Positions 1 to 64,000 of a DNA stretch of 64,000 nucleotides are shown piece by piece. The notes below the pieces were generated by a model. That model was not told the DNA's origin, did not search any database, and saw only the letters and a program-made list of their open reading frames with translations. Made by a program: the position numbers and the translations under genes. This DNA comes from Dethiobacter alkaliphilus (GTDB taxonomy: Bacteria; Bacillota; Dethiobacteria; DTU022; UBA8154). The stretch is taken from positions 62,001 through 126,000 of the forward strand of contig JAENYV010000004.1 of the NCBI GenBank assembly GCA_016841605.1, in the 5' to 3' direction. Numbering within the stretch: the stretch's first letter is position 1; the number at the start of each line of letters is the position of its first letter.

Positions 1-12
1 GAGGAATAAGAG

Positions 13-150
13 ATGAAAAAGCAAACAGCAGGCAGAGATGCCCTTGGAGCGTTTGCACCAAAATTTGCCGAAATTAACGATGAGGTGCTTTTTGGACAGG
101 TACATGGTCACGTGAAGATTAATAAGAGAAAGGATGAAAACGATGAATAA
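13..150 (+). pseudogene. Truncated carboxymuconolactone decarboxylase (CMD) family N-terminus
   Basis: Translates to MKKQTAGRDALGAFAPKFAEINDEVLFGQVHGHVKINKRKDENDE*; the first ~33 residues resemble a CMD-family N-terminus, then the reading diverges and stops. Confidence 0.6.
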
Positions 151-1312
151 TTTCGTATATGACATTCCTACAAAAGTGTATTTTGGAGAAAATCAGCTGG
201 GAAACCTGGGAGTTGAATTAAGCAAATACGGCAAAAGGGTGCTTCTTACTTATGGTGGTGGTTCTATCAAGAAGATTGGGCTATACGACAAAATCGTAGA
301 GGAGATTAAAAAGGCGGGATTAGAACTTTATGAATTGTCCGGAATTGCCCCCAATCCAAGAGTATCCTCAGTAAATGCAGGTGCTGATATCTGCAAAAGA
401 GAGAATATTGATGTTCTACTGGCAGTAGGTGGCGGATCTGTGTTGGATTGTACAAAATATATCGGTGCAGCCGCTTATTATGAAGGAGACGCCTGGGATA
501 TCAGCCTTCAGAAGACACCTGTAGAAAGATGTCTGCCAATTATCACAGTGCTGACTCTAGCAGCGACAGGATCTGAAATGGATGCCGGCGGAGTAATCAG
601 CAATCCTGAAACGATTGATAAAATCGGTCTGCTTTTTCCGGTCATGCAACCAAAGGTATCGTTCCTCGATCCGACTGCCACCTATACCGTAAATAAATTT
701 CATACAGCCTGCGGTGCTGCAGACATAATAAGTCATGTTCTGGAAGTATATTTTAATATGGATCAGGATCTATATATGCTGGATACTGTGATGGAAGGCC
801 TCATAAAGACTGTAATCAAATATACACCCGTTGCATTGGAAGAACCTGATAATTATGAGGCACGTGCAAACCTGATGTGGACCTCCTCGTGGGCAATCAA
901 TGGTTTTATCAATGGTGGGAAACGTCAGGCATGGAGCTGCCATCCAATGGAACATGAGCTATCGGCATTTTATGATATTACACACGGTCTGGGTCTTGCC
1001 ATTCTAACTCCAAGATGGATGGAATATACGCTGAATGAAAAGACAGTCAGCAAGTTTTATCAGTTTGGCGTTAATGTATTTGAGATTGATGGGTCCTTAC
1101 CACAAATAGAAGTCGCTAAGAAGAGCATTGGGTTGCTGAAAAAATTCTTCTTTGAGACGCTGGGGCTGCAGAGCACCCTTACTGAAATCGGTATTGATGA
1201 GACAAACTTTAAAAGTATGGCTAAAAAAGCAGAAACATTGGGAAGCACAAAATATGCATTCCAGCCTTTAGCAGCTGAAGATATTGAAAATATTTTCAGG
1301 ATGTGTCTGTAG
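134..1312 (+). CDS. Iron-containing alcohol dehydrogenase (NADPH-dependent butanol dehydrogenase-like)
   Basis: 392 aa; GGGSVLDCTKYIG, TLAATGSEMDAGGVIS and HPMEHELSAFYDITHGLGLAIL motifs of Fe-ADH family. Confidence 0.93.
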   Translation: MKTMNNFVYDIPTKVYFGENQLGNLGVELSKYGKRVLLTYGGGSIKKIGLYDKIVEEIKKAGLELYELSGIAPNPRVSSVNAGADICKRENIDVLLAVGGGSVLDCTKYIGAAAYYEGDAWDISLQKTPVERCLPIITVLTLAATGSEMDAGGVISNPETIDKIGLLFPVMQPKVSFLDPTATYTVNKFHTACGAADIISHVLEVYFNMDQDLYMLDTVMEGLIKTVIKYTPVALEEPDNYEARANLMWTSSWAINGFINGGKRQAWSCHPMEHELSAFYDITHGLGLAILTPRWMEYTLNEKTVSKFYQFGVNVFEIDGSLPQIEVAKKSIGLLKKFFFETLGLQSTLTEIGIDETNFKSMAKKAETLGSTKYAFQPLAAEDIENIFRMCL

Positions 1313-2011
1313 AAAGGGATCTTTATCAAAAGATTTGTGGTTTTAAGTTTCGGGTAGAGAAACCTATTCGAAAAAAACTTCCTGCTTGCATTTGCTCTTT
1401 ATTAAGTTTCATTGGGTCGGCTCCTTTCCGGGTGTCAAGGTGACGGTTTGCTGGCTTTTGAGCAGATGATCTCATAGATATTGCAGATCATCTCTATTAA
1501 TTTAACTCGCTGGCAGCGATGGAAACTGGAAAAGAGGTAAGTCCGGCAGATTCTCGGACAAAAAAAGAGCCGCTAAGAAAGCGGCAAGAACAAATGAAAA
1601 CTGTAACTCAAGTATAGCATAACTGGAACAGAATGGCAACAAGAAAACGGTGGAGACATGAAGCCTATTAATGGGAGGAATGTAAAATGTTTGCTAGATA
1701 AAAAAAACGGACTACGGTGTGGTCCTTAAAGGGAACCATGAGACAAGGCATAATGAAGTTAGGGAAGATGCATGTGTTGATAAAAAACTTAACGGAGGGA
1801 ACCCAAAATTGGTTTCCATCGTCTGGCAACAAGAAACGGCGAAAACTCCGTCAGACTCTGATTTTCTAAATCTAACAAAATTTCGTTTTCGTTGTAATAG
1901 AATAGGCTGATAAAACTAATAATAAACCTGAGTTTTCTATCCATATGCTTTTCTTTTTCAGCATCTCCTTTACGAAAGAGGAAGAAGAAACGCACAAGGA
2001 GAATTACTAAA

Positions 2012-2566
2012 ATGTTTAATATTAAAGATAAAGTGCTACTGGGTGCTCTAAGTGGAGCACTGGTTGCTACAGCATTTAACTTGTTAGATTATATTTCTAT
2101 TACACTAAAAGTAAATAAATGGCATATATGGCAGATAGCAAGTTCGCTGTATTTTCCAAAAGGAGATCTGAATACTGTTCCAGCTTTAGCGTTGGGTGCA
2201 ATCACTCATACAACTTTAATGGCATTTGCGGGTATAATTATTTGTTATGTCCTATATTATACAGGAAGAGACTTCTATTTGGTAAAAGGAATATTAATAT
2301 TACTGTTTTTTTGGATAGGATTGTTCGGTGGCGTATTAAGCCTGGGAGTTACGAGCCTCCAACAACCTCTTGGTATTTCAACAAATATTGCTCACATTTT
2401 TGGTCATTTTGGTGCAAGTGTTATAATAAGTTATTTGATAGTTAAACTGGCGGATCCTAAAGTATGGAGTAAACCAGTTAATACTGTTAAAATACAAAAA
2501 AATATAGAGACAAACTACGTTAAAACAGTTGCTGAAAAACATAAAAAAAAGAAACCTACAGAATAA
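2012..2566 (+). CDS. Multi-pass membrane protein, hypothetical (related to the protein at 8231-8674)
   Basis: 184 aa with ~4 hydrophobic segments; RBS AAGGAG upstream. Confidence 0.7.
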   Translation: MFNIKDKVLLGALSGALVATAFNLLDYISITLKVNKWHIWQIASSLYFPKGDLNTVPALALGAITHTTLMAFAGIIICYVLYYTGRDFYLVKGILILLFFWIGLFGGVLSLGVTSLQQPLGISTNIAHIFGHFGASVIISYLIVKLADPKVWSKPVNTVKIQKNIETNYVKTVAEKHKKKKPTE

Positions 2567-2837
2567 GCTGACCAGACTACACCATATAGCACCCCCAAAA
2601 CTATCCTTTTTTTCTTCGAATACATAATCCCAATGGTCCCTAAAATAACTGTTGATTACACTAGACACACTTTACCTATTTCAAGAATTTTCATTCCTTT
2701 AACGAGTTAATCATTGAATAATTGTAAAAAGATCTGCTTATAGCCTTCATAGCGACTACAGTGGGCTATGAAACAATGTTTTATTACAACTGCAACTAAT
2801 AAGCAGCTGTACAGGGCTATAGAGAGGATGGGAAAAC

Positions 2838-3587
2838 ATGGCTAAGGATTATTATCAATTTTTAGGAGTAAGTGAAAATGCCACCCAGGAGCAGATAAAG
2901 GCTGCCTATCGTAAGCTGGCTTTTAAATATCATCCGGACAAAAATAAAGAAGATCCAACGGCAGCGAAAAAAATGAAGGAAATAAATGAAGCCTATGCCG
3001 TTCTTTCTGATCAAGGAAAAAGAAGAGAATATGATACTTATAAAAATAGTTATGGAGCTTTTGCTTCTCAGAAATATAAAGAAAATTATTCCGAAGAAGA
3101 CATTTTTAGGAACTCAGATATAAACCAAATATTTGATCAGATGTCCCAAATATTCGGTTTTAGAAACTTTGAAGAAATATTTACGGAATTTTATGGTTCC
3201 CGTTATCAAACTTATACTTTCCGCCGGCCGGGATTTTTTAGGGGGGAATTTAACTTTTATGGTTTTAGGCCTTTAAAGCATAGAATGGAGAAAGCCTTTG
3301 GGGTAAATTTTGCAGAAAGAGGCAGAGACCTCTACGATGTGTTTATTTTAACCCCCGAACAAGCGGAAAAAGGAGGTAAAGTGGAATATTCCTGCCATAA
3401 AGGAGGAAGGCATCAAAAAATTATTGTAAAAGTGCCTTCGAAAATAAAAGATGGCCAAAAAATAAGATTAAAAGGGATGGGAGCAGATGGAAAAGGTGGA
3501 GGAGAAGCAGGAGATCTATACCTTAAAGTTGAAATTGTAGTTCCTTTGCTGCAAAAAATAAAAAGCTTGTTTAAGCGGAAGCCTTGA
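2838..3587 (+). CDS. J-domain (DnaJ-like) protein without zinc fingers
   Basis: [36 protein letters not shown] domain with HPD; C-terminal single CTD-like part. Confidence 0.9.
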
Positions 3588-3599
3588 ACAAAAACAGCT

Positions 3600-3790
3600 A
3601 AAAAAAAAAAGGATTTCCCCTCTATGCTGTAGTATCCTCCCCGCTGAGCCGGGGAATAACAGATTTCTTCCTCTGCCTCTGCAAGCTTTGTATAAAGGCT
3701 TATGAGTGCCTGCTGCCGCTCGTAGGTTTCAATACTCATCACAACCATATCACCGACACCGTTTTTAGTAATAAAAACCCGGATCTGCGT
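3600..3790 (-). pseudogene. Truncated Phd/YefM-type antitoxin remnant
   Basis: Minus strand reads QIRVFITKNGVGDMVVMSIETYERQQALISLYTKLAEAEEEI, the core/C-terminal half of Phd/YefM antitoxins, without an N-terminus or partner toxin. Confidence 0.65.
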
Positions 3791-3991
3791 AAATTTTCGC
3801 TGTAGTATTATTTAAGTCCTTGTTGGGCTTCTTTTTTTTAGGTAGATGGCCAATGCTTTACCACCTTTTTTGCTACACTGTCGTTTATTTTTCGGTAAGA
3901 AAAGAAGGTAAAACAGAATATTTGCAGAAAAGGGATATTATGACATGATTATTTAAAAGTTATCGTAATAGAGAGATTTGGAGGTAGTAAT

Positions 3992-6900
3992 ATGTTAGGC
4001 TCTGGTTTCAGAAAAAAATTATGGGTTATTTTATCTTTTTTTCTTGTTTTGAACCTATTGGCGGTGCCGGTGATAGGGGAGGAGAATGAACAAACTTATC
4101 CGAATAATTCGACGATGGATATAAATAATCAAGGCAATTTGCCGCCGACAGTCGCAGAACACATCTACAACGGCGCTGTTGAAATTTTGCCTGAAGATGC
4201 ACCCCTAAAATATAAAGAGGACGGCAAGAATTTTTCGCCACCTCGTATTGATGATGTCTCATTACAGTTGCAAGAATATGAGAGCTTTGATATACAGATT
4301 CAACAGGTTAAAGCTCGTATAAATCCACAAGATCAGCGTTATATCTATGTTTCAGGGACAGTTCTGGGAAATTTTGACCAAGTTTTAATATGGTTCTATC
4401 ATGTCGAAGAAGGACTTTGGTATTATAATGACAGTACAAACTTTTTATATAACGGAAATTTTAATCGTAACATCGGTCTATTTGATAAAGGAACTTACTA
4501 TGTAACAGTGGAGGTAATAAAAGGGGAAACATCCTGCGAGGCATGGGCAGATCGGACTGTTGTTATTGAACATTATAACCAAGTCACTTTTTTTATTAAT
4601 TCATCAGATTACGTTTGCAATGGAGAAGTATTTTCAACGGATGCGGCCCCTATTCTAGACGATGGGCGTGTTTTTGTTTCTGTTAGCTTTGTAGCTGACA
4701 CTTTTCGGGCAGAAGCTGAATGGAATTCAGTAGCACAAAAGGTAACCCTAACCCGACGGAATAAAATTATTACTATAAGAATTGGTGAATACACCCTTGA
4801 GTTAGTTGAAGGTAACAGAGTATTTGTTATGGCAATGGACGTTGCAGCTTTGATTAGAAATGGAAAAACATACCTGCCGTTCCGTTTTATCGCTGAGGCC
4901 TTTGGCGCCGAAGTGGAATGGGGTCCTCTTAACGCTCCCATTGAGTGGGTAGCGTTTGTAGACCAGTTTTATTCTCCTTTTGAATTATTGGAAGTAACAA
5001 ATAGTAATGTTCGTTTTTTTGAAGGGGATGATTATAATGTTCCATTTGAAGAACGCATCTATAAGAATGTATTCCCTTCTACCAGCAGGTATATTTATTT
5101 TGAACTAGCTTTAGATTATCCGGAAACTTTTGTAGACATGGATTATCCGTTCACAGCAGTTTATTATACCCCAAATGGAGAAGAACAAATATTCAGTTAT
5201 TTTTTTATAGATTGGGGTTGGACCTCATCTTATCATAGTGCCGGGTATGGTTATGTAAATATCGGTTATTGGCATCCGGGAACATATACGGTAAAAATAT
5301 TTGATGGAGGCCATGAGCTTGCCTCGGGTAACTTTACTATATCGTCTGATTTAATTATCGGGGCTCATTCCCTGACCTTTTTTCCTAATTACCTGAGTTA
5401 TATTCAAGATGGAGAGATTAAAACAGCTGCTGCTGAGCCAACTATTATTTCAAACCCAGTCTCAGAGCAGTTTTTTGTACCGGCAAAAACAGTGGCGGAA
5501 GCATATGCGGCAGAGCTTGACCGGTCACCGGAACATGGACCTGCAGAGATCGTAACGTTGAAACGTAATAACTTGCAGGCAACCATGGAATCCGGGTCAT
5601 CTGTAGTTACAATTTTAGAAGACGGGATTACCCGTTCCATTAATATGGAACAACCACTTTTCTTAAATAATGATGAAATATTTTTATCAGCCCGTGCTGT
5701 ATCCGGAATTTTTCGTGTATGTGTTAATTTTGATATAAACTCTTTCGAGTGGATAACTTTTGGAAAAGTAGTTACTGTTTATAAACCTGTAACTTCAGCT
5801 TTAAGTGTGGCAATAGATAACCATATTAATGCAAAACCCCAGTCCGGACTCAATGAAGCAACAGTAGTCTATGAAACTTCTATTGCTCCCGGCATTACCA
5901 GATTTCTCGCTTTGTATGATCTGCTGGAGCAAGATGTCACTGCTATTGGACCTGTTCGCAGTGCCAGGGAGCATCTAGTTAGCCTTGCAACAGGACATGG
6001 GGGGAGTTTTGCCCATGCAGGTGGAAGCGGTGAAGCATTATCTATTCTTTCCGGAGTTCCTCTTTTAAACTTCGACGAAATATATGGTGCTGCAAATTAC
6101 TTTTACCGTGATCCCAGCGGTGCTGCCCCTCATAATCTTTATACAAATACTGAGTCAATCAAAGAAGGAATAAATGATAGCCCTAGAACCTTGCTTCCTT
6201 TATCACATCCATGGCCTACAGGAAATATGACGGGTGGCATTGAAGCTAATGCGGCTGAAGTTCGGTTCATTGATCATAACAATGATGTTGAATTTCGCTG
6301 GGAAGGAGAGCGTTATATAAGGTATGAAAAAGGGCAGCAAGTGCTACTGGCGGACAGTAATCCGGTGGAAGCCGGAAATATTGTTGTCCTGAAAGCTCCC
6401 CATGAAAAAATATATAAGGAGAACCTGCAAGAATGGGTTATTCAAGCTAATGTTATCGGATCAGGGCCGGCCAGTTTTTATCGAGATGGTATGGTTTGGG
6501 AAGGAAAGTGGGAAAAAACCAATCACAGCGAACCATTCTCTTTTACGGTTGGTAATGATCCCATGGTTTTTGCGACAGGTAATATATGGATTTTAATAGC
6601 AAGCAGCAACACCTACTCTCTGATAATGCAAACTTATGGTCAGGGGTCTACTCAACCTGATGCAGGGACTCATTGTATTCTGGAAAATGAAATTGTTAAG
6701 TTAACGGCAGTTCCAGATGAAGGCTGGCAGTTCCAAAAGTGGGTTATCAATGACTCTGAATACTCGACAGATAGTGTTGAAATAAACATGGATTCAAACA
6801 AAACAGTTAATGCCTACTTTATACAAAATAATAGCCAAGACGAATGCTTCATTGCCACTGCTGCTTATGGTTCAAAACTTAACCCTGCTGTAGCTCTTCT

Positions 6901-7156
6901 CAGGCAGTTCAGGGATGCAAAACTCATGACAAACATTCCGGGCCGAAAGTTTGTAAGCTTTTATTACAACATTTCTCCCCCAATCGCAAAATATCTTGCA
7001 AAAAATACAATCCTGAAGTGGCTGTTTCGTATTGTTCTTTTACCGGTAATTGCGGCTGCATATTTACTGATGAATCCCAGGCTATTATTTTTTATTATGA
7101 TGGGTTGCGTTGCGCTATTTTGGTGGATGAGGTATCGAAGGGCCGTTTATAAATAG
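3992..7156 (+). CDS. Large secreted protein: copper amine oxidase-type stalk domains, DUF3048, InlB-type B repeat, CFI-box-CTERM tail
   Basis: 1054 aa; N-terminal signal; two 'VFVSVSFVADTFRAEAEWN/LPFRFIAEAFGAEVEWG'-type stalk motifs; 'GPVRSAREHLVSLATGHGGSFAHAGGSGEAL' DUF3048 core; 'CFIATAAYGS' box and C-terminal TM. Confidence 0.85.
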   Translation: MLGSGFRKKLWVILSFFLVLNLLAVPVIGEENEQTYPNNSTMDINNQGNLPPTVAEHIYNGAVEILPEDAPLKYKEDGKNFSPPRIDDVSLQLQEYESFDIQIQQVKARINPQDQRYIYVSGTVLGNFDQVLIWFYHVEEGLWYYNDSTNFLYNGNFNRNIGLFDKGTYYVTVEVIKGETSCEAWADRTVVIEHYNQVTFFINSSDYVCNGEVFSTDAAPILDDGRVFVSVSFVADTFRAEAEWNSVAQKVTLTRRNKIITIRIGEYTLELVEGNRVFVMAMDVAALIRNGKTYLPFRFIAEAFGAEVEWGPLNAPIEWVAFVDQFYSPFELLEVTNSNVRFFEGDDYNVPFEERIYKNVFPSTSRYIYFELALDYPETFVDMDYPFTAVYYTPNGEEQIFSYFFIDWGWTSSYHSAGYGYVNIGYWHPGTYTVKIFDGGHELASGNFTISSDLIIGAHSLTFFPNYLSYIQDGEIKTAAAEPTIISNPVSEQFFVPAKTVAEAYAAELDRSPEHGPAEIVTLKRNNLQATMESGSSVVTILEDGITRSINMEQPLFLNNDEIFLSARAVSGIFRVCVNFDINSFEWITFGKVVTVYKPVTSALSVAIDNHINAKPQSGLNEATVVYETSIAPGITRFLALYDLLEQDVTAIGPVRSAREHLVSLATGHGGSFAHAGGSGEALSILSGVPLLNFDEIYGAANYFYRDPSGAAPHNLYTNTESIKEGINDSPRTLLPLSHPWPTGNMTGGIEANAAEVRFIDHNNDVEFRWEGERYIRYEKGQQVLLADSNPVEAGNIVVLKAPHEKIYKENLQEWVIQANVIGSGPASFYRDGMVWEGKWEKTNHSEPFSFTVGNDPMVFATGNIWILIASSNTYSLIMQTYGQGSTQPDAGTHCILENEIVKLTAVPDEGWQFQKWVINDSEYSTDSVEINMDSNKTVNAYFIQNNSQDECFIATAAYGSKLNPAVALLRQFRDAKLMTNIPGRKFVSFYYNISPPIAKYLAKNTILKWLFRIVLLPVIAAAYLLMNPRLLFFIMMGCVALFWWMRYRRAVYK

Positions 7157-7178
7157 CGGTAATGAGGTATGCCTGGAG

Positions 7179-7265
7179 ATGGAAGAAAAACTCATAGCTC
7201 TCTGTGGGATGAAATGCAGGGTATGTGTAAGTTGTTCAGCTCGATTACGCTTTCATAAACCATGA
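7179..7265 (+). pseudogene. Short DUF3795-like N-terminal stub
   Basis: MEEKLIALCGMKCRVCVSCSARLRFHKP*; Cys-containing start similar in style to the intact DUF3795 gene just downstream. Confidence 0.35.
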
Positions 7266-7347
7266 AAAGATCGATATTATAATGTAACCTTTTTAGAGTA
7301 GTGAGTGTCTAACAATATGAAAGATAATTTAAAGGGAGGTATCTAAT

Positions 7348-7773
7348 TTGAAAAAGAAAATTGTAGCACCATGTGGCATTGATTGTTTTAACTGTGAAAT
7401 CTTTGAGGACAATGTAACAGATGAATTGCAAACCAGGTTATCGGCAATGACCCAAGTACCCAAAGAAATGATAACCTGTAAGGGCTGCATCGACGGCAAT
7501 ATCTGCTTGCTCTTAAAAATACAAGGTAAGAACTGTAAGACTTCCGATTGTGCCAGGGAAAAAGGAGTGGATTATTGTTTTGAATGTGATATGTTTCCTT
7601 GTCAATATTTGATGCCGCTTGCTGATGGGGCGGATAAATTTCCGCATAATATGAAACTGTATAACCTTTGTTTAATGAAAGAAATAGGCGTCGAGGCCTG
7701 GACGGAAAAAGCAGGGGATATTAGAAAAACTTATTATACAAAAAAGCTGGAAATTGGTGAAGGTGGAAGTTAA
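7348..7773 (+). CDS. DUF3795 domain-containing Cys-rich protein
   Basis: 141 aa; APCGIDCFNCEIF...CKGCIDG...CARE...CFECDMFPC. Confidence 0.8.
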   Translation: MKKKIVAPCGIDCFNCEIFEDNVTDELQTRLSAMTQVPKEMITCKGCIDGNICLLLKIQGKNCKTSDCAREKGVDYCFECDMFPCQYLMPLADGADKFPHNMKLYNLCLMKEIGVEAWTEKAGDIRKTYYTKKLEIGEGGS

Positions 7774-7808
7774 CTAATAAAAAATCGTTAAATGAACATT
7801 ACTATAAT

Positions 7809-8189
7809 ATGCGACTTTGGCATGAAAAACTAATTTCATCGCTACCGCGTCAACAGTTGCTTGGCTTGCACAGGGAATGCTGTGCGCTTAGAGGACTTTT
7901 CTGGGGAAGAAAACACAAAGTAGTTGAATATGTGTTTCGCTATAATCCCGGTTACCTTGTTGCATATCATACTAAGGTTATGAAGGAGATGCAAAAACGC
8001 GGTTATAGAGTTGATGAAACATGGTTTAACCCTCTTTACAGAGGCAAAAGATGTAATCCTTATCAAGATCCGGATTTAATCATAACTGTAAAGGCCTGCC
8101 CGGTTTATTCCGAGCATGACGATGCTTATCTTCAAGAATGCCTGGATAATTTAGCAAGAAAGGGTATCGAAATTCAAGTTCGCCCGTAA
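7809..8189 (+). CDS. TIGR02328 / pyrimidine-dimer DNA glycosylase-like family protein
   Basis: MRLWHEKLISSLPRQQLLGLHRECCALRGLFWGRKHKVVEYVFRYNPGYLVAYH. Confidence 0.8.
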   Translation: MRLWHEKLISSLPRQQLLGLHRECCALRGLFWGRKHKVVEYVFRYNPGYLVAYHTKVMKEMQKRGYRVDETWFNPLYRGKRCNPYQDPDLIITVKACPVYSEHDDAYLQECLDNLARKGIEIQVRP

Positions 8190-8230
8190 GTATTTTGGAT
8201 ACAGGGTATAATCTGCGTGGCCGTCTGCTG

Positions 8231-8674
8231 TCAGTTGTGGCGTGGAGATGTATCGAAAGATCTGAGAGAAGCTGCAGTTATTATACCCCATAACAGGCTT
8301 CCGATAATAATTGAAACTGTTGTTCCGGTCGCGTGGTTATTGAGAAAGGGAACTTGGAAAATAATTGGAATGGAAATAAAAAGGAATCCGGAGATAAAGC
8401 CAAACAAGGCTCCTTTCAGCAAATATCGTTCTGAGGTAATCAAGGGCATTAAATAGGCGACAATAATTCCAATAACTGCAGACCAGATAATATGAGCAAA
8501 AAGAGCAGTAACTAGTTCAACCGTGTTCGCAGGGACATTCCCAAAGAGCAAAACCGAAGCCCAGTCTAAGAACCGAAGTTTGGCGTAATTTAGCCCGTAA
8601 GAAATAAAGCTCCAGATATTCATGATGATGGCGCCGTATGTTCCGGCAATGAAGCCTCTTGAAAACCTGTCCAT
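8231..8674 (-). CDS. Multi-pass membrane protein, hypothetical
   Basis: 147 aa, 4 hydrophobic segments. Confidence 0.7.
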   Translation of the reverse strand: MDRFSRGFIAGTYGAIIMNIWSFISYGLNYAKLRFLDWASVLLFGNVPANTVELVTALFAHIIWSAVIGIIVAYLMPLITSERYLLKGALFGFISGFLFISIPIIFQVPFLNNHATGTTVSIIIGSLLWGIITAASLRSFDTSPRHN

Positions 8675-8799
8675 AAGAGCATACTCCTCAAATCAACGTA
8701 ACTTATTTTATGTTAGCCTGCATAATTTAATACAATTTATTGATTAAGTAAAATTTGGATAAAACAGCAAAGAATTTCACAACCTCCACCACTAAAAAA

Positions 8800-8823
8800 A
8801 TCGGGGTTCTTACGAACCCCGAT
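8800..8823 (-). terminator. Intrinsic terminator of the UbiD-family gene
   Basis: ATCGGGGTTC-ttac-GAACCCCGAT perfect hairpin; on minus strand followed by T7. Confidence 0.85.
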
Positions 8824-8936
8824 AAACATTTGAGATAGGTAGCAATAGCTTTAACGATCAAGTAATCTTTTACGCAACAAGCTTTTCATCCGGTAAGTAA
8901 GCCGTTAGTAATTTAGTATAGCTTGTTTGAAAGCAT

Positions 8937-10313
8937 TCAAGGAAGACGTCTCGTCTGTTCAATAATTTCCCGTGCCTTTAAAAGAGCATCTTGAGGTATG
9001 GAAACTTTTTTATAGCGGTCGCTGTAAGGGCCCTCCGGTCTGGCCGTAGCATCAAATCCTATTTTGGTGGCTTCTCCATCTTCGGCAGACGGGTCTATAA
9101 CATAACCCTCCATATTATGCAGGAAGACAAGATCGCGGGAGCCCTGGAAACGGGTCGCCAGTGCCCATAACACCTCCCGGGGGTTATGAATATCCACATC
9201 TTCATCAACCACGACAACATGTTTCAGACGCCTGTCCAGATTAAGCGCCAAATGGATCAGACGACGAATTTCTTTCCGGGGAAGCGATTCTGCTACTTTA
9301 ATAACACCCTGGAAGGTCAGGGCGCCCGGCAAGAAGAACACATCTAAAACCCCGGGGACAAGTCTCTGGAATTCCTGCCACAATTCGGCTCCGCTGAAAG
9401 TTGAAATTATGATATCGGTTTCAGTGCCCCAGGGAGGTATAATGGAAAGGATAGGCCCGTTTCTGTAAGTCAGAGTTTGAACTTCCATTACCGGACTTTC
9501 ACCCTCAAAATAATAGCCTGTGGCTTCACCAAAAGGACCATCTGTTTTCCTTATACCCGGCAACAGTTGTCCCTCCAGGATAATTTCCGCCAGCGCGGGA
9601 ACCATCAGATCGACAACTTTAGCTTCCACCAGAGGTACCGGGCGTCCGGCCAGGCCGCCGGCCAGGTGAACCTTGCTCTTTATTCCTTTCTTTAAGGGTA
9701 CGGCAGCCGCAAGCATTTCGGCAGGATGAAGCCCCAGGGCCACGGCAACTTGTAGTGGCTTGCCTTCCTGCTCAGCCTTGTGAAAATATTCGGACAGTGG
9801 CGGATTGGAGAGAAATACAGTTATATGGTTTTTATCTTGTAGCTGCATTCTGTGAATCCCGATGTTCTGTTCACCTGTGAGGGGGTCACGGGATATGAGA
9901 ATGCCTGCTGTCATAAATCGTCCGCCATCACCATCGTGAAAGAGTGGAGCGGGCAGGAAAGATAAAAGATCCAGTTCTTTGTCCACGATATTTTCCTGCG
10001 CAGGAGCAGGTCCGTCCCAAACTACCGGGTCCAGCGAATTGAAACGTTTTTTAAGATAGGTATCTCGCAGCTCATCAACCTTGCATCCCAGAGCCAGGGC
10101 CATCTTTCTGCGGCTTGCCAGCAGGTTGCCGATGACACTCCTCTCAGGGTATCCCTTTATATTCTTAAAATGAACCGCTGGACCACCCTGTTCTCCGAGG
10201 ACTTCATTTAAAACCGCTGTAATCTCGTAGCGAAGATTTACTTCTTCCGTTACTTCCAGGAGTTCGCCCCTTGTTCTTAATTCTGTTAAATAACTGCGCA
10301 GATCTACTTCCAT
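8937..10313 (-). CDS. UbiD family decarboxylase
   Basis: 458 aa; DLRSYLTELRTRGELLEVTEEV N-terminus, GPFGEATGYY and VVVDEDVDIHNPREVLWALATRFQ motifs. Confidence 0.93.
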   Translation of the reverse strand: MEVDLRSYLTELRTRGELLEVTEEVNLRYEITAVLNEVLGEQGGPAVHFKNIKGYPERSVIGNLLASRRKMALALGCKVDELRDTYLKKRFNSLDPVVWDGPAPAQENIVDKELDLLSFLPAPLFHDGDGGRFMTAGILISRDPLTGEQNIGIHRMQLQDKNHITVFLSNPPLSEYFHKAEQEGKPLQVAVALGLHPAEMLAAAVPLKKGIKSKVHLAGGLAGRPVPLVEAKVVDLMVPALAEIILEGQLLPGIRKTDGPFGEATGYYFEGESPVMEVQTLTYRNGPILSIIPPWGTETDIIISTFSGAELWQEFQRLVPGVLDVFFLPGALTFQGVIKVAESLPRKEIRRLIHLALNLDRRLKHVVVVDEDVDIHNPREVLWALATRFQGSRDLVFLHNMEGYVIDPSAEDGEATKIGFDATARPEGPYSDRYKKVSIPQDALLKAREIIEQTRRLP

Positions 10314-10429
10314 TATTCTTGAGTCTCCTTTCCTCTTGCCTCAAAAGCAGGCCTTTTTTATTCCATAATTCCTAATGTATTTCCTTAGGGTATTTCTATA
10401 TTAATCTAAATATTCCTGCAAATATTATT

Positions 10430-10533
10430 GCTACAGCAAAAATTTGCTTATTTTACTAAATGCTAATTTACCCTTGGCTTTTATATACGCCCGGCACTTT
10501 GCCCGAGCGCTCCAAACGTCCCGAGCGCTCGCC
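10430..10533 (+). repeat. Intergenic repeat family member D (diverged)
   Basis: GCTACAGCAAAAATTTGCTTATTTTAC ... GCCCGGCACTTTGCCCGAGCGC. Confidence 0.4.
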
Positions 10534-10548
10534 AAAATCATCTCACGG

Positions 10549-11064
10549 CTAAACTATCTTTACGCCAAGAGTTTCCTTCATTTCCTTTAAGGCAAAGGCA
10601 TGCGCCTTGTCATCAAAGGATGCTACGCAGTTTTTTCTTACCGTTACATCATATTGTCTCATGCGGGCATCAGCAGCAGTGTAAAGAATACAAATTTGAG
10701 TGCAAACGCCGGCCAATTCCAGCTTTGTTACTCCCAGTTCTCGTAGCGTCAAATCCAGATCAGTGCCGTAAAAAGCGCTGTAACGCCGTTTGAAAACGAG
10801 GAATTCATCTTTCCGGGGTGCGAGAGCATCTACTACTTCGCCACCCCATTCACCAGCCAGGCAGTGTGGAGGAAACATCTTAAATTCAGCATCGTGCTGA
10901 AGGTGTCTGTCCATAATATAAATTACCGGGTTTCCTTGCAGTCGCCATTCCTCTAATCTGGCGGAAATATTTTGAATTATTTCCTTTGAATCTCCAATAT
11001 AAAGAGCACCCCTACTGTCCAAAAAATCACGGAGCATGTCAATAATTAAAAGAGCCTTGTTCAT
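10549..11064 (-). CDS. Isochorismatase-family cysteine hydrolase
   Basis: ALLIIDMLRDFLD ... LAGVCTQICILYTAADA. Confidence 0.92.
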   Translation of the reverse strand: MNKALLIIDMLRDFLDSRGALYIGDSKEIIQNISARLEEWRLQGNPVIYIMDRHLQHDAEFKMFPPHCLAGEWGGEVVDALAPRKDEFLVFKRRYSAFYGTDLDLTLRELGVTKLELAGVCTQICILYTAADARMRQYDVTVRKNCVASFDDKAHAFALKEMKETLGVKIV

Positions 11065-11243
11065 AAAATATTAGTCCTCCTAATCTCTTTTCTGTAAAGC
11101 AATTATCATCATACAATTATTGTCCCACATTTAAGTTACAAGTCCAATCTTTTTTGGTATTATATTATAGGTTTATAATAGTTTAAACGGATGATAAAAA
11201 ATTTACAGCATATTTTGATGAAAAAAATTATATTCGAATTGAG

Positions 11244-11444
11244 GTGTTCACGGTGTTTGAGGAGAAGAAGTGCCCCGAATGCGGCTGTGAAGAAATAGGT
11301 AAAGGCAAGCTCTCCGGTTATGCGAATTTAGCGCCGGTGGGAAAATTCTTTTCCATGGGCAGCGCAATACTGGCGGATGTCTGCACAAACTGCGGCCTGA
11401 TCATCAGGCTGCGTGCTGAAAAGCCGGATAAATTTAAAAGCTGA
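11244..11444 (+). CDS. Small zinc-ribbon protein
   Basis: CPECGCEE...CTNCGLI. Confidence 0.75.
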   Translation: MFTVFEEKKCPECGCEEIGKGKLSGYANLAPVGKFFSMGSAILADVCTNCGLIIRLRAEKPDKFKS

Positions 11445-11475
11445 TTTTCCAAAAGTTTATTTATGTTCCAAAGGG

Positions 11476-11505
11476 AAAAAAACCGCAGCCGTACGCGACT
11501 GCGGT
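11476..11505 (-). terminator. Intrinsic terminator of the atp operon
   Basis: ACCGCAG...CTGCGGT hairpin with T-tract on the minus strand, just downstream of atpC. Confidence 0.8.
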
Positions 11506-11564
11506 AACATAAAAAAACAACAAACTTCCTGTTTTTTATCTTTTCGCCCTATAATACATTTTCT

Positions 11565-11978
11565 TTAATGCTTTATTTTATGGGCTGATACTCTTAGTCG
11601 GATGATGGCTTTTTTCAAAGCAATTTCGGCCCGATGAATATCCAGTCCAGGTAGCTTTTCGTGAAGCCTTTTTTCAGCCCTTTCTTTCGCGGCGGCAGCT
11701 CTTTCATCATCTATTTCTTCCGGTTTTTCCGCTGTGTCCGCCAATAAAGTTACTTTATTATGGGCAATTTCCATCAACCCGCCGCCTATTGCCAGTTCGT
11801 GGGTTGCATTGTCCTGCCGGTATTTAAAGATTCCTGGAACGAGGGCTACGATCATGGGGGCATGGTTCGGCAGGACTCCAAGGTAACCTTCCACGGCCGG
11901 CGCAACCAGCGATTCAACTTCCCCGCTCAGCAGGGTCCTGGCCGGGGTCACTACATCCAGCTGCAGGGTCTTGGCCAT
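11565..11978 (-). CDS. atpC: F1Fo ATP synthase epsilon subunit
   Basis: LDVVTPARTLLSGEVESLVAPAVEGYLGVLPNHAPMI. Confidence 0.96.
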   Translation of the reverse strand: MAKTLQLDVVTPARTLLSGEVESLVAPAVEGYLGVLPNHAPMIVALVPGIFKYRQDNATHELAIGGGLMEIAHNKVTLLADTAEKPEEIDDERAAAAKERAEKRLHEKLPGLDIHRAEIALKKAIIRLRVSAHKIKH

Positions 11979-11981
11979 GCT

Positions 11982-13403
<1,422 letters not shown>

Positions 13404-13413
13404 CTATATTGTT

Positions 13414-14274
13414 CTACTGCGCATTAAGGGAGTTAGCCCCGCCTACTATCTCCGTAATCTCCCGTGTGATGTCGGCCTGGCGGGCTTTATTGAAGGAAAG
13501 AATAAGTTTCTCGATCATTTCGCCCGCATTATCCGTGGCGGCATGCATGGCCGTCATACGAGACCCGTGCTCACCCGCTTTGGCTTCCATCAAGGCCTGA
13601 AAGACCTGGTTGTCAAGATATTGGGGAATCAACATTTCCAGGACTTTTTCCGGTGTAGGTTCATAAAGGTAATCGCTTTGGCCCTCTTGCTCCTTTTGGT
13701 CGGGGGAGAGGGGAACCAGCTGTTTGATAACCGGCTTTTGCTGTGCAAGAGAAACAAACTCCTGGTAAACAAGATAGATTTCGTCAAATACTCCTTCCAG
13801 AAACAGTTTTACGACCAGACCCGAAATCTGTTTGGCTTCGGCAGTAGTGGGCGTATCATTGATGCCGATAAATTCCCCGTGCAGCTTTCTATCATTGCGC
13901 ACCAGGTAGTCTCTCCCTTTGCGTCCCACGGCAATAAAGCCCTTTTGTTCTTTTTCATGGCGGGCTGCCTCTGCTTCAGCCTTCCGGATTAAATTGGCGT
14001 TGTAACCGCCGGCCAGTCCCCTGTCGGCTGTTATGAGAATAAAACCCACCGTTTTGACCTGCCTTTTTATCAGAAAAGGATGGGTCCCTTCCCTGGCCGA
14101 GGCCACTATCCGGCCGAGAACTTCTTCCATCTTCTCCGCATAAGGGCGCGAAGCCGTAACCGCGCCCTGCACCCTGTTTAGTTTAGCCGCAGAGACCATT
14201 TCCATGGCTCTGGTAATCTGCTGCATATTCTTTACGCTGTGGATACGGCGCTTAATATCGCGTACTCCCGGCAT
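13414..14274 (-). CDS. atpG: ATP synthase gamma subunit
   Basis: RDIKRRIHSVKNMQQITRAMEMVSAAKL; ITEIVGGANSL. Confidence 0.97.
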   Translation of the reverse strand: MPGVRDIKRRIHSVKNMQQITRAMEMVSAAKLNRVQGAVTASRPYAEKMEEVLGRIVASAREGTHPFLIKRQVKTVGFILITADRGLAGGYNANLIRKAEAEAARHEKEQKGFIAVGRKGRDYLVRNDRKLHGEFIGINDTPTTAEAKQISGLVVKLFLEGVFDEIYLVYQEFVSLAQQKPVIKQLVPLSPDQKEQEGQSDYLYEPTPEKVLEMLIPQYLDNQVFQALMEAKAGEHGSRMTAMHAATDNAGEMIEKLILSFNKARQADITREITEIVGGANSLNAQ

Positions 14275-14355
14275 TCCTTCACCACCTTTGTTCCCGCGTC
14301 ACCGCGGCTTTTCCTTAGGCCCCGTTTGACGGCAGGCTGTCCGTTTATGTCATGG

Positions 14356-15879
14356 TCAGGCCAAAAAAGAGTTTTTATACTCTTGAATGGCAGCTTTTAA
14401 CCGGTCCTCGACCTCCGGTTGAAGCACCTTCTCCTTCTTGATACCTGCCAAAACTTCCTGGTAAACGGTTGAGTGCAGATATTTGAGCAGGCCGCTCTCA
14501 AAATCCTTAATTTTATCCAGTTCTATATCATCGAGATAGCCGTTAACAGCACAATAAATAACGACAACTTGTTCTTCCACCGGCATCGGCTGGTACTGGC
14601 TCTGTTTAAGAATTTCCATGGTCTTCTGCCCCCGGTTAAGGCGTGCCTGGGTAGCCTTATCAAGGTCGGAACCCAGCTGGGCAAAAGCAGCCAGCTCGCG
14701 GTACTGAGCCAGGTCCATACGTAAGCGGCCGGCAACCGTTTTCATAGCCTTTATCTGGGCATCGCCGCCGACCCTGGATACGGAGATCCCTACGTTTACG
14801 GCAGGCCGGAACCCCGAATAGAAAAGGTCGGAGTCCAGGAATATCTGACCGTCGGTTATGGAGATAACGTTGGTAGGTATATACCCGGAAACATCGCCCG
14901 CCTGGGTTTCGATAATGGGCAGTGCGGTTAGGGAGCCGCCTCCCATAGCGTCGTTCAGCTTGGCGGCTCTTTCCAACAATCTGGAATGAAGATAGAAGAC
15001 ATCTCCGGGATAGGCTTCGCGTCCGGGCGGTCTGCGGAGAAGGAGGGAGAGTTCGCGGTAAGCCACCGCCTGCTTAGAAAGGTCGTCGTAAATAACCAGC
15101 ACATCTTTGCCGTTATACATAAATTCCTCGCCCATAGCGCAGCCGGCATATGGCGAGAGATAAAGGAGCGGGGCGGGCTCGCTTGCTGTGGCAGCCACGA
15201 CTATGGAATAATTCATAGCGCCGGTAGACTCTAATCGTTGCACGACGTTAGCCACAGTGGAAGCCTTCTGTCCTATTGCCACGTAGATACAGATTACATC
15301 CTGCCCTTTTTGATTTATGATTGTATCTACCGCCAGGGCTGTCTTCCCCGTTTGGCGGTCACCGATGATCAGCTCGCGCTGGCCCCGGCCGATGGGGATC
15401 ATGGAATCTATGGATTTAAGTCCTGTCTGGAGAGGCTGATGGACCGATTTGCGGTACACAACACCAGGAGCATTCGCTTCAATGGGTCTATACTTGTCGG
15501 TTTGAATAGGTCCTTTCCCGTCAATTGGTTGTCCCACGGCATTGACGACACGGCCGATCAGAGCGTCGCCGACAGGGACCTGAACTATTCTCCCGGTGAG
15601 TTTGACCTCATCGCCTTCTTTGATCTGTTTATAGGGTCCAAGGACAACACACCCTATGTTATCCTCTTCCAGGTTGAGAACCATGCCGAATACGTCGCCG
15701 GGCAGCTCCAACATTTCACCGGCCATAGCCTTGCTCAAACCGTGGACCCTGGCCACACCGTCGGCAACCTGGATAACAGTGCCCACATTGGCCACTTCAA
15801 TCTGTGTTTGGTAATTCTCGATCTGCTTTTTCAGGATCGAACTTATCTCTTCCGGTCTGATGTCCGTTCTGATGCCCAT
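14356..15879 (-). CDS. atpA: ATP synthase alpha subunit
   Basis: [28 protein letters not shown]. Confidence 0.98.
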
Positions 15880-15880
15880 A

Positions 15881-16447
15881 TTATTTTATCACCCCAATTC
15901 CTTTCAACTGCGACTGCCCAAGGCGGTTTTTTAAGAGCGAGAGCTTTTTCGTCACGCTGCCGTCGATGACAGTATCGCCGATGCGGACCACGATGCCGCC
16001 AATCAGGGAAGTGTCGATCACGTTTTTTAAGCGCACTTTTTTTCCGGTGGCTTTGGCCAGCCTTTGTGCAAGTTGACGAAAGTCCTTATCAGTAAGTGAA
16101 ACGACTGATCTGACCTCCGCATCGATGATATTTCCGGCCTGGTCCGCATATTTTTTGTATTCTTCGATGATTTCCAGAAAAAAGTTTTCCCTTCTTTTAT
16201 CCAGGATCAGAAATAGAAAATCTGAGACCAGCGGGTTGAGCTTCCCCGCGATCAGTCCTTGTAAGACTTTTTTCTTATCCTCCGGCCTGACCTGCGGATT
16301 GTCCATGAATTCCTTTAAATGCGGTTCGCCCAGGAATAGCTTGCGAAATTTATCCAGTTCTTTTTCGTATTCCTCCAGAGCCCCGCGTTCAACAGCGATC
16401 ATCAAAAGGGCCTGGGCATAGCGTCGCGGTACCGTACGGTTAATCAC
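15881..16447 (-). CDS. atpH: ATP synthase delta subunit
   Basis: [51 protein letters not shown]. Confidence 0.95.
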
Positions 16448-16929
16448 GAGACATCCCCTGCCTTTTGCACAAACTCCCGGATCATTTTTTCATGGTCCTG
16501 GACCTGTAATGATCGCTCCAAAACTTTGCCTGCAGCCATAACCGCCAGAGAGGCCACCTCATTCCGCAACTCGGCCTTGGCCTTTTCTTTTTCCAGGCCA
16601 ATTTCCTCCCGGGCCTTCTTCATGATTTGTGCTGCTTCATCCTTGGCATCCTGAATAATACCCGACTTTGATTCTTCGGCAAGCCTGGCGGCCTTGCCGA
16701 TAATCTCCCGGGCTTCTTCTTTGGCATTTTGCATCTGCCGGGAATATTCATCTTTCATTTTAGCCGCCTCGCTGCGTTCGGCATCAGCTTCGTCAAGGCG
16801 GTTTTGAATCTGCTGCTTCCTGGCGTCCAACATGCCCAGGAGAGGTTTGTATAAAAATTTATTTAGAATGACTACCAACACTAGAAAGTTGATGATAGCC
16901 CAAATCATGTCATGAATACTAATATTCAT
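16444..16929 (-). CDS. atpF: ATP synthase b subunit (copy 1)
   Basis: MNISIHDMIWAIINFLVLVVILNKFLYKPLLGMLDARKQQIQ; start refined to the MNIS methionine after GGGGGATATGCT. Confidence 0.95.
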   Translation of the reverse strand: MNISIHDMIWAIINFLVLVVILNKFLYKPLLGMLDARKQQIQNRLDEADAERSEAAKMKDEYSRQMQNAKEEAREIIGKAARLAEESKSGIIQDAKDEAAQIMKKAREEIGLEKEKAKAELRNEVASLAVMAAGKVLERSLQVQDHEKMIREFVQKAGDVS

Positions 16930-16989
16930 AGCATATCCCCCTTTTAACTTGCTAAAGCAAGGGATTAACAAAATTAACAGGATTCTTCG

Positions 16990-17229
<240 letters not shown>

Positions 17230-17344
17230 TCAGTGGTGTACTGATAACCTGACTTGTCTTTTGGAACCGGAGAACCCTCGGTTCCGGTATGCCAATAAAG
17301 CTGCATGCGCTCAGTTCATGGTTTTGGAAGGCTGCGCTCCCTGT

Positions 17345-18070
17345 CTAATGTTGTTCCGCGGTGGCCATGGATATATAGAGCGTTGCCAGCATGGTAAAGA
17401 CAAAAGCCTGGACCAATCCGAAAAGTATCCCCAACAACATCATGGGAATGGGCAAAAAGAGCGGGATCAGGGCAAAAAGGCTGGCTACCACCATTTCCTC
17501 ACCAAAAACGTTGCCGTATAGACGCAAAGAGAGCGACAGCGGCCTGACAAATTCTTCAATGATGTTCAGCGGCAGAAGGAAAGGGAACGGTTGGACAAAA
17601 TGCTTGAAATATTTGATACCTTTCGTCTTCAGCCCATAATAGTGGGTAGCAAAAAACACGACCACCGCAAACCCCGCCGTTACACTCAGCGTGCTGGTTG
17701 GTGCCTGCAGGCCGGGAAGATGTCCGGCACCGGGTAAGAGTCCCGCATAATTGGATGCCAGTATTAGAATGAAAAAGCTGGCAAGCAATGGAAAATAGCG
17801 TTTTGCCAGTTTTTCATCGCCCATAATCGGGGTAAGAAGTTCCAATATACTTTCCAAAACGAACTCGAGGAAGTTTTGGAGACGGCTTTCCGGTACTTTA
17901 TTCATTCTTTTTGTCGCAAGATAGGAAAACAAAATAATAAGGACCATGAGCCCCCACATGGTTGTAACTACACTGGATACTTGCAGTCCAAATATGGAGA
18001 AAAGGGCCTGGCTGTGTTCCGCTCCATGTTCCGCAGCTTCCGCGGCATAAGCAGGTGTCGCGAAAAACAT
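17345..18070 (-). CDS. atpB: ATP synthase a subunit
   Basis: EEFVRPLSLSLRLYGNVFGEE a-subunit signature. Confidence 0.96.
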   Translation of the reverse strand: MFFATPAYAAEAAEHGAEHSQALFSIFGLQVSSVVTTMWGLMVLIILFSYLATKRMNKVPESRLQNFLEFVLESILELLTPIMGDEKLAKRYFPLLASFFILILASNYAGLLPGAGHLPGLQAPTSTLSVTAGFAVVVFFATHYYGLKTKGIKYFKHFVQPFPFLLPLNIIEEFVRPLSLSLRLYGNVFGEEMVVASLFALIPLFLPIPMMLLGILFGLVQAFVFTMLATLYISMATAEQH

Positions 18071-18130
18071 CTTTAACTCACCCCTTTCTTTGCTTGTTTG
18101 TTTCTTTCTTTATCTGATGTCCCACTGCTC

Positions 18131-18200
18131 AAGCCGGCTTTTTAAGAGTAGAGCTTTTTTGTGTTACGCTGCCGTCTATTTACATTAGCACGGTTAATCA
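18131..18200 (-). pseudogene. Internally deleted atpH remnant (delta subunit)
   Basis: Keeps the atpH start context (GTGATTAACCGTG) joined to a degenerate copy of the atpH 3' end (ATAGACGGCAGCGTAACACAAAAAAGCTCTACTCTTAAAAAGCCGGCTTGAGCAGT vs ATCGACGGCAGCGTGACGAAAAAGCTCTCGCTCTTAAAAAACCGCCTTGGGCAGT). Confidence 0.8.
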
Positions 18201-18683
18201 CGAGACATCCCCTGCCTTTTGCACAAACTCCCGGATCATTTTTTCATGGTCCTGGACCTGTAATGATCGCTCCAAAACTTTGCCTGCAGCCATAACCGCC
18301 AGAGAGGCCACCTCATTCCGCAACTCGGCCTTGGCCTTTTCTTTTTCCAGGCCAATTTCCTCCCGGGCCTTCTTCATGATTTGTGCTGCTTCATCCTTGG
18401 CATCCTGAATAATACCCGACTTTGATTCTTCGGCAAGCCTGGCGGCCTTGCCGATAATCTCCCGGGCTTCTTCTTTGGCATTTTGCATCTGCCGGGAATA
18501 TTCATCTTTCATTTTAGCCGCCTCGCTGCGTTCGGCATCAGCTTCGTCAAGGCGGTTTTGAATCTGCTGCTTCCTGGCGTCCAACATGCCCAGGAGAGGT
18601 TTGTATAAAAATTTATTTAGAATGACTACCAACACTAGAAAGTTGATGATAGCCCAAATCATGTCATGAATACTAATATTCAT
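18198..18683 (-). CDS. atpF: ATP synthase b subunit (copy 2)
   Basis: Protein identical to copy 1 from MNISIHDM to the stop; nucleotides also read as identical. Confidence 0.93.
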   Translation of the reverse strand: MNISIHDMIWAIINFLVLVVILNKFLYKPLLGMLDARKQQIQNRLDEADAERSEAAKMKDEYSRQMQNAKEEAREIIGKAARLAEESKSGIIQDAKDEAAQIMKKAREEIGLEKEKAKAELRNEVASLAVMAAGKVLERSLQVQDHEKMIREFVQKAGDVS

Positions 18684-18735
18684 AGCATATCCCCCTTTTA
18701 ACTTGCTAAAGCAAGGGATTGACAAGGCTATTGGG

Positions 18736-18772
18736 TCCGGGTGGAGCTTAACGCCGCTAAGCTCCACCCGGA
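18736..18772. repeat. Perfect 15-bp inverted repeat between atpE copy 2 and atpF copy 2
   Basis: TCCGGGTGGAGCTTA-acgccgc-TAAGCTCCACCCGGA. Confidence 0.9.
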
Positions 18773-18858
18773 GCAGGAGGAGTATTGGCGGCGGTCAGCC
18801 GGCGGACCATTTCGGGGACGGCTTGCAAAGAAGCGTCCGTCCTCCACCCACAAGTTCG

Positions 18859-19098
<240 letters not shown>

Positions 19099-19213
19099 TC
19101 AGTGGTGTTTTGATAACATGGCTTGTCTTTTGAAACTAGAGAATCCGGTTCCAGTATGATAATACAGATGCATACGCTCGGTTCATGGCTTAGGCAGGCT
19201 GCACTCCCCGGCT

Positions 19214-19255
19214 GCAAAAAATGTTTAAATCATCCCTTTTTTTGCTTGTTTCGTA
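19214..19255 (-). pseudogene. Residual atpB 5' end (first duplicated copy, coding region deleted)
   Basis: AAACAAGCAAAAAAAGGGATGATTTAAACATTTTTTGC aligns with the intact atpB start context AAACAAACAAAGAAAGGGGTGAGTTAAAGATGTTTTTCGC. Confidence 0.65.
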
Positions 19256-19532
19256 AAAAATATTTTAAGAATAAAACGTTTTTATTAAGAGTAAGACCAA
19301 TAGCCGCGGCTACAAGCATAGCCGTATTCTTATATACCAGAAACAGGACGGCAAGATTGAGGAGATAACGGATGCCGTACCTGAGCATAATAATATTTCT
19401 TTCTTTTGCAGGAGTTAATTCTTCCGCCTTTTTCATTCCCTGCATCAAGATGAAATTATTGAGAAAAGAAACTGCTGTTCCAATGACAAGACCGATTAAA
19501 GCTGAAACCGTCCACTCCGGCAAACAGACCAC
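19230..19532 (-). CDS. atpI: ATP synthase subunit I-like membrane protein
   Basis: 100 aa, 4 hydrophobic segments, directly upstream of the atp structural genes. Confidence 0.75.
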   Translation of the reverse strand: MVCLPEWTVSALIGLVIGTAVSFLNNFILMQGMKKAEELTPAKERNIIMLRYGIRYLLNLAVLFLVYKNTAMLVAAAIGLTLNKNVLFLKYFLRNKQKKG

Positions 19533-19541
19533 CCCGTTTTC

Positions 19542-19799
19542 TTAACCTCCCGGGTCTAACTTGTTTTCATCATTATCCCCGGAATTGTCATCCAGTGTCT
19601 TCAATTCTACAAATAACCGTTTGAAAACCGTTGCGATGGCAAGCAGAATTCCTAACAACATAAAAACAGGGGCGGTATTAAGACGGTTATCTAACCACCT
19701 ACCCCCCTGAAAAAGTAGATATACCGTAATAGCCATTGTCAGACCGAAGCTGATCGCAAAGTTTAAGTATTTATAAGATGGTTTTTGTTTAAAGCCCAT
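19542..19799 (-). CDS. AtpZ/AtpI family F0 gene-cluster protein
   Basis: GFKQKPSYKYLNFAISFGLTMAITVYLLFQGGRWLDNRLNTAPVFMLLGILLAIATVFKRLF. Confidence 0.85.
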   Translation of the reverse strand: MGFKQKPSYKYLNFAISFGLTMAITVYLLFQGGRWLDNRLNTAPVFMLLGILLAIATVFKRLFVELKTLDDNSGDNDENKLDPGG

Positions 19800-20027
19800 A
19801 GGCTAACTCCATTTAAATTAAATTATATTAAATTTTGTTTGAAAAAACCAGGGTTTATACAAAAGAACGCTGTATACAGTTATTTTTTAATAATTGTTTT
19901 TTTTTAGTTTTCTTTAATTCCAGGTCCAAATATTAATTTAACACAACGGTTGAATATAACAAGCTCATTTTGAAAAAATTTTGTTCTCTTTTTGAAGTTG
20001 AGGCATTATTTTTCTTTCGAGTATGGC

Positions 20028-20057
20028 TTGACAAATATGTTTAGCAGCTATATGCTA
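20028..20057 (+). promoter_or_regulatory. Promoter with overlapping palindrome upstream of the MarR gene
   Basis: TTGACA-17 bp-TATGCT; TAGCA-gctata-TGCTA overlaps the -10. Confidence 0.65.
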
Positions 20058-20065
20058 TCTACATA

Positions 20066-20539
20066 ATGAACATGAAATTTAGGGACCGAACTAAGATCAG
20101 CTATACCTTTTTAAGAGTAGTCACAAAGCTTACTAAGATTGACAGGAAAACACGGTATTACGGAACGGATCAACCTTTGTATGAAGCAGAAATTCATATG
20201 ATTAAATCTATCAAAGAGAATGAGGGCATTCATGTAACCGGTTTGGCAGATATGCTAGGCGTAACGAAAGGAGCGGTTTCACAGATTATTATGAAACTTG
20301 AGCGTAAAGGCATGATTATCAAGGATACCGATCCTCACAACCTGTCAAGGCTTATATTACGGCTGACGCCAAAAGGTAAAACCGCGCATTTGCACCACGA
20401 AAAGCTACATCAGGAATTTGATGACCTTTTTAACGCTGCTCTCAAAAATGCCACAGAGGAAAACAAGACATTTTTAAAAAACTTTTTAAACTCGATGGAG
20501 GAAAACATCGATTTTTTTGAAAAGGGAGATCATCCTTAA
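20066..20539 (+). CDS. MarR family transcriptional regulator
   Basis: IHVTGLADMLGVTKGAVSQIIMKLERKGMIIKDTDPHNLSRLILRLTPKG wHTH. Confidence 0.93.
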   Translation: MNMKFRDRTKISYTFLRVVTKLTKIDRKTRYYGTDQPLYEAEIHMIKSIKENEGIHVTGLADMLGVTKGAVSQIIMKLERKGMIIKDTDPHNLSRLILRLTPKGKTAHLHHEKLHQEFDDLFNAALKNATEENKTFLKNFLNSMEENIDFFEKGDHP

Positions 20540-20690
20540 TTCCAATGACCAAAAACTGTTTGGGATTGAGGGTGTTATTTGGGCGCAACCTGCTGCAGAT
20601 TTGTTGACTGTTGCTTTAACTACGGTTTTCTCACTCGGGTTGAGGAAAAAATTAAAGGCTATGAACGCGGAAACTTCTCCGGCGATATGA
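20538..20690 (+). pseudogene. C-terminal remnant of a MATE-family efflux transporter
   Basis: NSNDQKLFGIEGVIWAQPAADLLTVALTTVFSLGLRKKLKAMNAETSPAI* directly after the MarR stop. Confidence 0.75.
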
Positions 20691-20759
20691 TCAACAATAG
20701 GAATCCTGCGATGTTATTGCCGTCCCGAAGTAACCGATGAAATGTTACGTAAAAACAGA

Positions 20760-20800
20760 GAGACGGTGAAGCCTTCCGGCTGCACCGTCTCCTTATCTTT
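20760..20800. terminator. Hairpin terminator downstream of the serpin gene
   Basis: GAGACGGTG...CACCGTCTC followed by T8 on the plus strand; T-rich on minus as well. Confidence 0.75.
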
Positions 20801-20819
20801 TTTTTCTTGGCTTATTCCG

Positions 20820-22091
20820 CTAACTGGGATCAATGACAGTGCCCATGAAGAGGATGGTATCTGTTTCTTGATCGTGAATGAGGAAAAAGAAAGGACGGTC
20901 TGCCTTCATATTAAAACTGGTTGCCGGAGCGCCTGTCAATCTCATTTCTACGGAAGTGGCTGCTGCCGCTTCAGTTCCTTTTTCATCAACCTCAATAAAG
21001 GCCTTATGCTTCACTTCACTGATAAAAAGTCTCGGATTTTCTTCCCAGGAAACCATATTAAAGAAATCAGCCCTGTCCCGGTCAAAAGCAATTTCCATCC
21101 CCAGAGCTTTGAGGACTTCATTTAAAGATTTCTCATATTCCAGGGAAAACTTGGGGAGGTAAAAGCTTCCTTCTGCCGGACTGAAGACATTACGCCATTG
21201 CCCCCAGTTTTTACCGGCAAAAGTATGGAAGAATTCCTGCAGACTGGAATTCTTCGCCGGCAGAAAAACATACATAGCTATCTTTTCTTGCTCACCGTAT
21301 GGAAGTCGAACAGCCTGAAAAGCTTCTTCCTCGTAATAAGCCAATTCCCCCGAACGGAACATAAACGGTACCGTTTTTACTTCATCTCCGGGAAGATAAA
21401 AATTGTCGTTGCGGGTGTCTTCTTCGTCAAAGGCTTCGCTCCACTCTCCTTGGAAATAGATGGCGTTGATTAAAAAGAGGACGGTTAAAGGGTCGATGGG
21501 CGGTTCGATAAGATCCTCAATAAGCCCGTCAGTGCATTCACTGACATACTTGTTTATTCTTCCGGCTGCTTCGGGAGAATTGAAATCCAGTTCACTGATG
21601 GAAGCATGGTAATATGCTTCGTTGCGTTCAACAAATTCGGGGTCAAATTGCATTCCTTCACGCATCCAGAGGGAATTGGCCATGCGGAGCTTCACAGAAG
21701 GGTCTAAATGCTGGAGCATGTAGAGCAAGGCCTGATTGTTTTCATTAAACCTTTCCAGTTCAATTCCCTCAATTCCCAGAACATCCGCCATCGCTTCCTG
21801 AGTTTCCTCCCGCGCGCCGTTATAGGTCATGGCCAGGGCCAGGGCAATACTTGTGGGAGAGATAATGATTCCCTTGTTTTCTTCCAGGAGCCCGGCAAAC
21901 AATTTCATCCCCAATTGGTTGGCTGAGCCGGAAAGAGCCGGATCAAATGAATTAAGCACTTCTTCTTTTGGCTTGGGCATCATATTTTCTTCACCCCTTA
22001 CTGTTCCCCGACAGCCTGATGCAAGAAGACTAAGGGCCAACAGGAATAACATCATCACTGTCAACAGGCGACGGCTTCTTTTCATTTTCAT
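20820..22091 (-). CDS. Serpin family protein, predicted lipoprotein
   Basis: Lipobox LLASGC; EVDEKGTEAAAATSVEM reactive-loop hinge; ADRPFFFLIHDQETDTILFMGTVIDP C-terminus. Confidence 0.95.
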   Translation of the reverse strand: MKMKRSRRLLTVMMLFLLALSLLASGCRGTVRGEENMMPKPKEEVLNSFDPALSGSANQLGMKLFAGLLEENKGIIISPTSIALALAMTYNGAREETQEAMADVLGIEGIELERFNENNQALLYMLQHLDPSVKLRMANSLWMREGMQFDPEFVERNEAYYHASISELDFNSPEAAGRINKYVSECTDGLIEDLIEPPIDPLTVLFLINAIYFQGEWSEAFDEEDTRNDNFYLPGDEVKTVPFMFRSGELAYYEEEAFQAVRLPYGEQEKIAMYVFLPAKNSSLQEFFHTFAGKNWGQWRNVFSPAEGSFYLPKFSLEYEKSLNEVLKALGMEIAFDRDRADFFNMVSWEENPRLFISEVKHKAFIEVDEKGTEAAAATSVEMRLTGAPATSFNMKADRPFFFLIHDQETDTILFMGTVIDPS

Positions 22092-22167
22092 TTTCCCGTA
22101 TCCTCCTTTGTTAATTCGCTGCTTATTTCTACTCTAAGGACGCCGGGACAAAGAAAATGGTTCCTTT

Positions 22168-22194
22168 TGCATGTAAAACATATTTTTACATGCA
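22168..22194. promoter_or_regulatory. Perfect 11-bp-arm palindrome in the serpin/MerR divergent intergenic region
   Basis: TGCATGTAAAA-catat-TTTTACATGCA. Confidence 0.75.
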
Positions 22195-22202
22195 GATATC
22201 CC

Positions 22203-22233
22203 TTGACATTAACGTTACGTAAAGGTGTAAAGT
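22203..22233 (+). promoter_or_regulatory. MerR-type promoter with 19-bp spacer
   Basis: TTGACA-19 bp-TAAAGT with TTACGTAA dyad in spacer. Confidence 0.7.
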
Positions 22234-22254
22234 AATTGTATCAGGAGGCGGAAG

Positions 22255-23043
22255 ATGGAATATACAGTGAAAAAGCTGAGCCGGATGGCTAATGTCAGCG
22301 CCAGGACGCTGAGATATTATGATGAGATAGGAATTCTTAAGCCGGCTGGAATTAACTCGTCAGGATATCGTATCTACGGTCAGGCCGAGGTTGACAGGCT
22401 GCAGCAGATTCTTTTCTACCGGGAGCTTGATGTCAGTCTGGAGAGTATTAAAGAAATAATAGCTGCGCCCTCCTTCGATCGCGTCAAAGCACTGAGAGGA
22501 CACCGTGAAAAGCTTCTTGAAAAAAGAGAGCGATTGGATTTGTTGATTAATAGTATTGACAAAACAATTGCCTCCATTGAAGGGAGAATTACCATGACTG
22601 ATCCGGAAAAATTTGAGGGTTTTAAACAAAAATTGATTAATGACAACGAAAAAAAGTATGGTGACGAAATTCGTCAAAAATATGGTGACGAAGCTGTTAA
22701 TAAATTGAATGAGAAGCTGAAAAGTATGACACTGGAACAATATGACGAGGCTGTGAAGCTTGGAAAGGAAGTTATGGAAATGCTTCATGCCGCCTTTAAA
22801 ACAGGTGACCCCGGCAGCGAATTGGCCCAAAAAGCGGCGGATCTGCATCGCCGGTGGCTAAGCTGTTATTGGGACAGCTACACCAAAGAAGCTCATGCGG
22901 GAGTTGCACGGATGTACGTGGATGATGAAAGATTTACAGCCTATTATGATAAGAAACAACCCGGGTTGGCGGCATTTTTGCGGGATGCAGTCCTCATCTA
23001 TACGGGAAGAATAAATGATTTGAACAGTAATGAAAACCAATAG
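22255..23043 (+). CDS. MerR family regulator with TipAS antibiotic-recognition domain
   Basis: MEYTVKKLSRMANVSARTLRYYDEIGILKPAGINSSGYRIYGQAEVDRLQQI; TipAS-like C-terminus. Confidence 0.93.
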   Translation: MEYTVKKLSRMANVSARTLRYYDEIGILKPAGINSSGYRIYGQAEVDRLQQILFYRELDVSLESIKEIIAAPSFDRVKALRGHREKLLEKRERLDLLINSIDKTIASIEGRITMTDPEKFEGFKQKLINDNEKKYGDEIRQKYGDEAVNKLNEKLKSMTLEQYDEAVKLGKEVMEMLHAAFKTGDPGSELAQKAADLHRRWLSCYWDSYTKEAHAGVARMYVDDERFTAYYDKKQPGLAAFLRDAVLIYTGRINDLNSNENQ

Positions 23044-23080
23044 TACTCGGGAAGACAGGAAAACTTCGGGTTGTATCAAT

Positions 23081-23521
23081 TTATGGCTCCAGCAAGGCGA
23101 AACCGCTCTTTTCATCTAAAACGCGCTTGCTGTCAACGCCCAGAATTTCACACATGATTACTTCTCCTACCAGCCAGGTTTTTACGCCCGGTCTCAGGCA
23201 TCCGGCAGTTGTCTGGCCGGAACGTCCCAGGGCTGCGTGCAGATGGAGTTTTGATCGCCCCTCTTCATCAGGGGCGATTATTCCTGTGCCCACCACTTCG
23301 TGAGCCCCATCCACCGGCAACAGAATCGGATCAGGGGGTATTTCATCCGATCGGCGGGGACCGACGACAACATTACCTGATCCTACGGCGCCGATTATTG
23401 TTACAAACCCTACTTTAATATCCTTTTTTTGAGCAAATTCCTCCAGGCAGGAGGGCACAACATCGCCGTCCTCCAGCCGGATGACAAATATGCGGCCTAT
23501 TTTCCCTTCAGTTGCTTTCAT
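23081..23521 (-). CDS. PPC/DUF296 domain DNA-binding protein
   Basis: GRIFVIRLEDGDVVPSCLEEFAQ...LHLHAALGR. Confidence 0.88.
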   Translation of the reverse strand: MKATEGKIGRIFVIRLEDGDVVPSCLEEFAQKKDIKVGFVTIIGAVGSGNVVVGPRRSDEIPPDPILLPVDGAHEVVGTGIIAPDEEGRSKLHLHAALGRSGQTTAGCLRPGVKTWLVGEVIMCEILGVDSKRVLDEKSGFALLEP

Positions 23522-23628
23522 TGATATTAACCTCCGCTTAGCATCGTATTCTTTTCTTTATATTGTAACATGCCGGAAGCATTTCCGGAAGATCATGGTT
23601 CCCGTGCCGGGACGCCATTAATAAACGG

Positions 23629-23657
23629 TTGACAGTACTTGAGATCATTACTATAAT
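23629..23657 (+). promoter_or_regulatory. Perfect sigma70/sigmaA consensus promoter
   Basis: TTGACA-17 bp-TATAAT. Confidence 0.85.
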
Positions 23658-23702
23658 GAAAGCGTTGCAGTATTGCCATTAAGCACGGAAGGAGTTGCTG
23701 AA

Positions 23703-23738
23703 ATGTCGGTAAAATTTGTTGAGGTGATCTCCGACTAA
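23703..23738 (+). CDS. Putative 11-aa leader peptide (MSVKFVEVISD)
   Basis: AAGGAG RBS 8 nt before ATG; short uORF right after the consensus promoter. Confidence 0.5.
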   Translation: MSVKFVEVISD

Positions 23739-23901
23739 TTAAATAGGGCACAGATATGCAAAACGGCTTTAAGGCTTAATTGTTCCATGTGCTTTTAATA
23801 AGCCTTATTAAGCTTTATTTTGTGTTTTCTGTGCAGACTTCTTTCGAGCAACCTGAATCGTGTGTCTTTTAATTTGCAGCAGTATTTAATCAGCATCATC
23901 A

Positions 23902-23927
23902 GCACGCATTGGTAGCGTGTTTTTTTA
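23902..23927 (+). terminator. Terminator-like hairpin within the rsgA leader (1)
   Basis: CACGC-attggta-GCGTG followed by T7. Confidence 0.7.
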
Positions 23928-23986
23928 TTGCTTTTCTTCAATACAAGGTAAAAAGGGCACACAAAAAAGTACGATTATTATATAAA

Positions 23987-24018
23987 CCCGCAGGTGGTCG
24001 ATATCTGCGGGATTTTTA
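23987..24018 (+). terminator. Terminator-like hairpin within the rsgA leader (2)
   Basis: CCCGCAG-gtggtcgatat-CTGCGGG followed by ATTTTTAT. Confidence 0.7.
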
Positions 24019-24051
24019 TACTCTAAAATAATAAAGGATGGATTTGTAACA

Positions 24052-25116
24052 ATGACTATAGAAGATTATGGATGGGATGAACATTTTGTCCGGGAGTGGA
24101 AAGAAAAATCGACCGGAAAAATGTTTCCGGGAAGAATAATAGCCGACTATGGGCAGATGCTGCGTGTGACTGCCGATGCGGGTGAGCTTCTTGTAAACAG
24201 GCCCGTACAGAAGTTTGATAATGATCTGCAAATGGCGGTAGGCGACTGGGTAGCCCTGGAATCTCCCCCAGAAACCGATCAGGTATGCGTCCGTTTTGTT
24301 CTTGCCAGGAAAACAAAATTTTCGCGGGCTGCTGCAGGAATTGCAGTCAAAGAACAGGTTGTAGCCGCAAACATTGATTATGTTTTTCTTCTTCAGTCTT
24401 TAAACAGGGATTTCAACATGCGCAGATTGGAAAGGTACCTGATCGCCACATGGGAAAGCGGAGCCATACCTGTTGTTGTGCTGACCAAGACCGATTACTG
24501 TGACGATGTGGCAGGTAAAAGAGACGTTGCCTGCCACACGGCACCGGGTGTGGAAGTTCACGCCATAAGCTGTGTAACCGGAGAAGGTATCGAAGGAATA
24601 CGAAAATACTTGGGACAGGGCAAAACTATTGCCTTTCTTGGTTCTTCGGGCGTCGGTAAATCAACGCTGGTAAATACGCTGGCAGGAGAGGAATTATTGA
24701 AAACCGGAGCTATTCGTGAGAATGACAGCCGGGGCAGACATACTACCACACACAGGGAAATTGTTCTCTTGAGCGGGGGCGGACTAATTCTGGATACGCC
24801 CGGGATGAGGTCCTTATCGCTCTGGGAGGCGGATACGGGCATGGAGGTTATGTTCGGCGATATCGAAGAGCTGATCAAGCTCTGCCGTTTCCATGACTGC
24901 AAACATCACAATGAACCGGGATGTGCCGTCAGAGAAGCACTGCATGACGGGACGCTGGATAGGCAAAGATGGGATAGCTGGTTGAAGCTGCAAAAAGAGT
25001 TGACACACATTGAGGCCAAGAAGGAAGGCAAGCTGCGGCTGAAGGAGAAGCAGTCGGGGAGGCAGTTTGCCAAAATAAAAAAAGAACTCTATAAAGGGAG
25101 AAAGAAAAGATCATAG
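24052..25116 (+). CDS. rsgA: Ribosome small subunit-dependent GTPase A (RsgA/YloQ family)
   Basis: Circularly permuted GTPase: LTKTD, FLGSSGVGKSTLVNTLAG, DTPGMR, then CRFHDCKHHNEPGCAV zinc motif. Confidence 0.95.
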   Translation: MTIEDYGWDEHFVREWKEKSTGKMFPGRIIADYGQMLRVTADAGELLVNRPVQKFDNDLQMAVGDWVALESPPETDQVCVRFVLARKTKFSRAAAGIAVKEQVVAANIDYVFLLQSLNRDFNMRRLERYLIATWESGAIPVVVLTKTDYCDDVAGKRDVACHTAPGVEVHAISCVTGEGIEGIRKYLGQGKTIAFLGSSGVGKSTLVNTLAGEELLKTGAIRENDSRGRHTTTHREIVLLSGGGLILDTPGMRSLSLWEADTGMEVMFGDIEELIKLCRFHDCKHHNEPGCAVREALHDGTLDRQRWDSWLKLQKELTHIEAKKEGKLRLKEKQSGRQFAKIKKELYKGRKKRS

Positions 25117-25156
25117 AGCCGTGAGCCGAGAGCAGGGGGCAGTCGGCTCTCTCTCT

Positions 25157-25189
25157 CCCGGGCTTACCGGTTGCGCCGGTAAGCCCGGG
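25157..25189. repeat. Perfect 14-bp GC-rich hairpin between rsgA and cyclophilin
   Basis: CCCGGGCTTACCGG-ttgcg-CCGGTAAGCCCGGG. Confidence 0.9.
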
Positions 25190-25320
25190 GGCCGGCCTTG
25201 TTCCTGATGATGGGGCTTGTATTCAAACCGGAGAAGCGATATTATGATCAAGAAAACCGGCCCCTGGGTATCCGGGCAATAAACACAAGGGCAATGAAAA
25301 CGAGACCGAAGGAGGAAGAC

Positions 25321-26022
25321 ATGGGAAAGAAAAAAAAGAAACACAAGAAAAAGGGACAAACCATTCAAAAGCGCAGCAGTTCGGGGATCGTCGCAACAGT
25401 GGTTATTGTGCTGGCAGTTTTTGCCGTTGCGGTATTGCTGCTGAAAAGTGGGGTGTTCAACGATACGAAAGGAGGGTCGTCCGCAGACCGGTTTGAAGAT
25501 AAACCGAAGCCAATAGCGACAATTGAAATGGAAAACAGCGGCCTGATTAAAGTGGAATTAGACCCGGTAAATGCCCCCAATACTGTAAGGAATTTTATTG
25601 CCCTGGCGGATGAAGGATTCTACAACGGGCTTATTTTCCACCGGGTTATCCCCGATTTTATGATTCAGGGAGGATGTCCCGAAGGGACAGGCCTGGGTGG
25701 TCCAGGTTACTCCATCAAAGGCGAGTTTGCCTCCAACGGTTTTACTAACGGGATTCTTCATCACCGAGGTGTGATCTCCATGGCCAGGTCCCAGTCGCCT
25801 GATTCAGCCGGCTCCCAATTTTTTATCACAGTGGCGGAGACGCCCCATCTGGACAATGAGTATGCCGCCTTCGGGACTGTGATTGAAGGAATGGATGTAG
25901 TGGACAAGATTGTCCAAGTGCCGAGGGATCAGGAGGATAAACCCCTGGAGGATCAGCGCATCAAGCAGATAACCGTGGAAAAATTCGGTGTGGAATACGG
26001 CCCGCCGGAGAAGGTGCAATAA
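25321..26022 (+). CDS. Peptidylprolyl isomerase, cyclophilin type, membrane anchored
   Basis: FHRVIPDFMIQGGCPEGTGLGGPGYSIKGEF; SAGSQFFI; start refined to MGKKKKKHKKK after GGAGGAAGAC. Confidence 0.93.
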   Translation: MGKKKKKHKKKGQTIQKRSSSGIVATVVIVLAVFAVAVLLLKSGVFNDTKGGSSADRFEDKPKPIATIEMENSGLIKVELDPVNAPNTVRNFIALADEGFYNGLIFHRVIPDFMIQGGCPEGTGLGGPGYSIKGEFASNGFTNGILHHRGVISMARSQSPDSAGSQFFITVAETPHLDNEYAAFGTVIEGMDVVDKIVQVPRDQEDKPLEDQRIKQITVEKFGVEYGPPEKVQ

Positions 26023-26065
26023 AAAGGTGCAAAAAAAGGATTGACAGCAGATTGTAATTGTCTTT

Positions 26066-27004
26066 TTAAAGATAGACAGGTTTGCCGGAAGCTTTACTTT
26101 CATATTTGTGATCCAGCAGAGCAGAGCTCTGAGGATTATGTTTTTTCATATTATTTAAAACAGCCTTTTCACTACTTGTAGCATAGCAATAACTGCAATT
26201 AAATCTGCATGTATTATAAAAACCCATATCAACCGAGGTTGCGCAAAGGCATGGCGCACGTTGATAGGGGTCTTTTTTTATGTTCAGGGATAAGCCGAAT
26301 ACGGAGTTAATTAATTCCGGGTCCAGGCATTTGCCGTGCCCAATGCCGAATTCATCCAGATCCCGGCTTTCTGCACAGGTCTGCATTTCCAGTCCTTCCG
26401 CCCGGGCAATAGAGCCAAGATTTTGCAGAAGGATGCCGAGTTTCTCTTTATTATGCGGAGCGGCAATATCCTCCACAACCAGTTTGGTATCTTTCTCCAA
26501 TTTTTTTAATTTGACGTTTACTTTAACGTACATATCAAAAAAACTTATTATTACCCTGTGCGTGTAATCACCCAGCACGGAAGCAAGCCCGGCAAAACGG
26601 TCAATATGATATTCAACCGGGGTTTGGTTGCTGAGAATTATGGGGTCATATCTCCAGATAACTTTCGCAGGGCCGATTATCTCACTCAGCTTCTTAAAAA
26701 TTTCCGTTCTTACAGAAACAGGTGGCACTCTCGGTTCAAAAATACCGGGATAATCATTAACGGTAAACTGAAAATAGTAATTATAACCCCTTTCATCGAG
26801 GGTTTTTAAATTTTTTAAGAAAAGGGACGGGTCCTTTGACCAGAAGACAAAACAATCCACTTCTGCAGGCCGAAGGCTGATAATCTTTTGTTGTTTCGGG
26901 TTCATGGGGTTCACTCGTAAAAAATAACCCTCGTTTACCCGGTTCATAAACCATTCACCATAAAAAGCCGGTATATCTGTACGGCGGCTTGCACTGATGA
27001 TCAT
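26066..27004 (-). CDS. DUF1848 domain-containing protein (Cys-motif C-terminus)
   Basis: MIISASRRTDIPAFYGEWFMNRVNEGY; CRFNCSYCYA. Confidence 0.88.
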   Translation of the reverse strand: MIISASRRTDIPAFYGEWFMNRVNEGYFLRVNPMNPKQQKIISLRPAEVDCFVFWSKDPSLFLKNLKTLDERGYNYYFQFTVNDYPGIFEPRVPPVSVRTEIFKKLSEIIGPAKVIWRYDPIILSNQTPVEYHIDRFAGLASVLGDYTHRVIISFFDMYVKVNVKLKKLEKDTKLVVEDIAAPHNKEKLGILLQNLGSIARAEGLEMQTCAESRDLDEFGIGHGKCLDPELINSVFGLSLNIKKDPYQRAPCLCATSVDMGFYNTCRFNCSYCYATSSEKAVLNNMKKHNPQSSALLDHKYESKASGKPVYL

Positions 27005-27035
27005 ATGCTACTCCGGTTTCTATCAGGAAATCTTG

Positions 27036-27079
27036 TAGAATAATTATACCACATTATTCTCAATTGCACTCGTTAACTC
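27036..27079 (-). repeat. Copy 1 of a ~45-bp promoter-containing repeat
   Basis: TAGAATAATTATACCACATTATTCTCAATTGCACTCGTTAACTC; near-identical to 29488-29532. Confidence 0.85.
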
Positions 27080-27433
27080 CTTGGCCATATCAGGCTGAAA
27101 GGAATGTCTGAACTTTTTTTACGATTAAGAAGGAAATGCTGCTCATTTGGCGAATAATGGGATTAATATGCCTTAGAACAATTTATGGTATTGCAATGAG
27201 AGAGATGGCAAAAATACGTAAAAAACTACTCCCAGGAGTAGTTTCAGTGTTATTAAGGGGAGAAAAAATAACAATTTACGACAAATTTTCTCCCATAAAT
27301 AAACTGGCAGGTGCTTTTCTTTCCGTTTTAACTGTCAAAACATAATAAGCTTGTCATAATTGTAAGCATTAAAATTGAACAAGTGAATATAAATCTTTTT
27401 ATAACATCTTATATGGAACCCAGGTAATTACAG

Positions 27434-28543
27434 GTGAAGCTAAAAACATTCTTTACAAAATTAATGGTGAGCTGTGCTGTGGCTCTGTGCGCGTTTTTCT
27501 TTGTTTTCCCGGAATACACTGCAGTCATAGATAAAGAAACAATAATCAAAGAAATTTCCCTCGCTCTAAAATTGGAAATTCTCGAAAAAACTGAATCTGT
27601 GGAAACAAAAGAAAAGGAAGACGACAGTATTGCTCCAACGACAATCAAAATTTCTGTTGCCGGAGACTGCACCCTCGGCTTTGATGAAAGGCGGGGCTAT
27701 GATGACAGCTTTTTGCATGAATTTGCCGGACAGAAGAAAGAATTTGCTTTTTTCTTCCAAAAAGTGCAGCATATTTTTGCTGAAAGCGATCTTTCCCTGG
27801 TAAATCTGGAGGGCGCGTTAACAAATGCCGAAGAACATGTTGATAAACCTTTTGTTTTTCGTGGCCCGCCGGAATTTGCCCGGATACTTTCCGATGGTAA
27901 CATTGATGCCGTCAATCTTGCCAACAACCACGCCTTTGACTATCTGGTAAACGGATACAGAGATACGCTGAAAGCATTAAACCGGGCCGGCATCGCTTAT
28001 TTTGGAAACGGCGAGGTGTATTCAACGGCAATTAAGGGTTTGAATATTACACTATTGGGCTTCACAAGATGGGAAGCCGAATGGTCGGAGGAGTGGATAT
28101 TAACAGAAATCAGAGAAGCAAAGTTAAATGCTGATCTGGTTATTGTCAGCTTCCACTGGGGAGATGAAAAATCCTACCTTCCCAATGAATTACAAAGAAA
28201 GATGGGGCGGCTGTGTATAGAAAACGGCGCGGATTTGGTCTGGGGTCACCACCCACATGTTCTGCAGGGTATTGAAAAATATCAGGGCCGCTATATTGTT
28301 TACAGCCTGGGTAACTTCAGTTATGGCGGGCACAGGTATCCCGATGACAGGGATACCATGATATTCCAGCAAATCTTTGATTTCACAGACGACGCATTAA
28401 CCGGGGTGGATTACAAGATAATTCCCTGTTTAGTGTCATCGATCGAAGAAAGAAATAATTTCCAACCGATTCCTTTAACCGGCGAAGAGGCAGAAAGGGT
28501 TATGCTAAAGATTGAGGATTTGACCAACCGGATAGGGGAATAA
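27434..28543 (+). CDS. CapA family protein (metallophosphatase-like)
   Basis: ISVAGDCTLGFDER; NLANNHAFDY; WGHHPHVLQGIEKYQGRYIVYSLGNF. Confidence 0.92.
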   Translation: MKLKTFFTKLMVSCAVALCAFFFVFPEYTAVIDKETIIKEISLALKLEILEKTESVETKEKEDDSIAPTTIKISVAGDCTLGFDERRGYDDSFLHEFAGQKKEFAFFFQKVQHIFAESDLSLVNLEGALTNAEEHVDKPFVFRGPPEFARILSDGNIDAVNLANNHAFDYLVNGYRDTLKALNRAGIAYFGNGEVYSTAIKGLNITLLGFTRWEAEWSEEWILTEIREAKLNADLVIVSFHWGDEKSYLPNELQRKMGRLCIENGADLVWGHHPHVLQGIEKYQGRYIVYSLGNFSYGGHRYPDDRDTMIFQQIFDFTDDALTGVDYKIIPCLVSSIEERNNFQPIPLTGEEAERVMLKIEDLTNRIGE

Positions 28544-28660
28544 TTACTGTCTAGCTTATGGCAAACCGGTCCGGTCCCGGAATGTGTTGTTGGTAAGCAG
28601 TTTTAGCCCGATAATAACTCATTAAGATTTACTCATTAAAATTAGGGAGGTTGTTAATTT

Positions 28661-29020
28661 ATGTTTAACAGAATTGTGCATTTTGCTTTTCTTGTAAAGG
28701 ACTGTTCTGCATCCAAGCAGTTCTACGCGGAACACTTTAGCTTTAAAGTGCGAGTGGAGCTGAATAATCCGGCACCGGGGCTGAAGAAGATTGTTTTTCT
28801 TACCTTGGGAGATATTGAGCTGGAGCTAATCGAGACCGGTGAACCGCCGAAAATATCCGGCTGTCATATTTGTTTGGGCACTGACAGTTTTGATGAAGAT
28901 TTTCAGCGGCTAATTGACGCCGGAATAGAGGTGGTTAAGCAACCGGTGCCTGCCGGTGCCGGTATTAAAAGGGCGGCCTTTTTGGGTCCTGACGGAGAGG
29001 AGATAGAGATACTGGGGTAA
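28661..29020 (+). CDS. VOC family (glyoxalase-like) protein
   Basis: [25 protein letters not shown]...[13 protein letters not shown]. Confidence 0.88.
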
Positions 29021-29462
29021 CAGCTTCCAACCTATCACTAATTATATTTTCCAGGGCGGCTGCAAAACGGCGGTCGTTTTCTCCTGTACGCTTTTTGGGC
29101 CCCCTGGTTCTTCCCCCGCCGCGCCTGTATTTGGCTTTGATCTCCCGTTCTTCAAGCAAAAAACCGATCCTGTCCGGCCGAAACTCTCTGCCATCAGGAC
29201 TTAAACATTTTGCCTGCTTTCCCAAGACCATGGCTGCAAGGCCCCAGTCCTGGGTGACAACAATATCTTTTTTTTGTGCAAGGTTAAGTATCTTCAGGTC
29301 CGCTTCCTGGGACCCGTTTCCCACGATGACATGATGTTCAGATGCGATGTTGTGGTTAAAATTGGCCACCGTCCAGACGGGCAGAGCATATTGCCGCCCT
29401 TTTTCCAGGCAGATCTGCAAAACCTTCTTGGGGCAGGCATCCGCATCCACAATAATCTTCAA
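28965..29462 (-). CDS. YaiI/YqxD family (DUF188/UPF0178) protein
   Basis: [29 protein letters not shown]. Confidence 0.92.
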
Positions 29463-29487
29463 AGAAGCTCTCCTCTAATTTTCACCA

Positions 29488-29532
29488 TAGAATAATTATA
29501 CCACATTAGTTTTCAATTGCACCCGTTAACTC
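29488..29532 (-). repeat. Copy 2 of the ~45-bp promoter-containing repeat
   Basis: TAGAATAATTATACCACATTAGTTTTCAATTGCACCCGTTAACTC. Confidence 0.85.
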
Positions 29533-29788
29533 ATTTATACAAGCTGCCAGTCTCATGATGCTTTCCTCAGATTTGTCGAAGCATTGAAAAAAAGCTCTCC
29601 TCCAACTTTCCCATTTTGTAGTTATTTTTCATATCCTTTGACAAAATGTTTTCAGGATTCTGCAAGGATTCCAGTGTCCGGAAAGAGAAATAAAGTTTAA
29701 GTAACTGTAGTTTGCCTATATGTCTTATTTGTAAAATAACCTTGGCAGTAAAAATGTTTGGAAGTAAACGATATATTGTACCAGACCA

Positions 29789-30364
29789 ATGGGCGTTAAA
29801 CCTGATTATTTATCAATGAAAGGGAAAAATATGGCTATTTTACATACTGAAAGACTGCTGTTGCGACCGTTTCATATTAACGATGTAGATGCTGTTTTCA
29901 ATTATTCTTGTACCCCAAATGTCGGAGCAAATGCCGGTTGGAAACCGCACGAGAGTAAAGCAGAAACACTTAAAATAATGAATGAAATTTTTCTTGATAA
30001 GGAAACAGTGTGGGGAATCGAACTAAAAAAAACCAAAAAAATTATTGGCTCTATAGGCCTAATTGATGACCCAAAACGTCAATATGATATGATAAAAATG
30101 ATCGGATATGCAATAGGTGAAGCTTATTGGGGCAAAGGATTTATGACCGAGGCTGTTCAGGAAGTAATTAAATTTGGCTTTAACGAATTAAATTTGGTTG
30201 CAATAGCAGCTTATTGTTATCCCTTTAATAAACGCTCAAAGAATATTCTGCAGAAGTGTAATTTTGATTATGAGGGAACTTTAACGATGGCGGAGAAGAT
30301 ATTCAATGGGAACATTTATGATAATGATTGCTATTTATTGACCGCCGTGAAATACTACCAATAA
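29789..30364 (+). CDS. GNAT family N-acetyltransferase
   Basis: LHTERLLLRPFHINDVDAVFNY; GYAIGEAYWGKGFMTEAVQEVIKFGFNEL. Confidence 0.9.
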   Translation: MGVKPDYLSMKGKNMAILHTERLLLRPFHINDVDAVFNYSCTPNVGANAGWKPHESKAETLKIMNEIFLDKETVWGIELKKTKKIIGSIGLIDDPKRQYDMIKMIGYAIGEAYWGKGFMTEAVQEVIKFGFNELNLVAIAAYCYPFNKRSKNILQKCNFDYEGTLTMAEKIFNGNIYDNDCYLLTAVKYYQ

Positions 30365-30436
30365 AGAGCATAACATACTGAATTGTTTTTAAACGGTAAA
30401 AAAGCCTCAAATTTTCAATAGGGTAGTGAACATCTA

Positions 30437-30820
30437 ATGAAACAGGTAACCGCAGCAATTATCATCAAAGGCCATGAAGTGCTCATCGCCAAACGGCCGG
30501 CAGGTGACAGGCTCTCCGGGAAGTGGGAATTTCCCGGGGGGAAAATTGAGGCCGGCGAATCCCCGGAGGAGTGCCTGAGGCGGGAGCTTGCTGAAGAGTT
30601 GGGTATTGAGGCCTGTGTTGGAGACTTCTTCGCTGAGAGTGTCTATCACTATGAACATGGGGCCATTGAGCTACTGGCTTATTTTGTGGAGTGGATCTCC
30701 GGAGATATTTGTCTGCGGGCGCATGATGAAGTAAAATGGGTAGCGATGAAGGAGCTTGGGCAATATGATCTTGCCCCTGCGGATATACCGATTATGGAGA
30801 AATTGCTTTTTTTAAGATGA
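30437..30820 (+). CDS. NUDIX hydrolase (MutT-like, (deoxy)nucleoside triphosphate pyrophosphohydrolase)
   Basis: GKWEFPGGKIEAGESPEECLRRELAEELGI Nudix box. Confidence 0.94.
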   Translation: MKQVTAAIIIKGHEVLIAKRPAGDRLSGKWEFPGGKIEAGESPEECLRRELAEELGIEACVGDFFAESVYHYEHGAIELLAYFVEWISGDICLRAHDEVKWVAMKELGQYDLAPADIPIMEKLLFLR

Positions 30821-30844
30821 TAACGGCGCAGCATTTCTCCACAG

Positions 30845-31696
30845 ATGAGGGTTTTAATGATGAAGAGAAATAAACTGGTTGCCCCTGTCGTAAAATGGGT
30901 CGGGGGGAAACGGCAAATATTAGATCAGATTACGAAATATGTCCCCAAGGCCTTCTCAACGTATTTTGAGCCGTTCCTTGGTGGAGGCGCAGTTCTGTTT
31001 GAACTGCAACCCAGGAAAGCTGTCGTAAACGATATAAGCAACGAGTTAATCAATATTTACCAGGTTATTCAGAACAGTGTTGATGAATTAATAGAAGACC
31101 TTAAAAAACATCAAAATGAAGAAGACTATTTTTATGAGATACGCCGGCAGGATCGGGACAGGATAAAGTATGAGAAGCTTTCACCTGTGGAGAGGGCCTC
31201 AAGAATTATCTACCTGAATAAGACCTGTTACAACGGCCTCTTCAGAGTCAATAAGGCTGGAGAATTTAACACCCCATTCGGTAATTACAAAAAACCTAAT
31301 ATTGTCAATGAAAGCACTTTACGAGCTGTTAACCTTTATTTTAATAAGGCGAATATTACTTTTACCTGCCAGGACTTTGAATATGCTTTGAAAGGGGCGA
31401 GGAAGGGGGCTTTTGTCTATCTTGACCCTCCCTACGATCCGGTTTCAGATACCGCCAGCTTCACAGGTTATGATAAAGGCGGATTTGACCGGTATGAGCA
31501 GATACGATTGAAAAAGGCATGCGATAAGTTGAATAATAAAGGAGTCAAGTTTCTCCTTTCTAACTCAGCTACCGATTTCATTAAAGACCTCTACCATAAT
31601 TACCGCATAGAAGTTATCCAGGCGAAGAGAGCCATTAATTCCAAAGCCGACAGGAGAGGCGTAATTAATGAAGTGCTGGTGATGAATTATGAATAG
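30845..31696 (+). CDS. DNA adenine methylase (Dam / M.DpnIIA-like)
   Basis: PVVKWVGGKRQIL; FEPFLGGGAVLF; VYLDPPYDP. Confidence 0.93.
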   Translation: MRVLMMKRNKLVAPVVKWVGGKRQILDQITKYVPKAFSTYFEPFLGGGAVLFELQPRKAVVNDISNELINIYQVIQNSVDELIEDLKKHQNEEDYFYEIRRQDRDRIKYEKLSPVERASRIIYLNKTCYNGLFRVNKAGEFNTPFGNYKKPNIVNESTLRAVNLYFNKANITFTCQDFEYALKGARKGAFVYLDPPYDPVSDTASFTGYDKGGFDRYEQIRLKKACDKLNNKGVKFLLSNSATDFIKDLYHNYRIEVIQAKRAINSKADRRGVINEVLVMNYE

Positions 31697-32978
31697 TAGT
31701 GATTATTCAAAGAACGATCGAGCCTGGGAGCAGCTTTTTGACAAGTATAGGATATTGGAAAATATCGAGCGGAAAGGCGCTTTTGAAATTAAATCGACCC
31801 AAATAAACGAGTTTAGAGAAGCGAGGTTAATGACCAAGTTCGATCAAAGTATTAACCTGCCGAAAATTTTCTCCGATCATAATCTAACTATTCTGCCGGT
31901 TACAAGGGGAAGCTACATTATTTCAAGTTTTGCGGCCTATAAAAATTTTGAGCAGTTGAGCGATGAAATTACAGTTGCTGCGTTTCCGGATTACCTGGAG
32001 AGCATTGATTATGAAAATATTACCAGCGAAGCGATAGTCGTAAATTGTATCTATGCTTCCCATATTCTTGCTCATTTTTTAGAAGATGAAGATCTGATAC
32101 CCACGGTAAACGGCAGAATGAGTTCCGCAAGCTTTTCGTTTAAGATACGCAATACATCAACGAATTCTCATGATACTATTAACGTCGTTAACTCTCAAAT
32201 TGAAATAGACGGCGGTTTTGAAGGCAGAAGGCAACTGGCCCTGATTGAAGCAAAAAACTTTTTGTCGGACGACTTTCTTATCCGCCAGCTTTACTATCCC
32301 TATCGGCTCTGGTCCAACAAAATTTCGAAGAAAGTAACACCGGTTTTTTTGGTTTATTCCAATGGAATCTATAGTCTTTCTGAGTATGAATTTACTGAAC
32401 CGGGCAATTATAATTCTCTGGTTGTGCTTAAGCAGAAGAATTACAGTATCGAAGCAGTGGACATTAGTTTGGGCGATATTATTGGTGTTTTATATAAGGT
32501 AAAAATTGTTAAGGAGCCCCGAATACCTTTCCCCCAGGCGGATAACTTGAAGAGAGTTATAAATCTCTGTGAATTGCTTGTACAGGAAACTATGACAAAG
32601 GATGAGATAACTCAAAACTACGCCTTTGACTCCAGGCAAACGAATTACTATACTGACGCAGGACGATATTTAGGTTTAATTAATAAATTTAGTGAAGACG
32701 GCGAAATTATGTTTTCATTAACTGAAGAAGGCCGGCGCATAGTTCGTTCAAGATACAGGTTAAGACAACTAAAACTTGTTGAAACTATTTTAAAACACAG
32801 GGTGTTTAATCAAGTCTTAAACCTTTATTTAAAAAGCAGGAAAATGCCTTCCAAAAGCCGTATTGTGGAAGTCATGAAAACGTCGGATCTTTATCAAGTA
32901 GAGGCGGAAAGCACCTTTCAAAGGCGGGCATCCACCGTAGCCGGCTGGGTAAAGTGGATTTTAGATTTGCAGAGGTAG
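31689..32978 (+). CDS. Type II restriction endonuclease, PD-(D/E)XK-like
   Basis: Overlaps the methylase by 8 nt; QIEIDGGFEGRRQLALIEAKNF core. Confidence 0.75.
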   Translation: MNSSDYSKNDRAWEQLFDKYRILENIERKGAFEIKSTQINEFREARLMTKFDQSINLPKIFSDHNLTILPVTRGSYIISSFAAYKNFEQLSDEITVAAFPDYLESIDYENITSEAIVVNCIYASHILAHFLEDEDLIPTVNGRMSSASFSFKIRNTSTNSHDTINVVNSQIEIDGGFEGRRQLALIEAKNFLSDDFLIRQLYYPYRLWSNKISKKVTPVFLVYSNGIYSLSEYEFTEPGNYNSLVVLKQKNYSIEAVDISLGDIIGVLYKVKIVKEPRIPFPQADNLKRVINLCELLVQETMTKDEITQNYAFDSRQTNYYTDAGRYLGLINKFSEDGEIMFSLTEEGRRIVRSRYRLRQLKLVETILKHRVFNQVLNLYLKSRKMPSKSRIVEVMKTSDLYQVEAESTFQRRASTVAGWVKWILDLQR

Positions 32979-33124
32979 AAAAATTATTAAATCGGGAATA
33001 CCTACTTTATTTATGCCGTTTTTCAGATTTAATATCTGATATTTCCGAATCTGTTCCCAATGAATTTTTAAAGGCAGCCTATTTATCGATTTTAGAAGTT
33101 CAGCCAACCCATCTTCCTTCTTAA
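32954..33124 (+). CDS. Small overlapping ORF after the endonuclease, unknown
   Basis: GTG start; VDFRFAEVEKLLNREYLLYLCRFSDLISDISESVPNEFLKAAYLSILEVQPTHLPS*; not in the supplied track (under 60 aa, GTG). Confidence 0.35.
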   Translation: MDFRFAEVEKLLNREYLLYLCRFSDLISDISESVPNEFLKAAYLSILEVQPTHLPS

Positions 33125-33227
33125 GTATTATGAAGGGAAGAAGTTCCGATAAAATTACATCATTGACACATATCCGGTTTGAATCAATGCTTTTAGTTAA
33201 TTGACAATTACGAGATGCTTTACAAGT

Positions 33228-33256
33228 TTGACAGAAAAGGTTTGTTGTAATACAAT
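33228..33256 (+). promoter_or_regulatory. Promoter of the vapBC-like operon
   Basis: TTGACA-17 bp-TACAAT with TTGTA-a-TACAA palindrome across the -10. Confidence 0.65.
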
Positions 33257-33284
33257 GTAAGACAAGGAATGGGAGGTGCTGTTG

Positions 33285-33527
33285 ATGTTAACAGTGAGAA
33301 TACCCAAAAAAATGGAACGCGAAATTGATATTTTGTCCAAACAGCGTAACGTAACAAAGTCTGAAATAGTCAAAGAGGCAATATCCGCATATATCAAAAA
33401 TCTTAGCCAGAGCCCTTACGAAACAGGAAAAGATCTGTTTGGATGTGACGACAGCAATATTGTCGACGGTTCCACAAGTTATAAGCAGAATGTCAGGAGA
33501 TTCGTTCATGAAAAGCATTCTCATTGA
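33285..33527 (+). CDS. Ribbon-helix-helix (CopG-type) antitoxin
   Basis: MLTVRIPKKMEREIDILSKQRNVTKSEIVKEAISAYIKN. Confidence 0.8.
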   Translation: MLTVRIPKKMEREIDILSKQRNVTKSEIVKEAISAYIKNLSQSPYETGKDLFGCDDSNIVDGSTSYKQNVRRFVHEKHSH

Positions 33528-33915
33528 TGCTGGACCCATTATTGCCCTTTACCGAAAAAATGATTCATATCATAAAAAAGCGTTGGAATTTATCAAAAAT
33601 TTTCAGGGACGTCTGATTACCACTTGGCTTGTCGTTACAGAAGTTATGCACGAATTATCCAGGCCGGATGTCCAGGAAAAATTTTTATTATGGATCGAAA
33701 GAGGCGGTCTGGAAATCGCCTCTATGGACCGGGATTCTGTTTCCGGGTTGATTAAACTTATTAAAAAATATTCCGATATTCCGATGGATTTAGCTGATGC
33801 CACATTAATGCTTTATGCTGAAAAGACGGGAATAACTGAAATAGCAACTGTGGATTCTGATTTTCATATATACTGGAAGGCAAAAAAAGATTATTTAACA
33901 AACATCTTCCCTTGA
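33508..33915 (+). CDS. PIN-domain (VapC-like) toxin
   Basis: ILIDAGPIIALYRKND; DIPMDLADATLMLYAEKTG; IATVDSDFHIY. Confidence 0.88.
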   Translation: MKSILIDAGPIIALYRKNDSYHKKALEFIKNFQGRLITTWLVVTEVMHELSRPDVQEKFLLWIERGGLEIASMDRDSVSGLIKLIKKYSDIPMDLADATLMLYAEKTGITEIATVDSDFHIYWKAKKDYLTNIFP

Positions 33916-33965
33916 TTTGAAGATGCTTTGATGTTATGGTTAATAATTGAGTTTTAAGTATATTA

Positions 33966-33998
33966 TTGACGTACGCAATATTGTACCATACAATGGTA
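33966..33998 (+). promoter_or_regulatory. Promoter/operator of the yefM-yoeB-like operon
   Basis: TTGACG-17 bp-TACAAT; palindrome TACCAT-aca-ATGGTA at 33984-33998. Confidence 0.7.
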
Positions 33999-34013
33999 TG
34001 GGAGGAAATTAAA

Positions 34014-34271
34014 ATGAAAACGGTATCTGTAACTCAGGCGAGGCAGAACATATATCAATTATTGGAAGAAACTATTTCTTCAAGTGAACCTGTGCAAATT
34101 ACAACAAAAAAAGGAAACGTAATTATTGTTTCTGAGGAAGATTGGACGGCTATTCAGGAAACCCTTTATTTATTATCGATTCCGGGTATGCGAGAGTCGT
34201 TAATTGAGGGAACTAATACTCCGATTGAGGAATGTAAAACAGCCGAGGAAATTGGATGGGATTTAAAATAG
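34014..34271 (+). CDS. Phd/YefM family antitoxin
   Basis: MKTVSVTQARQNIYQLLEETISSSEPVQITTKKGNVIIVSEEDWTAIQETLYLLSIPGM. Confidence 0.92.
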   Translation: MKTVSVTQARQNIYQLLEETISSSEPVQITTKKGNVIIVSEEDWTAIQETLYLLSIPGMRESLIEGTNTPIEECKTAEEIGWDLK

Positions 34272-34519
34272 TATTTACCAGACGTGCCGAAAAGGACGCA
34301 AAAAAATTGGAACAAGCGGGACTTGATGGGAAAGCAAAAGAACTCTTAAAACTTATTAAAGAAAACCCATACCAAAAACCTCCCCCTTATGAGAAGCTTG
34401 TTGGAGATTTAAAGGGGCTATATTCACGAAGAATTAACATTATGCACCGCTTGGTTTACGAAATTATTGAGGAAAAAAAAGTTATTAGAGTGTTATCAAT
34501 GTGGTCCCACTACGAGTAG
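34256..34519 (+). CDS. Txe/YoeB family addiction toxin
   Basis: KELLKLIKENPYQKPPPYEKLVGDLKGLYSRRINIMHRLVYEI...VLSMWSHYE. Confidence 0.93.
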   Translation: MGFKIVFTRRAEKDAKKLEQAGLDGKAKELLKLIKENPYQKPPPYEKLVGDLKGLYSRRINIMHRLVYEIIEEKKVIRVLSMWSHYE

Positions 34520-34591
34520 TTAACCCGGGAGCGTATTACGGGAATTCACAAGGTAGCTTTCCGGGTGGAACTCAATGACAAGGAGGCGCGT

Positions 34592-35935
34592 ATGCGCATT
34601 TTACATACATCCGACTGGCACCTGGGCAAGCCCCTGGAACAGGTCAGCCGCATCGAAGAGCAGAAGGAGTTCATTGATTTTCTCTGCCGGATAGTGGAAG
34701 AAAAGAGCGTTGACCTGGTCCTGGTTGCCGGTGATATATACGATACGTACAATCCCTCTGCCGCGGCGGAGGAACTTTTTTATGAGGCCATGGACAGGCT
34801 GAGCGACAGGGGGAAGAGAGCGGTTGTGGTTATTGCGGGGAACCATGATAATCCGGAACGTCTTTGTGCCGCGAGTCCGCTGGCCTACAAAAGCGGTGTG
34901 ATTCTCCTCGGTTATCCCCGGAGTGATGCCGGAACATTAGGCATCAGCCGCGGCCGGATCAGGCTGGTTGCTTCCGGACCGGGCTGGCTGGAGCTTGGGG
35001 TCCCGGGGTGCCTGCATCATGCCGTTATCATTACCCTACCGTTCCCTTCCGAAGCGCGCCTGGAGGAAGTCTTGTCGCAACAGGCGGATGAAGGCCTGCT
35101 GCAGAAAGCGTATTCCGATAAAATCGGCAGTATTTTTGCCGCGCTGAACCAAAAATTCCGGGACGACACAGTGAACCTGGCGGTGGGACATCTTTTCCTG
35201 CGGGGAGGCAAAGAATCGGAGTCGGAGAGGACACTGCAGGTGGGGGGTGCACTGACGGTTGATCCGGGGGTGCTCCCTGCCGGTGCTCACTTTATTGCTC
35301 TGGGGCATCTGCATCGTCCGCAGCAGATCAAAAGCGCTCCCTGTCCGGCCTATTACTCCGGTTCGCCGCTGGCGTACAGCTTTTCGGAGGCTGATTACAG
35401 CAAGGCTGTATATCTCATCGATGCTCTCCCGGGGGAGAATGCCGTAGTAGAGCCGGTCTATCTCGATTGCGGAAAACCTCTCCGGAAATGGGTTGCGGAA
35501 GAGGGCATCGGACAGGCCCTGCAGTGGTGTGAAGAGGGCCGGGAGCAAAACGCGTGGATCGACCTGGAGATAGTTACCGACCGGATCTTGACGGCGGAAG
35601 AACAGAAACGTCTCAGGACGCTGCATCCGGGTATTATCAACATCCGGCCCAGGCTTAAGGGTGAAGTTACGGAGATTTTAAGTCCGGGGAGCAGGGAAGG
35701 CAGAAAAATTGACGATTTGTTTAAGGATTATTACAAATACAGGATGGGGCAGGAAATTTCCGGGGAATTGCTGGGAGCATTCATCGAGGTTTTAAACGAT
35801 GATGATGACTATGACGATGATAATAACAGTGAAGATGGAGAAGCGGCCGGCCCGCTGAATGGAGGCGCTAAGCGTGAGACCGAAGTTTCTGGAGATAGAA
35901 GGGCTGCAGAGTTTCCGCGAGATGCAGACGATTGA
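34592..35935 (+). CDS. sbcD: Exonuclease SbcCD subunit D
   Basis: MRILHTSDWHLGKPLEQVSR; LVAGDIYD; AGNHDNPERL; GHLHRPQ. Confidence 0.95.
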   Translation: MRILHTSDWHLGKPLEQVSRIEEQKEFIDFLCRIVEEKSVDLVLVAGDIYDTYNPSAAAEELFYEAMDRLSDRGKRAVVVIAGNHDNPERLCAASPLAYKSGVILLGYPRSDAGTLGISRGRIRLVASGPGWLELGVPGCLHHAVIITLPFPSEARLEEVLSQQADEGLLQKAYSDKIGSIFAALNQKFRDDTVNLAVGHLFLRGGKESESERTLQVGGALTVDPGVLPAGAHFIALGHLHRPQQIKSAPCPAYYSGSPLAYSFSEADYSKAVYLIDALPGENAVVEPVYLDCGKPLRKWVAEEGIGQALQWCEEGREQNAWIDLEIVTDRILTAEEQKRLRTLHPGIINIRPRLKGEVTEILSPGSREGRKIDDLFKDYYKYRMGQEISGELLGAFIEVLNDDDDYDDDNNSEDGEAAGPLNGGAKRETEVSGDRRAAEFPRDADD

Positions 35936-38900
35936 TTTTGATAGCCTGGGAGAAACGGGCCTTTTCGGTATCTTCGGCCCGACCGGGAGCGGCAAGTCAA
36001 CTGTCCTGGATGCCATTACCTTTGTTTTGTACGGCAAGGTGAAGCGAGCGGAGCGGGGCACACAGGGCATTATTAATACAGGCCGGAAGACGGCGAAGGT
36101 TTCTTTTACCTTTGAACTTTTCAAGGGTAACGGCAGAAAGACATACCGGGTGGAGCGGACCTATCAGCGGAAAAAAGGTTCGGAGAATTCCTGCGAGCCG
36201 AAAATTGCCAGGTTGATTGAAGTTACTGCAGCCGGGGAAATGCCTCTCTGCGACAGGGCGAAAGAGGTCGGCAACAGTATTGAAGAATTATTGGGCTTGA
36301 GCCATGACGATTTTACACGGGCTGTTGTCTTGCCGCAAAACAGTTTTCAGGAATTTTTGAGGCTGGACAATGCGAAAAAGCGTGATATGTTGGAGAGAAT
36401 ATTCTATCTTGAGGAGTATGGCAGGCAGCTCCAGGAGAAGCTTTCCGGGAAAATTACCGCCCTGAAAAGCCGCGTTGCCAAGGTGCGCGGAGCTTTATCC
36501 ATGCTGGAGGATGCTTCCGATCAGGCCCTCGCAGAAACTGTAAAGGCCCTGGAATCTGCCGCACTGGAAAAAAAACAGGTGGAAAAAGAGCAGCATGAAC
36601 TGGAAGCGCAATTTAATGAGACAAAAGAGGTGTGGCAGTTAGTTCAAAGCCTGGACCAGATTCGGAAAAAAGAGCAGCAACACCTTTTTATTCAAGAAGA
36701 GATAAGGGATAAACGGATTTTGCTGGAAAAAGCGGGCAAAGCGGATGGCCTTTTGGAAATGATTGTTAGGGAAAAGCTGCTCTCCGGGAAGTTTGCAGAG
36801 ACGGTAAAGGGGTTGGAGGAAGTTTCTTCCAGAATGCCCCTTGTTGCTGTCGGCCTGGAAGAGACCCGGGGTAAGTATGATGGACTGAAGAAAGAAGCTG
36901 AAGTAGAAAAACCCAGGCTTGTAGCCTTAAAGACGAGGCTTTCCGATGCCCTGGGCTTCAAAACGGAGCTTAACAAGTTGGAGATAAAAATCAATGAACT
37001 TTCGGCAGAAGGGGTGAAGCTGCAGGAGAGTATTACCCTTAAAAATAAGAATCTCCTCAGGGAAACCGGCGAGGTTGATGCTGCAGAACAAAAAATTAAA
37101 CTGCTGAAAGAGCAAATGGAACCCTTAAAAACAGACCCGGAAAAAAGGTACAAACTTCAGGAAGGTGTCAGGCTGGAAAATGAAGTGGAAAGTTTGGGCA
37201 GGAATGTAGGAAATTTTCAGAAAAAGATTGCTTCATTAAACAAAATCATCAACGCCCGGGAAGAGAAATCTCAGGCGATAATCTACGCCCGAGAAAAAGC
37301 TGAGAAGGCTGTGGAAGTTTTAAATTTAGAAAAACAGAAACATGAAGAAGCAAAGCCCGAAGACCGTCCGACCGCGTTGAAATACCGGGAAGGGGTTTAT
37401 CAGTTGCAGACGACCCTGGATGTGTTAAAGCTGAAAAAGTCTGAACTGGAGGCCATTCAGGGCAAAATCCGTCACATACAGGCTTTATCGGCTCAAAATG
37501 CTGAAAAACTCGGTAATCAGGAAGAAAAGCGGCGCAAAGCCGGAGTATTTTACGAGCAGTGTCGCCTCCGGAAGGAAAAGGCTGTTAAGGAACTGGAGAA
37601 AAATACGGCGTACCTATTGTCGAAAAATTTGCAAGAGGGGGCTCCCTGCCCTGTTTGCGGTTCCGAGCATCATCCCAGCCCCGCGGTGCAAAGCGAAGGA
37701 ACTGAACAGGCTTTACTGGAACAGCAGCTGACCGGAGCGGAAAAAAACTTGTCCGCGGCGGAGAAAGCGCTAAAAGATGCGGAAAACAACTGCCTGATTA
37801 CCTCCGAACAACTGAAAAGCCTGGATGAGCAGGGCAGGCAATTGACAGCGGAACTGGCGGCCAAAAATGCAGAGTATGAAGAAGCCGCGCAAAAGCTGCC
37901 TGCCGGTTTAAGAGAGCTGGAGTTGCCACGGCTCAGCAGTGAACTGGCGAAGATGAACACCGCGGGCGCGGAGAAGCTCAGAGCCTTTGATGAGTGGGAA
38001 GAAAAGATGGATGAGCTGAAAAGTAATCTGCTGAAGCTGGGGGACAAGTTGTCTGCCTACAAGGTGGAGGAAAACGGAATGTTGGCCGAGTTGAAGGTGA
38101 ACCTGGAAAATAGGGAGCAGATGGAAAATGAGTTGCAGGAAGCACTGCGGGTATATAATGAGAAGCTGCAGCAATACCGTCTCTTCCTGGACACTTTTAA
38201 AATTAAGAGTGGGTCCCATGAATTAAAACGGCTAGCGGAAAATGACCGTAAAATAAACCGGCTGCAAAGAGAAATGGAAAAGATGCAGGAACTCCTCGGA
38301 AAGAAGCGGGTTTTCATGGAAGAGCAGCGGGAAGAAGTTAGTGCCCTATCCAGGAAGAGTATCAAAGTTGAAGCCGACAGGAACAATTATCTCAAACAGA
38401 GAGAAGAAAAGGTGCAAAGGCTGAAGGCGCTGGCCGGGGATCTCCACATAGAGGATGAGATTGCGCGGATTAAGCAAAAGCTTGAGGAGTATGTAAATCT
38501 GGATAGGCAATATGCCGAAAGGCTTAAAGACCTGGAAAGAGAATATCATCATTTGCTGTCACAGCAAACAACCCTGGAAAATCAAAAGAAGATTTATGCC
38601 GAAAGCCTTGAAGGCGAGCAAAAGCAGTTGGAATCCGTCCTCCTGGAGCGGGGTTTTGTCGATCGCTGTGAAGTGGAAAAATCCATACTTCCTCAAGAGA
38701 AGCAAGAAGCTTTACGGGCAGAGATTAGCAGGTATGACGAGACAGCGAAGGAAATAGAGACCGAAAAAAAAGTGTTGCTCAAAAAACTGGACTCCCGAAA
38801 TATAAATAAAGAAGAATGGGAAATGGTAAGCAGCGCTTTTCAGGAGAAGAATTCAGCCCGGGTAGCGTGTGTCTCCCGCTATGAAGTGGCCAGGAATACC

Positions 38901-39497
38901 TTAGAATTCATCAAAAATAAGCATGATAAGTGGGTTGTCCTGCAGCAAAGTTTTCGTGCGCTCACACATAAGCTGGGATTGTTTGAACAGATTCAGAAGC
39001 TCCTGAGGGCAGAAAAAGGAAAGGAGAACAGTTTTATTGATTTTATTGCCGAGGAAAGGCTGCGCTATGTCGCGGCCAAAGCCTCCGAGACCCTCGGATT
39101 AATGACAAAATATAAGTACGGACTGGAGCTGGACTCTGAAGCCGGGTTTATTATCCGGGATAATGCCAACGGCGGCGTCCACAGGATGGTTACTTCGCTG
39201 TCGGGCGGGGAAACTTTCCTGACCTCATTGTCCCTGGCCCTGGCCCTCTCCGAGCAGATACAGCTAAAGGGCCAGAGCCCGTTGGAGTTCTTTTTCCTGG
39301 ACGAAGGATTCGGCACCCTGGACAACGACCTGCTCGATATGGTTATGGACTCACTGGAACGGTTGAGCAGGAAGGAGAGAGTTATCGGGCTGATCAGTCA
39401 CGTCCCCGAGCTGCGCAGCCGGATGGCGCGCCGGCTGATTGTTGAGCCGCCCTCATACACTGGGGCCGGCAGCAGGGTGAAGATCGAAAAAGGGTAG
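35874..39497 (+). CDS. sbcC: Exonuclease SbcCD subunit C
   Basis: FGPTGSGKSTVLDAI; zinc hook CPVCGSEHHP; SLSGGETFLTSLSLALALSEQ; GTG start refined after GGAGG. Confidence 0.95.
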   Translation: MRPKFLEIEGLQSFREMQTIDFDSLGETGLFGIFGPTGSGKSTVLDAITFVLYGKVKRAERGTQGIINTGRKTAKVSFTFELFKGNGRKTYRVERTYQRKKGSENSCEPKIARLIEVTAAGEMPLCDRAKEVGNSIEELLGLSHDDFTRAVVLPQNSFQEFLRLDNAKKRDMLERIFYLEEYGRQLQEKLSGKITALKSRVAKVRGALSMLEDASDQALAETVKALESAALEKKQVEKEQHELEAQFNETKEVWQLVQSLDQIRKKEQQHLFIQEEIRDKRILLEKAGKADGLLEMIVREKLLSGKFAETVKGLEEVSSRMPLVAVGLEETRGKYDGLKKEAEVEKPRLVALKTRLSDALGFKTELNKLEIKINELSAEGVKLQESITLKNKNLLRETGEVDAAEQKIKLLKEQMEPLKTDPEKRYKLQEGVRLENEVESLGRNVGNFQKKIASLNKIINAREEKSQAIIYAREKAEKAVEVLNLEKQKHEEAKPEDRPTALKYREGVYQLQTTLDVLKLKKSELEAIQGKIRHIQALSAQNAEKLGNQEEKRRKAGVFYEQCRLRKEKAVKELEKNTAYLLSKNLQEGAPCPVCGSEHHPSPAVQSEGTEQALLEQQLTGAEKNLSAAEKALKDAENNCLITSEQLKSLDEQGRQLTAELAAKNAEYEEAAQKLPAGLRELELPRLSSELAKMNTAGAEKLRAFDEWEEKMDELKSNLLKLGDKLSAYKVEENGMLAELKVNLENREQMENELQEALRVYNEKLQQYRLFLDTFKIKSGSHELKRLAENDRKINRLQREMEKMQELLGKKRVFMEEQREEVSALSRKSIKVEADRNNYLKQREEKVQRLKALAGDLHIEDEIARIKQKLEEYVNLDRQYAERLKDLEREYHHLLSQQTTLENQKKIYAESLEGEQKQLESVLLERGFVDRCEVEKSILPQEKQEALRAEISRYDETAKEIETEKKVLLKKLDSRNINKEEWEMVSSAFQEKNSARVACVSRYEVARNTLEFIKNKHDKWVVLQQSFRALTHKLGLFEQIQKLLRAEKGKENSFIDFIAEERLRYVAAKASETLGLMTKYKYGLELDSEAGFIIRDNANGGVHRMVTSLSGGETFLTSLSLALALSEQIQLKGQSPLEFFFLDEGFGTLDNDLLDMVMDSLERLSRKERVIGLISHVPELRSRMARRLIVEPPSYTGAGSRVKIEKG

Positions 39498-39519
39498 TCC
39501 GCATTAAGATTTGGGAAGA

Positions 39520-40164
39520 CTAAAAGTCTGTTGAATCACCCGGTCCGAGGGTGAGCAGGTGACATGTCATATTCAGTGCGGAGACGATAAAAGAACGGCC
39601 TTCATATTCCAGGATATTAATGCAGGCTGTATCCTGTTTTATTTTCCAGAAGGAGTTCAATCCTGCCCCAAGAAGGCAGCACAGCAGAACTTTATTAACG
39701 ACGCGGTGGGATACAATGATCAGGTCATGATCTTGACATTCCCTTGCCAGCCGGTAAATAGTTTCCTCAGCCCGGGCTGCCGTTTTTTCCAGCGACTCAC
39801 CTCCCGGGAAAACCATGTCAGCCGGCTCTGTCAGCCATTTTTCGTAAAGTGCAGGAAAAGACTTTTTAATTTCTGTTTTGGCTTTACCCTGCCACTCCCC
39901 AAAGTTTATATCAGTGAACGCAGGTTCTATCCTTATTTGTTTGCTTGAGACAGACTTACCGGCAATTTCTGCTGTTTCCCGTGCCCGTCCCAGGGGACTG
40001 GAAATCAGCAGCGGGTTATCAGGACTAAGACTCTTCAGCTTTTTACCAACCTCCAGGGCCTGTTTTTTCCCAAAATCGTTGAGGGGTATATCCATTGTGC
40101 CGCGAAATACCTCTTCTTTATTCCAGCTTGTCTGTCCATGTCTGACCAGGAAAATTCTGCTCAT
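39520..40164 (-). CDS. Histidine phosphatase (phosphoglycerate mutase-like) family
   Basis: IFLVRHGQTSWNKEEVFRGTMDIPLN. Confidence 0.92.
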   Translation of the reverse strand: MSRIFLVRHGQTSWNKEEVFRGTMDIPLNDFGKKQALEVGKKLKSLSPDNPLLISSPLGRARETAEIAGKSVSSKQIRIEPAFTDINFGEWQGKAKTEIKKSFPALYEKWLTEPADMVFPGGESLEKTAARAEETIYRLARECQDHDLIIVSHRVVNKVLLCCLLGAGLNSFWKIKQDTACINILEYEGRSFIVSALNMTCHLLTLGPGDSTDF

Positions 40165-40466
40165 TTTTCACACCCTTTTTTAGTTAGACATTCTTTTCAA
40201 ATTATTATAACCTGATCAGTATTTTATGGCAATTCTTTATGTTTTATTATTTTAGTCGCTTCTCCGCAGGTTAATAACTATTAACTGAGTATCCGGCATG
40301 AAAACACCTCTGAAAACACCTCAAATCGGTAAATTTTAAAACACTTCTTCATTTACCACGGATTATCCTTCTTGTCGACAGGATGGTTGACCTTTTTTGA
40401 GTTGCAGTTGCATATATTTCAAAAATATTATATAATATTCTCACAATTTAGCCTGGATGTGGTGTA

Positions 40467-41600
40467 ATGAATTGCTTGTTTGCACCAAGAAAAAGGATTG
40501 TTATCTTACTGGCAGTTTTTCTATGTCTTATTTGTATTTCTGTGTTTATTAATATTTACATAGGCCGGGAGGTTGTATACACGCATCTTTATTATTTACC
40601 TGTCATACTGGCCGGACTATGGTATTACAGAAAAGCACTCTATGTTGCAGTTCTTCTGGGGGCATTCCATATCTTTCTCTGCTATATCAACCAAGGAGTG
40701 TTTGTTTACACTTCATTAGTTCGGGCTGTTATCTTATGTGCTATTGCTTTTGTTATCGGCTCACTGGCTGAACAAAAAGAAGACTTATTCCGTCGTCTGG
40801 ATGCAGAGTTGGATAAGGCCCGTCAGTTTCATGAACAGATCCTGCCCAAAGCTCTGCCTGAGATGAGAAGCTGCTTCTTTGCTGCCCACTACCAGCCTGC
40901 CCAGAAGATGGGCGGCGATTTCTACGATGTGCTCCAGGCTGACAACAAGCTCGTTTTTCACCTCTCCGATGTCTCCGGGCATGGTATGAGCGGTGCCTTG
41001 CTGAGCGTCTTTGCCAAAGAAGTCATTGTCGGCTATGTTCAATTAAAGCCCTATGATTTGCACCCCCACAAAATACTGTATCACCTGAGCCGGCAGTATC
41101 GCAGGAATAATTACCCTGATGACTATTTCATCTGCATCTTCCTGGCTGTTCTGGATCTGGATACCAGGGAAATGAGATATACAGGGGCAGGATTCCATGA
41201 TAGTCCTCTGGCTCAGCTCGGAACCGGTGAGCAGTTAAAACTTGTCAGCAAGGGGCTTCCCATATCCTGCGCCATCCCACAGGAATTAGTAAAGTTTGAG
41301 GAACACTCTATCATACTAACACCCGGGACAACATTACTTTTCAATACAGACGGGCTAACGGAACAGAAAGCGGGTGACTTATTTTATGGTGACAGACTCC
41401 GAAAAGTTTTTTATGCCAACTGTCACCTGTCTCCGGAGTATATTTCCCGGGCCATTAAAGAGGACTTCCGTCATTTTAATAAAGGCTCCCTGCAAGGTGA
41501 CGACGACATTACTTTAGTAATAATTCAGATGGACCGGGAGGAAAAAGAGAAATATGGAATATGGAATCAAAACTTGCATTTTCCCCGGGATAGGGTATAA
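40467..41600 (+). CDS. Membrane PP2C/SpoIIE-type serine phosphatase
   Basis: AAHYQPAQKMGGDFYDV; HLSDVSGHGMSGALLS; LQGDDDITLVIIQ. Confidence 0.92.
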   Translation: MNCLFAPRKRIVILLAVFLCLICISVFINIYIGREVVYTHLYYLPVILAGLWYYRKALYVAVLLGAFHIFLCYINQGVFVYTSLVRAVILCAIAFVIGSLAEQKEDLFRRLDAELDKARQFHEQILPKALPEMRSCFFAAHYQPAQKMGGDFYDVLQADNKLVFHLSDVSGHGMSGALLSVFAKEVIVGYVQLKPYDLHPHKILYHLSRQYRRNNYPDDYFICIFLAVLDLDTREMRYTGAGFHDSPLAQLGTGEQLKLVSKGLPISCAIPQELVKFEEHSIILTPGTTLLFNTDGLTEQKAGDLFYGDRLRKVFYANCHLSPEYISRAIKEDFRHFNKGSLQGDDDITLVIIQMDREEKEKYGIWNQNLHFPRDRV

Positions 41601-41601
41601 T
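41574..41601 (+). promoter_or_regulatory. Likely promoter for leuS
   Basis: TTGCAT-16 bp-TATAAT at the 3' end of the upstream CDS. Confidence 0.55.
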
Positions 41602-41665
41602 AAAGGCCGTAAAGCACTGCATCGGCGTTTTCCAGACTTACCACTATCGACAGGGGGTTTTTAAA

Positions 41666-44170
41666 ATGAAAGAATACAGCCCAAGAGAATTGGAACCTAA
41701 ATGGCAGGCTTACTGGGAAGAACAAGAATTCCACCGGACGGGGAAAGACCCCCACAGGGAAAAATACTATGTCCTGGAGATGTTCCCCTATCCTTCCGGG
41801 AAGCTTCATATGGGACATATGAGAGTTTATTCTATCGGTGATGTCCTGGCCCGTTTTTTAAAGATGAAGGGTTTCAATGTGCTTCATCCCATGGGATGGG
41901 ATGCTTTTGGGCTTCCGGCGGAAAATGCCGCTATTCAGCACGGAGCAGACCCTGCCGAGTGGACTGCCTCCAATATTGCCGCCATGAAAGAGCAGCAGAA
42001 AGCTTTGGGGCTCAGCTACGACTGGGAAAGGGAAGTGACGACCTGCCATCCGGAGTATTACCGCTGGAACCAGTGGTTATTTCTCCTCTTTTATCAACAC
42101 GGGCTTGCTTACAAGAAAAAATCTCCGGTAAACTGGTGCCCTTCCTGTGAGACGGTCCTGGCCAATGAACAGGTAGTCAACGGCGAATGCTGGCGTTGCG
42201 GCAGCGAAGTCTCTCCCCGGGAGCTGGAACAATGGTTTCTCAAGATCACGGATTATGCCGATCGCCTGCTGGAGGACATCAGCCTCCTGGACGGGTGGCC
42301 CCAGAGGGTTAAAATTATGCAGGAGAACTGGATCGGCCGCAGCTACGGGACGGATATAGTTTTTAAGGTAAAAGAAACAGGGGAAGAGCTGACGGTTTTT
42401 ACGACCAGGCCTGATACCCTTTTTGGAGTAACTTATATGGTGCTCGCTCCGGAGCATCCCTTAATTGAAAAACTTATTGCCGGCAAACCGCAGGAAAATG
42501 AAATTCGGGAGTTTATCCGGAAAATGCAGCGGGAAAGCGAGATAACCAGAACTTCCGCAGAAACGGAAAAAGTGGGACTTTTTACCGGTGGAACCGCTAT
42601 TAATCCTGCTAATGGGGAGGAGATCCCCATCCTGGTGGGCAATTATGTGCTGATGAGCTACGGCACCGGAGCGGTCATGGGGGTGCCGGCCCACGACCAG
42701 CGGGATTTTCTCCTGGCTGAGCGCTACAATATCCCGGTACGGGTTGTCGTAAACTCGCCTGAGCAAGACCTGACGGCTGCTCCGCCGGCAGAAGCTTACG
42801 AAGAATCCGGGATCATGGTCAATTCCGGGGAGTTTACCGGCATGGAGAGCGTTAAAGCCAAAAATGCCATCACAGACTGGCTGCAGAAACAGGGGAAAGG
42901 CGGTTATCGTGTCCGCTATCGCCTGCGGGATTGGTTGATATCCCGGCAACGCTACTGGGGAACGCCCATTCCTATTATCTATTGCCCGCAGTGCGGAGCC
43001 CTGCCTGTTCCGGAAGAAGACCTGCCGGTTATGCTCCCGGCCGGAATTAACCTGACAGGAGTGCAGCAGTCTCCCCTGGCCGAATGCCGGGAATTTCTGG
43101 AGACAACATGTCCCGGCTGCGGAGGCAAAGCCCGTCGTGAAACCGATACCATGGATACTTTTTTCTGCTCTTCCTGGTATTATATGCGCTATGCGGATCC
43201 CCGCCAGGATAAGCTTCCTTTTCTGAAGGAGGAAGTGGACTACTGGCTGCCGGTAGACCAGTATATCGGCGGAATCGAGCACGCTGTGCTTCATCTTCTT
43301 TATTCCCGTTTCTTTACCAAATTTCTTCAGGACCGGGGCCTGGTCGATGCTTCCGAGCCTTTTCAGCGCCTACTGGCCCAGGGAATGGTATATAAGGACG
43401 GGGCTAAGATGTCCAAGTCCAAGGGGAACGTAGTTTCTCCCGACGAGATTATCCAGCGCTATGGTGCCGATACCGGGCGGCTCTTTATCCTTTTTGCCGC
43501 GCCGCCGGAGAAAGACCTTGACTGGAACGACCGGGGAGTGGAAGGCTGCCATCGCTTTTTACGCCGGGTCTGGCGGCTTTTCCAGCAGAATACGCCTCTT
43601 TTTACTCCTTTAAATCCTGGCGAGAAGCCGACAGGAGAGGCTTTTTCGGGGTTGGGGCCGGAGGAAGAAAAGCTGCAGCGAGCCCTTCACCGGACTATAA
43701 AAAAAGTGAGCATTGATATTGAAGAGCGTTTTAATTTTAATACTGCCATCAGCGCGATTATGGAGCTGGTCAACGCTTTTTATGCTTACTCTAACGAGGT
43801 AGCGGAGAAAGATACCGCCAGGGTTGCACCTTTTTTGACGGATGCTCTGGAAAAACTGCTCATTATTCTTGCTCCTTTTGCTCCCCATATTACTGAAGAA
43901 CTCTGGCAGCTTTGCGGGTACGCGGAGAGCATTCATTTGCAGCCGTGGCCTTCCTATGATCCTGAAGTTTTACAGGTGGATGAAGTGGAAGTTGTCTTCC
44001 AGGTAAACGGAAAGGTGAGGGGCCGTCTCCTTGTTCCCAGCGATTCAACTGAGGATGAGCTTTTGCAAATTGCCAAAGGGCACGAAAAGGTTCGCGTTTT
44101 CCTGGAGGGAAAAGAAATCGTGAAAGCAGTTACGATTCCGGGGAAACTGGTTAATATTGTTGTGCGTTAA
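41666..44170 (+). CDS. leuS: Leucyl-tRNA synthetase
   Basis: FPYPSGKLHMGHMRVY (HIGH) and KMSKSKGNVVSPDEI (KMSKS). Confidence 0.98.
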   Translation: MKEYSPRELEPKWQAYWEEQEFHRTGKDPHREKYYVLEMFPYPSGKLHMGHMRVYSIGDVLARFLKMKGFNVLHPMGWDAFGLPAENAAIQHGADPAEWTASNIAAMKEQQKALGLSYDWEREVTTCHPEYYRWNQWLFLLFYQHGLAYKKKSPVNWCPSCETVLANEQVVNGECWRCGSEVSPRELEQWFLKITDYADRLLEDISLLDGWPQRVKIMQENWIGRSYGTDIVFKVKETGEELTVFTTRPDTLFGVTYMVLAPEHPLIEKLIAGKPQENEIREFIRKMQRESEITRTSAETEKVGLFTGGTAINPANGEEIPILVGNYVLMSYGTGAVMGVPAHDQRDFLLAERYNIPVRVVVNSPEQDLTAAPPAEAYEESGIMVNSGEFTGMESVKAKNAITDWLQKQGKGGYRVRYRLRDWLISRQRYWGTPIPIIYCPQCGALPVPEEDLPVMLPAGINLTGVQQSPLAECREFLETTCPGCGGKARRETDTMDTFFCSSWYYMRYADPRQDKLPFLKEEVDYWLPVDQYIGGIEHAVLHLLYSRFFTKFLQDRGLVDASEPFQRLLAQGMVYKDGAKMSKSKGNVVSPDEIIQRYGADTGRLFILFAAPPEKDLDWNDRGVEGCHRFLRRVWRLFQQNTPLFTPLNPGEKPTGEAFSGLGPEEEKLQRALHRTIKKVSIDIEERFNFNTAISAIMELVNAFYAYSNEVAEKDTARVAPFLTDALEKLLIILAPFAPHITEELWQLCGYAESIHLQPWPSYDPEVLQVDEVEVVFQVNGKVRGRLLVPSDSTEDELLQIAKGHEKVRVFLEGKEIVKAVTIPGKLVNIVVR

Positions 44171-44196
44171 AGCAGAAAAATATTTTTGTTCGCCTC

Positions 44197-44230
44197 CAAG
44201 GAATCCCCTGAAAAATCAGGGGATTCCTTG
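44197..44230 (+). terminator. Strong hairpin after leuS
   Basis: CAAGGAATCCCCTGA-aaaa-TCAGGGGATTCCTTG perfect 15-bp stem. Confidence 0.75.
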
Positions 44231-44274
44231 TGAATTTATTATTTTCCCTCATGTTTTGGAGGTGGATTTGGTCG

Positions 44275-45708
44275 ATGGGGAAAAGCGGACCCGGGACAGG
44301 GAAAGGTAGTTATCGTGAGCAGCTTTGGGTACTTTTGCTGGAAGCTGTTTCCAGGGATAATGTTCTTCCCCTTACCTCCTCCTGCAATTTACACTGCCTT
44401 TTCTGCAGCCATCGTCAGAATCCGCCGGGTGTACAGACTTATTCTTTTGCACCTTTGTCTCCGGACTGGTTAAAAGAGCTAATTCCCCTTTTGGACGGCT
44501 CCCGGAAAATAATTATCGGGGAATCCTCCACCCGTCTCTGCGAGGGAGAGCCTTTTACTCATCCGTCTTTTTACGAGGTTTTAAAAGAGATCCGCCGGCT
44601 TTTTCCCCGTGCACCCCTGCAGATTACCACCAACGGTACCTGCCTCACAGCGGCAATGGTAAGGGAACTTGCGGCATTAAACAAGCCGGAGCAAGGGGCC
44701 GGGCTAGAGCTGGTTATCTCCCTGAACAGCGCCTCTTCTCTACAACGTACCAGGATTATGGGTGATCCCAACCCGGGGAACGCTTTACGGGGCTTATCGC
44801 TCTGCCGGGAGAACGGGCTTTTCTTCCACGGCAGCATTGTAGCTCTTCCGCACCTTTCCGGGTGGGATGACCTGGCTGAAACCCTTTACTTTCTGGAGAG
44901 GGAGGGAGCTTTGACTACCCGTGTTTTTCTTCCCGGTTATACGGCTTATGCACATCCTGCGCTGCATTTTGACCGTTCGCTGTGGGGAGAGTTGGACCTT
45001 TTTCTCGCTGGAATGAGGGAAAAACTGGCTCACCCTCTAACTTTGGAACCTCCTGTCAAAAAGGATCTTCTGGCCAGGGTGGAAGGAGTTGTCAGATCCT
45101 CTCCGGCAAGTACAGCGGGGATAAGGACTGGTGACCTGATCCTCGCTGTTGACGAGGAGAAGGTGCTTTCCGGGACAGACGCCTTTTACCGCATCCAAAA
45201 AGCGACTGATCCCGTTTTAAACGTAAAACGGCCGGAAAAAAAAGAGCCGGTTCCTTTACATAACGGAGATTTGCTGATTAAAATTCCGAAAAAAGCCGGC
45301 CGGTCTTCCGGTCTTGTTTTTAACGCGGACTTGGACTCCCGGCTGATCGCTGCAGTTGCGCAAGGCGGAGAACGGGTTCACGGCGGTCCGGTCCTCCTTC
45401 TCACTTCTCCGGTTGCGGCTCCCCTCTGGGAGGCGGCTGCACGCCGCTCCCTTCTGCCGGAGAAGATCCGAATCAGTCCTGTTGAAAACCGTTTTTTTGG
45501 AGGTTCGATCTGTTGTGCCGGGTTGCTTACGGTTGCCGATCTGCAATCCCATCTGGAAGAGCTTATCCCCGGGCCGGATGATCCTGCAAATTCTCTCCGG
45601 GTCCTGGTGCCTTCCGCCCCCTTTGATCGACGGGGGTTTGACCTTCGGGGTGAACATTATCAGGATCTCTGTGCGCTTTTTCCCCAGCTTTCCTTTTCAT
45701 TTCTTTGA
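44275..45708 (+). CDS. Radical SAM protein with C-terminal PDZ and DUF512-like region
   Basis: CNLHCLFCSH cluster motif; RVEGVVRSSPASTAGIRTGDLILAVDEEKVL PDZ; start refined downstream of the terminator. Confidence 0.75.
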   Translation: MGKSGPGTGKGSYREQLWVLLLEAVSRDNVLPLTSSCNLHCLFCSHRQNPPGVQTYSFAPLSPDWLKELIPLLDGSRKIIIGESSTRLCEGEPFTHPSFYEVLKEIRRLFPRAPLQITTNGTCLTAAMVRELAALNKPEQGAGLELVISLNSASSLQRTRIMGDPNPGNALRGLSLCRENGLFFHGSIVALPHLSGWDDLAETLYFLEREGALTTRVFLPGYTAYAHPALHFDRSLWGELDLFLAGMREKLAHPLTLEPPVKKDLLARVEGVVRSSPASTAGIRTGDLILAVDEEKVLSGTDAFYRIQKATDPVLNVKRPEKKEPVPLHNGDLLIKIPKKAGRSSGLVFNADLDSRLIAAVAQGGERVHGGPVLLLTSPVAAPLWEAAARRSLLPEKIRISPVENRFFGGSICCAGLLTVADLQSHLEELIPGPDDPANSLRVLVPSAPFDRRGFDLRGEHYQDLCALFPQLSFSFL

Positions 45709-45731
45709 CAATAATAAAACCGTTTATCCGT

Positions 45732-46364
45732 TCACCCGTTCCGGCTTCCCACTGCCGGCTGCTTCCAACTCCTGATGTAAAAATAAAGGACAAAAAGAAA
45801 TCCGGAAAAAAGGATAATTTTTTTCCTGAGGGGCATATAACTCCAGAAGCCTTCATAAAAAACATTCAAGCTTTCCTGCCAATTGACCTCAGGCAACTTG
45901 AAACACAGTTTCCCCCCGTCACGATAGAAAAGGACAGCTGCTTTGTTTTCAACGGGGTTTTCTTCTTTTCCCTGATAGTAAACCCAGATATGGGAGGGAG
46001 AGATGAAGGCTTCATAGGGAATATCCAGCGCCTCCAGGGTGGAAGCCAGAATGATAAAACGAGTTTTACAATCTCCCGCCCCTTTTCCGATGGCTTCTTC
46101 GGCAGTGGGAAAATACCAGGGAAGATCGTAATTTTGCCAGTCGTAACGGTAAGGGAACTCCTGCAAAATAAATTCCTCCACCAGAGCAGGGTCGTCCCTG
46201 CTGGGGAGTCGGGGGATTAATTTTTCCGCAGCCAGGGGATCCGTTGGAGGGATAAGCAGGCGACGAATACTTGTAGCCAGATCTGCCGGACGGGGATAGA
46301 GAACCAGGAGTGTCCAGAGTAAGACAAAGAGAAGAGAGCCGAGCCGTTTTCCGGGAAAGGTCAA
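45732..46364 (-). CDS. Transglutaminase-like domain membrane protein
   Basis: GKGAGDCKTRFIILASTLEALDIPYEAFISPSHIWVYY; terminal TM segments. Confidence 0.75.
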   Translation of the reverse strand: MTFPGKRLGSLLFVLLWTLLVLYPRPADLATSIRRLLIPPTDPLAAEKLIPRLPSRDDPALVEEFILQEFPYRYDWQNYDLPWYFPTAEEAIGKGAGDCKTRFIILASTLEALDIPYEAFISPSHIWVYYQGKEENPVENKAAVLFYRDGGKLCFKLPEVNWQESLNVFYEGFWSYMPLRKKIILFSGFLFVLYFYIRSWKQPAVGSRNG

Positions 46365-46380
46365 GTTTTTTCTCTCCTAA

Positions 46381-46440
46381 CCACTACAGCGAAAAATAGT
46401 AATTGGCGGTCTTAGTTTTCGTAGTAACACCAGGTGCTAT
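46381..46440 (+). repeat. Intergenic repeat family member A
   Basis: CCACTACAGCGAAAAATAGTAATTGGCGGT core. Confidence 0.55.
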
Positions 46441-46617
46441 CCTTATTTATAATTGGTAAGTTTTCAACATTTTTTTGTTTTTTTCTGGTAAATTACCCTT
46501 TTCTTTAGCAGGAAAAGAGCAACAGTTTGTCGAAAAAGGTAAAACAAAGGTCTCAGGATATTATTTATTATTTTATCCGGTGGCTGAAAGACAATTCTGT
46601 TAAAGGGTGAAAGGGAG

Positions 46618-47265
46618 TTGCTGAAACTTACGCCGAAAGAACAGAAACTGGTTATCTTACTGGCATGTCTCCTGGTTTTCGGTTTTGTCATGAAATTTGT
46701 CCTGCCCGAGAAGGAACCATTACAAATTACCAGTAAGTCTGAAGCGGGAGAGTTAACTAATTCCGGGACGGAAAATTTACCCATTGAGCAAATAAAGCAA
46801 GGAGATCCTTCTGCGGAAACAAAAAAGACTATCGAGATTCATATTACCGGGGCTGTTGCCAACTCCGGTGTCTATCTCCTGGAAGAAGGGGCGCGGGTTT
46901 ATCAGGCAGTGGAAAAAGCGGGAGGACCACTGGAGGACGCGGACCTTGAGCGGATCAATCTCGCTCAGCCTCTTTATGACGGACAGCAAGTTATTATCCC
47001 CCGACAGGTAACAGAGGGGCTCTCCGGAGAAGAGGGAAGACCGGTTTTGGAAAAATTATCTTCCCGGGAAGAAAAGGTAAACATTAATATGGCCACACAG
47101 TCCCAGCTTGAAGCTCTTCCGGGGATTGGCTCTGTTAAAGCGCAGAGCATAATTAAATACCGGCAGGAAAACGGCTTTTTCTCCAGCATCGAAGACCTGC
47201 TCAATGTTAACGGGATTGGAGATAAAACCCTGGAAGGGATAAGGGAACTGGTGTCAATTTATTAG
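46618..47265 (+). CDS. comEA: ComEA family helix-hairpin-helix DNA-binding protein
   Basis: SLBB ITGAVANSGVYLLEEGARVYQAVEKAGG; VNINMATQSQLEALPGIGSVKAQSIIKYRQENGFF. Confidence 0.93.
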   Translation: MLKLTPKEQKLVILLACLLVFGFVMKFVLPEKEPLQITSKSEAGELTNSGTENLPIEQIKQGDPSAETKKTIEIHITGAVANSGVYLLEEGARVYQAVEKAGGPLEDADLERINLAQPLYDGQQVIIPRQVTEGLSGEEGRPVLEKLSSREEKVNINMATQSQLEALPGIGSVKAQSIIKYRQENGFFSSIEDLLNVNGIGDKTLEGIRELVSIY

Positions 47266-47419
47266 TTGCGCCTTCTTTCATCCTTTAAAACATGCCCTTT
47301 AAAAAAGCGAATTCTCGCTTTTTTTTACTTTAAGAAGGATTTTTTTCTCTAGTGAAGTATATAACTAAAGATATCCTGTTTTAATCCTGTTTTGATAGAA
47401 AGGAGGAAGTAGCCCGGCC

Positions 47420-50248
47420 GTGCATGTGGCGGAAATCGAACCGGGCTTTAAATTCATGATGATTAGATCAAAAATATGGATTTTTGTCGTATTCTTTGTT
47501 CTCCTGGTTCTCGGTATTTGGCTTACAGGCCTGTATACGGACTGGTTGTGGTTTAAAAACCTGGGGTATGAAGCAGTATTTATGACGGTTTTTCTTTCCC
47601 GTTGGGGTGTCCGTCTGGCAGCATGGCTGCTTTTCTTTCTCTTTCTCTATATTAACCTTCTTTTTACCAGGAGAACACTGTTAACCTTTTCAAATTCCGA
47701 GCTGAGGGAGCGAATAGCAGGGAGCGGTCTGGGACGCTTTTTAACTCCGGGAAAAGTAACGCTCTTTTTCCTGGGGGTCAGCCTGCTTATTTCTTTCTTT
47801 TTTTCAGCATATGCCGGCAGCTTATGGTTGCCGGTCCAGCAGTTTATTCAGGGTGTGAAGTTCGGAATTGAGGAACCGATTTTCCAAAGGGATGCTTCTT
47901 TCTATATTTTTCAGCTTCCTTTCTGGCGTACCCTCTACACTTTTTTACAGACGATGATTATTCTTACACTGCTCAGTACAGGTGTTATCTATTTCCTTTC
48001 CAACCCTACCGTTCAAGTGGGAAGGAAGATGGCCTTTATCCCCCAGAGGGGACAGGGGCATCTTTCCCTTTTGCTGGCCCTTTCTTTTCTTTTAAAAGCC
48101 TGGGATTACCGTTTAAAAATGTATGAACTGCTCTTCTCTACCCGTGGGGTAACATTTGGACCGGGTTATACCGATTTGAATGCCAACCTTCCGGCTTTAT
48201 GGATTCTTTTATTCTTATCGGTCGCGATTGCCGGTTTGCTCCTTTTTAATATTTTCCGTCGCCAATCCCGCCTGATCTTTATCAGTGTCGGACTGCTTAT
48301 CGTGGCATCGCTTTTGGTCGGGAGCATCTATCCCGGGCTTGTTCAGCAGTTCCGCGTGGGCCCTAATGAGTTTGTTTTGGAACGTCCGTTTTTGGAGCAC
48401 AATATTGCTTTAACACGAAAGGCTTTTGGCCTGGATGATGTGCGCCAGGAGATGTACCCTGCCAGTCCGGAACTGGATTGGGAAGGACTGGAAGAGGAAA
48501 GGGGAACTCTGGATAATGTCCGTCTCTGGGATTATCGCCCCCTGCGCCAGACTTACAACCAGCTCCAGGGTATCAGACCGTATTATGAATTTGTGGATGT
48601 GGATACGGATCGTTACATACTTGACGGGGAAAACCGGCAGGTAATGCTCTCCGCCAGGGAACTGAACCAGGAAAAATTGGCTTCTCAGGCCCAGACCTGG
48701 GTTAATTTGCGCCTGCAGTACACCCATGGTTATGGTCTGGCCATGAGCCCTGTTGCCAGGGTCACCCCCCAGGGTCTCCCTGCTTTTACAATCCAGGATA
48801 TTCCCCCTGTCACCTCCGGAGGTTTGGAATTGAACAGGCCGGAGATTTATTACGGCCAAATCAGCAACGATTATGTCATCGTTAATACCAGAACCGCGGA
48901 ATTCAGCTATCCGGTGGGGGATACCAATGCTTTTACTCACTACGAGGGAAATGGAGGGGTTCTTTTAAACAGTTTCGGCAAGCGTCTTCTCTATGCTCTC
49001 AAGTTTTCAGATTATAACATGATCCTCTCCGGTGAGATCACACCGGAGAGCCGTATCATGTTCAACCGGCGCATCTTTTCCCGAGTTTCTACGCTGGCTC
49101 CTTTTTTGCGTTACGATGAGGACCCGTATCTTGTTCTTGCTGAAGGGCGCCTTTTTTGGATTCTGGATGCCTATACGGTCACGGGTAATTTTCCTTATTC
49201 TCAGCCGTACAACGGAATAAACTATATGCGCAACTCAGTGAAAGTGGTTGTTGATGCGTATAATGGCAATGTGGATTTTTATCTTGCCGATGCTAACGAC
49301 CCTCTGGTCCGGACGTACTCCCGCATTTTCCCCACTTTATTTAAGAATATGGGACAGATGCCGGAAGCGCTTTCCAGGCAACTGCGTTATCCGGAGAATT
49401 TTCTCAGTATGCAGGCCCAGGTTTTTTCTACTTATCATATGACTGACACCAATGTTTTTTATAACCGGGAAGACCTCTGGGAGATCCCCAACGAGAAATA
49501 CTCCGAATCAATTCAGCCGGTGGAACCGTATTATACGATCTTGCAGTTGCCCGGGGTAGAAGAGCCGGAATTTCTCCTGATCCTTCCCTTTACACCTTCA
49601 AAAAGGGACAATATGATTGCCTGGATGGCCGGCCGTTCAGATGGGGCTAATTACGGTGAACTCCTGGTTTACCTTTTCCCCAAGGAGAGTGTTGTTTTCG
49701 GGCCGATGCAGATCGAGACCCGTATTGATCAGAATACCCTTATTTCACAACAGTTGAGCCTCTGGGATCAGAGAGGTTCCAGGGTTATCCGGGGCAATCT
49801 CCTGGTTTTACCGGTTGATGATTCCATTCTTTATGTGGAACCCGTTTTTCTTCAAGCCGAGCAGAGTGAGCTTCCGGAGTTGGCCCGCGTGATCGTAGGT
49901 TTCCAGGAAAAGGTTGTCATGGAGCAGACTCTGGAGGAAGCCCTGGTCTCGATTTTTGGGGACAGAGAAGCCCCCACGCCCGGAGTTCCGACGGAAGAAA
50001 GACCGGAGACCGGTTTGCCGGGTCCGCAAGAGCCCTCTGATATTGAGGGTCCGGGGATACTTCCTACGGTTCCGGATCTGGCCCAACGAGCGCAGGAGCT
50101 TTTACAGCAAGCCCAGGAGAGACAGAGGGATGGAGATTGGGCCGGTTATGGCCGTTCTCTGACAGAACTGGAAGGAACCCTGCAAGAACTTGTCAGAATG
50201 AGCGGTGGTAGTGCCGGAAGCGGTACTAATGAAACAAACCAGGAGTAG
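47420..50248 (+). CDS. UPF0182 family membrane protein
   Basis: GLYTDWLWFKNLGYEAVFMTVFLSRWGVR...; long extracellular region typical of the family. Confidence 0.93.
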   Translation: MHVAEIEPGFKFMMIRSKIWIFVVFFVLLVLGIWLTGLYTDWLWFKNLGYEAVFMTVFLSRWGVRLAAWLLFFLFLYINLLFTRRTLLTFSNSELRERIAGSGLGRFLTPGKVTLFFLGVSLLISFFFSAYAGSLWLPVQQFIQGVKFGIEEPIFQRDASFYIFQLPFWRTLYTFLQTMIILTLLSTGVIYFLSNPTVQVGRKMAFIPQRGQGHLSLLLALSFLLKAWDYRLKMYELLFSTRGVTFGPGYTDLNANLPALWILLFLSVAIAGLLLFNIFRRQSRLIFISVGLLIVASLLVGSIYPGLVQQFRVGPNEFVLERPFLEHNIALTRKAFGLDDVRQEMYPASPELDWEGLEEERGTLDNVRLWDYRPLRQTYNQLQGIRPYYEFVDVDTDRYILDGENRQVMLSARELNQEKLASQAQTWVNLRLQYTHGYGLAMSPVARVTPQGLPAFTIQDIPPVTSGGLELNRPEIYYGQISNDYVIVNTRTAEFSYPVGDTNAFTHYEGNGGVLLNSFGKRLLYALKFSDYNMILSGEITPESRIMFNRRIFSRVSTLAPFLRYDEDPYLVLAEGRLFWILDAYTVTGNFPYSQPYNGINYMRNSVKVVVDAYNGNVDFYLADANDPLVRTYSRIFPTLFKNMGQMPEALSRQLRYPENFLSMQAQVFSTYHMTDTNVFYNREDLWEIPNEKYSESIQPVEPYYTILQLPGVEEPEFLLILPFTPSKRDNMIAWMAGRSDGANYGELLVYLFPKESVVFGPMQIETRIDQNTLISQQLSLWDQRGSRVIRGNLLVLPVDDSILYVEPVFLQAEQSELPELARVIVGFQEKVVMEQTLEEALVSIFGDREAPTPGVPTEERPETGLPGPQEPSDIEGPGILPTVPDLAQRAQELLQQAQERQRDGDWAGYGRSLTELEGTLQELVRMSGGSAGSGTNETNQE

Positions 50249-50326
50249 ACACCGGGCGTTTTACCCGAGTGACCGCCAAACCATCTCTATGGCGCCGCTA
50301 ATTACTAGTTTTACCTGTAGTGTTAA
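50247..50326 (-). repeat. Intergenic repeat family member C
   Basis: Reverse complement reads AACACTACAGGTAAAACTAGTAATTAGCGGCG...GTCACTCGGGTAAAACGCCCGGTGTC. Confidence 0.55.
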
Positions 50327-50327
50327 G

Positions 50328-50350
50328 GCCCCTCGCGGTTAGCGAGGGGC
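50328..50350 (+). terminator. Hairpin terminator-like
   Basis: GCCCCTCGC-ggtta-GCGAGGGGC. Confidence 0.5.
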
Positions 50351-50469
50351 TGATGAATCTTGACAAGGATACCCGGATAGAAATACAATGTACAAAGTGT
50401 TACAATAACTATCGCCAACTGTATTACTTTCCGATTTCATTTTTTTTATTGGAGGGCTTTGGAGAGCTT

Positions 50470-50922
50470 ATGAAAGAAGTTGTTATCTATACGGATGGTG
50501 CCTGTAAAGGCAATCCGGGCCCGGGGGGGTGGGCCGCTCTTTTGGTATATAAAGAACAGAAAAAAGAAATATCGGGGTCGGAACCCCATACTACCAATCA
50601 GAGAATGGAGCTGAAGGCCGCGGTTGAAGGTTTGCGTTTATTGAAGGAACCCTGCAGAGTGCGGCTTCATTCCGATAGCGCTTACCTGGTGAATGCTTTC
50701 AGGCAGGGATGGCTGCAGAGGTGGCAGCAAAACGGCTGGCAAACAAAAAACAAAGAGCCGGTCATAAACCAGGACTTATGGAGAGAACTTTTGACTTTTT
50801 CCCGGCGCCACCATATTGAATGGATTAAAGTGAAAGGACACAGCACGGATTGTTACAATAACCGTTGCGATCGTCTGGCTCAGGAAGCGGCTGTGAGCCA
50901 AAATAAAGGTAAACCGGACTGA
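50470..50922 (+). CDS. rnhA: Ribonuclease HI
   Basis: VVIYTDGACKGNPGPGGWAALL; TTNQRMELKAAVEGL; HSDSAYLVNA; VKGHS; start refined to MKEVVIYTDG. Confidence 0.95.
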   Translation: MKEVVIYTDGACKGNPGPGGWAALLVYKEQKKEISGSEPHTTNQRMELKAAVEGLRLLKEPCRVRLHSDSAYLVNAFRQGWLQRWQQNGWQTKNKEPVINQDLWRELLTFSRRHHIEWIKVKGHSTDCYNNRCDRLAQEAAVSQNKGKPD

Positions 50923-50948
50923 ATAGGAACAGGGGGGAGAGAAAGAGG

Positions 50949-51728
50949 ATGCACCCGATTTTATTTGAATTTGGACCTTTGACCATCTATTCGTACGGAG
51001 CGATGCTCTGTTTAGCTTTCATGGTGACGATAATCTGGGCTTTAAGGGAAGCCCCTGCAGAAAAGATTAACCGGGATTATCTCTACGATCTTTTTATCGT
51101 CATTATGCTGTTTTCCCTGTTGGGCTCCCGTTTAGCTTATGTTATCCTTAATTGGGATTTCTACCGGGCAGGTCCATGGTGGAAAGTATTTGCTTTCCGG
51201 CAAGGCGGCCTGACCTTCATGGGCGGTTTAATTATGGCCGTCCTGGGGGGGGTAATTTATTGTCACTATAGAAAGATTAATTTTTTAAGATATTTGGACT
51301 TTTTCGCGCCGTTTATTGCTCTGGGTTATGCTATAACCCGTATAGGTTGTTTTTTGAACGGCTGCTGCTACGGACATATTACTTCTTTACCCTGGGGGGT
51401 GGCCTTTCCTGCAGTGGACAGCTTTCACCGGCACCCCACCCAGTTATATGCCTCAGGCGCGGTTCTGATTATTTTTTTACTGCTTCGTGTTTTGAAAAGG
51501 TACAAGTTCTTTGACGGCTATGTTTTCGTACTTTTTATGATTTTTTACGGAGTGTATCGTTTTATTGTAGAGTTTTACAGGATCGAGGAACCTTTTCTCG
51601 GTTTTATGACCCAGGCCCAATTGGCATCTTTAATTTTAATTCTTGCCGGTGTTGTTATTTTTTTGTGGAAAAAAGGAGAAAAAAGAAAAATAGGGAAAAC
51701 TAATAAAAAGAAGGCAGGTGAGCTGTAA
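50949..51728 (+). CDS. lgt: Prolipoprotein diacylglyceryl transferase
   Basis: FRQGGLTFMGGLIMAVLGG; ITRIGCFLNGCCYG; HPTQLYAS. Confidence 0.95.
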   Translation: MHPILFEFGPLTIYSYGAMLCLAFMVTIIWALREAPAEKINRDYLYDLFIVIMLFSLLGSRLAYVILNWDFYRAGPWWKVFAFRQGGLTFMGGLIMAVLGGVIYCHYRKINFLRYLDFFAPFIALGYAITRIGCFLNGCCYGHITSLPWGVAFPAVDSFHRHPTQLYASGAVLIIFLLLRVLKRYKFFDGYVFVLFMIFYGVYRFIVEFYRIEEPFLGFMTQAQLASLILILAGVVIFLWKKGEKRKIGKTNKKKAGEL

Positions 51729-51773
51729 TCTTTTTCCTGCACTGTACCTTTTGATAATCAGAGGTGAAAACAA

Positions 51774-54700
51774 ATGAACTTGCATAAAGAGAAGGCCGCA
51801 ATAGTCCCGGGGGTCGGGCTTGACCTTGGGACTTTTGCCGTCAAGGGAGTGCTTGTCGAGGGAAAAGAGATACGCAAAGTTACTGTTCCAACGGCGGGAA
51901 ACCCTGTTGAGGCGGCGAAAAAGTGTCTGGATGCCGTTCTGGAGGGCCGGCAGGGCCATGTTCGGTTTGGCCTGACGGGGGCCAACGCTTCTCTTCTAGC
52001 TCGAAAATTAGGAATTAAGCCCCAGTTGGAGATCGAAGCACTGCAGCGCGGCCTGACGTTCCTGGGGCTGGATGGCCGGGCGGTTCTTTCCCTGGGGCAT
52101 GAGAATATGTATTATCTCGAACTGGGGCCGGCAGGGGCGGTGACCTTCTTTAACCGCAACGGCCAGTGCGCCGCGGGCAGCGGGGCTTTTTGGTACCAAC
52201 AGGCCACCAGAATGGGATACAATGACCGCGAGCTGGCCAAGATTGCCCTGGAAGCAGAGGCCCCGGTTAAAATTTCGGGGCGCTGTGCCGTTTTTGCCAA
52301 GTCGGATATGACTCACGCCATCAACGAGGGGGCAACTCAAAGCGCCGTATCGGCCGGGATGGCCAAAGCCCTTGCGGACATGGTCCTTTCCAATGTGGCT
52401 TTGAACCGGATCGCCGGTCCGGGATTACTCCTGGCGGTGGGAGGAGTAGCCAATAATGAGGCTGTAATAAAATATATAGAAGATTATTGCACAGAACGGG
52501 GTGTTGAGCTGGTAATTCCTCCGGATCACGAGTTTATCAGCGCGCTGGGTGTATCGAACGGCGCTGAGCAGTTTCCCGTAAGCTCTCTGCTGAGTCTGGG
52601 AGAGTTGCTGGGAGAAAATTATTCCCCGGAAAATCCTTTGCCTCCCCTTGAACCGGGCAAGGTAAAATACATGGAAGCGCCTCCGGTAGAAGAAGGTTAT
52701 GACCTTTCTACTGTTTATCTTGGTGTAGATTGTGGTTCTGTTTCGACCAAATGTGCCCTCCTGGATGGGAAGGGGCGTTTTATCGGTGGGATTTATTTCC
52801 CGACGGCAGGTCGTCCTGCACTGCAGGTAATGGAACTTATGAAGGAAGTGGAACACCAGTACGGGGATTTGCTCCGCGATGTCCGGATAGTTGCCTGTAC
52901 CACAGGTTCCGGGCGTTTTTTATCCCAGAAAATTTTAAATGCCGAATATGCCGTCGATGAGATTACTTGCCAGGCTGAAGGAGTGAAATATCTCTGCGGG
53001 GATAAAGGGACCCTTTCCATTATTGAAATCGGCGGTGAGGATTCTAAATTTTTACAGTTAAAGAACGGTATGCTCTACGATTACAATATGAACCCCGTTT
53101 GTGCTGCAGGAACAGGGACCTTTCTAGAGAACCTGGCCGGTTTGCTGGGGGTAGAGATTAAGGATGAGTTTTCTCGTCTGGCCTTTGCCGCTGATTTTGC
53201 CATTGACCTGGGTGATACCTGTACCCTGCTCTCCCAATCGTCTCTGGTCGCTGCTGCTTCCCGGGGACTTCCTCTGACTTCCCAACTGGCCAGTCTGGCC
53301 TATTCTTCCGCCAGGAATTATATTACGAAGACAGTAGAAAACCGGCCCCTGGAGGGAAGGCTTATTTTTACGGGGGCAACAGCTAAAAACCATGCCCTGG
53401 CCAGTGCTTTTGCTGCGGAGTGCGGCCGTGAAATTATCATACCTCCCCATCCTGAACTTTCCGGTGCGCTGGGGAGCGCTGTCATTGCCGGGACATTTCA
53501 TCAGGACGGGCAAAAGCCGGACTTTGCCTTCCGCAGTTTGCAGAAATTAAAAGAATTTACCGTAACCAAGAACAAATGTAAAGCCAACTGTGAACACGAA
53601 CACAACTGCACTCTTGATGTGATTCAGTTTAGTGATGGAAGTAAATTCCTTTACGGGGACCGTTGTGGCCGTTTTTCCGGGCTGGAGAAAAAAGCAGTAG
53701 ACGACCGCCTTCCCGATTATAAAGTCCTGCGCAACGATGCTTTTTATGCGGCAGCGGGAGAGCCTTTGGAAGAAGGAATCCGGGTGGGACTGGCCCGCAG
53801 CGGGATGTTTTTTGACCTCTATCCTTTCTGGTCGGCATTTTTCCGCGGGCTGGGTGCGAAAATTGTCCTCTCTCCCCCGACTTCTTCCGGGATTTTGGAA
53901 ATGGGGAAAAGGGAGCTAAAATCGGAGATGTGTTACCCCATGGAAGTTCTGGTGGGACACCATGCCGAGCTGAACGAAATGGCTGATCTTGATTATCTGT
54001 TTATTCCCGAGGTGGTGGATATGGAACCCCTGCCCTGGGCGGATGAGTGGCCCCGGGGATTTACCTGTTCCCTGCTCCAGACGGCTAAAGGGGTTATTGT
54101 TAATTCCCTGCATCTTCCGGAAGAAAAAGTCCTGTATGCCCAGTTAAATTACCGGGGAGGCAAGAAGAGAATTCTTTTTCAGTTGGAACCGGTCGCCAAG
54201 AAAATATTGGGTTCCGCTTTCAGTGAAGAGCGTCTGCTTCGAGCCGTAGAAGAGGGATACCGCGCCCAGGAAAAATTTCTTTTCCTTATCAGGGAGAAAA
54301 GCCTGCAAATTATGGATGAGCTCCACAATTACCGGGAACTGGTTTGTGCCGTTTTTGTGGGTAGACCTTATACGATTTACGATGATTTTGTCTCCAAGGG
54401 TTCGCTGGACTTTGCCCGGCAGAGAGGACTGCTTGCCGTCCCGCAGGACTTTCTGCTGGAATACCTGCGGGGATGGTACAGGGGCGAAATTTCTCATCCG
54501 GTGCTGGACCGGTCGCGGGAAGAATTTAAAGAGCGACTGCAAAACCTTTTAACCCACGTGGATAATATTTACCCCATTCAACTGCAAAAGATGCTGTCAA
54601 CGGTCTTTTGGACGGAATTTCTGAATGAGAGAGCCGGTGAAACAGGGTTACCGCTCATGCATATTATTTTTCAGGATCCTTTCAAATGCGGCCCTAATGC

Positions 54701-56108
54701 TATGCTGAGGCATTTTCTCGGTAATCTGACAGGCTATTTGCGCCTGACCCTGGATGAGCATACCGCCCCCGCGGGGATGATTACCCGCCTGGAGGCTTAT
54801 AAAAACACCTGCCGGTCCGGAAAAGAAAAAAATAAGCCTGTTTTTTACTCTGCCCGAACCTGCAGTGTGGGGAACGGAGAGTGGCGCAAAATTTTTGTCC
54901 CGGAGCCCACACATCATGCCAGGGTATTTGTCTCTTTGCTGAGAAACATGGGTTTGGAAGCGGAACTCTTGCCGCGGAGCAAAGATCGGGACCTCTCCCT
55001 GGCAAAGCGCTTTGTCAACGGAAATGAGTGTCTCCCGCTCATTCAAAACATGCAGGATTTTCTGGACTACCTTCATCAGCATCGGGAAGATCCGGAAGAC
55101 GGTGTTGTCTTTTTCCAGGGATGGGCCTGTGGTCCCTGCCGTTACGGTCTTTATGCGCCGACCCAATCCCTGCTTATTAACAGGGCCGGATATGGGGAGG
55201 GAAAAATTTGTTCGGTAAAAGTGGATGAAGTGGTGAAACGATATGGTTTACCTTTCATTATTGGTATCTATGACGGACTGGTGGCTATTGATCTCCTTTA
55301 CAAAATGCTCCATGCAACCAGGCCTTACGAGTTGGAAAAGGGAGCAAGCGATCTGCTTTTCGAGAAACATTCAGAGAGGCTGATGGAGATCCTGGAGAAT
55401 AACCGTTTTAGTATCTCCCACTTTTTAACGGGAAAGCATCTCCGTCCGCTGAAACGCTGCCTGGAGGAGGCAGCCCGTCAGTTCGCGGAGGTTCCCCGTT
55501 CCGATGAAAAAAGGCCCCGTATTCTTGTGGGCGGTGAGTTCTATGTTCGCCTTGACAATCGTTGCAACCAGGATCTTATTCGCAAGATCGAGGCAGAGGG
55601 TGGGGAGGTCAGCCTGGCACCGGCCTCTGAACTTTTTTCGTATACAAGTTTTATTAACTATCAGGAAGCGTTGGCAGCTCACCGGGATAGAAAGCAGCTG
55701 CAAAGCTATCTGCAAAAAACGGGCTTTGGACTGATGACCGGCATCGCGCACAGGGAAGAGAAACGTCTGTATTCGGCAACAAACGGATTGCTCCGCGGCC
55801 ACGAAGAACCCTCTCCCGAAGAAATTATGCGTCATGCCAGGAAATATGTTTCCGAACATTACGGGGGTGAGCCGCCCATGACCATCGGGAGAGCTGCTGC
55901 ACTGGCCCACAGGGAAGGGGTTGCGGGAGTAATTTTCGTGGCACCTTTTACTTGCATGCCGGGCTCTGTTGTGGAAGCCCATGTGGCTACGCTCCGGGAA
56001 GAACTGAACCTTCCCATCGTGGCTATCTATTACGACGGCAAGGAGAATGCCAACAGGGACGAATTTATCGAAAGCCTTGTCTTTCAGGCCAAGCAGAAGA
56101 TGAGCTAG
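51774..56108 (+). CDS. Acyl-CoA dehydratase activase-related protein (tandem BadF/BadG/BcrA/BcrD ATPase domains + DUF2229)
   Basis: 1444 aa; VGLDLGTFAVKGVLVEG and LGVDCGSVSTKCALLDG ASKHA repeats; CAAGSGAF / CAAGTGTFLE; DUF2229 region GLARSGMFFDLYPFWSAFFRGLG. Confidence 0.94.
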   Translation: MNLHKEKAAIVPGVGLDLGTFAVKGVLVEGKEIRKVTVPTAGNPVEAAKKCLDAVLEGRQGHVRFGLTGANASLLARKLGIKPQLEIEALQRGLTFLGLDGRAVLSLGHENMYYLELGPAGAVTFFNRNGQCAAGSGAFWYQQATRMGYNDRELAKIALEAEAPVKISGRCAVFAKSDMTHAINEGATQSAVSAGMAKALADMVLSNVALNRIAGPGLLLAVGGVANNEAVIKYIEDYCTERGVELVIPPDHEFISALGVSNGAEQFPVSSLLSLGELLGENYSPENPLPPLEPGKVKYMEAPPVEEGYDLSTVYLGVDCGSVSTKCALLDGKGRFIGGIYFPTAGRPALQVMELMKEVEHQYGDLLRDVRIVACTTGSGRFLSQKILNAEYAVDEITCQAEGVKYLCGDKGTLSIIEIGGEDSKFLQLKNGMLYDYNMNPVCAAGTGTFLENLAGLLGVEIKDEFSRLAFAADFAIDLGDTCTLLSQSSLVAAASRGLPLTSQLASLAYSSARNYITKTVENRPLEGRLIFTGATAKNHALASAFAAECGREIIIPPHPELSGALGSAVIAGTFHQDGQKPDFAFRSLQKLKEFTVTKNKCKANCEHEHNCTLDVIQFSDGSKFLYGDRCGRFSGLEKKAVDDRLPDYKVLRNDAFYAAAGEPLEEGIRVGLARSGMFFDLYPFWSAFFRGLGAKIVLSPPTSSGILEMGKRELKSEMCYPMEVLVGHHAELNEMADLDYLFIPEVVDMEPLPWADEWPRGFTCSLLQTAKGVIVNSLHLPEEKVLYAQLNYRGGKKRILFQLEPVAKKILGSAFSEERLLRAVEEGYRAQEKFLFLIREKSLQIMDELHNYRELVCAVFVGRPYTIYDDFVSKGSLDFARQRGLLAVPQDFLLEYLRGWYRGEISHPVLDRSREEFKERLQNLLTHVDNIYPIQLQKMLSTVFWTEFLNERAGETGLPLMHIIFQDPFKCGPNAMLRHFLGNLTGYLRLTLDEHTAPAGMITRLEAYKNTCRSGKEKNKPVFYSARTCSVGNGEWRKIFVPEPTHHARVFVSLLRNMGLEAELLPRSKDRDLSLAKRFVNGNECLPLIQNMQDFLDYLHQHREDPEDGVVFFQGWACGPCRYGLYAPTQSLLINRAGYGEGKICSVKVDEVVKRYGLPFIIGIYDGLVAIDLLYKMLHATRPYELEKGASDLLFEKHSERLMEILENNRFSISHFLTGKHLRPLKRCLEEAARQFAEVPRSDEKRPRILVGGEFYVRLDNRCNQDLIRKIEAEGGEVSLAPASELFSYTSFINYQEALAAHRDRKQLQSYLQKTGFGLMTGIAHREEKRLYSATNGLLRGHEEPSPEEIMRHARKYVSEHYGGEPPMTIGRAAALAHREGVAGVIFVAPFTCMPGSVVEAHVATLREELNLPIVAIYYDGKENANRDEFIESLVFQAKQKMS

Positions 56109-56157
56109 CTCAGTTGACGGTCGGCACTCCATTAATTGTGCCGACCGCCAATTCATG

Positions 56158-56490
56158 TCACTGTATTAATTCAAGCTCTCGTATTATATTTTTAACTGCA
56201 GATTCTTGTTGTTGTAGTCTCCTGGTTGGCTTATCAAGATTTTTTACAGCCTGCTCTTTTATCTGTACAGCCTGAGTTAAAGCACTTTCAATACCCTTGA
56301 TGACATTTTCCAATGCTTCCGTAAGGTTTTTATCAAACCGCTCTATTCCTAATTGTACGCGTTCCACAAAGTCTTCCCTTAAGCGTCCGCAGTTCCGGTC
56401 AACCTGTTCGAAAATAATCCAGTTCATTTCCTTAAAAATTTTACATACTTGACAAAAGGAAAAGCCCGGAGTAAACTGAAAAATAAACAA
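56158..56490 (-). CDS. Small coiled-coil-like hypothetical protein
   Basis: 110 aa, helical, charged; no family recognised. Confidence 0.4.
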   Translation of the reverse strand: MFIFQFTPGFSFCQVCKIFKEMNWIIFEQVDRNCGRLREDFVERVQLGIERFDKNLTEALENVIKGIESALTQAVQIKEQAVKNLDKPTRRLQQQESAVKNIIRELELIQ

Positions 56491-56545
56491 TTTTTAGAAA
56501 TATTAATATAAAATGTATTGTTTCAAAATATTGCCGCTATATTAT

Positions 56546-56657
56546 CGCTACAGCGAAAATCGTAATTAGCGATGCAGTGCTCGGCGTTTCACCCGGGCAC
56601 CTGGCGTATGAAAATTTGCGGTGTAGCATAACAAGCAATTTTTCGCTGGAGTGTTAT
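56546..56657 (+). repeat. Intergenic repeat family member B with imperfect terminal inverted repeats
   Basis: CGCTACAGCGAAAATCGTAATTAGCG ... GCATAACAAGCAATTTTTCGCTGGAGTGTT. Confidence 0.6.
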
Positions 56658-56709
56658 AAAAATATAAGGAAACTGTATCTGGAAACCGGTAAAAGGAGCA
56701 GTTAAAATC

Positions 56710-57921
56710 GTGAGCAACAGTGTGGCAAATCCGGAGATGATGGATGAAGAAAAAGCCAGGTTATGGACACGAGACTATATACTGGTTTGTCTTTCATCCC
56801 TGCTGCTTTTTTTTCATTTCCACAGCCTGGTTCCCACGCTTCCTCTTTACATGGAGATCTTTGGAGGGAAAAGCAGTGCCGCAGGTCTTCCCATGGCCGC
56901 ACTGACTTTGGGGGCGGTTCTCGTCCGGCCGATTGCCGGTTGGGCCCTGGATGTCTACGGGCGTAAACTTATTTTTTTGGGAGGGCTTTTGCTTTTTTTA
57001 CTGCCGGCGATTCTTTATATTTGGATGATTCCGGCTTATTTATTAATTATCATGCGTTTTATCCAGGGCATAGGATGGGGTATCGGTAATACTGCTTCAA
57101 ATACTGTTGCTTCTGATATAATTCCGTTGAAAAGAATAGGTGAGGGAATGGGAATTTTTATGGTTACTCTTACCCTTCCCATGGCTATATCCCCGGGTGT
57201 GAGCTTATGGATAGTGGAGCGTTACTCCTTTCCTCTCCTTTTTATCCTTTCTTCTGTTTTGATCTTTTTCTCTCTAATACTTGTGTTCTTTATCAAATTT
57301 CCCGGACTGGAAAAAAAGGAAATTAAACCGAAATTTGTTTTTTTGGACAGGGCAAGCGCCAAACCAGCCCTGGTTGTCTTTATGTTTACTGTTTCATATA
57401 GTTCCGTCCTTTCTTTTTTGCCTGTTTATGCGAAACAGCAGGGGGTACATGCTACGGGTCTGTTTTTTACCGCTCTGGCTGTCTCTACATTAATCATTCG
57501 GCCTGCTGTTGGAATCTTTGTTGATAAATATGGAGAGAAAGGGTACAATCTTGCCGTGGCACTGGGAAGTATAGCTATTTGTGCGGCTCTGGGGATACTG
57601 GCGCAGACCGCTTCTCTTTCTCATCTCGTACTCGGGGGGATATTTTATGGGGTTGGTTTTGGAATGGGGCAGCCCACCTTGCTTGCTCTATGTATCATGA
57701 ATACTCTGCCGGAAAAAAGAGGCGCTGCCAATGCCACTTACTGGACTGCCTACGACATAGGAATAGCTCTAGGCTCTATCGCCTGGGGGATAGTAGCGGC
57801 GGCGACAGGGTATAGACAAATGTTTTATTTAAATATCTTACCCCTCCTGGTTGCTTTACTTGTTTTTTTTGTAAAGAACCCTTTGAAAAAGATGAGGATG
57901 TTTTCTGTCTTAAAAAAATAA
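56710..57921 (+). CDS. MFS transporter
   Basis: 12 TM-like profile; AGWALDVYGRKLIFLGG. Confidence 0.92.
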   Translation: MSNSVANPEMMDEEKARLWTRDYILVCLSSLLLFFHFHSLVPTLPLYMEIFGGKSSAAGLPMAALTLGAVLVRPIAGWALDVYGRKLIFLGGLLLFLLPAILYIWMIPAYLLIIMRFIQGIGWGIGNTASNTVASDIIPLKRIGEGMGIFMVTLTLPMAISPGVSLWIVERYSFPLLFILSSVLIFFSLILVFFIKFPGLEKKEIKPKFVFLDRASAKPALVVFMFTVSYSSVLSFLPVYAKQQGVHATGLFFTALAVSTLIIRPAVGIFVDKYGEKGYNLAVALGSIAICAALGILAQTASLSHLVLGGIFYGVGFGMGQPTLLALCIMNTLPEKRGAANATYWTAYDIGIALGSIAWGIVAAATGYRQMFYLNILPLLVALLVFFVKNPLKKMRMFSVLKK

Positions 57922-57969
57922 ATAACGGCGGAACGTTTATCCGGTTGGTCTAAGAGTTCCGCCGTTATT
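57921..57969. terminator. Bidirectional terminator between convergent MFS and CoA-ligase genes
   Basis: AATAACGGCGGAAC ... GTTCCGCCGTTATT perfect 14-bp arms. Confidence 0.75.
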
Positions 57970-58009
57970 GTCGGAGTACGACAGTAATAGTCTTTAAAGG
58001 AGCTGTTTC

Positions 58010-59575
58010 TTAACTGCTTTTAAGTAAGGAGCGAAGTTTATATCTCTGAACTTTGCCGGTGGCTGTCCGGGGAAGTTCGTTGACGAATTTTACCCAGCGT
58101 GGGTATTTATAATGAGCTGTTTTGCTGCGGACGAAACTTTGCAGTTCCTTTTCCAGCTCGGGAGAAGCCGTATACCCTTCCCGGGGGACCACAAAAGCAA
58201 GAGGTTTTTCCAGATTAGATTCATCTACATTCCCGACAACACCACATTCCAACACAGCCGGGTGCTCAAGCAGGATCCCTTCAACCTCCACCGGAGAAAC
58301 CCAGATGCCGCCGGCTTTCAGCATATCGTCAGCCCGGCCGCTGAACCAGAAAAAACCGTCACTGTCTCTATAGAACTGGTCGCCCGTATTAAACCATTCT
58401 CCATGGATAGCGTCTTTACTCTTTTCATGTTTTCTCCAGTAGAAAGGTGTGGTTCCATCATTGTTCATCCAGAGTACGCCAACTTCGTTATCAGGCACTT
58501 CCTTTCCGTCCTCATCAGTAAGTTTTACTTCAAAGCCCGGCAGCAGGACACCGCAACTTCCGCTTTTGATTTTTCCGGGTAAGCTGGAAATATAGATCCC
58601 CCCGACATCGGTAGAACCGATGCCGTCCAATATCTCTACGCCAAACTTTTCTTTCCAGCGATCAAATATTACTTTGGGCAGAGCTTCTCCGGCTGAAATA
58701 CATTTTCTAAGGGATGATAAATCATATTTTCCTTCTTCTTTATCCAGTAAATCCAAAACTCCCATATACGAGGTGGGAATACTAAAATAAATAGTAGGTT
58801 TGTATTTGGTAATAATTTCGGCAACGGTTACAGGCTTCGGTAGTTCCGGTACAAGGAGTGAAGCCGCTCCGCTTACAAAAACAGATTCCATAGAATTCCT
58901 GCCGTAAGAAAAGTACATTTTTGAAGCAGAGTAGACGATGTCGTTTTCGGTTATTTGAAGAACGTTTTCACAATAGGAAGGCAGTAAATGCAGTACATCA
59001 TGGTGGAGATGTACGACACCCTTGGGCGTTCCCGTTGTCCCCGAGCTATATAACCAAAAAGCCATATCATCTTTGGAAGTTTTTGCCACTTCCAGTGATG
59101 AAGATGCTTCTTTGATTAAATCATCGAAATTTCGTTGCCCCGGTTCCGGGGTCCCCACAACAATAAAATGGCGCAGATACTTGAGCTCCCGGGCGACCTC
59201 CGTAAAGTTCGGAGCCAGCTTGTCATCTGTAACGAGGACCTTGGCACGGGAATCGTTTAAGTAATATTTGTAATCCTGTGGAAGAGCCATAGTACTTATG
59301 GGTACTGGAACTGCGCCGATCCTCATTGCCCCAAAATATGTATATAGAAATTCCGGGCAATCGGGCAGACAGATTATAACTCTATTTTCCTCTTCAATTC
59401 CCAGTTCTAATAAAGCATTTCCTGTTTTATTCGCAGCTTCCTGGAGCTCCGCATAGGTTATAACCTTATCTTTGTAATAAATAGCCGCTTTATTGCCGCG
59501 TCCTTCCCTTATATGCCGGTCAAGCATGAAGTCCCCCAGGTTAAACCAGTCCGTCATTTCAGGCATTTTAAACAT
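58010..59575 (-). CDS. Benzoate-CoA ligase family / AMP-dependent acyl-CoA synthetase
   Basis: LYSSGTTGTPKGVVHLHHD; FSGRADDMLKAGGIWVSPVEVE; LPRTATGKVQRYKLR. Confidence 0.92.
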   Translation of the reverse strand: MFKMPEMTDWFNLGDFMLDRHIREGRGNKAAIYYKDKVITYAELQEAANKTGNALLELGIEEENRVIICLPDCPEFLYTYFGAMRIGAVPVPISTMALPQDYKYYLNDSRAKVLVTDDKLAPNFTEVARELKYLRHFIVVGTPEPGQRNFDDLIKEASSSLEVAKTSKDDMAFWLYSSGTTGTPKGVVHLHHDVLHLLPSYCENVLQITENDIVYSASKMYFSYGRNSMESVFVSGAASLLVPELPKPVTVAEIITKYKPTIYFSIPTSYMGVLDLLDKEEGKYDLSSLRKCISAGEALPKVIFDRWKEKFGVEILDGIGSTDVGGIYISSLPGKIKSGSCGVLLPGFEVKLTDEDGKEVPDNEVGVLWMNNDGTTPFYWRKHEKSKDAIHGEWFNTGDQFYRDSDGFFWFSGRADDMLKAGGIWVSPVEVEGILLEHPAVLECGVVGNVDESNLEKPLAFVVPREGYTASPELEKELQSFVRSKTAHYKYPRWVKFVNELPRTATGKVQRYKLRSLLKSS

Positions 59576-60301
59576 TACAGGACCTCCTTTTAAGTAATAC
59601 CTTTTTAACTAAATAGTTGAAAAGAAGAAGAGACAATCAGCCTGGTAAGATATGAATAAAGTTAAGAAGAAGACAAAAAGACCAAACATTCAAGGCTTCT
59701 GACGCACTGATTTGCTGAAAAAAGAAGAAAAACCAGAGGTGACTATCCCTCCTTTTTATGAAATTTTAACTTATCCGTTCTTTGACCCTCTTAACGCTCT
59801 TCAATAACCTTATTCGACCAACCAGACAGGTGCTTGGGATAACTTTCGTTACCCTCGCTAAAAAAAACAAAGAAAAAAGTGGTAAACTTTAATTTGTCTT
59901 ATACAGGATGGTTTTATGTAAATCCTCAATGTACGTGTTTATTTTTTCGTTTCTTTCTTGAAATATGGTCTTTTCAAATGGTTGTGAAGTTTCTAGATGT
60001 ATATTCTATACTGCATCTTGGATCTATTAATTCTTTTAATTATTTTCAGATATTTTTAAGGAAAAAAATTTTTATATATAAAAACGTTGTAATAAATATT
60101 GCGTCTTATTGTAAAACTATCACTATTAGAACAACCATTTGTTTTCTTAACATAAGAATTATTTCACATGTTCATTAATTTTGTCAAGGTATTTTTTTCG
60201 ATAATATATCGAAGATTGGAAAAAAAATTTCTTTATTGCCGGCCAAGGGGGCTTTCAGGAAAAGCAATATTTACGAATTACAAATCTGTTTTCAAACTTT
60301 T

Positions 60302-61642
60302 TTACTTGACGTTTTTGGGTAAAAGATTTGCTGAGGGTTTACCCAGCAGAGTAAACATTTTTTTCTTATAGGCTTCGACTCCGGGTTGATTAAAAGGGTT
60401 GACGCCGAGAAGGTAAGCGCTGACCGCGCAAGCTTTTTCAAAAAAATAGACCATCTGTCCGTAATAAAAGGGGGTTTGCCCGGGTACTGTAATTTTCAGG
60501 GTGGGCACCCCCCCGGAGTTGTGGGCAGCCATAGTTCCCCTGCAGGCTTTTTCGTTGACAAAATGAAAGGTTTTGCCGGCCAGATAATTTAACCCGTCAA
60601 TATTTTTCTCCAGTTTATCAATTTCCGTATCTACGGTCGGGTTCTCCACCCAAAGAGTGGTGGAAAAAAGATTTCGGTAGCCCTCCTGAATTAATTGGCC
60701 CAGAGAATGGAGATCTCTGGTAAAGTTCGTACTGGCAGGAAAAATTCCTTTCCCGTCTTTCCCCTCACTTTCTCCGAAAAGCTGTTTCCACCACTCGCTA
60801 AAATAAAGAAAAGCGGGGTCGTAGGTTGCCAAAAGCTCAATGACTTTCCCTTTTCGGTAAAGAATATTTCTGGCCGCAGCATAGCGGTAAGCGGGATTTT
60901 CGGCAAGAGTTACACGGCTCATAAGTTGATGTCCCTCGGCAGCTCCTTGCATTATTTCATCGATATTAATACCTCCGACAGCGATCGGCAGAAGCCCCAC
61001 TGCCGTCAGGACGGAATAGCGCCCTCCAATATCATCCGGGACGGAAAAGGTTTCATACCCTTCTTCATCAGCCAGTTCTTTCAGGGCACCTTTAGCCTGA
61101 TCGGTTGTGGCAATGATTCTATCCCTGGCTCCTTTTTTCCCGTAGCGTTTTTCCAGAAGCCGGCGAAAGACTCGAAAAGAGAGAGCAGGTTCCAGAGTGG
61201 TTCCCGACTTGGAGATGATATTGACAGCCAGATTTTTTTCTCCCACAAGTTCCAGCAGGTGTTCCAGATAGGCCGGACTAATGTTGAAGCCGGCAAAATA
61301 TACTTCCGGTCCCCCCCGCTTATTTGTAGGAAGCTGGTTGTAAAAAGAGTGCTGAAGCAACTCCAGGGCAGACCTTGCCCCCAGGTATGATCCTCCGATG
61401 CCGATAACGATAAAAACATCGGCTATTTCCTTTATTTTTTCCCCGGTTCTTTTAATTCTGTCAAATTCTGCACGGTTGAAGTCGAGAGGCCAGTCAACCC
61501 AACCGGCATATTCATGGCCGGGACCTTTGCGCGCATGAATTAAATTGTGTACCCGTAAAATCTCCGGTTCGAAATATTCCAATTCATGAGGTAAAATGAA
61601 GCCCGATTCTTCCGGATAGTCAAAACGAATTTCTTTTTCCAT
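60302..61642 (-). CDS. pgi: Glucose-6-phosphate isomerase
   Basis: VIGIGGSYLGARSALELL; ISKSGTTLEPALSFRVFR; GVEAYKKKMFTLLG. Confidence 0.96.
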   Translation of the reverse strand: MEKEIRFDYPEESGFILPHELEYFEPEILRVHNLIHARKGPGHEYAGWVDWPLDFNRAEFDRIKRTGEKIKEIADVFIVIGIGGSYLGARSALELLQHSFYNQLPTNKRGGPEVYFAGFNISPAYLEHLLELVGEKNLAVNIISKSGTTLEPALSFRVFRRLLEKRYGKKGARDRIIATTDQAKGALKELADEEGYETFSVPDDIGGRYSVLTAVGLLPIAVGGINIDEIMQGAAEGHQLMSRVTLAENPAYRYAAARNILYRKGKVIELLATYDPAFLYFSEWWKQLFGESEGKDGKGIFPASTNFTRDLHSLGQLIQEGYRNLFSTTLWVENPTVDTEIDKLEKNIDGLNYLAGKTFHFVNEKACRGTMAAHNSGGVPTLKITVPGQTPFYYGQMVYFFEKACAVSAYLLGVNPFNQPGVEAYKKKMFTLLGKPSANLLPKNVK

Positions 61643-61787
61643 AAGGTCCTCCTGTCATAATAGTGTAGGGAGTTCTCTTTTTATCAAAAAAGGGTTTTTA
61701 AGGAAGAGCGTTGAACTTATTAATAATAATAGCAATGAAACAGTAATTAAACAATACTTGTCAAAGTTTTTCGGAGGGTTGTGCCAG

Positions 61788-64000
61788 GTGCTGCGCAAAA
61801 AAATGTTTTTTTTCATGGTCTTACTTTCCTTTGCACTGATCGGAATCATTTTTTTTACAATGAACGCACTTCTGGTAAGTAGTATCTTACACTGGGAAAG
61901 AAAGAATACGGAACAAAATTTACTTCGTGTTAAAAATATTGTGGAAGTTGAGAGCGAGCGTCTGGAGAGTACCGTCAGGGACTGGGCAAACTGGGATGAT
62001 ACATATCTTTTTGTTGCCGATCCTACCCTGGAATATATTGAAAATAACCTGATGAATGAGCTTTTTAACGATTTACAACTCGGGTTCATGGTTTTTCTAG
62101 ATTCAGACGGAGAAGTGGTTTTCCAGAAAGGTTATGACCTTTTTGAGAAAGACGAAATTCTCGTTCCCTCCGGCCTGAAAGAGCACCTGCAGCCCGGTAG
62201 CCTGCTTATACCACAGCACTCTTCGGGGGATAAAAAAGAACTTATTTCGGAAAAAGGAGAAATCATCTCCGGTCTTATCCTCCTGGAAGAAGGGCCTGTC
62301 CTGGTCGCCTCTTCTCCGATTCTGACCAGCCGCTATGAAGGCCCGTCAACGGGGACGCTCCTGATAGGAAGTTTTTTAAATTCTACTGAAATATCCGGCA
62401 TTGCCGAAAAATTATTTTTAAATCTTACTGTTCTATCACCCGAAGCGGTCGATATCCCGGAAATAGAAGAACTTGCTTCATCCTCACCGGGAGAGATATT
62501 GGTTGTCAGGGAAAGAAGCGGTGAGATAATTGAAGGATATACTTACCTGAGCGATATTTACGGAAAGCCCGCTCTACTTATTAAAGTGGAACTTCCCCGT
62601 GAAGTGTACGGAATTGGGAAAAAAGTTCTTACCTTTTTCCTTCTTTCTCTTTGTTTTATTATTCTAGCATTTTGGGGCGGGGTTTTTTCTTTTCTGGAAA
62701 AAACTATTCTCTCCAAGTTGACCCGCCTGATTCGTTCGGCAAGAGAAATGAAGGCCTCCTCCGGATTTTCTCCCTCTATGGGTGGGGAGGAAGAACAGGA
62801 TGAACTTACCCTGATAGCCAGGGAAATAAAGACGATCCTGGGTAAACTGGAAAACTCACAAATTAAAATGAAGCAGAGCGAGGAGCAGTTAAAGGTTATT
62901 TTTGAAGAGTCACCGGTGGGGATTGCCCTGCTGGATCAGGATGGACGTTTTCTAAAAAGTAATTTCTCCTTGCAAAAGTTGTTGGGATTGCAGGAAAAAG
63001 AACTGCACAACAGCACATTATTGGAGAATATTTATCCCGGCGACCTTTTGCAGGGGGTAACCATGATCGAGGATCTCCTGTCGGGTAAACGGGATTATTG
63101 CCAGATAGACAGTAGATTTGCCCGTAAGGATGGAGAATTGGTCTGGGGTCGACTCTCCCTGACCCTGGTGAGAGATTTTATGGGGGAATTTCAATATGCC
63201 CTGGGTATGTTGGAGAATATTTCGGAGTACAAAAGAGTCGAAGAGTTTCTGCAGGAAAATGAAGAAAGGCTTTATCTGCAGAATAAAATACTTATGGAAT
63301 TAACCATGAAGGGTGCATGGATTAATGAGAGCCTTGATGAGGCCGTCAAAGAGATCGTTGAGGCAGCCTCTCTCCTTATTCCAGTGGAGCGGGTCAGTGT
63401 CTGGTGGTATCGCGATGCTTTTTCCGGAATAACCTGTTTTGATCTCTATGAGAAAAGCAAAAACTCCCATTCCAGTGGTCAAGAGCTTTCCAGCGAGAAA
63501 TTTTTTTGGTATTCTCGCAGCCATCTGGAAGGGGATGCCATCGCTGCTGTGGATGTTTTTGCCGACCCCCGGACCAGCGTTTTTCAGCCCGACTATTTTT
63601 TAAATACGGGAATTGCCTCTCTTCTGGATGCTCCTATCTGGCTGAGGGGAAATCTGGTAGGGGTTTTCAGCTTTCAACACGTGGGAAATCCCCGGGAATG
63701 GTCCAGTGAGGATCGCAGGTTGGCCATGACCATGGCTACTTATATTTCGCTCTGCCTGGAAGAAGATGCCCGTAAAAAGGCTGAAAAAGCGTTGGATGAG
63801 GAGATAGAAAAAGCGAGGCAGGTACACGAACGCTCCCTTCAGGAAGAATTCCCTGAAGTAGAGGGGATTGATTTTGCCGCTCATTATCAGCCCGCCCGGG
63901 TCCTGGGAGGAGATTTTTATCATGTTATGCGCAAAGGCAGGCAATTAATTTTTTATCTGGCCGATGTATCCGGACATGGGCTTGATGCCGCTATTTTGAG
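61788..64000 (+). CDS. CHASE4-HAMP-PAS-GAF-SpoIIE sensor phosphatase, truncated at window end
   Basis: Plus frame from GTG/ATG reads MFFFMVLLSFALIGIIFFTMNALL...DWANWDDTYLFVADP (CHASE4), PAS (VIFEESPVGIALLDQDGRFLKSN), GAF, AAHYQPARVLGGDFYHV...LADVSGHGLDAAIL; open to the window end, absent from the ORF track because it has no stop. Confidence 0.88.
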   Translation, partial: MLRKKMFFFMVLLSFALIGIIFFTMNALLVSSILHWERKNTEQNLLRVKNIVEVESERLESTVRDWANWDDTYLFVADPTLEYIENNLMNELFNDLQLGFMVFLDSDGEVVFQKGYDLFEKDEILVPSGLKEHLQPGSLLIPQHSSGDKKELISEKGEIISGLILLEEGPVLVASSPILTSRYEGPSTGTLLIGSFLNSTEISGIAEKLFLNLTVLSPEAVDIPEIEELASSSPGEILVVRERSGEIIEGYTYLSDIYGKPALLIKVELPREVYGIGKKVLTFFLLSLCFIILAFWGGVFSFLEKTILSKLTRLIRSAREMKASSGFSPSMGGEEEQDELTLIAREIKTILGKLENSQIKMKQSEEQLKVIFEESPVGIALLDQDGRFLKSNFSLQKLLGLQEKELHNSTLLENIYPGDLLQGVTMIEDLLSGKRDYCQIDSRFARKDGELVWGRLSLTLVRDFMGEFQYALGMLENISEYKRVEEFLQENEERLYLQNKILMELTMKGAWINESLDEAVKEIVEAASLLIPVERVSVWWYRDAFSGITCFDLYEKSKNSHSSGQELSSEKFFWYSRSHLEGDAIAAVDVFADPRTSVFQPDYFLNTGIASLLDAPIWLRGNLVGVFSFQHVGNPREWSSEDRRLAMTMATYISLCLEEDARKKAEKALDEEIEKARQVHERSLQEEFPEVEGIDFAAHYQPARVLGGDFYHVMRKGRQLIFYLADVSGHGLDAAIL

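Follow-up and report, generated by a model that had tools for sequence, protein, structure and literature searches.

The window analysed here, a 64,000-nucleotide stretch of contig JAENYV010000004.1 from Dethiobacter alkaliphilus, carries at 24052..25116 (+) a gene for a 354-aa GTPase of the RsgA family (Pfam RsgA_GTPase, PF03193, 2.8e-50), in agreement with the family assignment made in an earlier note on this DNA. The nearest solved structures to the protein are those of RsgA, its domain and zinc site are intact, and the C-terminal zinc-site residues, present in its sequence as CRFHDCKHHNEPGCAV, are conserved in the protein alignment. The genome contains two RsgA genes, and the two proteins are 32% identical. 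The housekeeping rsgA (G000:C8) adjoins rpe and a PASTA-kinase-like open reading frame in a prkC-rsgA-rpe arrangement. In a tree of 50 proteins, the window RsgA fell into a clade of approximately 350-aa proteins apart from housekeeping RsgA with a support of 100/100; we name this accessory paralog clade RsgA2. The prkC-rsgA-rpe copy elsewhere, the 32% identity and the separate clade rule out that the window gene is the housekeeping rsgA. The earlier note had envisaged a sensor on the ribosome-assembly GTPase itself; the target is instead an accessory paralog, and the system is therefore better compared with inducible paralogs like HflXr than with a sensor that governs a housekeeping factor.

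The distribution of RsgA2 is patchy, with members in 83 of 399 genomes of the phylum (E below 1e-60). Relatives are also borne on plasmids: a Streptomyces plasmid RsgA lies inside the RsgA2 clade of the 50-protein tree, and on the Lysinibacillus fusiformis plasmid pMGMM7 rsgA2 is directly followed by the fosfomycin-resistance gene fosM. Close to rsgA2, the window encodes a MerR regulator with a TipAS antibiotic-recognition domain (PF07739, 6e-39; 22255-23043, +). TipAS domains bind thiopeptides. A MerR/TipA relative stands directly after rsgA2 at one other locus (L203), and in the genome G002 another has been retained near the remnant of rsgA2, so that the proximity of the two genes may be a fitting, if weak, association. 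The window also encodes a lipoprotein-like serpin (PF00079, 4.5e-112; 20820-22091, −), a kind of protein uncommon in bacteria.

Upstream of rsgA2 lies a leader of 390 nt, all parts of which are on the forward strand. It begins with a sigma-70 promoter, TTGACA-17-TATAAT, at 23629..23657 that matches the consensus in 12 of 12 positions. The Shine-Dalgarno (SD) sequence GGAAGGAG (23687..23694) is followed by GTTGCT and by an 11-codon upstream open reading frame (uORF), MSVKFVEVISD (23703..23738, with its ATG at 23703). Between the uORF and a conserved motif, a hairpin designated SL1 (23748..23834) forms by long-range pairing of GCACAGA (23748-23754) with TCTGTGC (23828-23834) and encloses a TAAGGCTTA/TAAGCCTTA stem; its predicted energy is −30.8 kcal/mol, with a z score of −5.8 against mononucleotide shuffles. 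The motif CTTCTTTCGAGCAACCTGAATCGTGT (23838..23863) comes next, then intrinsic terminator 1, AGCACGC-ATTGGTA-GCGTGTT with T7 (23901..23926), and then a second terminator-like hairpin, CCCGCAGGTGGTCGATATCTGCGGG followed by ATTTTTAT, with a 10-bp stem (23987..24019). About 125 nt separate terminator 1 from rsgA2. The promoter some 390 nt before the gene, the ribosome-binding site with its 11-codon reading frame, the long-range pairing with an inner stem, and the T7 hairpin with a second U-tract hairpin had all been pointed out in the earlier note, and each was located as described.

Folding of the whole leader, which the earlier note had proposed as a check, gave a structure more stable than those of shuffled sequences (z −4.0), and none of 100 dinucleotide shuffles was as stable. 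Two terminators were found in the leader versus 0.5 expected from shuffles. No Rfam family matched the leader at its gathering threshold, the His_leader match being sub-threshold at 26.5 versus 49 bits, and no promoter-like site was found on the + strand between 23927 and 24052.

Leaders of the same type were found in five lineages, namely the window, L005, L004, L034 and G002 (locus L040, G002:C66). Four of them have an intact rsgA2 and one a remnant. The RsgA2 proteins of L005, L004 and L034 are 81%, 70% and 64% identical to that of the window, and G002 belongs to the same genus. Wherever a close ortholog has a complete start of the gene and its upstream region could be read, a leader lies just before rsgA2. 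The earlier note had named a lack of uORF and hairpins before orthologous rsgA genes as an observation that would refute its proposal; they are present in four other lineages. All five leaders have in the same order a TTGACA promoter, an SD sequence, an 11-codon uORF, the nearly invariant 21-nt motif TTTCGAGCAACCTGAAWCGTG, and a CACGC-GGTA-GCGTG-T5-7 terminator, in which the stem occurs in all five and the GGTA loop in most. In G002, only the C-terminal 105 aa of the gene product are left and the leader is kept, with one conserved motif position lost (C to A); such decay is as expected of a leader without its gene, here in a single case. A covariance model of the window-type element (R1) matched only the window genome and its sister among the 399 phylum genomes, and a blastn search of plasmids with the motif and terminator gave no match. 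Motif matches at two further loci (L039 and L042) lie inside genes and were discarded as chance.

The length of the uORF is fixed at 11 codons though most other leader sequence diverges. The encoded peptides are MSVKFVEVISD, MSVKDARVISG, MSVKDARVIFG, MTVKNAGVGVN and MKRVSMAVKTV, and the GGTG of codons 7-8 is invariant among them. Past the codon-8 GTG the peptide is poorly conserved, so the comparison does not establish a specific arrest peptide. SL1 folds in four of the five leaders, where GCACAGA/TCTGTGC varies once to GCACAGG/CCTGTGC, a change on both sides, besides G-U variants. It is missing in L034, in which the motif begins about a dozen nucleotides after the uORF stop, so SL1 resembles an insertion that does not alter the geometry between uORF and motif, and its absence from this ortholog rules it out as the core of a switch. 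The second hairpin is likewise present in four of the five (in L005, L040 and L004 besides the window) and absent in L034.

The conserved motif is complementary to terminator 1. It can form twelve pairs with it, CGTG with CACG of the 5′ arm, ACC with GGT of the loop, and GC and CG with the 3′ arm. Across the five sequences 94.9% of the motif:terminator cells were paired, compared with at most 61.4% when the partner was slid. These pairs are nearly invariant and scarcely vary among the five leaders, and the complementarity therefore rests on conservation and not on covariation. In L034, the motif is without one C and the terminator loop is without the partner G. The antiterminator and the terminator are near-isoenergetic in the window (−9.8 versus −8.3 kcal/mol) and at G059 (−9.6 versus −10.8); at G005 and L034 the antiterminator as drawn falls short of the terminator by several kcal. 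Taken singly, the energy of the antiterminator duplex was not significant against shuffled motifs (P 0.10-0.32), and pairing of the motif with the second hairpin was suggestive and not significant. These data make the motif a candidate for the natural antiterminator of terminator 1. AGCAAC of the motif can also pair with the GUUGCU that follows the uORF SD. This duplex with the ribosome-binding region reaches −18.8 kcal/mol in the window (shuffle P 0.10), and the corresponding energies were not significant across the sequences (P 0.10-0.68). The ribosome-binding region is the best candidate for an anti-antiterminator, and it would be masked by a ribosome halted on the first codons.

The same order of parts has been proven to work as a three-way switch in the vmlR leader of Bacillus subtilis (PMC9226507). 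Like the window leader, that of vmlR has a promoter, an SD-preceded uORF and an intrinsic terminator before a ribosome-acting protein, and it has an anti-antiterminator and an antiterminator, for which the window leader offers candidates. The likeness is one of layout and not of motif sequence, and vmlR differs in its uORF of three codons (MIN) and in its target, an ABC-F ATPase. A NusG-type TTCTTT stands after SL1 in the window. The sequence at this place upstream of the terminator, where vmlR-type leaders have the NusG pause motif TTNTTT, is TTCTTT in the window and G002 only, and TTCTTA, CTCTTT and CTTTTT in the other three leaders.

By analogy with vmlR, the window leader may also be a three-way switch. 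In the basal state, the 11-codon uORF would be translated quickly and its ribosome-binding region could pair with the motif; with the motif occupied, terminator 1 would form, backed up by the second terminator, and rsgA2 mRNA would be scarce. A ribosome held on the first uORF codons, presumably by a ribosome-targeting antibiotic or a similar stress, would leave the motif free to pair as an antiterminator with both arms and the loop of terminator 1, and RNA polymerase would then read into rsgA2.

Upstream regions were taken from about 98 RsgA2 genes and searched for uORFs of 5-30 codons with an SD match of 6 or more. Such SD-linked uORFs were present in 28 of 97 leaders versus 3.8 expected from shuffles, approximately a sevenfold excess, and about two thirds of the examined leaders are without a strong one. 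The largest group, with 18 aligned loci, has an 18-codon uORF about 110 nt before the gene, for example MFKTFNAEIAVKGEVAAE and MLNNSTVEIVINGEVDTK. Codons 13-15 of this uORF include GGGGAGG. Its pairing partner, a CCTCCC that follows the uORF, can instead bind the rsgA2 SD, and codons 8-11 pair with a stretch before that SD. The pairing between the codons and the 3′ partner was stronger for a leader's own sequence than for swapped ones (mean −6.8 versus −4.8, permutation P 0.0003, with sequences that are partly related). This leader looks like a translation attenuator that is unrelated in sequence to the transcription attenuator proposed for the window. Completion of the uORF would release CCTCCC, which could then hide the rsgA2 SD, and a ribosome held early would keep CCTCCC locked and the SD open. 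For both leader types, early arrest on the uORF would thus lead to expression. The logic resembles that of erm-type translation attenuators, in which the position of the ribosome on the uORF hides or exposes the SD of the gene; the 18-codon leaders differ from these in a three-segment logic on the uORF codons, and the window leader differs in acting through termination rather than SD sequestration.

A regular expression for the tripeptide EIV matched 27 of 98 leaders versus 2.2 in shuffles, a count to be read with the post hoc choice of the expression and with some matched uORFs probably not being the functional one. A purely peptide-level reading of EIV in the 18-codon uORFs is weakened by the co-variation of its codons with their 3′ partner. 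The EVIS of the window uORF was rejected as an instance of this motif, since its E is not conserved in the window-type orthologs and only the codon-8 GTG is kept.

A covariance model of the 18-codon leader (R2), run on the 399 genomes, matched in 30 of them, most of the matches lying just upstream of RsgA2. In a further run, all three matches in genomes that neither the model nor the earlier sample had included preceded RsgA2, a held-out set of three matches only. Other matches precede a GNAT acetyltransferase (L188, L190, L194 and L195), an RNHCP-domain protein (L191, L193 and L196) or a PQ-loop-like protein (L189). Several of the GNAT and RNHCP uORFs are 11 codons long with EIV at codons 8-10, for example MKKNYKSEIVR, MTKYFQEEIVR and the TTG-started KKYNTPEIVG, and this recurrence keeps a peptide reading of EIV open. 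Three matches (L197-L199) were discarded as weak or in coding sequence. At one locus (L200, G175:C83), an orphan 18-codon leader has no gene directly behind it.

The findings make it likely that the 390-nt leader attenuates transcription of the accessory rsgA2 under the control of ribosomes, and the comparison of sequences supports such ribosome-mediated attenuation well. The uORF-linked premature termination suggested in the earlier note is borne out in part: the conserved uORF, motif and terminator, the motif:terminator complementarity and the unrelated uORF leaders on distant RsgA2 genes speak for it, and the suggestion has to be amended in that SL1 is not the core and the target is accessory. 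An attenuator that senses a ligand other than the ribosome is an unlikely alternative, in which RsgA2, another protein or a metabolite would bind the 21-nt motif and control terminator 1 and the uORF would be incidental. The motif is more conserved than its pairing needs, the middle TGAA being unpaired in the model, and the RsgA fold binds rRNA; the fixed 11-codon length and strong SD of the uORF in five lineages, the unrelated uORF leaders on other RsgA2 genes and the lack of an Rfam family at gathering threshold argue against it. We regard as rather improbable that two ordinary terminators simply lower rsgA2 expression by constitutive partial termination with no switch, because the conserved uORF, the terminator-complementary motif and the SD-sequestering leaders of distant orthologs would be left unexplained, even though the terminators are in tandem and the second has no evident antiterminator except the non-significant pairing with the motif. 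Very unlikely is that the uORF and terminators form a small RNA or a neighbouring unit and that rsgA2 has its own downstream promoter, as the distance between terminator 1 and the gene, the leader kept in G002 and the orphan leader in G175 might suggest, given that the downstream interval holds no promoter-like site and that the leader adjoins rsgA2 in each close ortholog that could be read.

Attenuation thus appears to be a family-wide phenomenon of RsgA2 with at least two leader designs. A literature search for RsgA with attenuation, uORF or Term-seq, which covered few subscription papers, found nothing relevant. The device is of a known kind, the target and the sequence elements are new, and as far as we found attenuation is undescribed for the RsgA family. 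A close parallel is HflXr of Listeria monocytogenes, an accessory ribosome-GTPase paralog under uORF-attenuator control that gives resistance to lincomycin and erythromycin (PMC6310831). Its leader, rli80, likewise combines a short uORF (14 aa) with a conditional terminator. HflXr is a GTPase that splits ribosomes, with the arrest motif RLR in its uORF and a demonstrated response to lincomycin/erythromycin, whereas RsgA2 is of the 30S assembly type and is known from sequence; neither the five uORFs of the window type nor the aligned uORFs of 18 codons contain an RLR motif. Among the RsgA paralogs of Streptomyces coelicolor, SCO6149, which is activated by WblC, rises on tetracycline and SCO5211 does not (PMC7157823). 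SCO6149 is comparable to RsgA2 as an RsgA/EngC paralog inducible by a translation inhibitor, and it differs in being controlled by a transcription factor (WblC/WhiB7) rather than a leader.

RsgA acts at the tRNA sites of the 30S subunit and releases RbfA (PMC3669203). Expression conditional on ribosome stalling is a strong hint that the product handles stalled or damaged ribosomes, and RsgA2 would be made when ribosomes stall and would presumably act on small subunits or stalled ribosomes. Two unrelated uORF attenuators on accessory RsgA genes across Bacillota, together with the antibiotic-inducible Streptomyces paralog, lead us to predict that RsgA2 is a small-subunit stress or resistance factor, a role that, to our knowledge, this family has not been given before. 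More tentatively, RsgA2 may be an inducible ribosome-protection or rescue factor against stress acting on the 30S subunit or the PTC and may belong with the GNAT and RNHCP proteins, whose genes have related uORF leaders of their own with E-I-V at around codons 8-10, to a Bacillota regulon for translation stress that is wired in cis and parallels the actinomycete WblC regulon in function. The leaders are ready reporters for translation stress, and GNAT and RNHCP are two further candidate stress proteins.

In large genomes of family f29 and their neighbours (L065-L069 and L077), strong intrinsic terminators stand before rsgA2 in several leaders, for example GCCGCCGGAACA-ATT-TGTTCCGGCGGC-T5 at −93 in L066, and these may represent a possible third type of attenuator.
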